A DNA stretch of 48,367 nucleotides from an uncultured Chthonomonas sp. (GTDB taxonomy: Bacteria; Armatimonadota; Chthonomonadetes; Chthonomonadales; CAJBBX01): contig CAJBBX010000040.1 in assembly GCA_903951425.1 (NCBI GenBank), forward strand, positions 1 to 48,367, given 5' to 3'. The position numbers were made by a program, and so were the translations under genes. The first letter of the stretch is position 1, and each line of letters begins with the position of its first letter. Below are positions 1-48,367 of the stretch, piece by piece. The notes under the pieces were generated by a model, which ran no database searches, had not been told where the DNA came from, and saw only the letters and a list, made by a program, of their open reading frames with translations.

Positions 1-19
1 AGGCGTTTGAGCCCGAGGA

Positions 20-2719
20 CTACAGCGTTGTGAAGCTCCCGTAGCCAGTGGAGCTGTTGTAGCCCGCATCGCCGGCGAACTTGAACTGGATGGTGGAGCC
101 ACCGGTCGACCAGCCACCGGGAACCGTGAAGGTCTTCGTGGCAACACCACTAGCGTTGGTGACCGAGGTGCCGAGGTTCACGCCATTCACGATGAACGTG
201 ATGGTCTTGGACGCCAGCGGCACGTTACCGGTCGACTTGTAGAGCGTTCCGGAAACCGTGGCCGAAGCATTACGGGTACCTGACACGTTGGGTACGACAG
301 ACTTGGTGTTGAACCCGGCGCTGACGTTCAGCGTTCCGTTGCCAGACGATGCCGTGTAGAGCGCGTCACCGGCGAAGTCACCGGTAATGACGTGCGCCCC
401 GATGGAGATGGCCGGGATCGTCCAGACCAAGAGGGCGATGCCTGAGGCGGTTGTTGCGGCAGAGGTACCGATCGTCGATCCATCCACCTTGAAGGTCAGC
501 GTGCGACCGGCGATCGGCGCAGCCGCTGTGGTCTTCAGATAGGCCAGGTGGGTGATCGTGTCAGCAACGCCGCCGGTAACGGAATTCACCACGACCGTGG
601 TGCCAGTGGTGAAATTGATGGCGCTGACAATGCCGTCCCAACCGCCTGCATAGGTGGGTTGGACCACGCCTGCCGTGACATCGTAGTTGCTCGACGACGT
701 TCCACCGACCAAAACTACCACTGAACCGGAGGCGGTCACGGCAGCCGCGACGTCGTGGCCACTGCCACCAAGGTACGTGCTGAACGGCAGAGACTTTATG
801 TCTGCTGCGACGGCCGTAACGAAGACGTCGTTGCCACCCGCGTTGGTCGCCTGCAACGGACCACCCGCCACGGGGAAGTCGGTCGACGTGGTATTGCCAA
901 CTACCACCGGACTACCATTCACCAGCGCAACGCCATACGCAACGTCGTAGCCGGCACCGCCCAGGTAGGTGGAGCCGGTGATGGCCGATCCGGCGGCATT
1001 AGTCCGGAACAGGAAGCCATTGAAGCCCGCCGGAGCCGTTGCGATCGGGGCGCCCGTGATGATCGGGAAGTTCGTGGAGGTCGTGTAGCCGGCGACGAAG
1101 AGGGCGCCGGCAGAATCCACGGCGAGGCCCATCGCGTAGTCGGTACCGGCCCCTCCGGTGCGACCACCGTAGACGAGCGTCGTGCCCGCGGAGTTGATCT
1201 TGCCCGCGAATATGTCTACGCCACCCTTGACGGACGAACCAAACGAGTTGGCCGTAGCCGGGAAGCCGATCGAGTCGGTTCCTCCGGCGAAACACACGTT
1301 GCCGGACGCGTCGTACACCACCGACGAGACGCCGTCGGTGCCGTAGCCGGCATAGTACGTCAGCCACCCGAAGCCGGAGCCCGCCGCGTTCACCTGGCCA
1401 ACGAAGGCATCGTAGCCGCCCTGGAACGTCTGGAGTGGAGCAACCACAGGAAGATTGCTCGATGCCGTCTGACCACCGATGGCGGCCTGTCCGGCGGCGT
1501 TCACTGACACCGAGTTCACGATGTCCAGTGCCGAACCGCCCACATAGCTCGAGTACACGGGATTGCCCAGCGAATCAACCTTGAGGATGAAGCCGTCAAC
1601 GATGCCGCCGAATGCGGTCTGCGCCGCTCCGGGGGAGACTAGGAAGTCCGCCGAGGAGGTTGCGCCACCCACGTAGAGGTTGCCCGCTGCGTCGACCGCG
1701 GCGCTGAACGCCACGTCGTCAGCCGAGCCGCCAACAAGAACCGACCCCAACACAGCGGTGCCGGTCGAGTTCAGGACGGTGACGAATGCATCGGTGCTGC
1801 CGCTAAGTGTATACGAAGGCGCCGGGTAGTTGGCCGACCAGGTCTGGCCGACTACCGCGACTGATCCAGCGGCGTTTGTGGCGACGCCCCAGGCGTCATC
1901 CTCATCGGCCGAGCCTCCGAGGTAGGTGGAGAAGCTCAGGGTCGGGTCGATTACGAGCGTACGACCAGCATCGTACCGCGCAACCTTGAAGGAGACGCGG
2001 GAGACGCCGTTGGCCTTGCGCTCTACCTGATAGGAGGCGGGCACACCGACCCTGCGGCCGTCAACGACCTGGTAGGCTACCGGGCGGTTCCAGCAGACGG
2101 TACCGGCATCGGATGCCAACATCAGGCTGCCGCCGCGAACGGTGACGCTGTTGGCTCCGGCGAACTCCATGGAGATCAGGCCCGCATCGGCGCCGGGCTT
2201 GACCACGAAGTCATGCTCAACGGTGTTGCCCTTGCCGTAGTAGGCGACATCAATGCCCGGGTAGACGCCCTGGAACCCTACCGCGCCAAAGGTCGGAGCG
2301 GTCAGGGAACCCGTGGACCGAAGGTACCGAGTTGAGAACAGCGACTTGCCCATCGGCACCGCACGGGCGGCCCGGTTGGCGCCGACAAGGTCCATCCGCA
2401 CCACAGAGGTCTTGCCGCCAGAGAACGGATCGCCGCCGGCCAGCCGAGACGCCAGGCGCTGCTCGGGAGTGCGGCCGGCTCGCAGGGCCAGCGTCATCTG
2501 GTTCGGCTTGAGGAACAGGCCGTACTGGGCGCCGCGCCCAATGTAGCGTACGGCTGCATCGGACTGACCCACATTGGCCTCAAAGCGCACAGAGGCTACG
2601 GTCTTGGCCGCGCGGGCCGCTTCTGCGGCCGGCACGCCACCGCCGGCGAGCGCTGCTGGGGCGGCGCAGGCCAACCCCAAACCGGCGATCGAAAGCAAAC
2701 AACGTCCAGGAAGATTCAT
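20..2719 (-). CDS. Secreted SBBP-repeat protein with C-terminal Ig-like domains
   Basis: This 899-residue protein starts with a Sec signal peptide (hydrophobic 7-24, likely cleavage after ALA at 25). Residues about 40-260 match the beta-rich N-terminal region that usually precedes SBBP repeats (EANVGQ near the start, VIDPTLSFSTYLGG at its end). About seven SBBP-type repeats of roughly 55 residues follow to about 690, each built on a [ST]-Y-[LV]-G-G...D...G pattern. Two Ig-like domains with G-D-A-x-Y-x-x-S endings close the chain. These repeats form beta-propeller or beta-sandwich folds in secreted or surface proteins; the ligand is unknown. I see no transmembrane anchor or PEP-CTERM-type signal at the C-terminus. 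The ATG follows a GGAGG about 10 bases upstream. The stop is TAG. The family call is firm and the function is unknown. Confidence 0.85.
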   Translation of the reverse strand: MNLPGRCLLSIAGLGLACAAPAALAGGGVPAAEAARAAKTVASVRFEANVGQSDAAVRYIGRGAQYGLFLKPNQMTLALRAGRTPEQRLASRLAGGDPFSGGKTSVVRMDLVGANRAARAVPMGKSLFSTRYLRSTGSLTAPTFGAVGFQGVYPGIDVAYYGKGNTVEHDFVVKPGADAGLISMEFAGANSVTVRGGSLMLASDAGTVCWNRPVAYQVVDGRRVGVPASYQVERKANGVSRVSFKVARYDAGRTLVIDPTLSFSTYLGGSADEDDAWGVATNAAGSVAVVGQTWSANYPAPSYTLSGSTDAFVTVLNSTGTAVLGSVLVGGSADDVAFSAAVDAAGNLYVGGATSSADFLVSPGAAQTAFGGIVDGFILKVDSLGNPVYSSYVGGSALDIVNSVSVNAAGQAAIGGQTASSNLPVVAPLQTFQGGYDAFVGQVNAAGSGFGWLTYYAGYGTDGVSSVVYDASGNVCFAGGTDSIGFPATANSFGSSVKGGVDIFAGKINSAGTTLVYGGRTGGAGTDYAMGLAVDSAGALFVAGYTTSTNFPIITGAPIATAPAGFNGFLFRTNAAGSAITGSTYLGGAGYDVAYGVALVNGSPVVVGNTTSTDFPVAGGPLQATNAGGNDVFVTAVAADIKSLPFSTYLGGSGHDVAAAVTASGSVVVLVGGTSSSNYDVTAGVVQPTYAGGWDGIVSAINFTTGTTVVVNSVTGGVADTITHLAYLKTTAAAPIAGRTLTFKVDGSTIGTSAATTASGIALLVWTIPAISIGAHVITGDFAGDALYTASSGNGTLNVSAGFNTKSVVPNVSGTRNASATVSGTLYKSTGNVPLASKTITFIVNGVNLGTSVTNASGVATKTFTVPGGWSTGGSTIQFKFAGDAGYNSSTGYGSFTTL

Positions 2720-2782
2720 CGCCCTTCACCCTCCAGCGGCCGTGCCATCACCCAATCTCAGGGCAGGCTGCCGCCCGTGATC

Positions 2783-2812
2783 CATCGAGCCGGCTCTTTC
2801 GCCGACTCGATG
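2783..2812 (-). promoter_or_regulatory. Hairpin in the upstream leader of the SBBP-protein gene
   Basis: Arms 2783-2794 and 2801-2812 pair over 12 bp around a 6-base loop. Read on the minus strand the only imperfection is a G-U pair. The hairpin lies 64 bases upstream of the SBBP-protein ATG, so it may be in that gene's 5' untranslated region. I do not recognise a riboswitch class. The 262-bp gap (2720-2981) otherwise shows only the hairpin at 2915-2929. Confidence 0.35.
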
Positions 2813-2914
2813 CAATTCTACCTTGCGTACACACGATCAAGGCGCGTCTGCGCCAAGAGCACACGCAGTCCTAACCCCTCAGACGCACAGGACGCGCCCA
2901 GTGTTCCCGTTTGT

Positions 2915-2929
2915 GCGCTCTAAGAGCGC
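2915..2929 (-). terminator. Short hairpin downstream of the Ig-repeat protease
   Basis: A perfect 6-bp stem (2915-2920 with 2924-2929) with loop TAA lies about 50 bases past the TGA of the protease gene. There is no T-tract, so it is only a weak terminator candidate. Confidence 0.3.
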
Positions 2930-2981
2930 CCAATGCCCTATGCAGACGCCCGGGCAGCACCAACGTACCCAGACGACAACG

Positions 2982-5900
2982 TCAGTTCACGACGAGCGAC
3001 GCTGTCCCGTAAGATCCTGAGTAGACTGGGTCTGCACCTGATGCATACTCCAGCCGCAAGGTGTGCCTGCTGCCACCTGACCACGAGCTAGGCACAGCAA
3101 AACCAATGAGGCACCGGCCGTCCGGCGCCGAGACAGAAGCACCGATAGGGACGGCGCTCACCGACCAGGCAACTGTCTTGCCCGCAAGCGGCGGTAACGC
3201 GCCGTCAGGCATGATCTGATAAAGATACCCCGCGAGCGTCACGCTCGTCCCGGCTGTGGCGGTCTTCGAGGCGACCCAGCAGTAGGTTGGCGCTCTGGCC
3301 AGAACCATCATCGATGCCGTAGCGGATGCTGCCGCATAGGCGGCGCTACCGGCGAACTCGCCAGATACAGCCAGGGCGCCGGCGGCCGCGCCGGCCGGAA
3401 TGGTCCAGCGCACCGACGCGACACCGTCGATCCCCGTTGTCGCCGAGCCGACGGTCGTCCCTGCAACCCTGATGGTGACCTCAAGGCCTGGCACGCCTGC
3501 CATATCGGACTTGCGCCGCAGCCTCGATGGCAACGCCACCGTCTGCCCGCCAGCGCCCGACTGCGCAGAGAGGGTATAGGCAACATCGAGTTGGCCGATG
3601 GAGAGCGTGCCGGAGGCTGTGGATGCATCGTCCGCTTCGGAGCCTGCGAACGCAGCCGTCACGCCGTGGGCGCCGCCCGCCATATCGGCGGGCGGCGTGA
3701 AGCTCAGTTCAGCGGAGCCGCCTGCGCCGGTCACTGCCGAGCCGACCGCGACGCCGTCCACGGCGAAGCCTACATCGGCGCCGGGAACACCCGCGCCCAC
3801 GGCCGCGCGGCAGAGGACCGCCCGCAACAGGGCGGGCTGACCAGCACGTCCCACTAGGCTCGGCACACTGAGCGTGGTGGCGAAGCGCACGACAGTAACG
3901 ACGCTCGACGCGCTGCTCGCGGCGTAGGCCGGGTCGCCGGAATAACGGGCTGAGGCAGCCAAGGGGCCCACTGAGGCGTTCACGGGGATCGAGTACGAGA
4001 CGGACGCGCGGCCTGCTGAACCAGTCAACGCACTGCCAATGCTGGTTCCGCCAACAACGAACGCCACAGGCTGTCCGGACAGGGCGACCGATCCGGAGCT
4101 TCGGACAAGCAGTGCGTCTAAGCCTGTAACGGCCCCCGGCTCACCCGAACCCGCCTGCAGTGAGAGGCTGGTCGGCGCTTGCCCGGACACCGTCAGCGTA
4201 GACGAGGCCGTTCTGCCGCCGAGCCACGCATCGCCGGCGAAGGCGGCCGTCACGCCGTGGGCGCCTGCGGAGATATCCTGCGGCAGCGTTACAGGGAGGG
4301 TGGCCGTACCTGTCTCATCTGTTGGTTCAGAGCCCAGGGCAGTTGCGTCCAGTCTGAAAGCGATCGGCTTGCCAGGCTGGCCGGCCAGCGTGATCCCATG
4401 GCGGAGTAGCGCGGTCAGAATAACCCTCTGCCCGGGCGTCGCGGTCAACGAGGCGGTCGTGAGCAGCGAGTCTGCACGAGTAACAGAGAGCATACCAATG
4501 CCTTCCGACGGCGCATAGCTGGCGTCACCCGCGAAGGAGACCGTCAGCTCGTGGGCGCCAGTCGTGAGCGCATTGGGGACCGTCCATCGTACTCCGCCGG
4601 CTCCGGTGGAGTCCGTGGCGCCGACGCCCAGAGCAGATCCGTCCAGCGACACAGCCACCGTACGCCCTCGCAACGCAGCGCCGTCCGAGGTTGAGGTCAG
4701 TACACCCGACAGGCTCAGCGTCTGGCCATATTGCGCACTTCGGGCGCCCACGGTAAGGGAAGTGGCGATGCCGCTGATCGAGATATGGCCGGCTCCGACC
4801 GATGGCCCTTCGTTGGCGAGGCCGGCGAAAGAGGCGCCGACTGCCAGCGAACCGCCGGTTACCGCGGGCGGAAGCGTGTAGGCCACGGCGGCGACCCCCT
4901 CTGCATCGGTCGTGGCCTCGCCAACGCTCAGACCGGCAACACTGAAGGAGACGACGGCTGCCGGCACCGGTCCCGCGCCGACACGGCGCAGGATGGCTCG
5001 AACCGAGGTAACCGAGCCGGAAACCGCAGTCACATCCGGCACTGCTAACGACGTGTCGTAGGCTGCCACGGTAAGAGTGGCGGATCCACTTGCAGGAAGC
5101 TGGCATGGCCCGCCCGCAAAGGCAGCTACCAGGGCCACGGAGCGACCCCGCGACGCCTGGACCGGAGTATAGGCGAGGTGCGCAGTACCGGACGCATCCG
5201 CAACGGCATTACCGGCCGCCACGCCGTCCACCGAGAAGCTGAGGGTTGAGCCCACCAGGGGCCGTCCGTCGATGGACCGCACCAGAGCGGCGCTCAGCAG
5301 GAGTGAGCGACCGACGTAACCTGACGCCGCCGACGCAACGACAGTGGACGCTCCCTTGGAGACGCGGAGCGTCGCGGAGCAGTTCACCGGCGACCGTTGG
5401 GCGTCGCCGTCGAATGACGCCGACACCGGCAGTGGACCCTCGACCGCGTCGCCGGGTATGGCATACGAGAAGGACGCCTTGCCCGCCGCATCCGTAACCG
5501 CCGTTCCGGCGGTTGCGCCACCGATAGCGAACCCCACGGTCAGGGCTGGCGCCGGCGCACCGCCGAGCGCGTAGGTGAGGACTGCGGACATGGGCACAGA
5601 CTGGGCGGGTACACCGCCGACCGTCGGCATCACAATCGCCATGCTTAACCGAGGTACGACGAAGCTGCCCACGGCCTGGGAGCCGCCCAGACTGCTGTCG
5701 CCATCGAAGCGGCAGGCAATCGCGTAGGCCCCGGCGCCCTGGTCCGCGGGAACGGTGTAGGGTATGGAGGCGACGCCGGAAGCCGAGGTCGACGCCGCCC
5801 CCAAGTCCTGGCCATCCACCGCGAAGCGAACCGTCTTCCCCGCGAGGGCCGCGAGATCAGCCGTCCTCACAAGCCTGGCGGAGAGCGTCAGGCTCTGCCC

Positions 5901-7343
5901 CGCCGAGCCCGCGACGTCGCCGACCGAAAGCGATGTGGGCATGGCGCCCGACGTGAACGCCTTGACACAGACGTTCGCGTTCCTGATCACGGTAGCCATG
6001 TCGGCCCACGCCAGGCCGTCGGCGCTGATCCAGCTCTCCCCGGCGTTGGCGCTGCAGTGCGAGTATCCGTAGATGTAGTACTCAATGGGGATGGGCCGCA
6101 GGGTCGTGGGCGTCGTGAACTCAACCGTTACCGCAAATCTGGAGCCCTCTACCACCGCGGCCGCCGGGACGGGCACAGTGAAGTAGCCTGCCGTGGGCGT
6201 AACACCGGCAGCCGACGATGCCAGTCGACCGCTTGTGGGCGTCGCCACCACGTCGGTATAGATGCGCACCACGTATGAGGTGCCCGGCGAAGCGGCATAG
6301 AAGGCGACGGCCACCACCGGCTCGGTGGCCTCGGCAGTGAACACATTGGCGCATAGCGCTGTGTTGGAACCGCAGCCGATGTAGCCGGTGTCCCCGAGAG
6401 GATCGTACTGGTAGTTCCTTGAGTAGTTCGACGTGCTTTCAGGCTTACTGAATGCGGTTGCCTCATATGCAATACCTGTATCATAATAAGACACATACAA
6501 GTACCCGCCATCTCCAAAGTATGATCCTACGCTATTCTTGCATATCCACGCCCCAGGGCCCGCAGGCCGTCTTAGGAAGCGTGATTGGTCAAAGGTGTCA
6601 TCCCACCCGACGATCGCTACGGCGTGGTTATCGGCCCGGTTACCGTAGTAGTAGTAGGAGTCGGTACCGTAGTTCATCTGGGAATATGACCAGGTCATGG
6701 TGCAGTAGACCGGGCCCACGTCCATGACAGCGCGTTTGATGACGGCCGTGTCAAGCGGCCCCGAGCGGCTCGGGAGGAAGTACACGTTCTGAAGGTGCTT
6801 GCGCACTGCCAGTCCGGCCGGAGACGCGCTGACAAACGGCACATACGGGTCATCTGCCTCATCAACGGGACCCGACCAGCGCGCGAGGTAGGCGAGCACC
6901 TTGTGGTGGTTGCCGCCAATGCATGGGTCTCCGCTGAACCCGAAGGTGTTCTTCACGTGGTTTTCGGAGAAGTCCCAACGCTGGCCCGGCAGTAGCCCGC
7001 CTTCGAGCGACGCGTATGACGCGAACACCCAGCAGGAGCCGCACGAGGACTGGTTCCGTACTGCGGTGGTGCGGCCCATCGCTCGCAGGTCATAGGCTAC
7101 GGGCAAGGGGGCTAGCCGACGCGAGGTGGAAGCAAACGATGCGCCGTCGGCATGTGAGTAGTCAGCGGGAGCCGGGGCGAGCTCTTCGCCGGGCCGGGGG
7201 TTCAACTGACGCTCCAAGAACCGGGGGTTCGGGGGAGCCAGTTCCCAGACTGGGGCAACCTGTCCGCTTGCAGACATCTGCGCCGCCAACAAGGCAATCG
7301 CGACCGCAGCACACGTGCAGACGTGCCGAAATGCTCTCTTCAA
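2982..7343 (-). CDS. Secreted papain-family (C1A) cysteine protease with lectin-like domain and ten Ig-like repeats
   Basis: This 1,453-residue exported protein has a signal peptide (1-27), a short linker and a papain-fold domain at about 82-300. The active site is complete: oxyanion Gln98, Cys104 in SCGSCW, His240 in DNHAV and Asn270 in CKNS. Residues about 300-465 fit the lectin-like domain that follows this protease type in bacteria. Ten tandem Ig-like repeats of 95-100 residues fill 466-1453. The family cleaves peptides outside the cell; the repeats probably act as a stalk or adhesin. The start is TTG, chosen because GGAGGT lies six bases upstream (7350-7355). The last Ig repeat is atypical and resembles the last domain of the SBBP protein next door. 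Protease identity is firm; the targets are unknown. Confidence 0.9.
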   Translation of the reverse strand: MKRAFRHVCTCAAVAIALLAAQMSASGQVAPVWELAPPNPRFLERQLNPRPGEELAPAPADYSHADGASFASTSRRLAPLPVAYDLRAMGRTTAVRNQSSCGSCWVFASYASLEGGLLPGQRWDFSENHVKNTFGFSGDPCIGGNHHKVLAYLARWSGPVDEADDPYVPFVSASPAGLAVRKHLQNVYFLPSRSGPLDTAVIKRAVMDVGPVYCTMTWSYSQMNYGTDSYYYYGNRADNHAVAIVGWDDTFDQSRFLRRPAGPGAWICKNSVGSYFGDGGYLYVSYYDTGIAYEATAFSKPESTSNYSRNYQYDPLGDTGYIGCGSNTALCANVFTAEATEPVVAVAFYAASPGTSYVVRIYTDVVATPTSGRLASSAAGVTPTAGYFTVPVPAAAVVEGSRFAVTVEFTTPTTLRPIPIEYYIYGYSHCSANAGESWISADGLAWADMATVIRNANVCVKAFTSGAMPTSLSVGDVAGSAGQSLTLSARLVRTADLAALAGKTVRFAVDGQDLGAASTSASGVASIPYTVPADQGAGAYAIACRFDGDSSLGGSQAVGSFVVPRLSMAIVMPTVGGVPAQSVPMSAVLTYALGGAPAPALTVGFAIGGATAGTAVTDAAGKASFSYAIPGDAVEGPLPVSASFDGDAQRSPVNCSATLRVSKGASTVVASAASGYVGRSLLLSAALVRSIDGRPLVGSTLSFSVDGVAAGNAVADASGTAHLAYTPVQASRGRSVALVAAFAGGPCQLPASGSATLTVAAYDTSLAVPDVTAVSGSVTSVRAILRRVGAGPVPAAVVSFSVAGLSVGEATTDAEGVAAVAYTLPPAVTGGSLAVGASFAGLANEGPSVGAGHISISGIATSLTVGARSAQYGQTLSLSGVLTSTSDGAALRGRTVAVSLDGSALGVGATDSTGAGGVRWTVPNALTTGAHELTVSFAGDASYAPSEGIGMLSVTRADSLLTTASLTATPGQRVILTALLRHGITLAGQPGKPIAFRLDATALGSEPTDETGTATLPVTLPQDISAGAHGVTAAFAGDAWLGGRTASSTLTVSGQAPTSLSLQAGSGEPGAVTGLDALLVRSSGSVALSGQPVAFVVGGTSIGSALTGSAGRASVSYSIPVNASVGPLAASARYSGDPAYAASSASSVVTVVRFATTLSVPSLVGRAGQPALLRAVLCRAAVGAGVPGADVGFAVDGVAVGSAVTGAGGSAELSFTPPADMAGGAHGVTAAFAGSEADDASTASGTLSIGQLDVAYTLSAQSGAGGQTVALPSRLRRKSDMAGVPGLEVTIRVAGTTVGSATTGIDGVASVRWTIPAGAAAGALAVSGEFAGSAAYAAASATASMMVLARAPTYCWVASKTATAGTSVTLAGYLYQIMPDGALPPLAGKTVAWSVSAVPIGASVSAPDGRCLIGFAVPSSWSGGSRHTLRLEYASGADPVYSGSYGTASLVVN

Positions 7344-7368
7344 ACCAATACCTCCAATGGCAATTCTG

Positions 7369-7500
7369 GGCTCTGGTCAGAGCCGGTGGGTATCGGTCCG
7401 GAGTGACGCGGTGCCGCGCGCCTCCGCGACGCTACCACTGCAGCGACGCGGACCATCCGGTTGCCGAGGGATATGCCACCGCCCGTGGGAGATGGCAACC
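7369..7500 (-). promoter_or_regulatory. Structured 5' leader candidate of the protease gene
   Basis: Three hairpins stand in a row upstream of the TTG start. One is 7369-7374 with 7379-7384 (6 bp, 4-base loop), ending 14 bases before the Shine-Dalgarno. The second is 7423-7433 with 7442-7452 (11 bp, one mismatch). The third is 7459-7465 with 7494-7500 (7 bp), with a smaller CCAC/GTGG stem inside. The density of structure suggests a regulatory leader. I cannot match it to a known riboswitch. Confidence 0.35.
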
Positions 7501-7621
7501 CACATTCGCCCTGAACCCGGGCGTCCGGAGTAGGGCCGCCAGTTGCGACGATGCGGTCAAGTCGATAACGTCAGGAAGCCGGTGATAGCAGAAAGAGGGG
7601 GGCAACTCATGGAACTCATCG

Positions 7622-7639
7622 GCCGGCCCAATGGCCGGC
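7622..7639 (-). terminator. Hairpin downstream of the beta-helix gene
   Basis: A perfect 7-bp G/C stem (7622-7628 with 7633-7639) with a 4-base loop lies about 95 bases past the beta-helix stop. It has no T-run, so termination is plausible but unproven. Confidence 0.4.
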
Positions 7640-7734
7640 GCACCTGCGTACTCCACTGGAGCGATCAGGAGTACGGCAGATCGTTGACACCAGTATACGC
7701 GATACGGTGCATTTCGGCTATCCCCGCAGGCCAC

Positions 7735-9885
7735 CTACCGGAGCAGCAAATCATGACGGAACTCAGACCCATAGAGGCCTACAGCGCCTACGTCAGTGCG
7801 AACATAGCCAGAAGCGGTCTCATCGGGACCAACCGGCAATCCGTACGCGATGCCTCCCGCGTCTGTACGGCGCAGAAACTGGGCAGAGTCGGTCCTGTGG
7901 TTGCGCTCGATCACCGTTACGATCGCAGATGACTGACGGGTGTACAACTTATAGAGCGCCGGATAGCGCGTTCGATACGGCTCGTCGCGAATATCGATGG
8001 ATTTTCGTGTCCTGGCGACACCCAGAGGGTCCTCCATCAGCTCCAAGAACCGCCGCGGGTCGGTCACGGCGCCTGTGACCGGCTTGGGGCAGACTATGAA
8101 AGCGTTGTTGCGGATCGTGCTCCCTCCGCCGCCGTTGAACTTTATCACAGCCGTGGATCCGGCTCGCACGAACAGGTTCTCTTCGATCGTGGCTGTGTAG
8201 ACGCAGCTGTCATCAATGTAGATGGCCTGTACGCCGTGCGCGTCTCCCATACCGGTGCGGAGGTCGTGGATGTAGTTCCGCCGGATGGCGTAGCCGCACG
8301 CGCTGGGGTCGCGCCCCACGTAGATTGCCGCTCCGTCGCCGATCCATGTGCAGACGCCGCCTATATCGTTGCCCTCGATGACGTGATCGTTGCCGTAGAG
8401 CATCACGGCCTGCCCGGCGCTATCGGCAAGCAAGCACCGGCTGACCCGATTGCCTACTCCATCAACGCTCACGTGGGGCCGCACATGCCAGTCCCACCGG
8501 GCCACGCGCTCGATGCGGCAGTTCTCCACGGTGTTGCCACCGGGCTTCAGTGTGCGACGATCGCCGCCGCCCATGACGACACCGAAGGCGCCGACGTCCA
8601 GGATATCGCAGCCGGTCACCGTGTGGCCGGAGCCGCATCGCCGGTCCCATGCCGAGTCGTCGTAGAGGCGGCGGTTCAGGTCGCCCAACACCCGGGAGGC
8701 CGGCTTGCCCGGCGCGCCGATCCAGCCACCGCGGGGGTCGGGTACGGTAGCGCCCTGCCCGATCTGAACGCCGACAAGGCCGAGGTTTCGGAGGAGGCAC
8801 CCGCCGACCACGCAGCCCGAGCCGCCCTCAATGTAGATAGCCGAACCGCGCGCGTTCTCCAGCGTGACGTCGCGCAAAACAACGCTGGCGACGTCCTGCA
8901 GAACAACGAGGGGCTCCTCAAGAACGGAAAGCTGCACCACCGAACCGGTGAGGGGCTTCGGCGGCCACCAGTAGATGCGGAGGGCCCGGCGATCGACGTA
9001 GTACTCTCCCGGGGCGTCCAGCTCCTCGAGCAGATCGAGGGCATACCAGCCGCAGATGGGCTTGGCGGCCACGCCGTAGATATGCGGCATGGCCGTTGTG
9101 ATCGTGCGATTCGACGCATCGACCGTCGCCACCGGCAGCAGGTCGGCGGAGAAGGCATAGTTGAAGATGCCCGCTACGCTCATGCCTCGGACAGCACCCC
9201 ACCGGGCGACGCGGGGATCGTCCACCTGGAATGTGGCGCCCTGCCCCCCGTAGTCGCCGTCCCGTGGCACACTGCCCGGAACTACCACCTTCGTGATAGG
9301 GATTAGGGGGGCGCCCACATTGGGGTACCGGGCGATCACCTGAGGCCGGCTGTCCATCGAGAGCTCCACGGGGGCCGGACGGCATGGCCTCGCGTGCCCG
9401 TGAGCCCCCAGCAGACCGCCGTCCCTGAGGCCAAGGGCCAGAAGGTCGGCAACGCGAACGTGACCTACCGAACCCTCGGGAAGCCGCGCCAGGGCCGCGG
9501 AATCGGTCACAGGCGCCCATGCCGCCTCGGGGACCACGACGCCGCCATCCAGAACCGCACGCTCCCCGGGCGCGGAGCGGATCACGGTCGGCGCTGCCGG
9601 AGTGCCGCTGTCGGCTGGGCCGAACTCCAGTGCCGAAGTCCGGCGGTACCTGCCCCCGCGCAGCCAGAGCGTGCCGCCTCCGGTCCCCTTGAGCTTCCGC
9701 AGCGCATCGCGGGCTGCCTCGATCGTCTGCACAGGATGCGCTCGACTTCCGTCAGCGGCGTCGCTACCGTCTACCGCAACCCAGACCTCCACGGGAGCTG
9801 CCGACGACGGAACAGGCGCGGCGGCGATGAGCGCCAAAAGCGCGCCGGCTGTTGCGACACGTGCGGCAAGGCACCGGCAGTTCAC
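7735..9885 (-). CDS. Secreted right-handed parallel beta-helix protein (GH141-like)
   Basis: The 716-residue protein begins with a signal peptide (1-29, ending in SSA-A). A segment typical of extracellular beta-helix enzymes follows: VAVDGSD near 37, an ARDALRKLK helix near 58, then a Gly/Asn-rich helix of short strands from about 330 to 640. The GEYYVDRRALRIYWWPP-type stretch near 290 is common in GH141-like and related carbohydrate-active beta-helix proteins. The likely role is binding or cutting an acidic or fucosylated polysaccharide. I cannot identify catalytic residues with confidence. The start is GTG, supported by AAGGAG eight bases upstream, and it overlaps the upstream SGNH gene by GTGA. 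The coupling suggests work on the polysaccharide handled by the MBOAT/SGNH pair. An alginate-epimerase-like role cannot be excluded. Confidence 0.75.
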   Translation of the reverse strand: MNCRCLAARVATAGALLALIAAAPVPSSAAPVEVWVAVDGSDAADGSRAHPVQTIEAARDALRKLKGTGGGTLWLRGGRYRRTSALEFGPADSGTPAAPTVIRSAPGERAVLDGGVVVPEAAWAPVTDSAALARLPEGSVGHVRVADLLALGLRDGGLLGAHGHARPCRPAPVELSMDSRPQVIARYPNVGAPLIPITKVVVPGSVPRDGDYGGQGATFQVDDPRVARWGAVRGMSVAGIFNYAFSADLLPVATVDASNRTITTAMPHIYGVAAKPICGWYALDLLEELDAPGEYYVDRRALRIYWWPPKPLTGSVVQLSVLEEPLVVLQDVASVVLRDVTLENARGSAIYIEGGSGCVVGGCLLRNLGLVGVQIGQGATVPDPRGGWIGAPGKPASRVLGDLNRRLYDDSAWDRRCGSGHTVTGCDILDVGAFGVVMGGGDRRTLKPGGNTVENCRIERVARWDWHVRPHVSVDGVGNRVSRCLLADSAGQAVMLYGNDHVIEGNDIGGVCTWIGDGAAIYVGRDPSACGYAIRRNYIHDLRTGMGDAHGVQAIYIDDSCVYTATIEENLFVRAGSTAVIKFNGGGGSTIRNNAFIVCPKPVTGAVTDPRRFLELMEDPLGVARTRKSIDIRDEPYRTRYPALYKLYTRQSSAIVTVIERNHRTDSAQFLRRTDAGGIAYGLPVGPDETASGYVRTDVGAVGLYGSEFRHDLLLR

Positions 9886-10796
9886 TGGTTCCGTCTCCTT
9901 GTCCCCGCGGGCGCGGCATCAGCGGCCACGCACTGGGCCACGCGGCCGGAGTAGACCACAGCGCACGCGTCCCTCAGGTGTGAGCCGTCAAACGTGCCGA
10001 GACCCGCCTCGTCGATGCTCAGCCAGCGTCCGCCCGCCGCGGCGAACGAGCGTCTGAAGACCGCCATATCCATGCCGCTCAGCTTGTCTTCCTCCTGCAG
10101 TATGGCGGGCGCCACCGGCACTCGCAAAGCGTACACGCGGACCCCGGCGCGGCGCCACTTGCGCGTCCGGTCGATGAGGCCCCTTACGAGGGCGGGGCTT
10201 ACGCGCTCGCGGGCGTAGGTCTGGCGAACCATCGGCAGGTAGGCGCTCGGGTCTCCCGGCGTCATGCGCCTGGCAGCCCAGCCGTCCGTGTGGAACGTGC
10301 ACGTAACCTGGTACCCGCGTAGCCTGCCCCCCAGCGCGCCAACGTCAACCGGATCGAAGACGCCGCCGAACCGCCGGTCCCACCAGAGGGTCTGCAGAGA
10401 CGCCGTCCCCGAGACCGTAAACTGGTTCTGGGCGGCGGCGCCTGCCAGGAAATTGTGCGGCGCGATGCCCAATACGACCACCGGGTCCGGCGCAGAGGGG
10501 TCGAGCACTCGCTCGACGGCATCCATGTAGGCGGGCGAATAGGCACAAGCGCTGAACCCGAAGTTGACGATGCGCCGTCGCGGCAGGAGCGGCGACATGG
10601 CACCGGGTGAGAGGCCCGAGTAGATTCGCGAGCACCCGGCAAGGACGATATCGGCGTCGGCCCTGTGCGCCACCTTGGTCGCCCAGTAGCGCGATTCCGG
10701 CAGGCCCCTAGAGGCGGAGACCAGGCGACCAGCGACCGCGACGCCGAACACAAGGGCCGCACAGGTCAGCAGCACTAGCGGCCTCAGGCGATCCAT
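9882..10796 (-). CDS. SGNH/DltD-like membrane-anchored protein, partner of the MBOAT acyltransferase
   Basis: This 304-residue protein has one N-terminal membrane segment (7-25) and an extracytoplasmic SGNH-hydrolase-like domain. The nucleophile motif is GCSR with Ser56, and a late DGSHL (Asp270, His273) supplies the rest of a catalytic triad. Proteins of this layout pair with MBOAT acyltransferases (AlgI with AlgJ/AlgX, DltB with DltD) and move the acyl group onto the polymer outside the membrane. It lies 10 bases after the MBOAT stop, with GAGGGTG before its ATG, and overlaps the beta-helix gene. The canonical GDS is changed to GCS, as in several MBOAT-linked families. Function is inferred from motif plus neighbour. 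Confidence 0.7.
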   Translation of the reverse strand: MDRLRPLVLLTCAALVFGVAVAGRLVSASRGLPESRYWATKVAHRADADIVLAGCSRIYSGLSPGAMSPLLPRRRIVNFGFSACAYSPAYMDAVERVLDPSAPDPVVVLGIAPHNFLAGAAAQNQFTVSGTASLQTLWWDRRFGGVFDPVDVGALGGRLRGYQVTCTFHTDGWAARRMTPGDPSAYLPMVRQTYARERVSPALVRGLIDRTRKWRRAGVRVYALRVPVAPAILQEEDKLSGMDMAVFRRSFAAAGGRWLSIDEAGLGTFDGSHLRDACAVVYSGRVAQCVAADAAPAGTRRRNQ

Positions 10797-10806
10797 GCTC
10801 GCACCC

Positions 10807-12219
10807 TCAAAACTGGAAGTAGATGAACGCGGCGCCGGGGCCGCGCAGGAAGACGCACATGGCCAGTATCATCGCCAAGTAGACGGGCTCCAGCACCTGC
10901 ATGGCATCTGAGCGCCAGCAGGCCAGGTTACCCCATCCATGGTAGTGGTACACCTCGCGTGCAACAGCCATCGCGCCCGCAACGAGGGCCGGCACACTGA
11001 TCGCAGCCACAGGCGCCCATGACCCGTGCGCAGGATTGAGCATCACACCAAGCACACTGAGGGCCTTGCCAAGGGTCGACGCCCGAAACAAGACATAGGC
11101 GATATTGACGAGGACCATACAAATCAGCGTCGCGGCCATGCGCCCCCACCGCATCTGCGCAAGGCGCTCCGGCCAGTGGGTCAGCCGTTCTACGCTGGTA
11201 TAGAGCGCATGGACGGCGCCCCAGGCGATGAAGTGCCAACCGGCGCCGTGCCAGAGGCCGGAGACCAGCATCGTGATCCACATGTTCCGGTGGGCGGCCC
11301 AGGCGCCCTTGCGTGATCCTCCCAAGGGCAGGTAGACGTAGTCGCGGAACCAGGTCGAAAGCGAGATATGCCATCGCGTCCAGAACTCGCGCATAGATCG
11401 CGAGATGTAGGGGTGGTTGAAGTTAAGCGGGAAGTCGTAGCCCATCCACTTGGCCAGGCCCCGCGCGATGTCCGTGTAGCCGCTGAAGTCGCAGTAGATC
11501 TGGAGCGAGAACATGGTCGCGATCACCCACCAGTAGGGCGCCGATTGCGGGACCAGCGCCTGGTTGTAGGCGGCGTTCACGGCCGGCGCAAGTTGGTCGG
11601 CGATCACCATCTTCTTGAACAGCCCGTGGATGATGAGACGCGTTCCCTCCCACATCTGGTCCGCCGTCGGCTTGCGGTTGGCAAGGATCTGCGGGAGAAG
11701 GTCATACGGACGGATCACAGGGCCAGCAACCAGATGCGGGAACATTGAGAGGAACGCGAAGAACTGCACGAGGTCCCGGGTGGCCTTCACCTTCCCCTGG
11801 TAGACATCAATGGTGTAGCTGAGGGACTCGAAGGTGTAAAAGCTGATGCCCACCGGGAGGATCAGATCATAGACCGGCACGCTCAGTGGCGCGTGGGCCA
11901 TGCTGAGCACAGCGTTGAGGGCCCGGGCCGCGAAACCAGAGTACTTAAAGATCAGCAGGGAACCGACGTTCCCCACAAGTGAGAGCGCCAGCCAGAGGCG
12001 CTTGCGCTCCGGCCGGCGTTCCATGGCAATGCCCGCAGTGAAGTCGATCAGCCCGGTATAGATCAGCAGGAACACGTACCGCCAGTCCCACGCGCCGTAG
12101 AAGGCGAAGGAGGCCAGCGTCAGGAAAGCCAGCCTCGGGCGTAGCCGATCACGCAGCAGGCGCCAGATCGGGAAGAAGCAGCACGCGAAAACGACAAACG
12201 CGAACGAATTGAAGAGCAT
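10807..12219 (-). CDS. MBOAT family O-acyltransferase (AlgI/DltB-like)
   Basis: This 470-residue polytopic membrane protein carries the MBOAT signature. WTRWHISLSTWFRDYVY lies at 280-296, and GLWHGAGW at 321-328 contains the expected catalytic His324. LPVGISFYTFESLSY near 121-135 is also typical of the AlgI group. Such enzymes pass acyl groups, usually acetyl, across the inner membrane for O-acetylation of exopolysaccharide or other envelope polymers. The length fits the family (about 460-520). It follows the S41 protease gene by six bases and precedes the SGNH partner by 10, so it is probably co-transcribed with both. The acceptor polymer is unknown; no alginate or cellulose synthase is in the window. 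Confidence 0.9.
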   Translation of the reverse strand: MLFNSFAFVVFACCFFPIWRLLRDRLRPRLAFLTLASFAFYGAWDWRYVFLLIYTGLIDFTAGIAMERRPERKRLWLALSLVGNVGSLLIFKYSGFAARALNAVLSMAHAPLSVPVYDLILPVGISFYTFESLSYTIDVYQGKVKATRDLVQFFAFLSMFPHLVAGPVIRPYDLLPQILANRKPTADQMWEGTRLIIHGLFKKMVIADQLAPAVNAAYNQALVPQSAPYWWVIATMFSLQIYCDFSGYTDIARGLAKWMGYDFPLNFNHPYISRSMREFWTRWHISLSTWFRDYVYLPLGGSRKGAWAAHRNMWITMLVSGLWHGAGWHFIAWGAVHALYTSVERLTHWPERLAQMRWGRMAATLICMVLVNIAYVLFRASTLGKALSVLGVMLNPAHGSWAPVAAISVPALVAGAMAVAREVYHYHGWGNLACWRSDAMQVLEPVYLAMILAMCVFLRGPGAAFIYFQF

Positions 12220-12225
12220 CGACCG

Positions 12226-15200
12226 TTACTTCTGTCCCTGCTGCTTGCGCCGGTCGGGCCCGGCCGTCCTGAGTAGCTCGGCCACTGCCGCCTCAAGCTG
12301 CCGGTCCGTGTCCGCCACGATATCGTCGGGAGTGTGCTCGACCTCGATATCCGCCGGGCAACCGTTTAGCTCCATGTCCTTGCCGTCCAACGTGAAGCTC
12401 CCCACGGCCGGCATGCGCAGGCTGCTGCCGTCGATCAGGGACGTGCCGCCGGTGCCAATGACGGAGCCGTGGGTCGAAACGCCCACCGTCTTGCCAAGTC
12501 CCAGGCCGCGGAAGCCCCACGGGAAGACCTCGGCATTGCTGAACGACTGGCCATTGATGAGCACCACCATGGGCTTTGTGAACGCAGGCATGGGCGCCGG
12601 AAGCCGCTCCGGGCTGCCACGGAGGGTGCGGTAGCCGAAGACGCGGTTGTTGAGGAGGCTGAACATCTCATCCGCCACGCTACCGCCGCCATTGAACCGG
12701 AGGTCCAGCACCAGTCCGTCGCTGCCCTGCGCGTCGGCAAGGGCGACGCGCCGGAACTCCTCAAGCTGTGTGACGCCCATGCCGTTCATGTGGACGTAGA
12801 TGAAACGGCCGCCGGAGAGCTTCTCCGTGCGCGTCCGGCGCTCGCGGACCCACTGCTCGTAGGCCAGGCTGCGCTGCACAGCGCCGGAGATCGGCCGGAT
12901 CGTGACTGTCCGGGTCTTGCCGTCGGTCGAAACCGTCAGCGGCAGCTTCTTGCCCGACTTGTCGGCCAGCAGGCGGTAGAGCTCTTCGTTGTGTGCCACC
13001 GAGGCGCCGTCAACGGCAGTCACCACATCTCCCGCCGCCAGCTTGCTGCCCGCTGACGCCGCAGGAGTGCGCTCGACCACGGTGGCGACTTTCACTCCGG
13101 GGCCTGCGAAGGTGTCATCGAGCGTGACTCCGAGTGCTGCCGTCGATGCGCCCTCGGAGTCGCGGCCTCCCGAGAGGCCCGTGTGACTGGCGTTGAGCTC
13201 GCCCAGGGCCAGGTTGAACAGCGTGTAGAAGTCCTCGCGGTACGTGATGTCAGCCACCACGGGCCGGTAGCGCTCGCGGAGGGCGTTCCAGTCGCACCCG
13301 TGCATCTTCTCGTCGTAGAAGCCGTCTCGCATCTTGCGCCAGGCCTCGTCGAACATCTGCGTCAGTTCGGCCCGGGTGTCCAGGTCCATGGTCGCGCTCA
13401 AGGAGAGCGCGGACGGCGCTGGACCGGCTACTGCGGCGGCGGGCACGGTGGTGGCAGGTGCGGCGGTGGGCAGGCTCCTGAGCTGGCCTCCGGCGATCCA
13501 GTAGATCGTCGATCCATCGGGGCTGAACTGCATGGCTCGGCCGCTTTCGCCAGATTGCGTGATCCGTGCTGAAGCGCCGCCGCCCGTGGGCGCCTTCCAG
13601 AGGTCGGAGCGGCCCAGCGTACTCATGAAGAACCAGATCGTCTGGCCGTCGGGCGAGATGGCGTACGAAGTCGTGCCGGTGTCGCTGGAGGTGACCTGCT
13701 TAGGGCGAGTGTGTATCTCCTCCAGATCGATGACGACCTTCCTGGGTGCAGCAGGTTGCGCGGCCGCCGCATCGGCTCCACTCGCGCCGGATGTGCGTCG
13801 ACGCGGGGAGGTTGGTTGGCCCGAACCGCCGGATGGGCCGTCGTCGGAGCCGTAGGTCCAGCGCGTCTCCTTCAAGGAGAGCGAGTATATCTGGTTCTTG
13901 CCGCTACGGTTGGACTGGAATGTCAGGTTCTTGCCGTCGGCCGACCACTGCGCGTCGGCTGTGACCCCCGGGTACCGCGATATGTTGGTACCCGCCCCGG
14001 TCTCCATGGAGATCAGGTGCAGCGATCCCACCGTGCCCGCCGAATGGGATTTGACGAGATGGTAGGTTACCCACTTGCCGTCGGGCGACCATGCGTGGCC
14101 GCCGATGCTAGGGCCCCGGGCCACCACCTTGGGCTCGCCGCCTGCCGCAGGAATGACGCAGAGCTCCTGGCCGTCGCCGCCGCGCAGGAACAGCACCTGC
14201 TTGCCGTCTGGCGAATAGACAGGCACGCTCTCGGCGACCTCCTTGGAGCCCACAAGCTTGCGGGTCTCCTTGCCGGGGACAGCGGCCACGTAAATATCGG
14301 GCTCACCGGAGCGGTCGGACGTGAAGGCCACCTCCTTGCCGTCTGGCGACCAGGTGACGTCTTCCTCGCGCTGCGTGGTATCGGTGATGCGCACAGGCTC
14401 GCCGCCTGAGGCCGGCTGCACATAGACCTCGCCGTGGACGATGAAGGCTACCTGCTTGCCGTCCGGGGAGAGCGTCGCCTCTTGCACGCTGTTGGCATAG
14501 ACCGTCTTCCGGACATTGTTTTCGCGATCGTCTGAGGCGGCCGTCACGCGGATCTCACGGAGTTCGCGCGTCTTGAGGTCCAGCCGCCAGAGCCCGAAAT
14601 CGCGCTCGAAGACAATGGCCGATCCGTCGCGGGCGATCGATGGGTAGAAGACGGTTCCGCCGGCGAAGCGCGTCACCTGCTCCGTGGGCTTCTCGCCCAG
14701 CCGTCGGCGGTAGATGTTGGCGGTTCCGGTCTGATCGGAAACGTAATAGATGATCCTGCCGTCGGGCGCAAAGAGCGGCCATCGCTCATTGTGCGGGGTC
14801 TTGGTAAGCAGCTCGCCCTGCGCTCCTGCGGCCGTCATGACCATCAGGTCTGAGTTGGCCGCGCCACGGTATCCCTTGCGCGTCCAGGAGCCGGAGCGTG
14901 TGCAGGCGATCCACTTCCCGTCCGGGCTCATGCAGGCATTGCCCAGCGGCTCGTCATCGTAACGGACGAGGCGCGATGAGCCCTTCTTCACGTTCACGGT
15001 ATAGAGCGCGGTTGTCCGGGTCGCTTCACGCGAGGATGCGAAGAGGATCTCGGCGCCGTCGGGAGACCATCCGCTCACGGCATCGTCGGCGCTGTGATGG
15101 GTCAGCCGCTTGGCCGTCCCGCCTGCGGCCGGGATCACAAAGACGTCGTAGTTCCCTTCGCGCTTGGAGGAGAAGGCCAGCCACTTGCCGTCCGGCGACC

Positions 15201-15429
15201 ATGCGGGAAGCTGGTCATGCGCTGAGTGAACCGTGACGCGTTGCGCCGCGCCGCCCTCGACGGAAACCGTCCAGATGTCCCCGTAGTAGCCAAACGCCAG
15301 GCTCCGACCGTCAGGCGATAGAGCCGGATGCCGGGCGAAGCGGATCGCGCTGGGGACGGGCGGCTCCTGAGCCGAAGCCACCGACGCCACAGCGACGAAC
15401 GCGAGTAACAGGCACATCGCACGGACCAT
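12226..15429 (-). CDS. Tricorn-type S41 protease with N-terminal beta-propeller and PDZ domain
   Basis: The start was placed at the ATG preceded by GGGGAGG (seven-base spacer), which gives 1,067 residues and a clean signal peptide (MVRAMCLLLAFVAVASVASA). Residues about 25-590 hold TolB/WD40-like blades with repeated SPDGKxxAF motifs, as in the two propellers of tricorn protease. A tricorn C1-type helical region, a PDZ domain (about 770-850) and an S41 peptidase core follow. The core contains LDLRFNGGG and the catalytic Ser near 964 in GQSFSNAE. Unlike archaeal tricorn it is exported, so it likely degrades peptides in the periplasm. A low-complexity Gly/Ser/Ala insert lies near 530-560. Six bases separate it from the MBOAT gene. 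Confidence 0.88.
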   Translation of the reverse strand: MVRAMCLLLAFVAVASVASAQEPPVPSAIRFARHPALSPDGRSLAFGYYGDIWTVSVEGGAAQRVTVHSAHDQLPAWSPDGKWLAFSSKREGNYDVFVIPAAGGTAKRLTHHSADDAVSGWSPDGAEILFASSREATRTTALYTVNVKKGSSRLVRYDDEPLGNACMSPDGKWIACTRSGSWTRKGYRGAANSDLMVMTAAGAQGELLTKTPHNERWPLFAPDGRIIYYVSDQTGTANIYRRRLGEKPTEQVTRFAGGTVFYPSIARDGSAIVFERDFGLWRLDLKTRELREIRVTAASDDRENNVRKTVYANSVQEATLSPDGKQVAFIVHGEVYVQPASGGEPVRITDTTQREEDVTWSPDGKEVAFTSDRSGEPDIYVAAVPGKETRKLVGSKEVAESVPVYSPDGKQVLFLRGGDGQELCVIPAAGGEPKVVARGPSIGGHAWSPDGKWVTYHLVKSHSAGTVGSLHLISMETGAGTNISRYPGVTADAQWSADGKNLTFQSNRSGKNQIYSLSLKETRWTYGSDDGPSGGSGQPTSPRRRTSGASGADAAAAQPAAPRKVVIDLEEIHTRPKQVTSSDTGTTSYAISPDGQTIWFFMSTLGRSDLWKAPTGGGASARITQSGESGRAMQFSPDGSTIYWIAGGQLRSLPTAAPATTVPAAAVAGPAPSALSLSATMDLDTRAELTQMFDEAWRKMRDGFYDEKMHGCDWNALRERYRPVVADITYREDFYTLFNLALGELNASHTGLSGGRDSEGASTAALGVTLDDTFAGPGVKVATVVERTPAASAGSKLAAGDVVTAVDGASVAHNEELYRLLADKSGKKLPLTVSTDGKTRTVTIRPISGAVQRSLAYEQWVRERRTRTEKLSGGRFIYVHMNGMGVTQLEEFRRVALADAQGSDGLVLDLRFNGGGSVADEMFSLLNNRVFGYRTLRGSPERLPAPMPAFTKPMVVLINGQSFSNAEVFPWGFRGLGLGKTVGVSTHGSVIGTGGTSLIDGSSLRMPAVGSFTLDGKDMELNGCPADIEVEHTPDDIVADTDRQLEAAVAELLRTAGPDRRKQQGQK

Positions 15430-15477
15430 TGCACAGCCTCCCCTATCCCAATCCGTCTGCAGACGGCCCCGGAACAC

Positions 15478-16407
15478 CTAGCCGCCCGCCCTGCCGTTGG
15501 CCACCGCCATCGGACAGGCCATTTCCTGCGGCTCGTGGCCCACGACCTCGACCTGCACCGTCGAGTGCAGGATGCCATGGCGATCGGCGAGGGCCGCCTC
15601 GATGGCGCGGAGCCTCGCCTGGACCTCCGGCAACGCCGCCGAGGCCAGCAGCACGTGGGCGCTGCAGGCCGTCGCTCCCGGGCCGAGCGTCCAGACATGC
15701 AGGTCGTGAACACCCTCTACGCCGGGAAGCGCAAGCAGGTCCCCCTCCACCGCGGCCAGGTCCAAGCCGGCCGGAGTGGCCTCCATCAGCACATCGACCG
15801 CCTCCTGCAGTACGCCCCAGCTGCTGTATAGGATCAGGGCGCCGATCAACAGCGAGACGATGGGATCCGCCGCCGCCCACCCGGTCCGGCTGATGATAAG
15901 GCCCGCCGCCACGACGCCGACCGCCGAGACGGCATCACCGAGCATGTGGATGTAGGCACTCCGGATATTGATGTCGTGCTTGGAGCCGGCGTGCAGCCAG
16001 TAGGAGATCAGACCGTTGATCAGTATCGCCGCTGCGGCCGTCCAGACCATGGCGCCGCCGTGCACTTCGCCGGGCTTACCCAAGCGCTGATAGGCCTCCC
16101 AGAAGATGCCCAGCGCGATGATGACAAGCGATACGGAGTTCGCCAAGGCGGCCAGGATAGCCACCCGATGGAACCCATACGTTCGACGAGCCGTGGCGGG
16201 CCGCCGGGCAGCGGAGAGGCCGTACCACGATAGCGCCAGCGCAACGGCGTCGGCAAAGTTGTGGCCCGCATCGGAGAGGAGTGCAAGGCTGCCCGACCGC
16301 ATCCCCACAACGGCCTCGAAGGCCACGAAGGCGAAGGTCAGCACCATGGAAACTCCCAGGCGTCGCCCGGCGTCGGCCATATGCTCGGCGTGGCAGTGCC
16401 CGGCCAT
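15478..16407 (-). CDS. Cation diffusion facilitator (zinc/divalent metal exporter)
   Basis: This 309-residue protein has six predicted membrane helices and a cytoplasmic C-terminal domain ending near 295. The metal site is complete: His49 and Asp53 in DAGHNFAD of helix 2, and His154 and Asp158 in HMLGD of helix 5. Asp46 lies one turn before. The His/Asp pairing favours zinc over manganese. The N-terminus (GHCHAEH) is a small metal-binding tail. These proteins export Zn2+ or similar ions in exchange for protons. It lies between serC and the S41 protease gene (18 and 48 bases), probably in one transcript. I see no metal-responsive operator. An ATG at 16380 is an alternative start but would remove the His-rich tail. 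Confidence 0.92.
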   Translation of the reverse strand: MAGHCHAEHMADAGRRLGVSMVLTFAFVAFEAVVGMRSGSLALLSDAGHNFADAVALALSWYGLSAARRPATARRTYGFHRVAILAALANSVSLVIIALGIFWEAYQRLGKPGEVHGGAMVWTAAAAILINGLISYWLHAGSKHDINIRSAYIHMLGDAVSAVGVVAAGLIISRTGWAAADPIVSLLIGALILYSSWGVLQEAVDVLMEATPAGLDLAAVEGDLLALPGVEGVHDLHVWTLGPGATACSAHVLLASAALPEVQARLRAIEAALADRHGILHSTVQVEVVGHEPQEMACPMAVANGRAGG

Positions 16408-16425
16408 CTTAGGGCAAGAGCTCCG

Positions 16426-17511
16426 TCATGCGCGCGCCTCGGCGAATTCCGTCAGATAGGCCGCCAGCGCCTCGGCGCCTTCGTGCGGGAAGGCGTTGTA
16501 GATCGACGCGCGGAAGCCGCCCACGGAACGATGCCCCTTGAGGCCGCTCATGTCGCGTTCCCTGGCGCCCTGCAAGAAGGCGGGTTCGCGATCCTTGTCG
16601 CGGACGCGGAAGACGATGTTCATGATCGATCGGTCGCAGATTCGGCGCACCGGCACATCGAAGATGTCGGGATGGCTGTCCAAGGCGGCGTAGATCAGCG
16701 CCGACTTGCGCCGGTTGCGCGCCTCAACGACAGCCAGGCCGCCCTGGGCCTCGATCCACCGCGCCACCAGGCCCACCACATAGATGCCGAAGACCGGCGG
16801 CGTGTTGTAGAGGGAGTCGTTCTTGACGTGGGTGGCGTAGGCCAGCATGGCGGGCAGGTCCGGCGCGGCACGGGAGAGAAACGAGCGCCGTGCGATGACG
16901 ACTGTCACGCCAGCGGGGCCGGCGTTCTTCTGCGCCCCGGCGTAGACGAAGGCGCAGCGCGTGTGATCGATGTCGCGCGCCATGAAGTCCGACGACATGT
17001 CCACGGCCAGCGGCGTGACGCCCGTGACTGGCAGGTCGCACCACTGGGTGCCCTCAATAGTGTTGTTCGTAGTGATGTGGTAGTAGGCCGCGCCCGCCGC
17101 AGGCGGCTCAAAGGCGGGGATCTCGGAGTAGTGGGCCTCCACGGACGAAGCCGCAACGCGCACGTTGCCGTAGCGCCGCGCCTCCTTCATGGCCTTCAGC
17201 GACCACTCCCCTGTGTCCACATAGTCGGCCGAGCGCCCCTCGGCCAAGAAGTTCATGGGCAGCATGGCGAACTGCATGCTGGCGCCGCCGCCGAGGAAGA
17301 GGACCTCGTACTCGTTGGCGTCCAGGTTCAGCACACGCAGTAGTGTTGACTTGGCCTCTGAGTGAATGGCCGCGAACTCGCGCCCACGGTGGCTGATCTC
17401 GAGGATCGACATGCCCGACCCGTCGATCTCCAGCACGGCCTGCGACGCCTGGCGGAGGACCTCCTCAGGCAGGATGGCCGGCCCCGGGCTGAAGTTGTAG
17501 ATGCGTTTCAT
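16426..17511 (-). CDS. serC: Phosphoserine aminotransferase
   Basis: Starting at the ATG that gives MKRIYNFSPGPA, the product is 361 residues, the usual SerC length. The open frame continues further upstream but that stretch lacks homology and is excluded. SerC converts 3-phosphohydroxypyruvate and glutamate to phosphoserine and 2-oxoglutarate, and also serves pyridoxal phosphate synthesis in some bacteria. Lys195 in AGAQKNAGPAG is the PLP-binding lysine. HRGREF (41-46), GGGASMQF (74-81), TTNNTIEG (147-154) and SSDFMAR (173-179) are family signatures. The ribosome site is weak. It is the first gene of a minus-strand series leading to the CDF and S41 protease genes. No serA or serB is nearby. 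Confidence 0.95.
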   Translation of the reverse strand: MKRIYNFSPGPAILPEEVLRQASQAVLEIDGSGMSILEISHRGREFAAIHSEAKSTLLRVLNLDANEYEVLFLGGGASMQFAMLPMNFLAEGRSADYVDTGEWSLKAMKEARRYGNVRVAASSVEAHYSEIPAFEPPAAGAAYYHITTNNTIEGTQWCDLPVTGVTPLAVDMSSDFMARDIDHTRCAFVYAGAQKNAGPAGVTVVIARRSFLSRAAPDLPAMLAYATHVKNDSLYNTPPVFGIYVVGLVARWIEAQGGLAVVEARNRRKSALIYAALDSHPDIFDVPVRRICDRSIMNIVFRVRDKDREPAFLQGARERDMSGLKGHRSVGGFRASIYNAFPHEGAEALAAYLTEFAEARA

Positions 17512-17659
17512 GGCATGTTCCGTGTACTCGGATTCCGGGTCGGGCCCGTCGGCGCAACCCCGGACATTAAGGTTACCCGGCAAGTGCGAACCGCGCGGGG
17601 CAGGAAACGGGCCTCGGCGGGTGTAATCTAGCGGTGCAACTACTGAGGTGACCACCTGT

Positions 17660-19021
17660 ATGCGCGTCTTCTTCGCCGTAACCTTCGTCGTCTTGGTCGG
17701 GCTCTCGCTCCTGGCCTGGTCCATCAGGCCCAACGTGGCCGAGCCCGGCAAGACGGCGCTCACCTGGGTGTCTGACGACAACCCGGCCCGCCGTGAGCAG
17801 ATCAACCTCTTCAACCGGCTGCACAAGGACCTGACGCTGCGGCTGGACCCGAACAACACGGGCATGGAGAAGGTGATCGTCCAGTCGTTGGCCGGGGTCG
17901 GGCCCGACCTGTTCGACTGCTACGACACCTTCCAGCTCTCGGCCTACGTCAAGTCCGGCATCGCCTGGGACGTGACCGACGAACTGGCCAGGCTAGGCCT
18001 CGACCCTGCGAAGCAGACCTGGAAGGCCGTTCAGGCGGACTCGATCTACGAGGGCAGAGCCTACGGTTTTGGTAACAACGTGGGCGCCGACGCGGTCTGG
18101 TTCAACAAGAGCATCTTCGACCGTGAGGGCATCCCCTACCCCAAGGGCCCGTGGCGTTGGCCGGAGTTCATCCAACTTGCCCAGCGGCTGACCCACCGCG
18201 ACGCCAACGGCCGAGCCACACAGTTCGGGTTCATGTGCGAATGGTGGCAGTGGCTCCACTTCGTCTACCAGTTCGGCGGACGGGTCTATTCGGAGGACGG
18301 CACGCGCTGCGTGGTCGACTCGCCGGAGACCGTCGCGGCCGTTCAGCTGCTGTATGACCTTATCTACAAGTACAAGGTGATGCCCAGCCCGGTTGAGGAG
18401 GCCGCCATGGCCACCCAGGGCGGCTGGGGCTCCGGGACCATCACGCGGTTCGGCGCCGACAAGGGCGCCATGGCCCTGGGCGGGCGCTGGTGGCTCTGCA
18501 CGCTGCGGGACTACAAGGGGCTGCGCTTGGGCGTGGTGGAGTGCCCGTACAGCGTCAAGCGCGTCTTCCGCGGCTACGGCAAGGGCACGCTGATCAACAA
18601 GAACAGCCCGCGCAGGCAGGAAGCGCTGAAGTTCCTGATCTACCAGGCCGGCCGCGAGTACAACCAGCTGATCAGCGACCAGGCCGATGCCCTGGGCCCG
18701 GTGGTGAAGTTCGCCTATGAGCCGCGCTACTTGCTGAACCCCAAACACCCCGAAGAGGACTACAACGTCGTCTGGCGTGACGCGCTTGAGCGGGCCACGC
18801 CCGACCAGTACTCGCCCTTCATCAACGGCCAGGTGGCGCTCAGGCTGCTTAACAAGCAACTCGACCTGGTGAAGAACAACCAGAAGACCGCCAAAGCCGC
18901 CATGCGCGACGCGGCCCTGCAGCTGAACCGCGAGATCGCCCGCGGACTGGAGCAGGACCCCGAGTTGGCGCGGCGCTACCGCGATATCACCGGCCGCACG
19001 GCCCCAGGAGGCGCCCAGTGA
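17660..19021 (+). CDS. ABC sugar transporter, extracellular substrate-binding protein (membrane-anchored)
   Basis: This 453-residue family 1 extracellular solute-binding protein supplies substrate to the two permeases that follow. The ATG at 17660 is preferred over a GTG 12 bases earlier because GAGGTG lies nine bases before it. Typical features are DLFDCYDTF near 85, WRWPEFIQLAQRL near 165 and a WWLC/Trp-rich cleft segment. An N-terminal hydrophobic segment (2-22) is present, but there is no lipobox cysteine, so it is probably held by an uncleaved anchor or released after ordinary signal cleavage. The permease start overlaps the stop by GTGA. The sugar is unknown; the adjacent oxidoreductase and glycosidases hint at an oligosaccharide or polyol. 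Confidence 0.88.
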   Translation: MRVFFAVTFVVLVGLSLLAWSIRPNVAEPGKTALTWVSDDNPARREQINLFNRLHKDLTLRLDPNNTGMEKVIVQSLAGVGPDLFDCYDTFQLSAYVKSGIAWDVTDELARLGLDPAKQTWKAVQADSIYEGRAYGFGNNVGADAVWFNKSIFDREGIPYPKGPWRWPEFIQLAQRLTHRDANGRATQFGFMCEWWQWLHFVYQFGGRVYSEDGTRCVVDSPETVAAVQLLYDLIYKYKVMPSPVEEAAMATQGGWGSGTITRFGADKGAMALGGRWWLCTLRDYKGLRLGVVECPYSVKRVFRGYGKGTLINKNSPRRQEALKFLIYQAGREYNQLISDQADALGPVVKFAYEPRYLLNPKHPEEDYNVVWRDALERATPDQYSPFINGQVALRLLNKQLDLVKNNQKTAKAAMRDAALQLNREIARGLEQDPELARRYRDITGRTAPGGAQ

Positions 19022-19998
19022 CCGGCAAGCTTCGGCCCGGAGAGGCCCGGAACCGCCGCGACACGGTGGCGGCTCTCCTCTTCCTGTTGCCCAACTTCCT
19101 GGGCTTCGTCATCTTCACGAGCGGGCCCGTCATCTTCTCACTGGCTGCCAGCTTCACCAACTGGAACCTGCAGCAGACCGTACCGTTCCGCTGGGTCGGC
19201 TTTGAGAACTACGGCAGGCTCCTGGCCGACCCCGAGTTCCACCTCTACGCGGTGAACACGGCCTACTTCCTCCTGGGCATGCCGCTGGCTATTGCAGGGT
19301 CGCTCTGCCTGGCGATGATGCTGAGCCAGAAGCTGAAGGGCATCGTCGTCTACCGCACGCTCTTCTACCTACCCAGCTTCACCAGCGGCGTGGCCCTGAT
19401 GATCCTCTGGAAGGCGCTCTACAACCCGGACTTCGGCCCGGTCAACGCCATGATCGACTGGGTGACCCACAGCCTGCACCTCTCCATCGCCGCGCCGCAG
19501 TGGCTACTCTCGACGCAGAACGTGCTGGGCCTGGACGTGGAGAAGGTCGGCATCACCGCCAAGCAGCTGGGGATCGGCGCCCGTGACGCCATCATCATCA
19601 TGGGCATCTGGACGGCTGTGGGCGGCAACAACATGCTGCTCTACCTGGCCGCGCTGACCAACGTGCCGCAGGAACTGAGCGAGGCGGCGGAGCTGGACGG
19701 CGCAGGGCCGTGGCAAGTCTTCCGCAACGTGACCTGGCCACAGCTCGCCCCGACGACCTTCTTCATCGTGGTGATGAGCTTCATCGGCGGACTGCAGGGC
19801 GGGTTCGAGCAGGCCAGGGTCATGACCGCCGGAGGGCCCGCGGGCACCACCACGACGCTGGCGTACCACATCTACACCAAGGCCTTCGAGGAGTTCCAGA
19901 TCGGCTACGCGTCAGCCGTCTCGTGGGTGCTCTTCGCGCTCGTCTTCGCGGCGACCGCCATCAACTGGAAGTTCGGCAACCGGGAGGTGAGCTACTGA
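19018..19998 (+). CDS. ABC sugar transporter permease (MalF/UgpA-like)
   Basis: This 326-residue inner-membrane permease has six predicted helices. The cytoplasmic EAA loop ELSEAAELDGAGPWQVF lies at about 220-236 and docks the ATPase. A long periplasmic loop sits between helices 3 and 4. The start is GTG, overlapping the binding-protein stop by four bases. The stop overlaps the next permease as TGATG. It forms a heterodimer with that permease. No ATP-binding subunit follows, so a shared MsmK/UgpC-type ATPase encoded elsewhere is the likely partner, as is common for this transporter family. Confidence 0.92.
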   Translation: MTGKLRPGEARNRRDTVAALLFLLPNFLGFVIFTSGPVIFSLAASFTNWNLQQTVPFRWVGFENYGRLLADPEFHLYAVNTAYFLLGMPLAIAGSLCLAMMLSQKLKGIVVYRTLFYLPSFTSGVALMILWKALYNPDFGPVNAMIDWVTHSLHLSIAAPQWLLSTQNVLGLDVEKVGITAKQLGIGARDAIIIMGIWTAVGGNNMLLYLAALTNVPQELSEAAELDGAGPWQVFRNVTWPQLAPTTFFIVVMSFIGGLQGGFEQARVMTAGGPAGTTTTLAYHIYTKAFEEFQIGYASAVSWVLFALVFAATAINWKFGNREVSY

Positions 19999-20813
19999 TG
20001 GCCAAACCGATCCGGACCGTGCTGATCTACCTGGGCCTGAGCCTCGTGGCCCTGACCATGCTACTGCCCTTCCTATGGATGGTGCTGGCGAGCCTGAAGC
20101 CGTTGCGCGAGGTGGAGATGCTCAACCCGCTCCCCACCGAATGGCACCCGGAAAACTACCGCAAGGTCTTCGAGCAGATCCCGTTCGCCCGCTACTACTT
20201 CAACAGCGTCTTCATCTCGGCGTGGATCACGTTCCTGCAGTGCCTGACGAGCTGCATGGCGGCGTTCGCGTTCGCCCGGCTCAACTGGAAGGGCCGCGAC
20301 GGCGTCTTCCGGCTTTACCTGGCCACGCTGATGATCCCCGGCGTCGTCACCATGATCCCGAACTACACGCTCATGGTGAAGCTGCACATACTCGATAGCT
20401 ACACAGGGCTCATCGTACCCGCCAGCTTCAGCGCGTTCGGCACGTTCCTGCTGCGGCAGTTCATGCTGACGATCCCGCCGGCGCTAGACGAGGCCGCTGA
20501 GATCGACGGCGCGGGACGCTGGCAGGTCTTCTGGGACGTGATCATGCCGCTGGCGCGTCCGGGCATCATCACACTGGGCATCTTCACCTTCATGGGGACC
20601 TATGGCTCGTTCTTCTGGCCGCTGATCCTCATCAAGAGCGAGCACCTGCGCACGCTGCCCATCGGTATGCTCTTCTTCGATACCAACTACGGACGGCAGA
20701 CCAACCTCATTATGGCGGCCAGCGTGATGAACATCATCCCGCTGATCATCCTGTTCGTCACGTCGCAGAAGTTCCTCGTGAAGGGCATCCAGCTGGGAGC
20801 CGTCAAGGGGTAG
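19998..20813 (+). CDS. ABC sugar transporter permease (MalG/UgpE-like)
   Basis: Starting at the ATG in the TGATG overlap with the first permease, with GGGAGGTGA seven bases upstream, the product is 271 residues, normal for MalG-type permeases. A longer open frame in front is not used. The EAA loop ALDEAAEIDGAGRWQVF (about 159-175) and the C-terminal QKFLVKGIQLGAVKG ending are typical of carbohydrate permeases. It pairs with the preceding permease to form the membrane channel. It is the last gene of the three-gene importer and ends at a strong hairpin. Confidence 0.93.
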   Translation: MAKPIRTVLIYLGLSLVALTMLLPFLWMVLASLKPLREVEMLNPLPTEWHPENYRKVFEQIPFARYYFNSVFISAWITFLQCLTSCMAAFAFARLNWKGRDGVFRLYLATLMIPGVVTMIPNYTLMVKLHILDSYTGLIVPASFSAFGTFLLRQFMLTIPPALDEAAEIDGAGRWQVFWDVIMPLARPGIITLGIFTFMGTYGSFFWPLILIKSEHLRTLPIGMLFFDTNYGRQTNLIMAASVMNIIPLIILFVTSQKFLVKGIQLGAVKG

Positions 20814-20826
20814 CTCCCGACGTGTT

Positions 20827-20872
20827 GCGGCCCCTCTGTCCAACCCCATCGCCGGGCGGACAGAGGGGCCGC
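20827..20872. terminator. Bidirectional terminator, perfect 15-bp hairpin
   Basis: Arms 20827-20841 and 20858-20872 are perfectly complementary over 15 bp with a 16-base loop. The element fills the 64-bp gap between the convergent permease and oxidoreductase genes, so it can serve both strands. There is no T-tract on either side. Confidence 0.8.
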
Positions 20873-20877
20873 TTGGC

Positions 20878-21879
20878 TTACTCCAGAGGCAGCGTGATGC
20901 GCTGCTTGCGCCGGGCCGACTCGAGGATGGCCAGCGTCAGCTCGATGTTGGCCATGCCCTCCTCGCCTGGGATCGTACAGGGCTTGTCCTCGGCGATGGC
21001 CTCCACCCACTCGCGGATCTCGCGGCGCAGGCCGTACTCGCGGTTGGCGGACACCTGCTCACCGGTCAGGTCCAGGGGCTCTCGACCGGTGTGGGAGCGG
21101 TAGGTGAAAGACGTGCCCCACTGGAACCGGACAGCGCCCTCGGTGCCACTGATCTCCACCTCGGCCCGCCCGATGGCGTTGTACATGCCCTCGTTCAGCG
21201 TGCAGACGGCGCCGCCCTCGAACTCCACCACGGCGGTTGTGCAGACGGACCAGAGCGGGCTGGCGGGATCGATGACGAAGTCCCAACCTGTCACGGCCAC
21301 CGGCTTCCCGAAGACGCAGCGCATGAAGTCGATCTCATGCACGGAGACCTCGAAGAGGTGGTGCCATACCTTCGCGGGGTCGTCACGCCAGGTGCCGTCC
21401 CAGTGAGGCTTGGGCGGACCATAGCGGAAGATGGTCCCGTACTTCAGTTGCCCGAGCTCACCCGCCTCAGCCATCTCGATGGCCTTTGCGAAGTCGGGGA
21501 TGTAGCGCAGGACCTGGCCGATCTGCAACTTCAGGCCGCGCGAGGCGCAGGCGTCGATCATGGCGCGGCAGTCGGCCATGGAGCCGGCCATGGGCTTCTC
21601 GCAGAAGACATGCTTGCCAGCGGCGGCGGCGGCCAGCGTGCACGGCAAATGACAATGGTTTGGCGGGGCGACGATGACCGCGTCGAACTCGCACTCGGCC
21701 AGGGCGCTCTCCCATTCGCACCACGCCGGCACCCCTAGATCCGCTACCAGCCGACCGCGGGCGCCTTCGTCCGGGTCGACCCCGCCCACCAGCCTGACGC
21801 CGGGGATAGAGTCCAGCTGCCCGACAAGGCCGCGGCCCATGCCGCCGCATCCCACCAGCACCACACGCAGGTCCGCCAT
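20878..21879 (-). CDS. Gfo/Idh/MocA family NAD(P)-dependent oxidoreductase
   Basis: Starting at the ATG with AAGGAG seven bases upstream, the product is 333 residues, typical of the family. The N-terminal Rossmann fold has GCGGMG at 10-15 and Asp35 (GGVDPD), an acidic residue at the end of strand two that favours NAD. EKPMAG at 94-99 is the conserved substrate-site motif. The C-terminal alpha/beta domain includes VSVHEIDFMRCVFG with the usual catalytic His. Members oxidise or epimerise sugars, inositols or amino sugars in the cytoplasm. It converges on the sugar ABC importer and may act on the imported sugar. A ceramidase-like gene lies 83 bases upstream on the same strand. Confidence 0.9.
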   Translation of the reverse strand: MADLRVVLVGCGGMGRGLVGQLDSIPGVRLVGGVDPDEGARGRLVADLGVPAWCEWESALAECEFDAVIVAPPNHCHLPCTLAAAAAGKHVFCEKPMAGSMADCRAMIDACASRGLKLQIGQVLRYIPDFAKAIEMAEAGELGQLKYGTIFRYGPPKPHWDGTWRDDPAKVWHHLFEVSVHEIDFMRCVFGKPVAVTGWDFVIDPASPLWSVCTTAVVEFEGGAVCTLNEGMYNAIGRAEVEISGTEGAVRFQWGTSFTYRSHTGREPLDLTGEQVSANREYGLRREIREWVEAIAEDKPCTIPGEEGMANIELTLAILESARRKQRITLPLE

Positions 21880-21904
21880 CGCACACTCCTTACCGTCGAT
21901 GTTG

Positions 21905-21960
21905 CGCCGCCGGCAGGGCGGCAAGGTTCGTCAGTCCGAACGCACGCCGCGCCGGCGGCG
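21905..21960 (-). terminator. Hairpin between ceramidase-like and oxidoreductase genes
   Basis: Arms 21905-21914 and 21951-21960 pair perfectly over 10 bp, and a smaller 5-bp stem (21926-21930 with 21937-21941) lies inside. It directly follows the ceramidase-like stop, which suggests termination or attenuation before the oxidoreductase gene. Confidence 0.5.
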
Positions 21961-21962
21961 GG

Positions 21963-23348
21963 TCACAACGTCAGCCGGCGTAGCCCGCAGGCGGCCGCGT
22001 CGCGCACCTTCTCCATTGAGCCGGGCGAGACCACCGCATGGACGGCCGCGTAGGAGCCGACATCGAACGCGTCCTCCTCGGGCAGGAAACCGAAGTACGG
22101 GCCATTTGCGAACGAGGCTACCATCACGAGCCGCTGCGGGAAGAGCGACCGCACCTGTGTTTGGAAGCCCACGGAGGCGTTGTGCGGTTGGGCGACCAGG
22201 AAGACGTCGCCCAGCCGCCAGGCCCAGACCGTGGTGCCGGCCATGGGCCCCGAACCGGTGGACTGACGGAGCCGATGCCATGTCCGGGCGCGCTCAGCGG
22301 CCACGCGGTCGTGCGCGGCCTCATAGTCGGTCTGGTGCTGCGTGAAGGTCGTGGCATCCCGCATGTAGAGGTTGACCTCGACGCAGAGCGCTGCGCAGGC
22401 CGACGCGGGGCCGGCGGGCAGGCTCTTCCAGAGCGCCAGGGGCACATCGCTGTTGGCCACCGACGAGAACTCCAATCGCGTCCTTGGCGGCAGCATGCCC
22501 TCCAACCCCGCCAGGACCCCGTAGCCCATGCGCCGCCCGTTGCGCTCCACCATCTCGATGGCTCCGGTGAACTGGTCGCGGGGCGCCTGATTGGCGCATG
22601 CGCCCTGGATGAACGCCAGCGGCGCTCCGGTGGCGTCCTCCACGACCTCGCGCATGGACCCTACCCAGTCCGGCGAGAGCTGGGCCGATGTCCAGCCCAA
22701 GCTCGTCAGGTCGCAAGCGTAGTTAACCAGGGTGACCACCGGGTGTCCGGCTATGGCGGTGACGCGTCCGAGGACCAGCTTGTGGTCGGCAGGGAGGCCG
22801 GGGTGGAAGCCGCAGATCACGCGGGGATGCCTCGGGTCGGGCAGATCCTGATTCGTCGCAAGCCCGCAGCGGACCGAGGCGAAACTGATGGTGCAGGGCT
22901 CGGCGCTCTCGCATGCGGCGCGCGCAGCGTTCACACATTCGACCTCGAGGCGGTCAAGGTAAGGCCCGATATGCTCGCCGCCGGGCCGGTCGGCATCGGC
23001 GCGTGTGAGGCACGGGCCGGCATGGGTATGCGTGAGGCAGATGACCAGATGCGAAGGGGCAAGCCTCAGGGCGCCGGCGACGGCCTGCCGCAACCTCGCC
23101 TCGTCCTCGGCGCATCGCCACCAGCCCAGATCCATGGTCAGAAGCACCAGGGGCATATCATCGACGCGGTGTCGGAACGAGACCGCCGTCAGGGTCAGGG
23201 GCCGGTGTACGCCCTGCGCCACATCATGGGTGCCGACGAGCCAGTTGCGCGTGGCAATGCCCACGGGCGGCGTGATGTCCGCACGTGCCACCCCCACGTA
23301 ACCGGTAAAGCCCGGGTGACTGTATGACAGGTCCGATCCCTCTCGCAT
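21963..23348 (-). CDS. Neutral/alkaline ceramidase-like N-terminal domain protein
   Basis: The 461-residue protein opens with GVARADITPPVG (about 19-30), the signature start of neutral/alkaline non-lysosomal ceramidase domains. It carries a THTHAGPC motif near 107-114, matching the metal-binding THTHSGPG region. NQAPRDQF, near 215, resembles the conserved N-P segment. Many bacterial members are hydrolases of unknown substrate and not proven ceramidases. No signal peptide is visible, so it may be cytoplasmic, unlike classical secreted ceramidases. The ATG has GGGAG upstream. It lies 47 bases after the methyltransferase gene and 83 before the oxidoreductase, probably in the same long transcription unit. 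Amide or ester hydrolysis is a guess. Confidence 0.75.
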   Translation of the reverse strand: MREGSDLSYSHPGFTGYVGVARADITPPVGIATRNWLVGTHDVAQGVHRPLTLTAVSFRHRVDDMPLVLLTMDLGWWRCAEDEARLRQAVAGALRLAPSHLVICLTHTHAGPCLTRADADRPGGEHIGPYLDRLEVECVNAARAACESAEPCTISFASVRCGLATNQDLPDPRHPRVICGFHPGLPADHKLVLGRVTAIAGHPVVTLVNYACDLTSLGWTSAQLSPDWVGSMREVVEDATGAPLAFIQGACANQAPRDQFTGAIEMVERNGRRMGYGVLAGLEGMLPPRTRLEFSSVANSDVPLALWKSLPAGPASACAALCVEVNLYMRDATTFTQHQTDYEAAHDRVAAERARTWHRLRQSTGSGPMAGTTVWAWRLGDVFLVAQPHNASVGFQTQVRSLFPQRLVMVASFANGPYFGFLPEEDAFDVGSYAAVHAVVSPGSMEKVRDAAACGLRRLTL

Positions 23349-23395
23349 ACCGGCTCCCTACAGCGCGATGACGGTCAGCCGAACTTGCGGATGTA

Positions 23396-24490
23396 CTATT
23401 CGCCAACAGGGGCCCGATCTCCTCCTGCAACGAGCGCAACCGTGACCTCACTTCGGTTGTGGAACAGGCGCCTCGCCCCGAGCACCAGGTACGCGGGTTC
23501 AAGGCGCTTCAGACCGGCGCGGACCGTCGCCAGCAGGGCGCGGTCCGTTACGCCGCCATCGGGCAGCTTCAGGGTCATGACGGCGGGCCCGCCGGGAGGC
23601 AGTAACGACGACGCCTGCAGCATAATGGCCGTCGACTGCCGTGGGTCGATGCGCATATCGTTCACGATCACGTCCGCCGGAGCTGCACCTGACAGGCGCT
23701 CCTCGATGCGCGCTCGCACGTGGGTGACCCGCTCGTGGCGCACCAGCGAAGGATGCAACTTGGCAGGGTCCACCGCCACGACCGAGAGGCCCTTCTCCAG
23801 CAGCACGCGCGTCCAGCCACCCGGCGCAGCGCCCATATCCAGCGCCACCCCGGAGGCCGGAAGCGCGACGCCGAAGGCCTCAAGCGCCTCGAGTAGCTTG
23901 AACTCGGCGCGGCTGATCTGGCCGTCGACCTCCTGGAAGCGGCGCTCGCCGCCGGGCCAGGTGCTGATGTTCGCCGCCGCGTCGGAGATGCCCATGAGGA
24001 GGCGGTCGCCCACGATGAGGGCCGAGACAATGCGCTCTGGGTACGCCGTCTCGATCAAGCAGTGCGTGACCTCCGCCGCCGCGGGTGCGAACTCGCGCTC
24101 CAGCGCCGTCATGCGCTCGACGCAGGCCGAGCCGTCGCGCTCTACGACGTGCCGGATCTGCACTGCGAGCGCCGTGTCGGATGGAGCCAGGTCTTCCAAG
24201 GCCTCCAGGCCCCGCTTCAGGGCGCCCGTGACACCTCGGAAGGGCGTTACAGGCTGTACCGTTTGAACCGGGGCCAGATGGCGCAGGAAGATGGGCGCGA
24301 CCCGCTTGACTTCGGCGGCGAACGGCTCGAACCCGCCGGGCAGCGGGACCAGCGCCAGGCCGTCGGCCAGCCACTGCGGCGCCGCCAGCTCGGGCCATGC
24401 GTCAGCCAGCTCGAGGCGCAGCAGGCCCTGCGCCTCCGAGGCGCAGGTGAGAAGGGCGCCGGCGCTGTCGGGACGAGCGGTATCCGTCAA
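23396..24490 (-). CDS. RlmM/FtsJ-like SAM-dependent ribose methyltransferase
   Basis: This 364-residue protein has a THUMP-like N-terminal half and a Rossmann methyltransferase domain from about 195. The SAM loop is MGAAPGGW (219-226). Lys198 (EFKLLEA), Asp278 (VNDM) and Lys308 (TLKLP) form the K-D-K arrangement of RrmJ/RlmM enzymes. This points to 2'-O-methylation of rRNA, with E. coli RlmM (23S rRNA C2498) the closest named model. The target here is not shown by sequence alone. The start is TTG, supported by AAGGAG eight bases upstream, and overlaps the CapA stop as TTGA. Its tight link to CapA and DUF3160 genes has no obvious functional logic. Confidence 0.82.
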   Translation of the reverse strand: MTDTARPDSAGALLTCASEAQGLLRLELADAWPELAAPQWLADGLALVPLPGGFEPFAAEVKRVAPIFLRHLAPVQTVQPVTPFRGVTGALKRGLEALEDLAPSDTALAVQIRHVVERDGSACVERMTALEREFAPAAAEVTHCLIETAYPERIVSALIVGDRLLMGISDAAANISTWPGGERRFQEVDGQISRAEFKLLEALEAFGVALPASGVALDMGAAPGGWTRVLLEKGLSVVAVDPAKLHPSLVRHERVTHVRARIEERLSGAAPADVIVNDMRIDPRQSTAIMLQASSLLPPGGPAVMTLKLPDGGVTDRALLATVRAGLKRLEPAYLVLGARRLFHNRSEVTVALVAGGDRAPVGE

Positions 24491-25464
24491 AGGTCAGTCT
24501 CCTTGGCGCCCACGCTCAGGCGGCGCGCCTTGCCGGACGGCTCCGGCCGCCCCTTTCGGGCCCTGCACGGCGTCCACGAAGCCGCCCCTATGCCTGCCGT
24601 GCCCACGGTCACCGTCAATACGCCTGTGCTGAATGTGGCGGTGTTGCGGGCGTCGAACACGAAGTTGCCGAGCGAATAGGCTACCAGAGACGGCCGTGCC
24701 GTGCCGCCGGGCGCGTGCCACACGGCCGGCTGCAGCACATGCGGATGGTGGCCCAGCACCAGGTCGGCGCCGGCCGCCGCCGCCGCCTGCGCCAGACGGC
24801 GCTGCGCGGCGTTGGGGCGTATGCGGTACTCGTCGCCCCAGTGGAAAGAGGCGACGACCACATCGGCCGTGCACCGCGCGCGCCCGATAGCCGCCCGCAC
24901 GTTGCTCTCGGAGGCGTACGCGACGGTCGGGCGCGTGGCGTCGAACATGGCCGTCTCGGCGGCGAAGCGGCTGAAACCCACAAACGCAACACGCACCCCT
25001 CGAACCGTGACCACGTGCGGCTGTAACGCCTCCTCCAGCGTGGCTCCGGCGCCGCACCAGCCGATCCCCCGCTTCCGCAGCCATGCCATGGTATGCAGCA
25101 GGCCGCGCCGCCCGCAGTCCAGGGTATGGTTGTTCGCCAGCGACACCACGCGGATGCCGGCCCACGCCAGCCCCTCTGCATGCGCCGGCTTGGCTCGGAA
25201 GCAGAAGAGCTTGGGAGTGCGCTCGGCCGTCGCCGATACCGGACACTCCAGGTTGGCGAAGCCGATATCGGCGGCCGTCAGAATGCCGCGGACCTTTGCC
25301 CAGGGGTAGTTCACGCCGCGTCGCCGGATGCGCATTGCCACGCCGCGGTCGAGCATCACGTCGCCCACGGCGGCGATGGTCACCGCGCCGGGCGGCGCGG
25401 CGCTCGAAGGCGAAGGCAACACGAGCCACCAGGCAACCGTTAGCGCCAGGGCAAGCCGCGACAT
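24487..25464 (-). CDS. CapA family metallophosphatase-like protein
   Basis: The 325-residue exported protein (signal peptide 1-23) has the CapA/PgsA hallmarks in order: VGDVMLDRG (33-41), ANLECP, SLANNHTLDCG, SFHWGDEY, GHHPHVLQP and YSLGNFVF. The fold is a calcineurin-like metallophosphatase. In Bacillus, CapA takes part in poly-gamma-glutamate export, but most distant members have no known role, and no capB or capC is present here. The ATG overlaps the DUF3160 stop as TGATG, and the stop overlaps the methyltransferase start. An upstream GTG at 25470 is possible but adds only two residues. A cell-envelope role is likely. Confidence 0.85.
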   Translation of the reverse strand: MSRLALALTVAWWLVLPSPSSAAPPGAVTIAAVGDVMLDRGVAMRIRRRGVNYPWAKVRGILTAADIGFANLECPVSATAERTPKLFCFRAKPAHAEGLAWAGIRVVSLANNHTLDCGRRGLLHTMAWLRKRGIGWCGAGATLEEALQPHVVTVRGVRVAFVGFSRFAAETAMFDATRPTVAYASESNVRAAIGRARCTADVVVASFHWGDEYRIRPNAAQRRLAQAAAAAGADLVLGHHPHVLQPAVWHAPGGTARPSLVAYSLGNFVFDARNTATFSTGVLTVTVGTAGIGAASWTPCRARKGRPEPSGKARRLSVGAKETDL

Positions 25465-27641
25465 CAACACCCGCTGGAGTACCCCTGCAGCTCATCGCCT
25501 GTAGCCGGCTTCGCGGGCGTCAGGAAGCTCCGCGTCCAAGCGGGCGGCACGGGCGCCTTGCCGGCCTTCAGCAGGTCGCGCCACTTCTCATCCGTAAGCC
25601 GGTCGGACGTCGGGTGCTTGAACTCGTGGAAGCTGAAGATCGCGCCACGCGTCAGGGTCAGCTTGCCCGCCACATGCACGATGATGAGGATCTCGTGGGC
25701 CCTGCCTACACCCACCTCCAGACAGAGGTCGGTGGCCGTATGCACGTCGGCGACCACGGCCATGTCGCGGTCGGCCTCATCGACGAGGTCCCAGGTGTTG
25801 GGCGCGTTGTCCACGGTGGCAAGGGTCAGCATCTCGCACTTGGCGCCGATGTACTTGATCTCCAGGTACTCGGCCTCTGTGAGGGCCTCGTTGCGCAGTT
25901 CCTTCAGCGAGCAGGTGCGCAGGAACCGCACCAGAGACTCGAACTCGCCGAACCGGTCGCGAAGCCTCTCCGGCATGAGCTTGCGCCGCTCGAGGCCCTG
26001 GCGCGTCTGCGTGAGCAGGGCGGCCAGACGGTCGTAGAGCTGCACGTTGGGCTCCACGTAACCCCTGGGCAGCCTCTCCTCCTCGCCGCCGCCGCACTCC
26101 ACGGCGCTCTGCTTCCCGTAGAGGATCGTGTCATGGCGCAGTTCAGCCCACGAGCCCAGCGCCGTGTAGAGCGACCGGTCGGCCCAGGCGGAGCTCTGCA
26201 TGAAGGAGGGATAGCCGGCGGGCACGGGACGCATCACCTCGCGGAGGCAGTCCAGCCAGCTCCAGTAGAGCGAGGAGGACCAGCGGTCCGCGGGAATGGC
26301 GGCGAACTCGGCGATGAGCTTGGCGCGCTCGGAATCGTATGGCTTCCATCCGTTGGTGTTGAAGACCTTGGGATCGGCCCGGATGATCTCCTCGGCGCGC
26401 GGGCTACCCAGCACCGCCATCACGTCCATCCCGCAGGGGAACGGGCGCTCGATGGGTGCGCAGAGGCGCTGCATCGCCTCGCTGTCCGGGATGTACCGCT
26501 GGCCCATAACGCGCATCTGCACATCGGGGTCGGGGTACGGCGGCGATAGCTCCATGCGTGCGCCGATGCCGGGGCGGCGGCGCAGGGCGACCAGCGCCGT
26601 GCGGACCTTGGCCAGCGCATCGGCCGGAGCGTAGGCGGCGACCGCGTGCCCCTTGCCCAGCGCACGTCCTGCGGCGGCGGCCACCTCGGCGGGCGTCAGG
26701 TCATCGGCCGTGTTAACGTAGAACGAGGTCGGCTCGTAGATGCGCTGCCAGATCGCGGCCGCCTTGGACGCGGTCAGCGTGCGGGAGAGGAGCAGGGCCT
26801 GGCGCAGCGGACCATCGGCCGGGCCTTTGTCCGAGAACCTGGGCGCAAAGGGGGCCAGCCCGAGCCACGTCATGGCGCGGAAGTAGCGTTTCAGGCGATT
26901 CGACCGTGTGTAGTGGCCTCGCGGCACGAACTGCGAATAGTCCAGCTTGTAGGGCATGATGGGGCCGACAGCCCACCCCTCGTGCGCGTCGATGAGGCGC
27001 AGTTCCCCGGTGACCATGGCCTGGGCGCCCGGCGGCAGTGCGGGGCTCCTGCCCAGCAGTCGCGCTGTCACCGCCGCGAAGGCGACGTTGCGCAGTGCGG
27101 CATCCCGGATGGCTGGTTCCCGTGCGGCGCGGAGTTGGGCCAGCGAGCCGCGCTGCATCTCTTCGGCCAGTTGCTCCAGGGCGGGAACAAGCGATCCGGC
27201 CTCCACGGTGCGAAGCGTGTAGCCGTAGAAGACGTGGAACAGCTGCAGCACCAGGTCCACCGTGACGAACGAGGGCAGGTCCAGATAGTCGTTGTTCTCG
27301 TATACCTGGAATAGCTGCTTATGGTCGGTGGGGCGGCAGGCGAAGAGGTTGCGGGCCAGTTGGGTGCGCACCGCGGGCTCCAGCTTCAGCGGGCGGTACT
27401 GCGCCAGGTTCGACACCTCCTTCAGCGACGCGCTCACGCGGTAGGGCTTCAGGGAGGCCGGGTACCGGGGCGCCGCAGGCCTGGCGGCGACCTCGGGCGG
27501 AGACTGCGGCGCAGCGGAACGTGCGGCCTGCGCGCGGGGCGGCGGCAAGCTCGTCTGTACGCGCGCCGTGGGCGCCTCCCGGCGCGAACAACCGCCTGCC
27601 AGGAGGAGCAGTACGACAGCTACGGCTCGGTTTCGATCCAT
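25464..27641 (-). CDS. DUF3160 family lipoprotein
   Basis: The start was moved to the ATG preceded by GGGAGGT, giving 725 residues. It begins with a basic, hydrophobic N-terminus ending in LLLLAGGC, a near-canonical lipobox with Cys19. The remainder matches DUF3160: a helical protein with HKQLFQVYENNDYLDLPSFVT near 110, LVLQLFHVFYGYTLR, AYRPL-type N-terminal motifs and a C-terminal acidic DVHT(A)TDLCLEVGVGR segment. No biochemical function is established for the family. A Pro/Ala-rich linker (about 25-60) separates the lipid anchor from the folded part. It follows the small exported protein gene by four bases and overlaps CapA. An envelope role is inferred from the lipobox. Confidence 0.85.
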   Translation of the reverse strand: MDRNRAVAVVLLLLAGGCSRREAPTARVQTSLPPPRAQAARSAAPQSPPEVAARPAAPRYPASLKPYRVSASLKEVSNLAQYRPLKLEPAVRTQLARNLFACRPTDHKQLFQVYENNDYLDLPSFVTVDLVLQLFHVFYGYTLRTVEAGSLVPALEQLAEEMQRGSLAQLRAAREPAIRDAALRNVAFAAVTARLLGRSPALPPGAQAMVTGELRLIDAHEGWAVGPIMPYKLDYSQFVPRGHYTRSNRLKRYFRAMTWLGLAPFAPRFSDKGPADGPLRQALLLSRTLTASKAAAIWQRIYEPTSFYVNTADDLTPAEVAAAAGRALGKGHAVAAYAPADALAKVRTALVALRRRPGIGARMELSPPYPDPDVQMRVMGQRYIPDSEAMQRLCAPIERPFPCGMDVMAVLGSPRAEEIIRADPKVFNTNGWKPYDSERAKLIAEFAAIPADRWSSSLYWSWLDCLREVMRPVPAGYPSFMQSSAWADRSLYTALGSWAELRHDTILYGKQSAVECGGGEEERLPRGYVEPNVQLYDRLAALLTQTRQGLERRKLMPERLRDRFGEFESLVRFLRTCSLKELRNEALTEAEYLEIKYIGAKCEMLTLATVDNAPNTWDLVDEADRDMAVVADVHTATDLCLEVGVGRAHEILIIVHVAGKLTLTRGAIFSFHEFKHPTSDRLTDEKWRDLLKAGKAPVPPAWTRSFLTPAKPATGDELQGYSSGC

Positions 27642-27645
27642 GCCT

Positions 27646-28236
27646 CTACCTCCCAACGAGAAACGTGCGGCCGTCACCGCGGACGATGACGTCGGGGCCA
27701 CCGTGGGCAAGCTGCGCGCTTGTCCATCTGCCCTTACGACTCAGCAGCGTGTACCCGAACCCGTTCCAGCGGTAGGCTGCGGCGCCCAGCGAACCGTCAG
27801 GCGCACGCTCCAGCGCGTAGAGAGAGGCGCCGACGCCGGACCGGCTACGGCCGTAAGCGAAGTCGATGAAGGGACGGCTGAGCGCGGAACCCAGCCAGAC
27901 CGGAGCCAGGCGTCCATCGCGAGGCTGCAGCACGAAGAGGCAGTTGTGGGGCGACGGCCGGTAGCGGGTCGATTTGGTGATCCCCACCACGATGCGCACC
28001 TTGCCGTCGCCCGCCACGTCGGCCAACTCCAACCGCCACGGTAGCCAGCGAGCGGGCACTCCCGAGGCCACCAGGCGTCCGCCCACGCGCACCCTCACCG
28101 TCGGATCTGCGGCGGAATTCAGCGCCACTTCCGCGACGGCCCCTGCGCCGGCCACGGGCCCCACGCGCCGCTGCTCCGCGCCGGCAAGCTGAAATGCGAG
28201 CAACGCAGCCAGAGCCGGCAGGAGGCCTCCGCGCAT
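27646..28236 (-). CDS. Small exported protein of unknown function
   Basis: I do not recognise this 196-residue protein. It has a signal peptide (1-20, cleavage near AGA-E) and a mainly beta mature part. An FG-GAP-like stretch near 70-85 (DVAGDGKVRIVVGI) is followed by a WLGS..SRPF segment near 115 and an aromatic RWNGFGYTLL near 155. It could be a single-repeat propeller-like or WD-type accessory protein. It lies four bases after the DUF4380 gene and four before the DUF3160 lipoprotein gene. Conserved pairing with DUF3160 would suggest a partnership. The start has only a weak ribosome site and may rely on coupling. Confidence 0.65.
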   Translation of the reverse strand: MRGGLLPALAALLAFQLAGAEQRRVGPVAGAGAVAEVALNSAADPTVRVRVGGRLVASGVPARWLPWRLELADVAGDGKVRIVVGITKSTRYRPSPHNCLFVLQPRDGRLAPVWLGSALSRPFIDFAYGRSRSGVGASLYALERAPDGSLGAAAYRWNGFGYTLLSRKGRWTSAQLAHGGPDVIVRGDGRTFLVGR

Positions 28237-28240
28237 CGCC

Positions 28241-29176
28241 CTACTGACCCGACGCAGCGCGGCGGAGGCTCCAGGTGGTGGTCAGCGTCTGGCTATCGCC
28301 CGGCTGCAGCAGGCGAACCGGGCCGAGCAACTCCAGCTCCATGTACTTCAGCGGGTCGGGAGAGGAGAAGACCTCCTGCGGGCAACCGCCGTCGGGGTAG
28401 CCGCCTTCGGCCTGGATCCTCGCATGGAGCGTGAGCTCCCACGCACCGATGCGGGCCCGGACCAGGCCCGAGGGCGACCGTCCGCCGATCTTGGCGGCCT
28501 TGGCGGGGTTACGCCGAAGGCGTACCCTACCCGGACGCACGTCGAGGTAGCCGGGTTGCGGGACGTTGGGTCCGATGGCGGTCCAGCCTTTCGGCAGGCC
28601 GGCCGAAGCCACAACGGGCATCTCGCACCAGCGCGGCTCGGCGACCTGGGCCACTTCCCAGACGCTCCACTCCACGTCCTGGTCGCTGGTGTTCAGCATA
28701 GTGTTGCGGATGACGACGGACCCGTCCGCAGGGTTCATGGTGATGATGCGCTCAAACCGGATGCCGGAGACGGGGCTAGCGGCGCTGACCAGGCGCACTG
28801 AGCCGCCCTTCAGCGCCGTCGCTGTGTGCCCGATGCCGTCGAGGCTGGGATCGGGCGGCCAGTTCCACTTGCTCTGCGGCGCGGGCCAGAGCTTGTCGCC
28901 GCCGAAGTTGGTCCACTCCTTGCGCCCCTGGGCCAGGGGCACGGTCTTGCTGCGGAGGCTCGCCTGCTCCCAGAGCAGGTTCGGCCCCGCAGCAGGACCG
29001 TAGTAGACGATGCGCCCGATGGAGGGGGCCACGACCAGGCTCACCTTGCCGTTGCTGATCCGAAAGCAGCCCGGACGCCCCTGATACGCCTCGCAGCGCA
29101 CGGAGACGCGCGGGGAGGCGTACGCATGCATCGCCGCCAGAAGCACTACCAGCGCCACCGCCGCGAGCGCCCTCAT
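28241..29176 (-). CDS. DUF4380 family exported protein
   Basis: The 311-residue protein has a signal peptide (1-20, AYA-S) and the DUF4380 pattern. That pattern includes LVVAPSIGRIVYYG near 50, a Gly/Trp-rich NFGGDKLWPAPQSKW near 95 and a beta-sandwich resembling aldose-epimerase or galactose-mutarotase-like folds. The family is common in Planctomycetes- and Armatimonadetes-like genomes and has no proven activity; sugar binding is a reasonable guess. Two bases separate it from the TPR-Yip1 gene upstream and four from the next gene. No strong Shine-Dalgarno precedes its ATG, so translation is probably coupled. Confidence 0.75.
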   Translation of the reverse strand: MRALAAVALVVLLAAMHAYASPRVSVRCEAYQGRPGCFRISNGKVSLVVAPSIGRIVYYGPAAGPNLLWEQASLRSKTVPLAQGRKEWTNFGGDKLWPAPQSKWNWPPDPSLDGIGHTATALKGGSVRLVSAASPVSGIRFERIITMNPADGSVVIRNTMLNTSDQDVEWSVWEVAQVAEPRWCEMPVVASAGLPKGWTAIGPNVPQPGYLDVRPGRVRLRRNPAKAAKIGGRSPSGLVRARIGAWELTLHARIQAEGGYPDGGCPQEVFSSPDPLKYMELELLGPVRLLQPGDSQTLTTTWSLRRAASGQ

Positions 29177-29178
29177 GG

Positions 29179-30723
29179 CTAGAACTGCGTCCCGCGTTGG
29201 CCGCCCGGCCCGCCGAAGCTGGGAGGCGCCGGCATGGCGGATGGGCCGCCGAAGCCGGGCCTGCTACCGAACGGGGAACCCGTGCCGAAGCCGGGCCCAC
29301 CCATCTGCTGCCGCGCACGCTCACGCGCCATGGTAAAGACCGGGAAAAGGATAGCGGCCACCAGCGCGCAACAGACGATGCCGGGAAGGAAGATGGCCCC
29401 CACGGCTCCGCCGGTGGTGATGGCCTGCATTTCACGAAGGAAGATGATGGTCAGGACCAGCGACCAGATGCCGACGATGATGCTGGCGATCATCTGCACG
29501 GGAGCCAGCGCGGGCAAAACGGCGGTCAGCAGGCCTATAGGGGCGATAAAGACACCCGGCACCGAAGCGTAGACCATGGCGCGGAAGGTGGCGTTGTAGC
29601 CCCGCCGCCCGCCGAACATCATCACGAACAGGTGCGTGATGCCCACGCCGATGAACTCGCCGATGATGCCGAAAGGAATGCCGAGGACGACCATGGCCGC
29701 GATGCCGACGGCTCCGCTGACACCCATCATGGAAGCGAGTTGGGTCTGGGTTCCCGTGCCGGCGATCGCGCCGCTGTTCGCGTTTGCGGCTCCGCCTGTG
29801 GCAAGGCCGATGCCCGCGCCCACCGCCATGATCACCATCTGCACGGCGAGGAGTATCACCAGGAATACGAGCGGAGCGCCCAGGTCGGTCCAGCCCAGGT
29901 TGTCGCGGCCGAACCCGGTGGGGTCCGTGATGATGCGCTTGACGGCTTCGATACTGAACTTGCCGGGATCGTCGCCCACGCCAGGCTGGGCTCCGCCGGG
30001 CATGGCGTTGTACGTTGTAGCGTACGGCCCGCCGGCAGGCGGTGCCGGGCGGCCGTAGCCACCTGCCACTCCGGGCGGCGGCGGTGGCGGCTGGTGACCC
30101 GGCTGCGGCGGCTGGTAGCCCTGTTGCTGTCCGGGTGCCGGATAGGCAGCCGGGCCGGGGCCGCCGGAGCCGGGGAAGGCTTGGGCGCTCTGGGTCGGTA
30201 GCGGGTTCCCGGCCAGGTCGGTCATCGGATGGGCCGGCGCGGGTCCGCCGCCCCCCCCGGCAATCGGATTGCCGGCCAGGTCCACACGCTGGGGCTGAGA
30301 AGGCTGGCCCTGCGGCTGCCCGTACGGGCCAGGCGCCTGGGCAGGCGCGGCGGCCCGGCTGCGCAGTGAGGCCAGTGCACGGCTCACCTTGTCGTTCGCC
30401 GGGTCCATCTGGGCGGCGCGCTCAAGCTCGGCGATCGCCTCGGGCGTGCGGCCGCTTCGGTCCAGCGCTACTGCAAGATTGAAGCGCACATCGACGCTGT
30501 CGGGCAGCATGCGGGCGGCGTCCTGCAGGTACCGAACCCCTTCGTCGAAGTTGCCCTTGCGCGAGAAGGCCACCCCCAACATCTGGGCGGCTTCGGCCGA
30601 GTGCGCATCCATGTGGAGCGCATCCTGGAAGAGGCCAATCGCGTCGTCGATCCTGCCCTCTTGCAGGCAGCGTCGTCCTGCCAGGATGCAGCCCCCGGCA
30701 TCCATCGGAAGCGAACCACTCAT
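29179..30723 (-). CDS. TPR protein with C-terminal Yip1-type membrane domain
   Basis: Starting at the ATG with TAGGAG about eight bases upstream, the product is 514 residues. Residues 8-110 form about three TPR repeats. A Pro/Gly/Gln-rich linker (about 125-255) holds two copies of a DLAGNP motif. A Yip1-like domain with about five membrane helices fills 265-480, preceded by the typical RIITDPTGF segment. The tail is Gly/Phe-rich. Yip1-domain proteins in bacteria are mostly uncharacterised. The TPR part suggests an assembly or scaffold role at the inner membrane. It opens the long minus-strand gene series and is followed after two bases by DUF4380. A TATACT at 30785-30790 could be its -10 element. 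Confidence 0.82.
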   Translation of the reverse strand: MSGSLPMDAGGCILAGRRCLQEGRIDDAIGLFQDALHMDAHSAEAAQMLGVAFSRKGNFDEGVRYLQDAARMLPDSVDVRFNLAVALDRSGRTPEAIAELERAAQMDPANDKVSRALASLRSRAAAPAQAPGPYGQPQGQPSQPQRVDLAGNPIAGGGGGPAPAHPMTDLAGNPLPTQSAQAFPGSGGPGPAAYPAPGQQQGYQPPQPGHQPPPPPPGVAGGYGRPAPPAGGPYATTYNAMPGGAQPGVGDDPGKFSIEAVKRIITDPTGFGRDNLGWTDLGAPLVFLVILLAVQMVIMAVGAGIGLATGGAANANSGAIAGTGTQTQLASMMGVSGAVGIAAMVVLGIPFGIIGEFIGVGITHLFVMMFGGRRGYNATFRAMVYASVPGVFIAPIGLLTAVLPALAPVQMIASIIVGIWSLVLTIIFLREMQAITTGGAVGAIFLPGIVCCALVAAILFPVFTMARERARQQMGGPGFGTGSPFGSRPGFGGPSAMPAPPSFGGPGGQRGTQF

Positions 30724-30831
30724 GAGCGAACTCCTATCCCCGACCGTGAGGGCGCCTGCTCGGGCCGCGCCCACTGATGATATGAGTATACGGCGCACCG
30801 CTCCCGATAACCTTCACGCCGAACGGGATTG

Positions 30832-30855
30832 CCGGATGGGCGGCAAGCCCACCGG
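30832..30855 (-). terminator. Hairpin downstream of the thioredoxin-fold gene
   Basis: CCGG (30832-30835) and TGGGC (30837-30841) pair with GCCCA (30847-30851) and CCGG (30852-30855), with a one-base bulge and a 5-base loop. It lies 20 bases past the stop of the zinc-ribbon thioredoxin-fold gene. There is no clear T-run. Confidence 0.5.
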
Positions 30856-30875
30856 TGGCGCAATCGCCCGAGGTC

Positions 30876-31352
30876 CTAGGCCGGGGCCGGCGGAGCCAGC
30901 GACGCGACTAGCCAGCGCCGAACCTCGGCGGACGGCAGGTAGCCCTGGCGCAACTTGGTCTCCTGACCGCCGATATGCAGCACCAGCATGGGCTGCGGAT
31001 CGGCCTCGTACATCTTCACGAGATCTGCGAAGCGCTCGGCGTCCACCGTGGCGATGAGGATCTTTCCCGCATCGATAGCCGCCAGCGCCTTCAGCTCGGC
31101 CAGCAGTCGATCGGATGCGTCGTCGTTGGGCTTCAGGTAGGCCGCCAGCACGGGCCCGCCGGCGTTGGCGAGCAGGCGCAGGTAGCCGAACTTCGCCTCC
31201 ACAGCCATCGGCGAGTCGGGCGGCGGCAGGGGCTTGCGGCACTTGCCGCAGGTGGCCTCGCCTGACATGCGCTCATACGCCACGCGGTTGCGCTGGCCAC
31301 ACAGCTTGCACGGCCCCACGATGCCCTGGTCATCCAACACGAAATCGGCCAA
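30876..31352 (-). CDS. Zinc-ribbon thioredoxin-fold protein lacking the redox CxxC
   Basis: With a TTG start preceded by GGGAGGGG, the product is 158 residues. Residues 15-38 form a zinc ribbon (Cys15, Cys18, Cys35, Cys38) like the N-terminus of thioredoxin 2 (TrxC). Residues 55-150 match a thioredoxin fold, including ILIATVDAERFADLVKMYEADPQPM with the usual cis-Pro (Pro121). The WCGPC site is replaced by YLKPND (72-77), so it cannot do classical dithiol chemistry. A role in binding or regulation is likely. An in-frame ATG at 31406 would add 18 residues, but it has no ribosome site and overlaps a promoter candidate. It diverges from ispG. Confidence 0.72.
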   Translation of the reverse strand: MADFVLDDQGIVGPCKLCGQRNRVAYERMSGEATCGKCRKPLPPPDSPMAVEAKFGYLRLLANAGGPVLAAYLKPNDDASDRLLAELKALAAIDAGKILIATVDAERFADLVKMYEADPQPMLVLHIGGQETKLRQGYLPSAEVRRWLVASLAPPAPA

Positions 31353-31394
31353 TATCCCCTCCCGAACCGGCGACGCTCTGCCGACGTTGCTCAG

Positions 31395-31424
31395 CGTATA
31401 CCCCATGGCGGTCCGCGTGTCCAA
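31395..31424 (-). promoter_or_regulatory. Sigma70-like promoter candidate for the thioredoxin-fold gene
   Basis: On the minus strand TTGGAC (31419-31424) and TATACG (31395-31400) are separated by 18 bp. Transcription would start about 35 bases before the TTG at 31352. This supports the downstream start over the ATG at 31406. No experimental support is available. Confidence 0.4.
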
Positions 31425-31516
31425 CCCCCGGGGCGGAACTCGGCGCACCACGATAAGGGTACTCTTCACCGATGCGGCGGCGTAGGGCCGCGGGTCCGAA
31501 CTGCGGGAGATTTGCC

Positions 31517-32782
31517 ATGCTTGAGCCCACCTACCGTCGCCGGCGCACACGCCCCGTCTCCGTTGGCCCCATCACTATCGGCGGCGACGCGCCCGTGGTG
31601 GTCCAGTCAATGATCACTGAAGAGACCCACAACGTCGCGCGGGCGGTGCGGCAGATCGTGGCGATGCACCGAGCCGGGTCCGAGATCGTGCGTGTCACCA
31701 CCCCAAACCTGCAGGAGGCGCGCTGCCTGGGCGAGATCAAGGCCGAGCTACGGCGCGTCTACCAGGATGTGCCGCTGGTGGCGGACGTCCATCACCAGGG
31801 CACCGAGATCGCCGTGGAGGTGGCGCGGCACGTCGACAAGGTGCGCATCAACCCGGGGCTCTTCGTCTTCCGCAAGCCCCTTCAGCGCACCGAGGAGTAC
31901 TCGCAGGACGAGATTGACGCCGAGGTTGAAGCCATCGAACGCGAACTCAAGCTCGTGCTCAAGGCCTGCGCGGACCACGGCGCCGCCATGCGGATCGGCG
32001 TGAACCACGGTAGCCTCTCGGAGCGCCTGATGGTGACGTACGGCGACACTCCCGAGGGCATGGTAGAGAGCGCCATGGAGTACCTCCGCATCTGCCGAGC
32101 CAACGGGTTCCACGACCTGGTGGTCTCCCTGAAGGCGAGCCGCGTCCCCGTCATGCTGGCCGCGAACCGGCTCATGGCCACGCGCATGGACGCGGCGGGC
32201 ATGCACTACCCGCTCCACCTGGGCGTCACGGAGGCCGGCGACGGCCAGTACGCCCGCGTCAAGAGCACGGCCGGCATCGCCACGCTGCTGTCGGAGGGGA
32301 TCGGCGACACAATCCGCGTGTCGCTCTCCGAAGACCCCGTGCATGAGTTGCCGGTCTGCTACGACATCCTGCAGGCGCTGGGCCTGCGAAAGACGCGGGT
32401 GGAGTTCATCGCCTGCCCCGGCTGCGGACGCACCAAGTTCGACCTGCCCACGGTGCTGGCCGAGGTCCGGTCCGCCACGGAGCACCTTGTGGGCCTCGAC
32501 ATCGCCGTCATGGGCTGCATTGTGAATGGACCGGGAGAGATGGCGGACGCTGACTACGGATATGTAGGCAAGAGCGGCGGCAAGGTGTCGCTCTACCGCA
32601 AGCGGACCGAGGTGCGGACGGGCATACCGCAGGAGCGGGGCGTGGAGGAGCTGGTTGCGCTCATCAGGGCCGATGGCCGATGGACGGAGCCGCCCACACC
32701 CGCACAGGCCCAGACGGACCGCACCTATGGCCGACGCATCGGCGAAGCGCCCGGCGCCGCCGCAGGAGGAGAGACCCGATGA
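31517..32782 (+). CDS. ispG: 4-hydroxy-3-methylbut-2-enyl diphosphate synthase
   Basis: This enzyme makes HMBPP from MEcPP in the MEP pathway of isoprenoid synthesis in the cytoplasm, using a [4Fe-4S] cluster. Starting at the ATG with GGGAGA seven bases upstream, it has 421 residues. Cys300 and Cys303 in CPGCGRT, Cys334 in [10 protein letters not shown] and Glu341 are the cluster ligands. VQSMT-like VQSMITEET opens the TIM barrel (29-37), and RINPG (110-114) and GVNHGSL (161-167) are typical. The C-terminal 30 residues after IRADGR are a low-complexity extension. The stop overlaps the sucC start as ATGA. The electron donor cannot be told from the sequence. Confidence 0.96.
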
Positions 32783-33933
32783 AGCTGCACGAGTACCAGG
32801 CCAAGGAGCTCCTGGCGCGATATGGGGCGCCCACGCCCCGGTCAGGGGGCGTCGCCTCGACCCCCGAGGAAGTAGAGGCCGCAGTCGAAGCGCTGGGCGG
32901 ACGCGGCGTCCTGAAGGCGCAGGTGCACACCGGCGGGCGCGGCAAGGCCGGCGGCATCAAGGTGGCCGAGAGCCCCGCCCAGGCGCGCGAACTGGCCCAG
33001 TCCATGCTGGGCATGCTGCTCAAGACGCACCAGTCGCCGCAGGGCGAGCGCGTGCTGAAGCTGCTCGTCGAGGAGCCCATCCAGATCGTCCAGGAGTACT
33101 ACATCGGCATCGTGCCGGACCGCGCCCGGCAATGCAACGTCATCATCGCCAGCGCGATGGGCGGGATGGATATCGAGACCGTGGCCGAGGAGCACCCCGA
33201 GTCGGTGGTCCATGTGGCGGTCGACCCGGCCGTAGGAATGCGCGACTACCATGCGCGCATGGCCGTCTACGGTGCGGGCATCCCGGCCGAGCACGCCCGG
33301 GCGGCCGCAGCGTTCGTCAAGACGCTCTACGCGGCCTACGACGCCTGCGACGCCAATATGGCGGAGATCAACCCCCTGGCGGTCACCAGCGACGGGCGCC
33401 TCGTGGCCGCGGACGCCAAGATGGTGATCGACGACAACGCCCTCTACCGCCACGCAGACATGGAGGCGTGGAAAGAGGAGACCGAGGAAGACCCCATCGA
33501 GGCCGAGGCGCACCGGCGTGGCATCCAGTACGTGCGGCTGGGCGGCGATATCGGCGTCATCGGCAATGGGGCCGGCCTGGTCATGTCGACCTTGGACGAG
33601 GTAGCTCGAGCCGGCGGCAAGGCTGCCAACTTCCTTGACATCGGCGGAGGCGCCCGGGCCGAAACCGTGCGCAACTCGCTGGAGGTCGTGCTGCTGGACC
33701 CCAACGTGAAGGGCGTCCTCTTCAACATCTTCGGCGGCATCACTCGCGGAGACGAGGTCGCCAAGGGCATCCTTGAGGCGACATCGGCCATGGATATCTG
33801 CGTACCTATGGTGGTCCGCCTGGCGGGCACGCGGGCAGCGGAGGGACGCACCCTGCTGGAGGGTAGCGCGCTGACACCTGCCGAGACCATGCAGGAAGCT
33901 GCGGCCCGAGTTGTCGAACTAGCCTACGCCTAG
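32779..33933 (+). CDS. sucC: Succinate-CoA ligase (ADP/GDP-forming) beta subunit
   Basis: The 384-residue protein is the ATP-grasp subunit of succinyl-CoA synthetase, which makes ATP or GTP from succinyl-CoA in the TCA cycle. [12 protein letters not shown] opens the chain, [14 protein letters not shown] (46-59) is the nucleotide-binding segment, and AEINPLAV and [13 protein letters not shown] are late signatures. AGGAGGAG precedes the ATG, which overlaps ispG. The normal partner sucD does not follow: the next gene is hslU, 38 bases on. An alpha subunit must therefore be encoded elsewhere if the enzyme is active. A related ATP-grasp CoA ligase cannot be fully excluded, but length and motifs fit SucC well. 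Confidence 0.93.
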
Positions 33934-33971
33934 ACGCGGCGCACGCCGCCGGGCATGCAAGGATGCAACAC

Positions 33972-35426
33972 ATGGAAGACCTGACGCCGCGGCAGATCGT
34001 GGCGGAGCTGGACAAGTTCATCGTGGGCCAGGCCGACGCCAAGAAGGCCGTGGCGGTCGCGCTACGCAACCGCTGGCGACGGCGCATGCTGGACGACGAC
34101 CTGCGCGACGAGGTCATTCCAAAGAACATCCTCATGATCGGCCCCACGGGCGTCGGCAAGACCGAGATCGCCCGGAGGCTGGCGGCGCTGGCGGCGGCGC
34201 CCTTCATCAAGGTCGAAGCCACAAAGTTCACCGAGGTTGGATACGTGGGTCGGGACGTGGACTCCATTGTCCGCGACCTGGCCCAGACCTCCTACCGCAT
34301 GGTGGAGGCCGAGAAGATGGCCGAGGTGCAGGAGCGCGCCGAGGAGCAGGCCATTGATCGCATCGTGGAGATCCTGCAGCCCATGCCCGCCTCGCGGCGC
34401 CGAAAGGCCGACGACCAGCGCGCCAACGAGAAGTTCATGCACGCGCTGGGCAGCATCTTCGGCTCAGGAGGCCCGCCGCAAGCGCCGACGCCGGAGACGA
34501 AAGACCCGGACGCCGAGGCCGAGGAGCAGCAGAGGCGCGAGCGTTGCCTGCGCATCCGCACGAAGCTCCGCGAGCAGATCGCCGCAGGGCTCAAAGACGA
34601 CGACCCCATCACCATCGAGACCGAGCAGTCGCAAGGCCCCATGATGCAGGTCCTCACGCCGCAGGGCATGGACGAGATGGGCATGGACCTGCAGAGCGCC
34701 CTCGGCAGTATGATGAACAAGGGCAAGAAGAGCCGCAAGGTGACCATCGGCGAGGCCCGCAAGCTGCTGGCGCAGGACGAGGCCCGAAGCCTCATCGATA
34801 CCGACGCAGTGCAACGCGAGGCCATCAACCGCGCAGAACAGAGCGGAATCGTCTTTATTGACGAGCTGGACAAGATCGCTGGCAGGGGCGGCCACAGCGG
34901 CCCGGACGTCTCGCGCGAGGGAGTGCAGCGCGACCTGCTGCCCATCATCGAGGGGTCAACGGTGACCACGAAGTACGGTCCGCTCCGCACTGACCATGTG
35001 CTATTCATCGGCGCCGGCGCGTTCAGCGTTGCGCGGCCGTCGGACCTGATCCCCGAACTGCAGGGTCGAATGCCGATCCGGGTGGAGCTGGAGAGCCTCA
35101 CCGAGGCCGACTTCGTGCGCATCCTCACCGAGCCGCGCAACTCCCTCACGCGGCAGTACACCGCGCTCCTGTCAACCGAAGGTATCACGCTGGAGTTCGG
35201 CGACGACGCCATCGCCGAGTTGGCCCGCGTGGCGGACCAGGTGAACCGAACCAGCGAGAACATCGGCGCCCGGAGGCTCCATACGGTGATGGAGCGGCTG
35301 CTGGAGGATATCTCGTTCGACGCGCCGGATCTAGAGGAGCGAACGCTGACACTGGACGCAGCCTATGTACGCGGCAAGCTTAATGACATCGCCAAGGATG
35401 AGGACCTGACCAAGTACATCCTGTAG
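33972..35426 (+). CDS. hslU: ATP-dependent protease ATPase subunit HslU
   Basis: HslU is the AAA+ unfoldase that feeds substrates to the HslV peptidase. Starting at the ATG with AAGGA eight bases upstream, the product is 484 residues, about 40 longer than E. coli HslU (443). The extra length lies in the intermediate (I) domain (about 110-270), which is rich in acidic and Gln residues. Walker A GPTGVGKT (57-64), pore loop GYVG (90-93), Walker B FIDELDK and the C-terminal KYIL tail that inserts into HslV are all present. hslV normally sits next to hslU but is not in the window. The hydrolase-caspase operon starts 35 bases downstream on the same strand. Confidence 0.95.
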
Positions 35427-35461
35427 AGCTGAGGCACAACGGCGGCAGAGGAGGCCAAGCC

Positions 35462-36964
35462 ATGGCAGCCATCGATCCCCGACACGTGATCCACCTGCAG
35501 AACGGACATTTCACGCCTCACACCCAGGCCCGCGCGGCGGATCTGGACACCTTGCTCGACACGTTCGACGCCGCCCGACCCCCGTCGGGCCTGGCGATCC
35601 ACATTCACGGCGGCCTGGTCTCCTTCTCGGCCGCCATGGAGATCGTGAAGGACCTGCAGCCCAAGTACACGGCTGCCGGCGCCTACCCCGTCTTCGTGGT
35701 CTGGGAGTCGGGTCCGTTCGAAACCCTGATGCACAACCTGCAGGATATCGGCAAGACCGACCTCTTCCGCGAGATGCTCCGCAAGCTGGCCGAATGGGCG
35801 CTGAAGAGCCTGGGAGACGCCGTGGGCCTTCGGGGCGGCGGCCCGGCGCCGGTAGACCCGCAGGCGGTGGCCGATGCGCTGGACGCCTGGCATGCCGACC
35901 CCGGCGCGGGCATGCCGTTTGTTGACCTTGAGCTCCGCCTGGCCGGCGCCGACGCTCGCTCCGCCGCCCTGGACCCGGATGCCATGCTCACGGAGATGGA
36001 GGCCGACCTGGAGACGGACTTCAGGATCACCGACGCCGTGCGCGGCATCCCTCCGGATGAGGCTGCCCGCCTGCGAGCTGCAGGCGTTGACCTCTTCGAG
36101 GAAGGCGGCCCGGGCGGGCGCGGGTTCGTCTCCACGGCCAAGGCCGCTGTGTTCCTGGCCAAGCTCACGGTGGCCGTCGGCAAGAGGCTACTCAACGGCC
36201 GCGGTCATGGATTCCTAGGCACCGTGATCGAGGAGCTCTACCGGTCGTTCGGACTGGCCCGCGTGGGCAAGGAGTGGCTCTGGGAGCAGATGAAGCGCGA
36301 TACCGAACAGGCCTGCGGCGATGACCAGAGGCCGGGCAACGAAGCCGGCATCACGGCCCTCCTGCTCCGGATGGGCGCCCGGTACCCGAACGCGGCCGAA
36401 GCGCCGCGGATCACCCTCATCGGCCACTCAACCGGGGCCGTCGCCATCTGCCACATCCTGGACGCCGCGGCTCGCCACGCCCCAGCCCTGACCTTCGACC
36501 TGGTGCTGCTGGCCCCGGCCTGCACCACGTCGCTCTTCGCGCGCGCCTACGACGCCCACAAGTCCCGCATCCGGGGCATGCGCATCTTCGGCATGCAAGA
36601 CCCCGTGGAGCGTGCTGACGCCATGGCCGAGCCCGTCATCGGTCCGGCGGGCCGCGCGCTCTACCCGCACTCGCTGCTCTACTGCGTCTCCGGCATCCTG
36701 GAACCGGAGGTCGATGCCCCGCTACTGGGCATGCAGCGGTTCCTGATCGCAGAGGAGACCTTCGACGCGGCCCACTTCCCCGACGTGGCGTGGGCTCGCC
36801 GAGAGATCGCCTCCACGGGAGCCATGGCTGCGGTCTGGTCGGAGCAGGTCGGGGTGCCAGGCTACGAGTCCATGTCCAGGCGCCATGGGGACTTCGATGA
36901 CGAAGTGGTGACCATCAGGAGCGTGGCCCACATCCTGGAACAGGGCATCGCCCCACGGCCATGA
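35462..36964 (+). CDS. Serine alpha/beta-hydrolase domain protein of the caspase operon
   Basis: This 500-residue protein looks like a large alpha/beta-hydrolase. HIHGG (47-51) fits an oxyanion-hole segment, GHSTG (321-325, Ser323) is the nucleophile elbow, and Asp380 (FGMQD) and His475 (RRHGDFD) are placed to finish a triad. A 200-residue insertion, largely helical and acidic (about 120-290), separates the first strands from the elbow and may be a lid or a partner-binding region. No signal peptide is visible, so it is likely cytoplasmic. GAGGAGG precedes the ATG by seven bases. The stop overlaps the caspase start as ATGA. Lipase, esterase or peptidase activity is possible; I do not recognise the exact family. 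Confidence 0.72.
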   Translation: MAAIDPRHVIHLQNGHFTPHTQARAADLDTLLDTFDAARPPSGLAIHIHGGLVSFSAAMEIVKDLQPKYTAAGAYPVFVVWESGPFETLMHNLQDIGKTDLFREMLRKLAEWALKSLGDAVGLRGGGPAPVDPQAVADALDAWHADPGAGMPFVDLELRLAGADARSAALDPDAMLTEMEADLETDFRITDAVRGIPPDEAARLRAAGVDLFEEGGPGGRGFVSTAKAAVFLAKLTVAVGKRLLNGRGHGFLGTVIEELYRSFGLARVGKEWLWEQMKRDTEQACGDDQRPGNEAGITALLLRMGARYPNAAEAPRITLIGHSTGAVAICHILDAAARHAPALTFDLVLLAPACTTSLFARAYDAHKSRIRGMRIFGMQDPVERADAMAEPVIGPAGRALYPHSLLYCVSGILEPEVDAPLLGMQRFLIAEETFDAAHFPDVAWARREIASTGAMAAVWSEQVGVPGYESMSRRHGDFDDEVVTIRSVAHILEQGIAPRP

Positions 36965-37992
36965 CCGACTACGCCATCGTGGTGGGAATCGACCTCTACC
37001 CCGGCATCTCGCCGCTGCAAGGGGCCCAACGCGACGCCGATGAGTTCGCAGCGTGGCTGGCCCTGCCGGAGGGCGGAGGGGTCGACCCGGACAACGTGGT
37101 GCGCCTCACCACCGGCTGCTTCCATCCTCCGCTACCGGCGCGGGCGTCGCAGGCGCGGCCAACGGCAGACCAGTTCCGCGACCAGTTCACCGAGATCGTC
37201 ACCGACGACACCGGACGCGTACGAACACCGGCGGGGCGGCGGCTGACCCTCTACTTCAGCGGCCACGGCTTCATGGGCAACACAACGGCCATCGAGCGCG
37301 CCGTCTACTCGGCCAATGCGACCACGCTGGCCCCCGACCATATCGCCGCTACCCGGTATGCCAACTGGGCCGTCCGAGCCGGCCTGTTCGACGAAATGGT
37401 GCTGATTTGCGACGCATGCGCCGACCTGTCGCTGACGACAAGCATCGCCGAACCAATACTGATGCCGCTCGTCAACGCGGCACGCGCGGCCCGAGTGCGG
37501 ACGTTCTACGCCTACGCCTCCCCCGCCGGCGCCAAGGCCCGCGAGAAGCCGCTGGGCGCCGACAAGCAAGTGCGCGGCATCTTCAGTTACCTGCTCCTCG
37601 AAGCATTGCGCCAGGCCCCCGGCGCCGACGACGGCTGCGTCATGGCCACGCACGTCCGCGACTACATCCACAACGCATGGCCCGACGCCGCCGGACCGGA
37701 CGTCTTGCCGCCGACCATCGCCGTGGAGCCTGCCCGCGACCTGTTGATGGCGCGCAGGCCGCCAACCATCAAGCAACCCGCCACCGCCGTGACCATCACT
37801 GCCGTCGGGGCGGGAGCGGCGGAGGTCGTCGTCCTGGGCGGCAACGGCAAGGAGTGCCTGACCGCGACCATGGCGGGCGGCAGGGCCGAGGTGCCGCTAC
37901 CCGCCGGGCTCTACAAGGCCATCGTGCAGGGCACAGGCCGCTCGATGCTCTTCCAGGCCATCGGGGAGGTGACCCGTGTCGATATCCCGTAG
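36961..37992 (+). CDS. Caspase-family (C14) peptidase with C-terminal beta-domain
   Basis: The 343-residue protein opens with AIVVGIDLYP, the usual first strand of bacterial caspases. It has His102 in YFSGHGF (99-104) and Cys153 in LICDACAD (148-155), the catalytic dyad. Later, YASPAGAKAREKPLG and GIFSYLLLEALR (206-217) match the substrate-loop and helix region of peptidase C14. Such enzymes usually cut after Arg, Lys or Asp, and bacterial members often act as regulated effectors or processing proteases. Residues about 276-343 form a separate small beta-domain with PAGLYK. The gene overlaps the hydrolase by four bases and the next gene by 17. No membrane segment or signal peptide is seen. Confidence 0.85.
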   Translation: MTDYAIVVGIDLYPGISPLQGAQRDADEFAAWLALPEGGGVDPDNVVRLTTGCFHPPLPARASQARPTADQFRDQFTEIVTDDTGRVRTPAGRRLTLYFSGHGFMGNTTAIERAVYSANATTLAPDHIAATRYANWAVRAGLFDEMVLICDACADLSLTTSIAEPILMPLVNAARAARVRTFYAYASPAGAKAREKPLGADKQVRGIFSYLLLEALRQAPGADDGCVMATHVRDYIHNAWPDAAGPDVLPPTIAVEPARDLLMARRPPTIKQPATAVTITAVGAGAAEVVVLGGNGKECLTATMAGGRAEVPLPAGLYKAIVQGTGRSMLFQAIGEVTRVDIP

Positions 37993-39256
37993 CAAGAAGG
38001 CTCCGCTCCGTGTGACCGCCGCCGAGGAGGCCACGGAGATCTTCGTCATCGATGCTTCCCTGAGCCGTGTGGCCTCGGGAATGGGCTCGCTGGACGTGAA
38101 GGTGCGGCCGGGCATCTACAAAGTGCGCCTCCGCTCCGGCGCCTCGATGGAGGACACCCTCGTCGAGGTGCAAGAGGGCGACGGGGCGACCGTGGCGGCC
38201 CGACCGGTTGCCTTCCAGAGCGCGGCGCCGTTGCAGGGCACACTGACCACGCACGAGCCGCACCAGGCCGCCTGGGCCAGGGCAGCCGACCCGCCGTCAC
38301 TCCACTGGGGTAGCGGCGCGAGCCTCTTCGTCATGGTGCGCGACCCCTCCATCGTCCGCGGCAAGGAGAGCCGAACCGAGCCCTGGGCCGGCATCACGGT
38401 GCAGAACGCCGAGGGTCGAACGCTGGGCGCCATGGACAAGGAGGGCGAGCGGATGCAGGAGGTCGGCGTCGGCTGGCTCCACGCGGAGGCCGATCCCAGC
38501 ATGCACTTGATCTGCGTGGACACAGGCCTGAGCGGCGTGCAGTGCATGGCCGTACACCTCTGCCCCGGCCTGCAGACGCAGGTGATCCTCTCCACCGCCT
38601 CGGTCCGGCGTAGTGCGCCTGCCGGTGAGGGCGACACCGACGCGGCGCCGAAGCAGCGCTCGGTTCGCCGAGCCGCGCTGACCGAAGCCGCGATCTACTA
38701 CGGCAGGCCGGGCGGCGCGCAGGACCCGGCGCAGTCCCAGGAGTTGCTGCGCCTCACCGAGCTCGTCCGCCAGGGCCTGGCGCAAGGCCGACCCACGGCG
38801 CCGCTGGCCGAGGTCAAGAGCGGCCGATGGATCGCCACAGGCAACCCTATGCTCGCGCTACTGACAGCCTATGTCGAAGCGGCGAAGCCCAAGCCGGACG
38901 CCAGGCTACTGCGGTCGCTGGCCGGGGAGCTGGCAACCGAGTTGCCCGGCCATCCCGACGTGCTGGCCCTGCAGCTACTGGCAGGCGGCGCCATCGCGCC
39001 AAAGCGGAAGGGCGTGTCGCCGATCCCCTACCCCGCCGGGTGGGTGGCGCCGAACCTGACCGATCCGGCTGGAAGGCCGTGGCTTCTCCAACCGCCCATG
39101 CTCGCCGCGGCGTTGCCCGCGTTACTGCAGGCCATGGATCCCGCGCAAGGCAGCCTGGTCCAACGGATCCAGGAAAGCCTGCTCCCGGGCGCGCCGTGGC
39201 TCGTCTGGCGGCGGACCGCTGCCGTACGCATGCGGGCCGCCCAATCCGCTCGGTAG
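37976..39256 (+). CDS. Unknown protein of the caspase operon with PEGA-like N-terminal beta-domain
   Basis: I do not recognise this 426-residue protein as a whole. Residues 10-78 form a small beta-domain (VRPGIYKVRL core) that resembles the C-terminal domain of the caspase just upstream. Residues about 85-205 are beta-rich with conserved Trp and His (LHWGSGASLFVMVRD), and a charged linker follows (about 210-225). The C-terminal half is helical, with an Arg/Ala-rich end. It has no signal peptide or membrane segment. The GTG start lies inside the caspase gene behind GGGAGGTGA, so translation is coupled. It could be a substrate, a regulator or a scaffold of the caspase and hydrolase; the evidence is only genetic linkage and the shared domain. 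Confidence 0.7.
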   Translation: MSISRSKKAPLRVTAAEEATEIFVIDASLSRVASGMGSLDVKVRPGIYKVRLRSGASMEDTLVEVQEGDGATVAARPVAFQSAAPLQGTLTTHEPHQAAWARAADPPSLHWGSGASLFVMVRDPSIVRGKESRTEPWAGITVQNAEGRTLGAMDKEGERMQEVGVGWLHAEADPSMHLICVDTGLSGVQCMAVHLCPGLQTQVILSTASVRRSAPAGEGDTDAAPKQRSVRRAALTEAAIYYGRPGGAQDPAQSQELLRLTELVRQGLAQGRPTAPLAEVKSGRWIATGNPMLALLTAYVEAAKPKPDARLLRSLAGELATELPGHPDVLALQLLAGGAIAPKRKGVSPIPYPAGWVAPNLTDPAGRPWLLQPPMLAAALPALLQAMDPAQGSLVQRIQESLLPGAPWLVWRRTAAVRMRAAQSAR

Positions 39257-39277
39257 ACCGTGGAGGCGCACCGGCAT

Positions 39278-40414
39278 ATGGGCTCTGTGGGTGTGGTGGT
39301 TCTGGCGCTTGCCGCCCTTGCAGTCTCGGCGGCTGCGGCTGACGTTGGTCCATTCGCCTCGCAGGCGCTGTTCGCTGCGGGCGACGCGGGCCGCCACACG
39401 TACCGCATCCCGGCGCTCGCCGTAACGACGCGGGGGACGCTGCTGGCCTTCTGCGAGGGGCGGCGAGGGTCATCCTCCGATGCCGGCGATATCGACCTGG
39501 TGCTGCGCCGTTCTACGGACGGCGGACGGACATGGTCGGAGCTGCAGGTGGTCTGGTCCGATGGCGGCAACACCTGCGGCAACCCGTGCCCTGTGGTGGA
39601 CCGCAGCACAGGCGACATCTGGCTGCTCGCCACATGGAACCGCGGCGACGACCACGAGGCGCAGATCATCTACCAGACCAGCAGGGATACTCGGCGCGTC
39701 TTCGCCCTCATGAGCCGCGATGACGGGCGCACCTGGGGCGAGCCGCGCGAGATCACCCCCTCCGTGAAGCTGCCCGACTGGACCTGGTACGCCACAGGAC
39801 CCGGCGCGGGCATCCAGCTCGAACAGGGGCCGCACCGGGGGCGCCTCGTCATCCCCTGCGACCACATCGAAGCGAAGACCCAGCGCTACTACTCGCATGT
39901 CATCTTCTCAGATGACTATGGCCGCACCTGGCGGTTGGGTGGCACGACGCCTGCCGATAAGGTCAACGAGTGCGAAGTGGCGGAACTGGCCGACGGGGCG
40001 CTACTGCTCAACATGCGGAGTTATGACCCGGCCCGGAAGGCCCGCCAGAGCGCCGTCAGCCGCGACGGCGGCGCCACATGGACGGACCAGCGAGTCGTGC
40101 CGGAGTTGGTGGACCCGATCTGCCAGGCGAGCCTGAGGCGGCTCACATGGCCCGCGCGCGGAAAGCCGGGCGTGCTGCTCTTCTCTAACGCCGCGTCGAC
40201 CAAGCGGGAGCGGATGACAGTGCGCGCCAGCCTCGACGATGGGGCGACTTGGCCGGTGGCTCGGCTGATCAGCCCGCTGCCCGGCGCCTACTCCTGCCTT
40301 GCCGCCCTGCCCGACGGCCGGATCGGCCTGCTCTATGAGACCGGCGAGAAGGGCCCTTACGAACGGATCGTTCTCGCTGACTTCACGCTGGAGTGGCTGC
40401 GCTCGGAGCCGTAG
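39278..40414 (+). CDS. Exported sialidase (GH33-type, BNR repeats)
   Basis: Exo-sialidases release terminal sialic acids. The ATG at 39278 gives a 378-residue protein with a signal peptide (MGSVGVVVLALAALAVSAAA). An upstream GTG at 39260 overlaps the GGAGG. YRIP (42-45) carries the first Arg of the triad, and five Asp-boxes are present, such as STDGGRTW (79-86), SRDDGRTW, SDDYGRTW, SRDGGATW and SLDDGATW. NMRSYD and GLLYE near the end match the later Arg and the Tyr-Glu nucleophile region. The six-blade propeller is complete, without an added lectin domain. It begins 21 bases after the caspase operon and ends at a convergent hairpin. A closely related glycosidase specificity is possible. Confidence 0.88.
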   Translation: MGSVGVVVLALAALAVSAAAADVGPFASQALFAAGDAGRHTYRIPALAVTTRGTLLAFCEGRRGSSSDAGDIDLVLRRSTDGGRTWSELQVVWSDGGNTCGNPCPVVDRSTGDIWLLATWNRGDDHEAQIIYQTSRDTRRVFALMSRDDGRTWGEPREITPSVKLPDWTWYATGPGAGIQLEQGPHRGRLVIPCDHIEAKTQRYYSHVIFSDDYGRTWRLGGTTPADKVNECEVAELADGALLLNMRSYDPARKARQSAVSRDGGATWTDQRVVPELVDPICQASLRRLTWPARGKPGVLLFSNAASTKRERMTVRASLDDGATWPVARLISPLPGAYSCLAALPDGRIGLLYETGEKGPYERIVLADFTLEWLRSEP

Positions 40415-40416
40415 AA

Positions 40417-40462
40417 GCGCAACGCCCGACCCCGGCAGATGCGGGATCGGGCGTCATTGCGC
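40417..40462. terminator. Bidirectional terminator hairpin between sialidase and GH32 genes
   Basis: Core arms 40422-40434 and 40442-40454 pair over 13 bp with one mismatch (C-A on the plus strand, G-U on the minus transcript) and a 7-base loop. A further GCGCA/TGCGC pair extends the stem to 40417 and 40462. It separates the two convergent genes and has no T-tract. Confidence 0.75.
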
Positions 40463-40476
40463 GACGGGAGCGTCTG

Positions 40477-42426
40477 CTACTGAGGCTTGGGCGCCGGCGG
40501 CGCCACCGCGCCCTGCCAGCCGGACTTCATCTCGCGCACCTTCAAGCTCACGATGCGGGCCGTGCCGCCGGTAGCCGAGACGGCGACACCGGACGTGGTG
40601 GGCTTGGGCAAGAAGCAGCTGGTGACCGAAAGGCGGCCGGCGTTGCCGAAGACCTCCAGCGACGCGCGGTCCAGCAACACCCGAACCCGGATGCGGCCGT
40701 CGATGGCCTCCAGCGGATAGGACTTCTGCAGCACGGTCAGCGTCTTGTCGGCGGCCTTCCAGACGACGCTCTCGCCGGGGAAGCGGAGCGTGACCTCGGC
40801 GGCGTCACCCACCTCGATCTCTGCATCGATATCCAGTAGCGCCGAGCGGGTGGCGACGGTGACCTCCTGGCCAGGCTTCACGGGCTGCAGGCGAAAGTCC
40901 TGCCCCTTGCCGTAGAGCGATGCGATCTCCTTGACCGGATTGCGCCGAATGCGCAGGCCCTCGGCGGTGCGGTGGAGGGTCATCTCGCAGGGGAAGCTCA
41001 TCTGCTGGTTGAAGGGCATGCCCGGATAGGAGCCACCGTTCATCCAGGCGATCTGGATGCGACGGCCATCGTCGGAGGGGATGTCGCTGAACGTCTGGAC
41101 CGCATAGTAGTTCGTGCCGTGGTCGGCGATGTGCGGCCCGGACTCGGACGTGAACTTCGAGCCATCGAAGTCACCCACGAAGTAACGGCCATTGGCGGCG
41201 GTGAAGACCCACTTGGCGGCGCCGGGCTCTCCCTGGACGGGCATGGGGAAGAAGTCCGGGCACTCGCCGCAGCCCTCCATGGGCAGCTTCTGGATCTGCT
41301 TCCACTCCTTCAGGTCGGGCGATGAGAAGAGGGCGAAGTCGATCCCGTCCAGATAGAGGGCCATGATCCACTGCCGCGTGGGCTCGTGCCGCACCACCTT
41401 GGGGTCACGGTTGCCGCCGATGATGTGCTTCAGGACGGGGTTGCCGGCATACTTGGTCCAGGTGCGCCCCTTGTCGCAGCTATGGGCGATGCACTGGGTG
41501 AAGGGCTGCCCCTTGGACTCGGGCGAGGTGTCGCCGGCGGCGGTGTAGATGGCGACCAGGGGCTTCTCCTCGCCGCTGGCGAAGCCGCTGGAGTTGGGCC
41601 AGTCCACCACTGCGGAGCCGGAGAAGATGGTGCCCTTCTCATCGGGCTCGATGGCGTTGGCGATCTGCTGCCAGTGGACCATGTCCTTGCTGACGGCGTG
41701 GCCCCAGGTCATGTTGCCCCACTCGGTGGCATAGGGGTTGTGCTGGAAGAAGAGGTGGTACTCGCCCTTGTAGAACACCATGCCGTTCGGGTCGTTGGTC
41801 CAGCCCGTCGCAGGCGTGAAGTGGAACTGCGGCCGCAGGCTCTCCTTGTAGAGCGGCTCGCGCTTGCGGGCCACGGGACCGGCCGTCGACGGCGTCTCCG
41901 CCGGTTCGTCGCTGAGAGTGATCTCGTCCACGTTGATGTGCCCCCATCCTCCGGTGGCGTCGTCCACAATCTGGATGACCGCCGTCTTTCCCGCCAGTCT
42001 GCGCACGTCCCAGCAGAACCAGCCCAGCGCCTCGGTGCCGCCCGGCCGGTCGTTGGGCCCGGTGGCGGTGCGGACGACCTTGCCGCCGACGACCAGGTCC
42101 ACACGCAACCGCTCCGGGTCCATGCCGCCGCCGAGCAGGAAGTTGATGTACTTCCGGTCCACCTTGAGCGACGGCGAGGTGAGCGTGCCCTTGGCTCCGT
42201 CCTGCTTGATGTAGCCGTTCACGAGCCCATGGCCGCGGAAACCGGAAACGAGCATCTGGCCGGGAAACGTGCCCTGTGCGGGCCCGGGCCCGAACGCCTC
42301 GCCGGCGACGGTCCAGGCTCCGTAGTCCTTGCCCTAGAAGCCCTCGAACAGGATGTCGGGCCGCTGCGGACCAGTCGGTGCGGCGGATCCGAGGACCAGC
42401 GAAACGGCGATTAGCGCGAGGCTCAT
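40477..42426 (-). pseudogene. GH32 fructan hydrolase (levanase/inulinase-like) broken by an in-frame TAG
   Basis: The full frame from the ATG at 42426 (AAGGAG seven bases upstream) encodes a signal peptide, MSLALIAVSLVLGSAA, then PDILFEGF. A TAG stop follows at 42334-42336. Reading continues in the same frame with GKDYGAWTVAGEAFG, the conserved start of the N-terminal lectin-like domain of this GH32 group, where an acidic residue is expected. GAG to TAG would be a single change. The GH32 domain is intact: WTNDPNG with the Asp nucleophile, RDPK, and ECPDFF with the acid/base Glu. A remnant starting at the ATG of MLVSGF (42255) would encode 592 residues without export signal. Either a true nonsense mutation or a sequencing error explains it. 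Confidence 0.88.
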
Positions 42427-42597
42427 GGGCGGGCTCCTTGCATGGGTATCCGGGCAGATGGCGGCCCCGGAGGCTACCCCGCTGGGTTTGGTTGAGTATA
42501 CCGGTGGGCATGGCTGGAGGCCGATAGTGACACCACCCGGGCCGTTGCATCGTCCCATGTACGGGCCGCTCCGTACGCCGGCTCGCGGAGGAGTGAC

Positions 42598-44046
42598 ATG
42601 GGACTGACGACGCCATTGCGGCCGGGCCCGGCCGGGCGCCTGGCTGCGGCGCTGCTGCTGGCGGGGGCGGCGCTCTGGTTCTGGCCGCGCACTTCCATTG
42701 AGTGGCTCGACGGCACTCCCAAACCCGAGCGGATCGACGGCGACCAGGCCGTCTCGGCTCACATGGACGGCATGACGGCTCGACTGGTCGCCCGCCCGGT
42801 AGCCGGCGGACCCGAGACCGAGATCGCCCACCAGAAGGGCGCCATGCTGATCGACTGGCACGCCCACGCGGGGCGAGTGAGCTACCTGCTCCTTCGAATA
42901 CCTCAGGCGACGGCTCGGCGAGATGCCGGAGGCATGCTGGCCGGTCCCGAGGTCGATCCCAGCCAAGGCGGGCCCGCGCCGCTGCTGCCGCGGCAGGTCG
43001 CCACAGGCGCGACGGCCCGGGTGACGCTGCCCGCGGGGATGCAACCGGCGGGCGCTGCAGGGGTCGCCTCGCCGCCGGCTACGACGTACCTGGGCGTGTT
43101 TGCAGCGCCTGCAGCAAGTGCCGGCCTGAAGGGCGTCCGTAGAACACCCAGCATCGACGGCTTCCAGTCGGGCGGCTCTACGCTCGACCTCTACACCGTG
43201 GACCGGCCAGGAGCCCATCCGCGCAGGCTCGAGTCGGGCGTCTATGGGGCTCGGGTCATGGTCGGCGATGGACTCTACTGGATCGACCCGAGGCCGGATC
43301 GCGAGGCGCGCGCCGTCCGTGGGAAGCAGGCCTGGTCTGAGGTCGCCGGCAGCAGCCGCGTCGTCCGCACGTCGCTGATCGATGGCTCCACGCGCACGGT
43401 GCGGACAGGCGTGCCATACGACACCAGGCTGATGCCGCTGGCCGAAGGGGTCTGCTGGACCGAGATGAGGCCCTACCCGGACAGCCACATCGACCTGCGG
43501 CTGTGGCGTCCCAACGGCTCGGTCGGCGTCCTGCGCGGCTACGGTGGCGGCGTCCGTCCGCCGGTGCAGGCAGGTGACAGGCTCTGCTGGTTCGTTTCGC
43601 GAACCCAGCCGCCCTTCAACGACCTCGCGGGCCATCAGTGGAGCCCCGATGACCTGCACAGCGCGCGATTGGACGGCTCCGACGAGCTTCTAGAGCGCGT
43701 CACCGCACGGCGCCCCGGCAGGCCCGTGCCGTGGGGACCATCGACGGACAGGTACCTGCATGCCGACGGCGGCGCGCTCTTCTGCCTCATGCGCGACAGG
43801 CCCGCCATAGAGCCGCCGCCGGAGGAGCCCACACTGCGGCTGTGCCGCCTTGATCCGGGCACGCCCGAGCGATGGCTGGAGGTGGCCGCCCTGCCGCCGC
43901 GCACCTCCGACCTGGCATTCCAGGGCCACTACCTCTATGGGGTCCATGCTGCGGAGACCGCCGGCCTGCTATCCGGCTTCACCGGCAGCGTCTCGGGACC
44001 GCAGTTCCGGAACCGGGCGTTTCGCGTCCGGCTCGCCTCTCCGTAG
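42598..44046 (+). CDS. Membrane-anchored propeller-like protein of unknown function
   Basis: This 482-residue protein has one N-terminal membrane segment (about 12-29, followed by WFWPR), probably with the rest outside the membrane. The mature part is beta-rich with repeated short motifs such as GDGLYWIDP, EGVCWTEM, GDRLCWFVS, GGALFCLM and GHYLYGV. These are spaced about 60-70 residues apart and fit six or seven propeller blades. An Ala/Gly/Pro-rich insert lies near 100-160. I do not recognise a catalytic motif. GGAGGAG precedes the ATG. It diverges from the GH32 gene (171-bp gap) and precedes the GH-A hydrolase by 58 bases. A carbohydrate-binding or sensing role is possible but not shown. 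Confidence 0.65.
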   Translation: MGLTTPLRPGPAGRLAAALLLAGAALWFWPRTSIEWLDGTPKPERIDGDQAVSAHMDGMTARLVARPVAGGPETEIAHQKGAMLIDWHAHAGRVSYLLLRIPQATARRDAGGMLAGPEVDPSQGGPAPLLPRQVATGATARVTLPAGMQPAGAAGVASPPATTYLGVFAAPAASAGLKGVRRTPSIDGFQSGGSTLDLYTVDRPGAHPRRLESGVYGARVMVGDGLYWIDPRPDREARAVRGKQAWSEVAGSSRVVRTSLIDGSTRTVRTGVPYDTRLMPLAEGVCWTEMRPYPDSHIDLRLWRPNGSVGVLRGYGGGVRPPVQAGDRLCWFVSRTQPPFNDLAGHQWSPDDLHSARLDGSDELLERVTARRPGRPVPWGPSTDRYLHADGGALFCLMRDRPAIEPPPEEPTLRLCRLDPGTPERWLEVAALPPRTSDLAFQGHYLYGVHAAETAGLLSGFTGSVSGPQFRNRAFRVRLASP

Positions 44047-44104
44047 CGACGCGCGCAGGCCGGGGTAGAGTACAGGTGGATCGGCACGCCGCCGGAGGAC
44101 CGAC

Positions 44105-46972
44105 ATGACTTCCCTACCCCGCACCACATTCCGCACATGCAGGTGCGCCGCCGGGCTGGCCATAGCGATTCTGGTCGTCGAGACAGCCTGGGCAAAGCCC
44201 GCCAAGCCGCCAGCCGACACGCCCGCAGCCCTGCAGCCCTTCACGCTGGAGCTGCTCGATGTCGGGCGCGGACGGTGGCGCTTCATCGACGCCTTCGGGC
44301 AGAACCTGGAGATGCCCGGTGCGCTGACGGCCTGGGCATACCCAGCGGGAAGCGGCCCCCTGACGGTGAGAGCCCTCTACTGCGATCCCGAGAAGCCCGA
44401 GGATGCCAGCAGCGGCGAGTGGCGGCGAGCCCGGCAGGAGCCCTTGACCGGAGGCGGCGCAGTTCACCGGATCGATGAACCGTGGTTCAAGACTTCGATC
44501 CGCCTGGAGCCGGTACCGGGCGGCGCCGTACGATGCACGCTGAGCGACGTGCTCCTCGGTCCCGCCACCGCGGGGGACCGGTACGTTTCGCGACTCAGCG
44601 TGCGGCGGGATGGGCGGGATGCACCGCTCTGGCTGGCCGCTCCCGGAGGCGAGACCATCCGCGTGATGGCCGACCGCGTGGGCGGCGTCTTCGGCGAGGC
44701 CGAGGCGATGCGTGTGCGCCTGGTCTCCCCGGCCCCCCTTGCCGTGGCACAACGTCTCTACGTGGAAGTGCGCGACATGGCCATCAACCGCATCGCATGG
44801 AAGGGCGCAGTGCGGCTGAGACCGGGCTCGCCCGCCATGACCGCTCTGGTCCTCCCGGTGGCGCGGTGCGGTGTCTTCGAGGTGGTGGTCCGCGATGTCG
44901 CCGGCGGCGAGGTAGGACGAGGGCGCGTCTGCCGCGTCGCCACACCTCGCGCAGTGAAGCCGGATGCGTCGACCATCGGCATCAACCTGTTCCAGCAGCA
45001 GGTCTGGTGGTACGCGCATCAGGCGCCCCTGCTGGCCAAGGCAGGCGTCCACTGGATTCGCCCGTGGCTGGCGTGGGAGAACACCTGGTCGTTCCAGCAG
45101 CCCACGGCGGACGTCTGGGAGATGCGCCCACTGGACGCCTCGTTGCGCCGCATGGATCGGTTCAGCATGCGCTACCAGAGCATCCTCTTCGGTGCGCCCA
45201 GTTGGCTCACCGGCTCCAGGGACTGGACGGCCCCGCCGCCGGAGAAGTTGGCGCAGTGGGAGGCCTACGTGACGCGCCTCGTCACGCGGTTCAGGGGCCG
45301 CATCCCCGCCTACGAGATGTGGAACGAGCCCGACCTGATGTGGCAGGAAGCCACGCGCCACTCGGGCGAACACTACCTCAGCCTACTCCAGACGGGCTAC
45401 CGAGCCGCCAAGAAGGCCGATCCGAAGTGCCTCGTGCTGGGCCTCTCCCACGCCGGGTACGAGGAGTGGCTGGAGCGCGTGGGCAAGCTGGGCGCGGCGC
45501 CGCACTTCGATATCGCCACGCTGCATACCTATGCGGAGCCCGACGCCTTCCTCGAGCAGGTGGAGCGGCGCAAGGCGATCCTGCGGCGCACGGGGATGCG
45601 CGCCAAGCCGATCTGGTTCAACGAGTTCGGTACCACAGCGAACGACTTCTCGGCGGACTACTCGAAGGAGTACCGATGCTCGGAGCGACGCCAAGCCGAG
45701 GTACTGGTGGCCAACTACGCCCAAGCGCTATCGGTGGGCAAGGGCGCCAAGGCGTTCTGGTTCTGCTCGCTGGACCCGCGCGACCCGGCGCACAGGGATC
45801 AGTGGACGGGGGACGCGGGCATCGGCCTGCTCTATCTGGGCCTACTGCCCAAGTTGGCCTACGCCGCGCTGGCCGGCGTGGCGCAGCAGTTGGACGCACG
45901 CCGATGCGTCGGCGCCGCAGAGCAGCTACCGGGCGTCCGCATGGTGGCGTTCGACGGACCCGTGAGCGTGGTCTGGGCGGAGGCGCGATCCGGCCTCACG
46001 CGCCTTCCGGCCGTGCGGCTAGGCTGCGCGCCCCGAGAGCGCATCGTGGTTCGCGACCTGCTGGCGAACCGCATCGCCGCCGGGCCCGCCGACGGCGTGA
46101 CGCTCGACTTCGCGCAGGGCCCGCTCTACATCACGGGCAGCAGGCAACTGGGCGCAGCGGTGCACGCCGGGTCCGCCGCAACTCCGCTGGAGCCGTCGGT
46201 CACGCTGGCGCCAGGTCAGGCGCGTACGGTCCGGCTAACGGCAGGTCGGGGCGCCACGTTCGCCGCGACAACGCCTGCAGGCTCGGGCATCACGGCACGG
46301 GCTAGGAAGGCTGGGGTCGGCTGGGGCGTGGCGCTTCAGGCCGCGCCGGGCACGCCGCGGGCCTTTGCCCGTGTCCGTGTGACAACACGCTTCCCACTGG
46401 GCGCTTTCGGTCTACTGAAGCCGCTCGCCGTGACGCGCTGGATCGTGGTGACCGTCGGCGCGCCGAACCTGGTGCGCGACGGCGGCTTTGACCGAGGTTC
46501 GGTGGCGGAGTGGACACCCGAGAGGACCAGCGCCTTTGCCCATGACCGAGGCGAGGGCAAGCAGGCAGAGGGCTCCCTGCGGCTAGACGGTCCCTTCGAC
46601 CGCCGGCTCGTCCACTGGAATGTGGAGCTCAAGCCGGGGCGGCCGGTGCGGCTACGGTGCTGGCTGAAGACCCGCAACCTGAACGACGCCGCCGTCACGC
46701 TGAGCGTGGCGCTCTTCGGCGGGAAGGGGTGGATCGGATCCCACTGCCTGGCGTCCACCACTCCGGACCGCGATATAGATCCCAACTGGCGCGTGGTGGC
46801 CGGATGCGCGCGAATTCCACTGGGCACGAACGAGTGGACGCTACTTACCTCCACGCTCCCGGCCGACTCGATCACGCAGGGGGTGAGCAAGGCGGCGCTC
46901 TTCATCGATGCGGCGGGCGGCGGTGGGAGCCTCTGGATCGATGATGTCGACCTCTGGCAGGAGAACCAGTAG
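44105..46972 (+). CDS. Exported clan GH-A glycoside hydrolase with C-terminal carbohydrate-binding domain
   Basis: The 955-residue protein has a signal peptide (1-30, TAWA-K). A beta-rich N-terminal region (about 45-285) is followed by a TIM barrel (about 290-620). AYEMWNEPD (402-410) holds the acid/base Glu408 and WFNEFG (504-509) the nucleophile Glu507, in the spacing of clan GH-A enzymes (GH39, GH5, GH30 types). Residues about 640-790 form beta-sandwich domains. Residues about 795-955 resemble a CBM4/9-type binding domain (NLVRDGGFD...W). Substrate cannot be read from sequence; beta-xylosidase- or beta-glucosidase-like activity is plausible. GGAGG precedes the ATG by six bases. The gene ends at a convergent hairpin. 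Confidence 0.85.
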   Translation: MTSLPRTTFRTCRCAAGLAIAILVVETAWAKPAKPPADTPAALQPFTLELLDVGRGRWRFIDAFGQNLEMPGALTAWAYPAGSGPLTVRALYCDPEKPEDASSGEWRRARQEPLTGGGAVHRIDEPWFKTSIRLEPVPGGAVRCTLSDVLLGPATAGDRYVSRLSVRRDGRDAPLWLAAPGGETIRVMADRVGGVFGEAEAMRVRLVSPAPLAVAQRLYVEVRDMAINRIAWKGAVRLRPGSPAMTALVLPVARCGVFEVVVRDVAGGEVGRGRVCRVATPRAVKPDASTIGINLFQQQVWWYAHQAPLLAKAGVHWIRPWLAWENTWSFQQPTADVWEMRPLDASLRRMDRFSMRYQSILFGAPSWLTGSRDWTAPPPEKLAQWEAYVTRLVTRFRGRIPAYEMWNEPDLMWQEATRHSGEHYLSLLQTGYRAAKKADPKCLVLGLSHAGYEEWLERVGKLGAAPHFDIATLHTYAEPDAFLEQVERRKAILRRTGMRAKPIWFNEFGTTANDFSADYSKEYRCSERRQAEVLVANYAQALSVGKGAKAFWFCSLDPRDPAHRDQWTGDAGIGLLYLGLLPKLAYAALAGVAQQLDARRCVGAAEQLPGVRMVAFDGPVSVVWAEARSGLTRLPAVRLGCAPRERIVVRDLLANRIAAGPADGVTLDFAQGPLYITGSRQLGAAVHAGSAATPLEPSVTLAPGQARTVRLTAGRGATFAATTPAGSGITARARKAGVGWGVALQAAPGTPRAFARVRVTTRFPLGAFGLLKPLAVTRWIVVTVGAPNLVRDGGFDRGSVAEWTPERTSAFAHDRGEGKQAEGSLRLDGPFDRRLVHWNVELKPGRPVRLRCWLKTRNLNDAAVTLSVALFGGKGWIGSHCLASTTPDRDIDPNWRVVAGCARIPLGTNEWTLLTSTLPADSITQGVSKAALFIDAAGGGGSLWIDDVDLWQENQ

Positions 46973-46992
46973 CGGAGAGGCCCGGACGCCGG

Positions 46993-47028
46993 CGTGGCCG
47001 CGCATCTGGCAGTTGAAGCGCGGCCACG
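46993..47028. terminator. Bidirectional terminator, perfect 11-bp hairpin
   Basis: Arms 46993-47003 and 47018-47028 pair perfectly over 11 bp with a 14-base loop. It lies in the 82-bp gap between the convergent GH-A hydrolase and NHL-protein genes. There is no T-tract. Confidence 0.75.
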
Positions 47029-47054
47029 GAACGGCTCGTGCCCAGTGTTGCGAA

Positions 47055-48367
47055 CTACAGAGGCGTGCTGGTCACCGAGCGCTGGAGGCAGCGGACAGCT
47101 CGGTAGCCCGGATCAGTGAAGAGGAGCGTGCCGCTCTCCTCCAGGGCTATGCCGCTCGGATGGCCCAAACCGCCTGACGGCCCATCAATGAAGCCGACGC
47201 CGGATGTCAGCGCGGTCACCAACCCGGAAGGACTGATTCGGACGATGGACGGCGAGAGCGTGGTCACATAGGCGTCTCGGGTCCGGCTGAGCGTCACGCC
47301 GCTGGGCGTCACCAAACCAGACGCCAGCGTGGTGACCGCCATTGAGGTATCGGAACCCATGGGGCTCAGGAGCCGTACCGAGCCGTTCCCGGCGTCCGTC
47401 ACGAAGAGGCGACCGTCCTCGGCTGCCGCGATGGATGTGGGACTGTCGAACCTCGCCCCGGCGCCCTGGCCGTTCGTCGTGCCGGCTGTACCGTACAGAC
47501 CGGCAACGGTGTCGACGCGATAGGATGCCGCCGATCGGACGTCGCCACCCGTGTACCGAATCTGACGGATCGTATTGCCGAGGTAATCGGTTACGAACAC
47601 CAGTCCGCCGGTATCAACAGCGATGCCCATGGGCGCAGTGAAGGCTGCGGTTGCGCCGGTGCCATCGGCGCCGCCGGACGAGCCGCTCCCAGCCACCGTG
47701 AAAACCGTGCCGTTAGGCAGGATGCGGCGCACGCGCCCATTGCTCATGTCGGTGACCCAGAGCGTGCCCTCGGGGTCTATGGCTACCCCAAACGGCTGAG
47801 TGAAGCGAGCCGACGTGCCGACTCCGTCAGCGAAGCCCTGGATGCCCCCCGCAAACGTGCCGACGGTCCCGGATGTATCGATCCACCGAACCGCATTGGC
47901 ATCCGTATCGCAGACGAAGGCGCGCACCGGCTTACCGCTACTGGTTCGGTAGAGGCTGCGGAGCGCTGCCGGTACCGCGGCGACGCCGCACGGGTAGGCG
48001 AACTGCGCCGTCTTGGCGACGCCGTCGCGGTAGGCTGAGAGCCCGTTACCGGCGATGGTCGTCACGTACGAGGCTCCCTGGCCGGGCACGTTGATCACAG
48101 AGGAGTCGGTCTCGATGGTCGCCTGGAATGAGAACCCCGAGACGCCGGAGGGAATCTGGAACTGGAGGTCCGCTGTGTAGCCGTCTCCTGCCGCGGCCAT
48201 CTCCTTGGTGTAGGCGTCGCGGTTGGGCACCTGTGCGTCGTAGTTCGCCAGGCCTACTGCCTCAGTCGAGGTGCCCAGCGCGCCGCCGGAGTGGAAGGCG
48301 CCGGTCGGAACCGTGACGACGCGGATGCGGTTGCCGCCCCAGTCGGTGACATAGAGCGTCGTGGATG
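47055..48367 (-). CDS. NHL-repeat protein, 5' end beyond the window
   Basis: The reading frame stays open to the right edge, so the gene is partial. The visible 437 residues contain five or more NHL-type blades, such as LYVTDWGGNRIRVV near the edge, LWVTDMSNGRVRRIL, VFVTDYLGNTIRQI and LFVTDAGNGSVRLL. Each has the V-T-D-x-x-N/G-x-x-x-R pattern, and together they form a beta-propeller. An insertion that looks like a beta-sandwich (about 55-85) breaks the first blades. NHL propellers bind proteins, RNA or carbohydrates; here an exported or surface role is likely by analogy with the other repeat proteins in the window. The N-terminus and any signal peptide cannot be seen. A GTG at 48230 is not the real start. 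Confidence 0.85.
   Translation of the reverse strand, partial: STTLYVTDWGGNRIRVVTVPTGAFHSGGALGTSTEAVGLANYDAQVPNRDAYTKEMAAAGDGYTADLQFQIPSGVSGFSFQATIETDSSVINVPGQGASYVTTIAGNGLSAYRDGVAKTAQFAYPCGVAAVPAALRSLYRTSSGKPVRAFVCDTDANAVRWIDTSGTVGTFAGGIQGFADGVGTSARFTQPFGVAIDPEGTLWVTDMSNGRVRRILPNGTVFTVAGSGSSGGADGTGATAAFTAPMGIAVDTGGLVFVTDYLGNTIRQIRYTGGDVRSAASYRVDTVAGLYGTAGTTNGQGAGARFDSPTSIAAAEDGRLFVTDAGNGSVRLLSPMGSDTSMAVTTLASGLVTPSGVTLSRTRDAYVTTLSPSIVRISPSGLVTALTSGVGFIDGPSGGLGHPSGIALEESGTLLFTDPGYRAVRCLQRSVTSTPL

Follow-up and report, generated by a model that had tools for sequence, protein, structure and literature searches.

Introduction

In-frame stop codons are widespread in bacterial genes, where their persistence does not exceed the scale of population polymorphism, and genes of carbohydrate metabolism are a frequent class among those affected (Belinky et al. 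2021, PMC7918605). Enzymes of the GH32 family belong to this metabolism. Their catalytic residues lie in three short motifs, with the nucleophile in NDPNG, the transition-state stabiliser in RDP and the acid/base in an EC motif, and all three are present in the gene described here. A search of the literature on the clade of this organism returned nothing specific.

Here, we describe a GH32 gene of an uncultured Chthonomonas sp. (Armatimonadota) that is interrupted by an in-frame TAG shortly after its signal peptide. The gene lies in a stretch of 48,367 nucleotides (contig CAJBBX010000040.1), in the following called the window, to which all positions refer if not stated otherwise. The frame, its relatives, the use of TAG in the genome and the selection acting on the gene were analyzed, and the possible explanations of the stop were weighed against each other.

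Materials and methods

For the congeneric comparison, two other genomes of the genus (G001 and G002) were used, neither of the same species. For the wider comparison, 50 homologues from Armatimonadota, Planctomycetota, Verrucomicrobiota and other groups were aligned. The 46 tRNA hits of the genome were typed by ARAGORN (44) or by eye (2). To find stops having coding sequence in the same frame on both sides, a coding-potential scan was carried out, covering 839 kb of the genome.

Results

The interrupted frame

Codon 31 of the 649-codon GH32 gene is TAG, read on the minus strand at 42336..42334, exactly where the preliminary description, which named no strand, had placed it, and the frame is otherwise intact (Table 1). 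Upstream of the premature stop, it begins with ATG at 42426 followed by MSLALIAVSLVLGSAAPTGPQRPDILFEGF, passes through a hydrophobic leader and reaches ...DILFEGF directly before the TAG (codons 1-30). Downstream, it resumes with GKDYGAW... and reads GKDYGAWTVAGEAFG, giving 618 open codons up to the terminal TAG at 40479-40477. The good ribosome site that had been noted before the signal peptide was found as AAGGAG at 42439-42434 with a gap of 7 nt to the ATG. The interrupted frame is not a product of chance, because both sides align without gaps and with 93% identity to two intact congeneric orthologues that have GAG at this codon; the earlier claim of one continuous GH32 protein across the stop is thereby borne out.

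Table 1. Features of the interrupted GH32 gene, with positions in the window
Feature	Position	Strand	Remarks
GH32 gene	40477..42426	minus	650 codons including terminal TAG; one interruption at codon 31
Ribosome-binding site AAGGAG	42434..42439	minus	7 nt before ATG; kept in both congeneric orthologues
Start codon and hydrophobic signal-peptide region	42367..42426	minus	Codons 1-20; judged by eye
N-terminal beta-sandwich (jelly-roll-like) module	41893..42366	minus	Codons 21-178; no Pfam family
Premature TAG	42334..42336	minus	Codon 31; both congeneric orthologues have GAG
First in-frame ATG 3′ of the stop	42253..42255	minus	Codon 58; no Shine-Dalgarno sequence upstream
GH32 N-terminal catalytic domain (PF00251)	40963..41823	minus	Codons 202-488; Pfam
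GH32 C-terminal beta-sandwich (PF08244)	40534..40851	minus	Codons 526-631; Pfam

The GH32 gene is divergent from the gene at 42598-44046 and convergent with that at 39260-40414; it is therefore probably transcribed alone, so that polar effects of the stop are not expected. Elsewhere in the window, 36961-37992 (plus strand) encodes a caspase-like Peptidase_C14 protein (27 bits; cut-off 21.4), and the start of this gene overlaps the end of the one before it (35462-36964), for which Pfam gave no match.

The encoded enzyme

Both GH32 domains, the PF00251 propeller and the PF08244 sandwich, score above their curated cut-offs in the window protein (232.4 versus 22.1 bits and 48.5 versus 21.9 bits, respectively). 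The catalytic residues D212 (NDPNG), D341 (RDP) and E388 (ECP) are intact in the frame and invariant across 25 sequences. Judged from its sequence, the product is a putative secreted exo-inulinase/levanase-type GH32 enzyme, with a substrate preference predicted from sequence similarity to exo-inulinases. At least six further GH32 loci are present in the same genome.

Codons 21-178 are predicted with high confidence (pLDDT 95.5) to form a separate beta-sandwich module, whose first part includes a nearly invariant segment and which gave distant matches to CBM35-like and MAM-like folds. Its motif FExxxYxxWxxxGxAFG...GGWGHINVD is conserved across Armatimonadota, Planctomycetota and Verrucomicrobiota. 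The module also occurs at the loci L003 and L007 and many others, and in the same genome it is present in open frames that are much longer (about 1000-1460 codons); it is a candidate for a new carbohydrate-binding-type module.

Codon 31 in related genes

Each of the two congeneric genomes carries a gap-free orthologue of 1950 bp with GAG at codon 31, so the stop is absent from the orthologues. Among the 50 aligned homologues, a few of which are the same genome duplicated across two collections so that the independent count is slightly lower, the codon-31 column holds E in 45, D in 3 and N in 1, the remaining one being the stop of the window gene. An acidic codon had been expected at this place, and E or D is indeed found in 48 of the 50; likewise, the suggestion that one base change explains the stop agrees with the GAG of both orthologues. 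The premature TAG thus reads as a private G-to-T nonsense change, GAG to TAG on the coding strand.

No other homologue locus examined has a stop in the gene body, and the proposed comparison with related genomes therefore gave GAG in G001 and G002 and the stop in no relative. Apparent stops inside related genes were traced to the ends of genes or to sequence preceding the start; for the GH32 paralogue on contig C128, the apparent internal TGA is its normal end, which the alignment had overrun.

TAG as a genuine stop codon

In the window, more genes end in TAG than in any other stop codon (16 of 27), and in the 839-kb sample TAG ends 199 of 445 long genes. RF1 is present in the genome, which together with the window count upholds the earlier statement that TAG is a normal stop here. 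A suppressor tRNA, for which a search had been recommended, was looked for as a CUA anticodon and found in none of the 46 tRNA hits of this draft genome. PylS is absent (26 bits versus a cut-off of 178 bits). Selenocysteine was rejected as well, the sole tRNA-Sec match over the cut-off being a tRNA-Ser(CGA) already typed.

The scan returned 17 same-frame stop candidates, with 42334 as the only clear interruption; on visual inspection, the other 16 resemble the end of one gene followed by a neighbouring gene in the same frame, which speaks against genome-wide recoding of TAG.

The two tRNAs typed by eye are a tRNA-Ala(GGC) at a contig edge and a damaged sequence resembling tRNA-Val(CAC). The latter (L165; G000:C119, about 20933-21020, minus strand; 32 bits) was not called by ARAGORN and may be a remnant that an integrated element left behind.

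Selection and age of the stop

Compared with G001, the GH32 gene has a dN/dS of 0.15, and its neighbours range from 0.04 to 0.37. This genome has 33 synonymous and 14 non-synonymous private codon changes, the TAG being counted among the latter, versus 31 and 14 for the sister branch (G001); the estimated omega is about 0.13 versus 0.14. The share of this branch that can have been free of constraint is about 10% at most (95% bound). The gene shows neither relaxed selection nor an indel after the stop. The comparison of omega and the absence of indels exclude an established pseudogene and are compatible with a very recent one. Since the gene is not decaying, the stop should be very recent, polymorphic or a consensus error.

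The highest dN/dS values versus G001 within the syntenic block, 0.37 and 0.27, belong to two adjacent genes at 42598-46972 (plus strand; 482 and 955 aa) without Pfam match; synteny with G001 ends near 46973.

Discussion

Explanations of the stop

We infer that the organism really carries the TAG base and makes little or no enzyme from this gene. The likeliest explanation, which we consider probable, is a recent strain-level null, or a population polymorphism, caused by a single nonsense change in one of several GH32 genes. A G-to-T transversion would have turned the conserved Glu codon GAG into TAG, RF1 would terminate translation at codon 31 with release of a 30-residue signal-peptide fragment, and no secreted enzyme would be made, leaving the gene null or nearly so. 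The mutation would be very young or still polymorphic, the rest of the gene not yet decaying, and the remaining GH32 genes may make the loss tolerable. Ranked second, as a lesser but still substantial possibility, is a sequencing or assembly error in the consensus of this metagenome-assembled genome, the true codon being GAG and the gene intact. G-to-T (C-to-A) is a common damage-type error, and the change is a single one of this type (C-to-A on the plus strand) in a 188-contig draft. The undiminished purifying selection in the rest of the gene and its full lack of decay fit an error as well, as does the fact that no other clear interruption occurs in 839 kb. However, no raised error rate is seen: the sister genome has just as many private non-synonymous changes, and the other window genes matched in the G001 piece align unbroken and without a stop.

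The preliminary description had left a null, low-level readthrough and an assembly error side by side; the very recent null (or polymorphism) and the consensus error stand, while the search for a special readthrough device yielded no suppressor tRNA, no structure and no shared stop. Functional readthrough, by which the same frame would supply enzyme at a low, regulated level, would agree with the purifying selection maintained 3′ of the stop and with a published analysis that found in-frame stops in bacterial genes whose dN/dS is below 1 and argues that many of these stops are read through (PMC7918605). It is nevertheless very improbable: the stop is conserved in no relative, decoding by a CUA tRNA or PylS finds no basis in the draft genome, RF1 is present, and the RNA downstream of the stop folds no better than shuffled sequences (z = +0.98). 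Similarly improbable is an early stop acting as an expression dimmer: a small share of the ribosomes in this strain would misread the TAG and produce low levels of the secreted enzyme, and selection would keep the allele as a reversible switch within the population. Ordinary background readthrough of the TAG is conceivable. A restart of translation at ATG 42255, producing a shortened cytoplasmic GH32 enzyme, could make use of 592 open codons after this in-frame ATG, but no Shine-Dalgarno sequence precedes it, and both the signal peptide and the first part of the N-terminal module with its nearly invariant segment would be missing from the product; we regard such a restart as highly unlikely. 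Least probable of all, to the point of being negligible, is that the organism has recoded TAG by a code change, a suppressor tRNA or pyrrolysine, which only the in-frame TAG itself would suggest and against which stand its role as a major stop, the presence of RF1, the PylS score far below the cut-off and the tRNA set.

The recent null, which we prefer, is an event of an already known kind and biologically ordinary, with little significance beyond annotation. If real, it would be one case in which a secreted enzyme of fructan degradation has been lost at the level of the strain, the lineage having several GH32 genes. In annotation, a gene caller may place the start at 42255 and thereby omit the signal peptide, so that the enzyme would wrongly look cytoplasmic.

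Comparison with known systems

Among solved structures, the best match is an exo-inulinase (PDB 8i12; E 8.9e-77, residues 195-630). This protein and the fungal exo-inulinases 3rwk and 1y4w have the NDPNG, RDP and ECP motifs in common with the window enzyme, which differs from all three by its additional N-terminal beta-sandwich module and by the interruption of its gene at codon 31. With regard to the stop, Belinky et al. (2021, PMC7918605) retained stops common to at least two species as a safeguard against artefacts, whereas the stop of the window is found in a single genome. In other respects the locus resembles the cases described by these authors: a single substitution has put TAG where a sense codon stood, selection downstream of it is still purifying, the gene belongs to carbohydrate metabolism, and the persistence of the stop would be on the scale of population polymorphism only.
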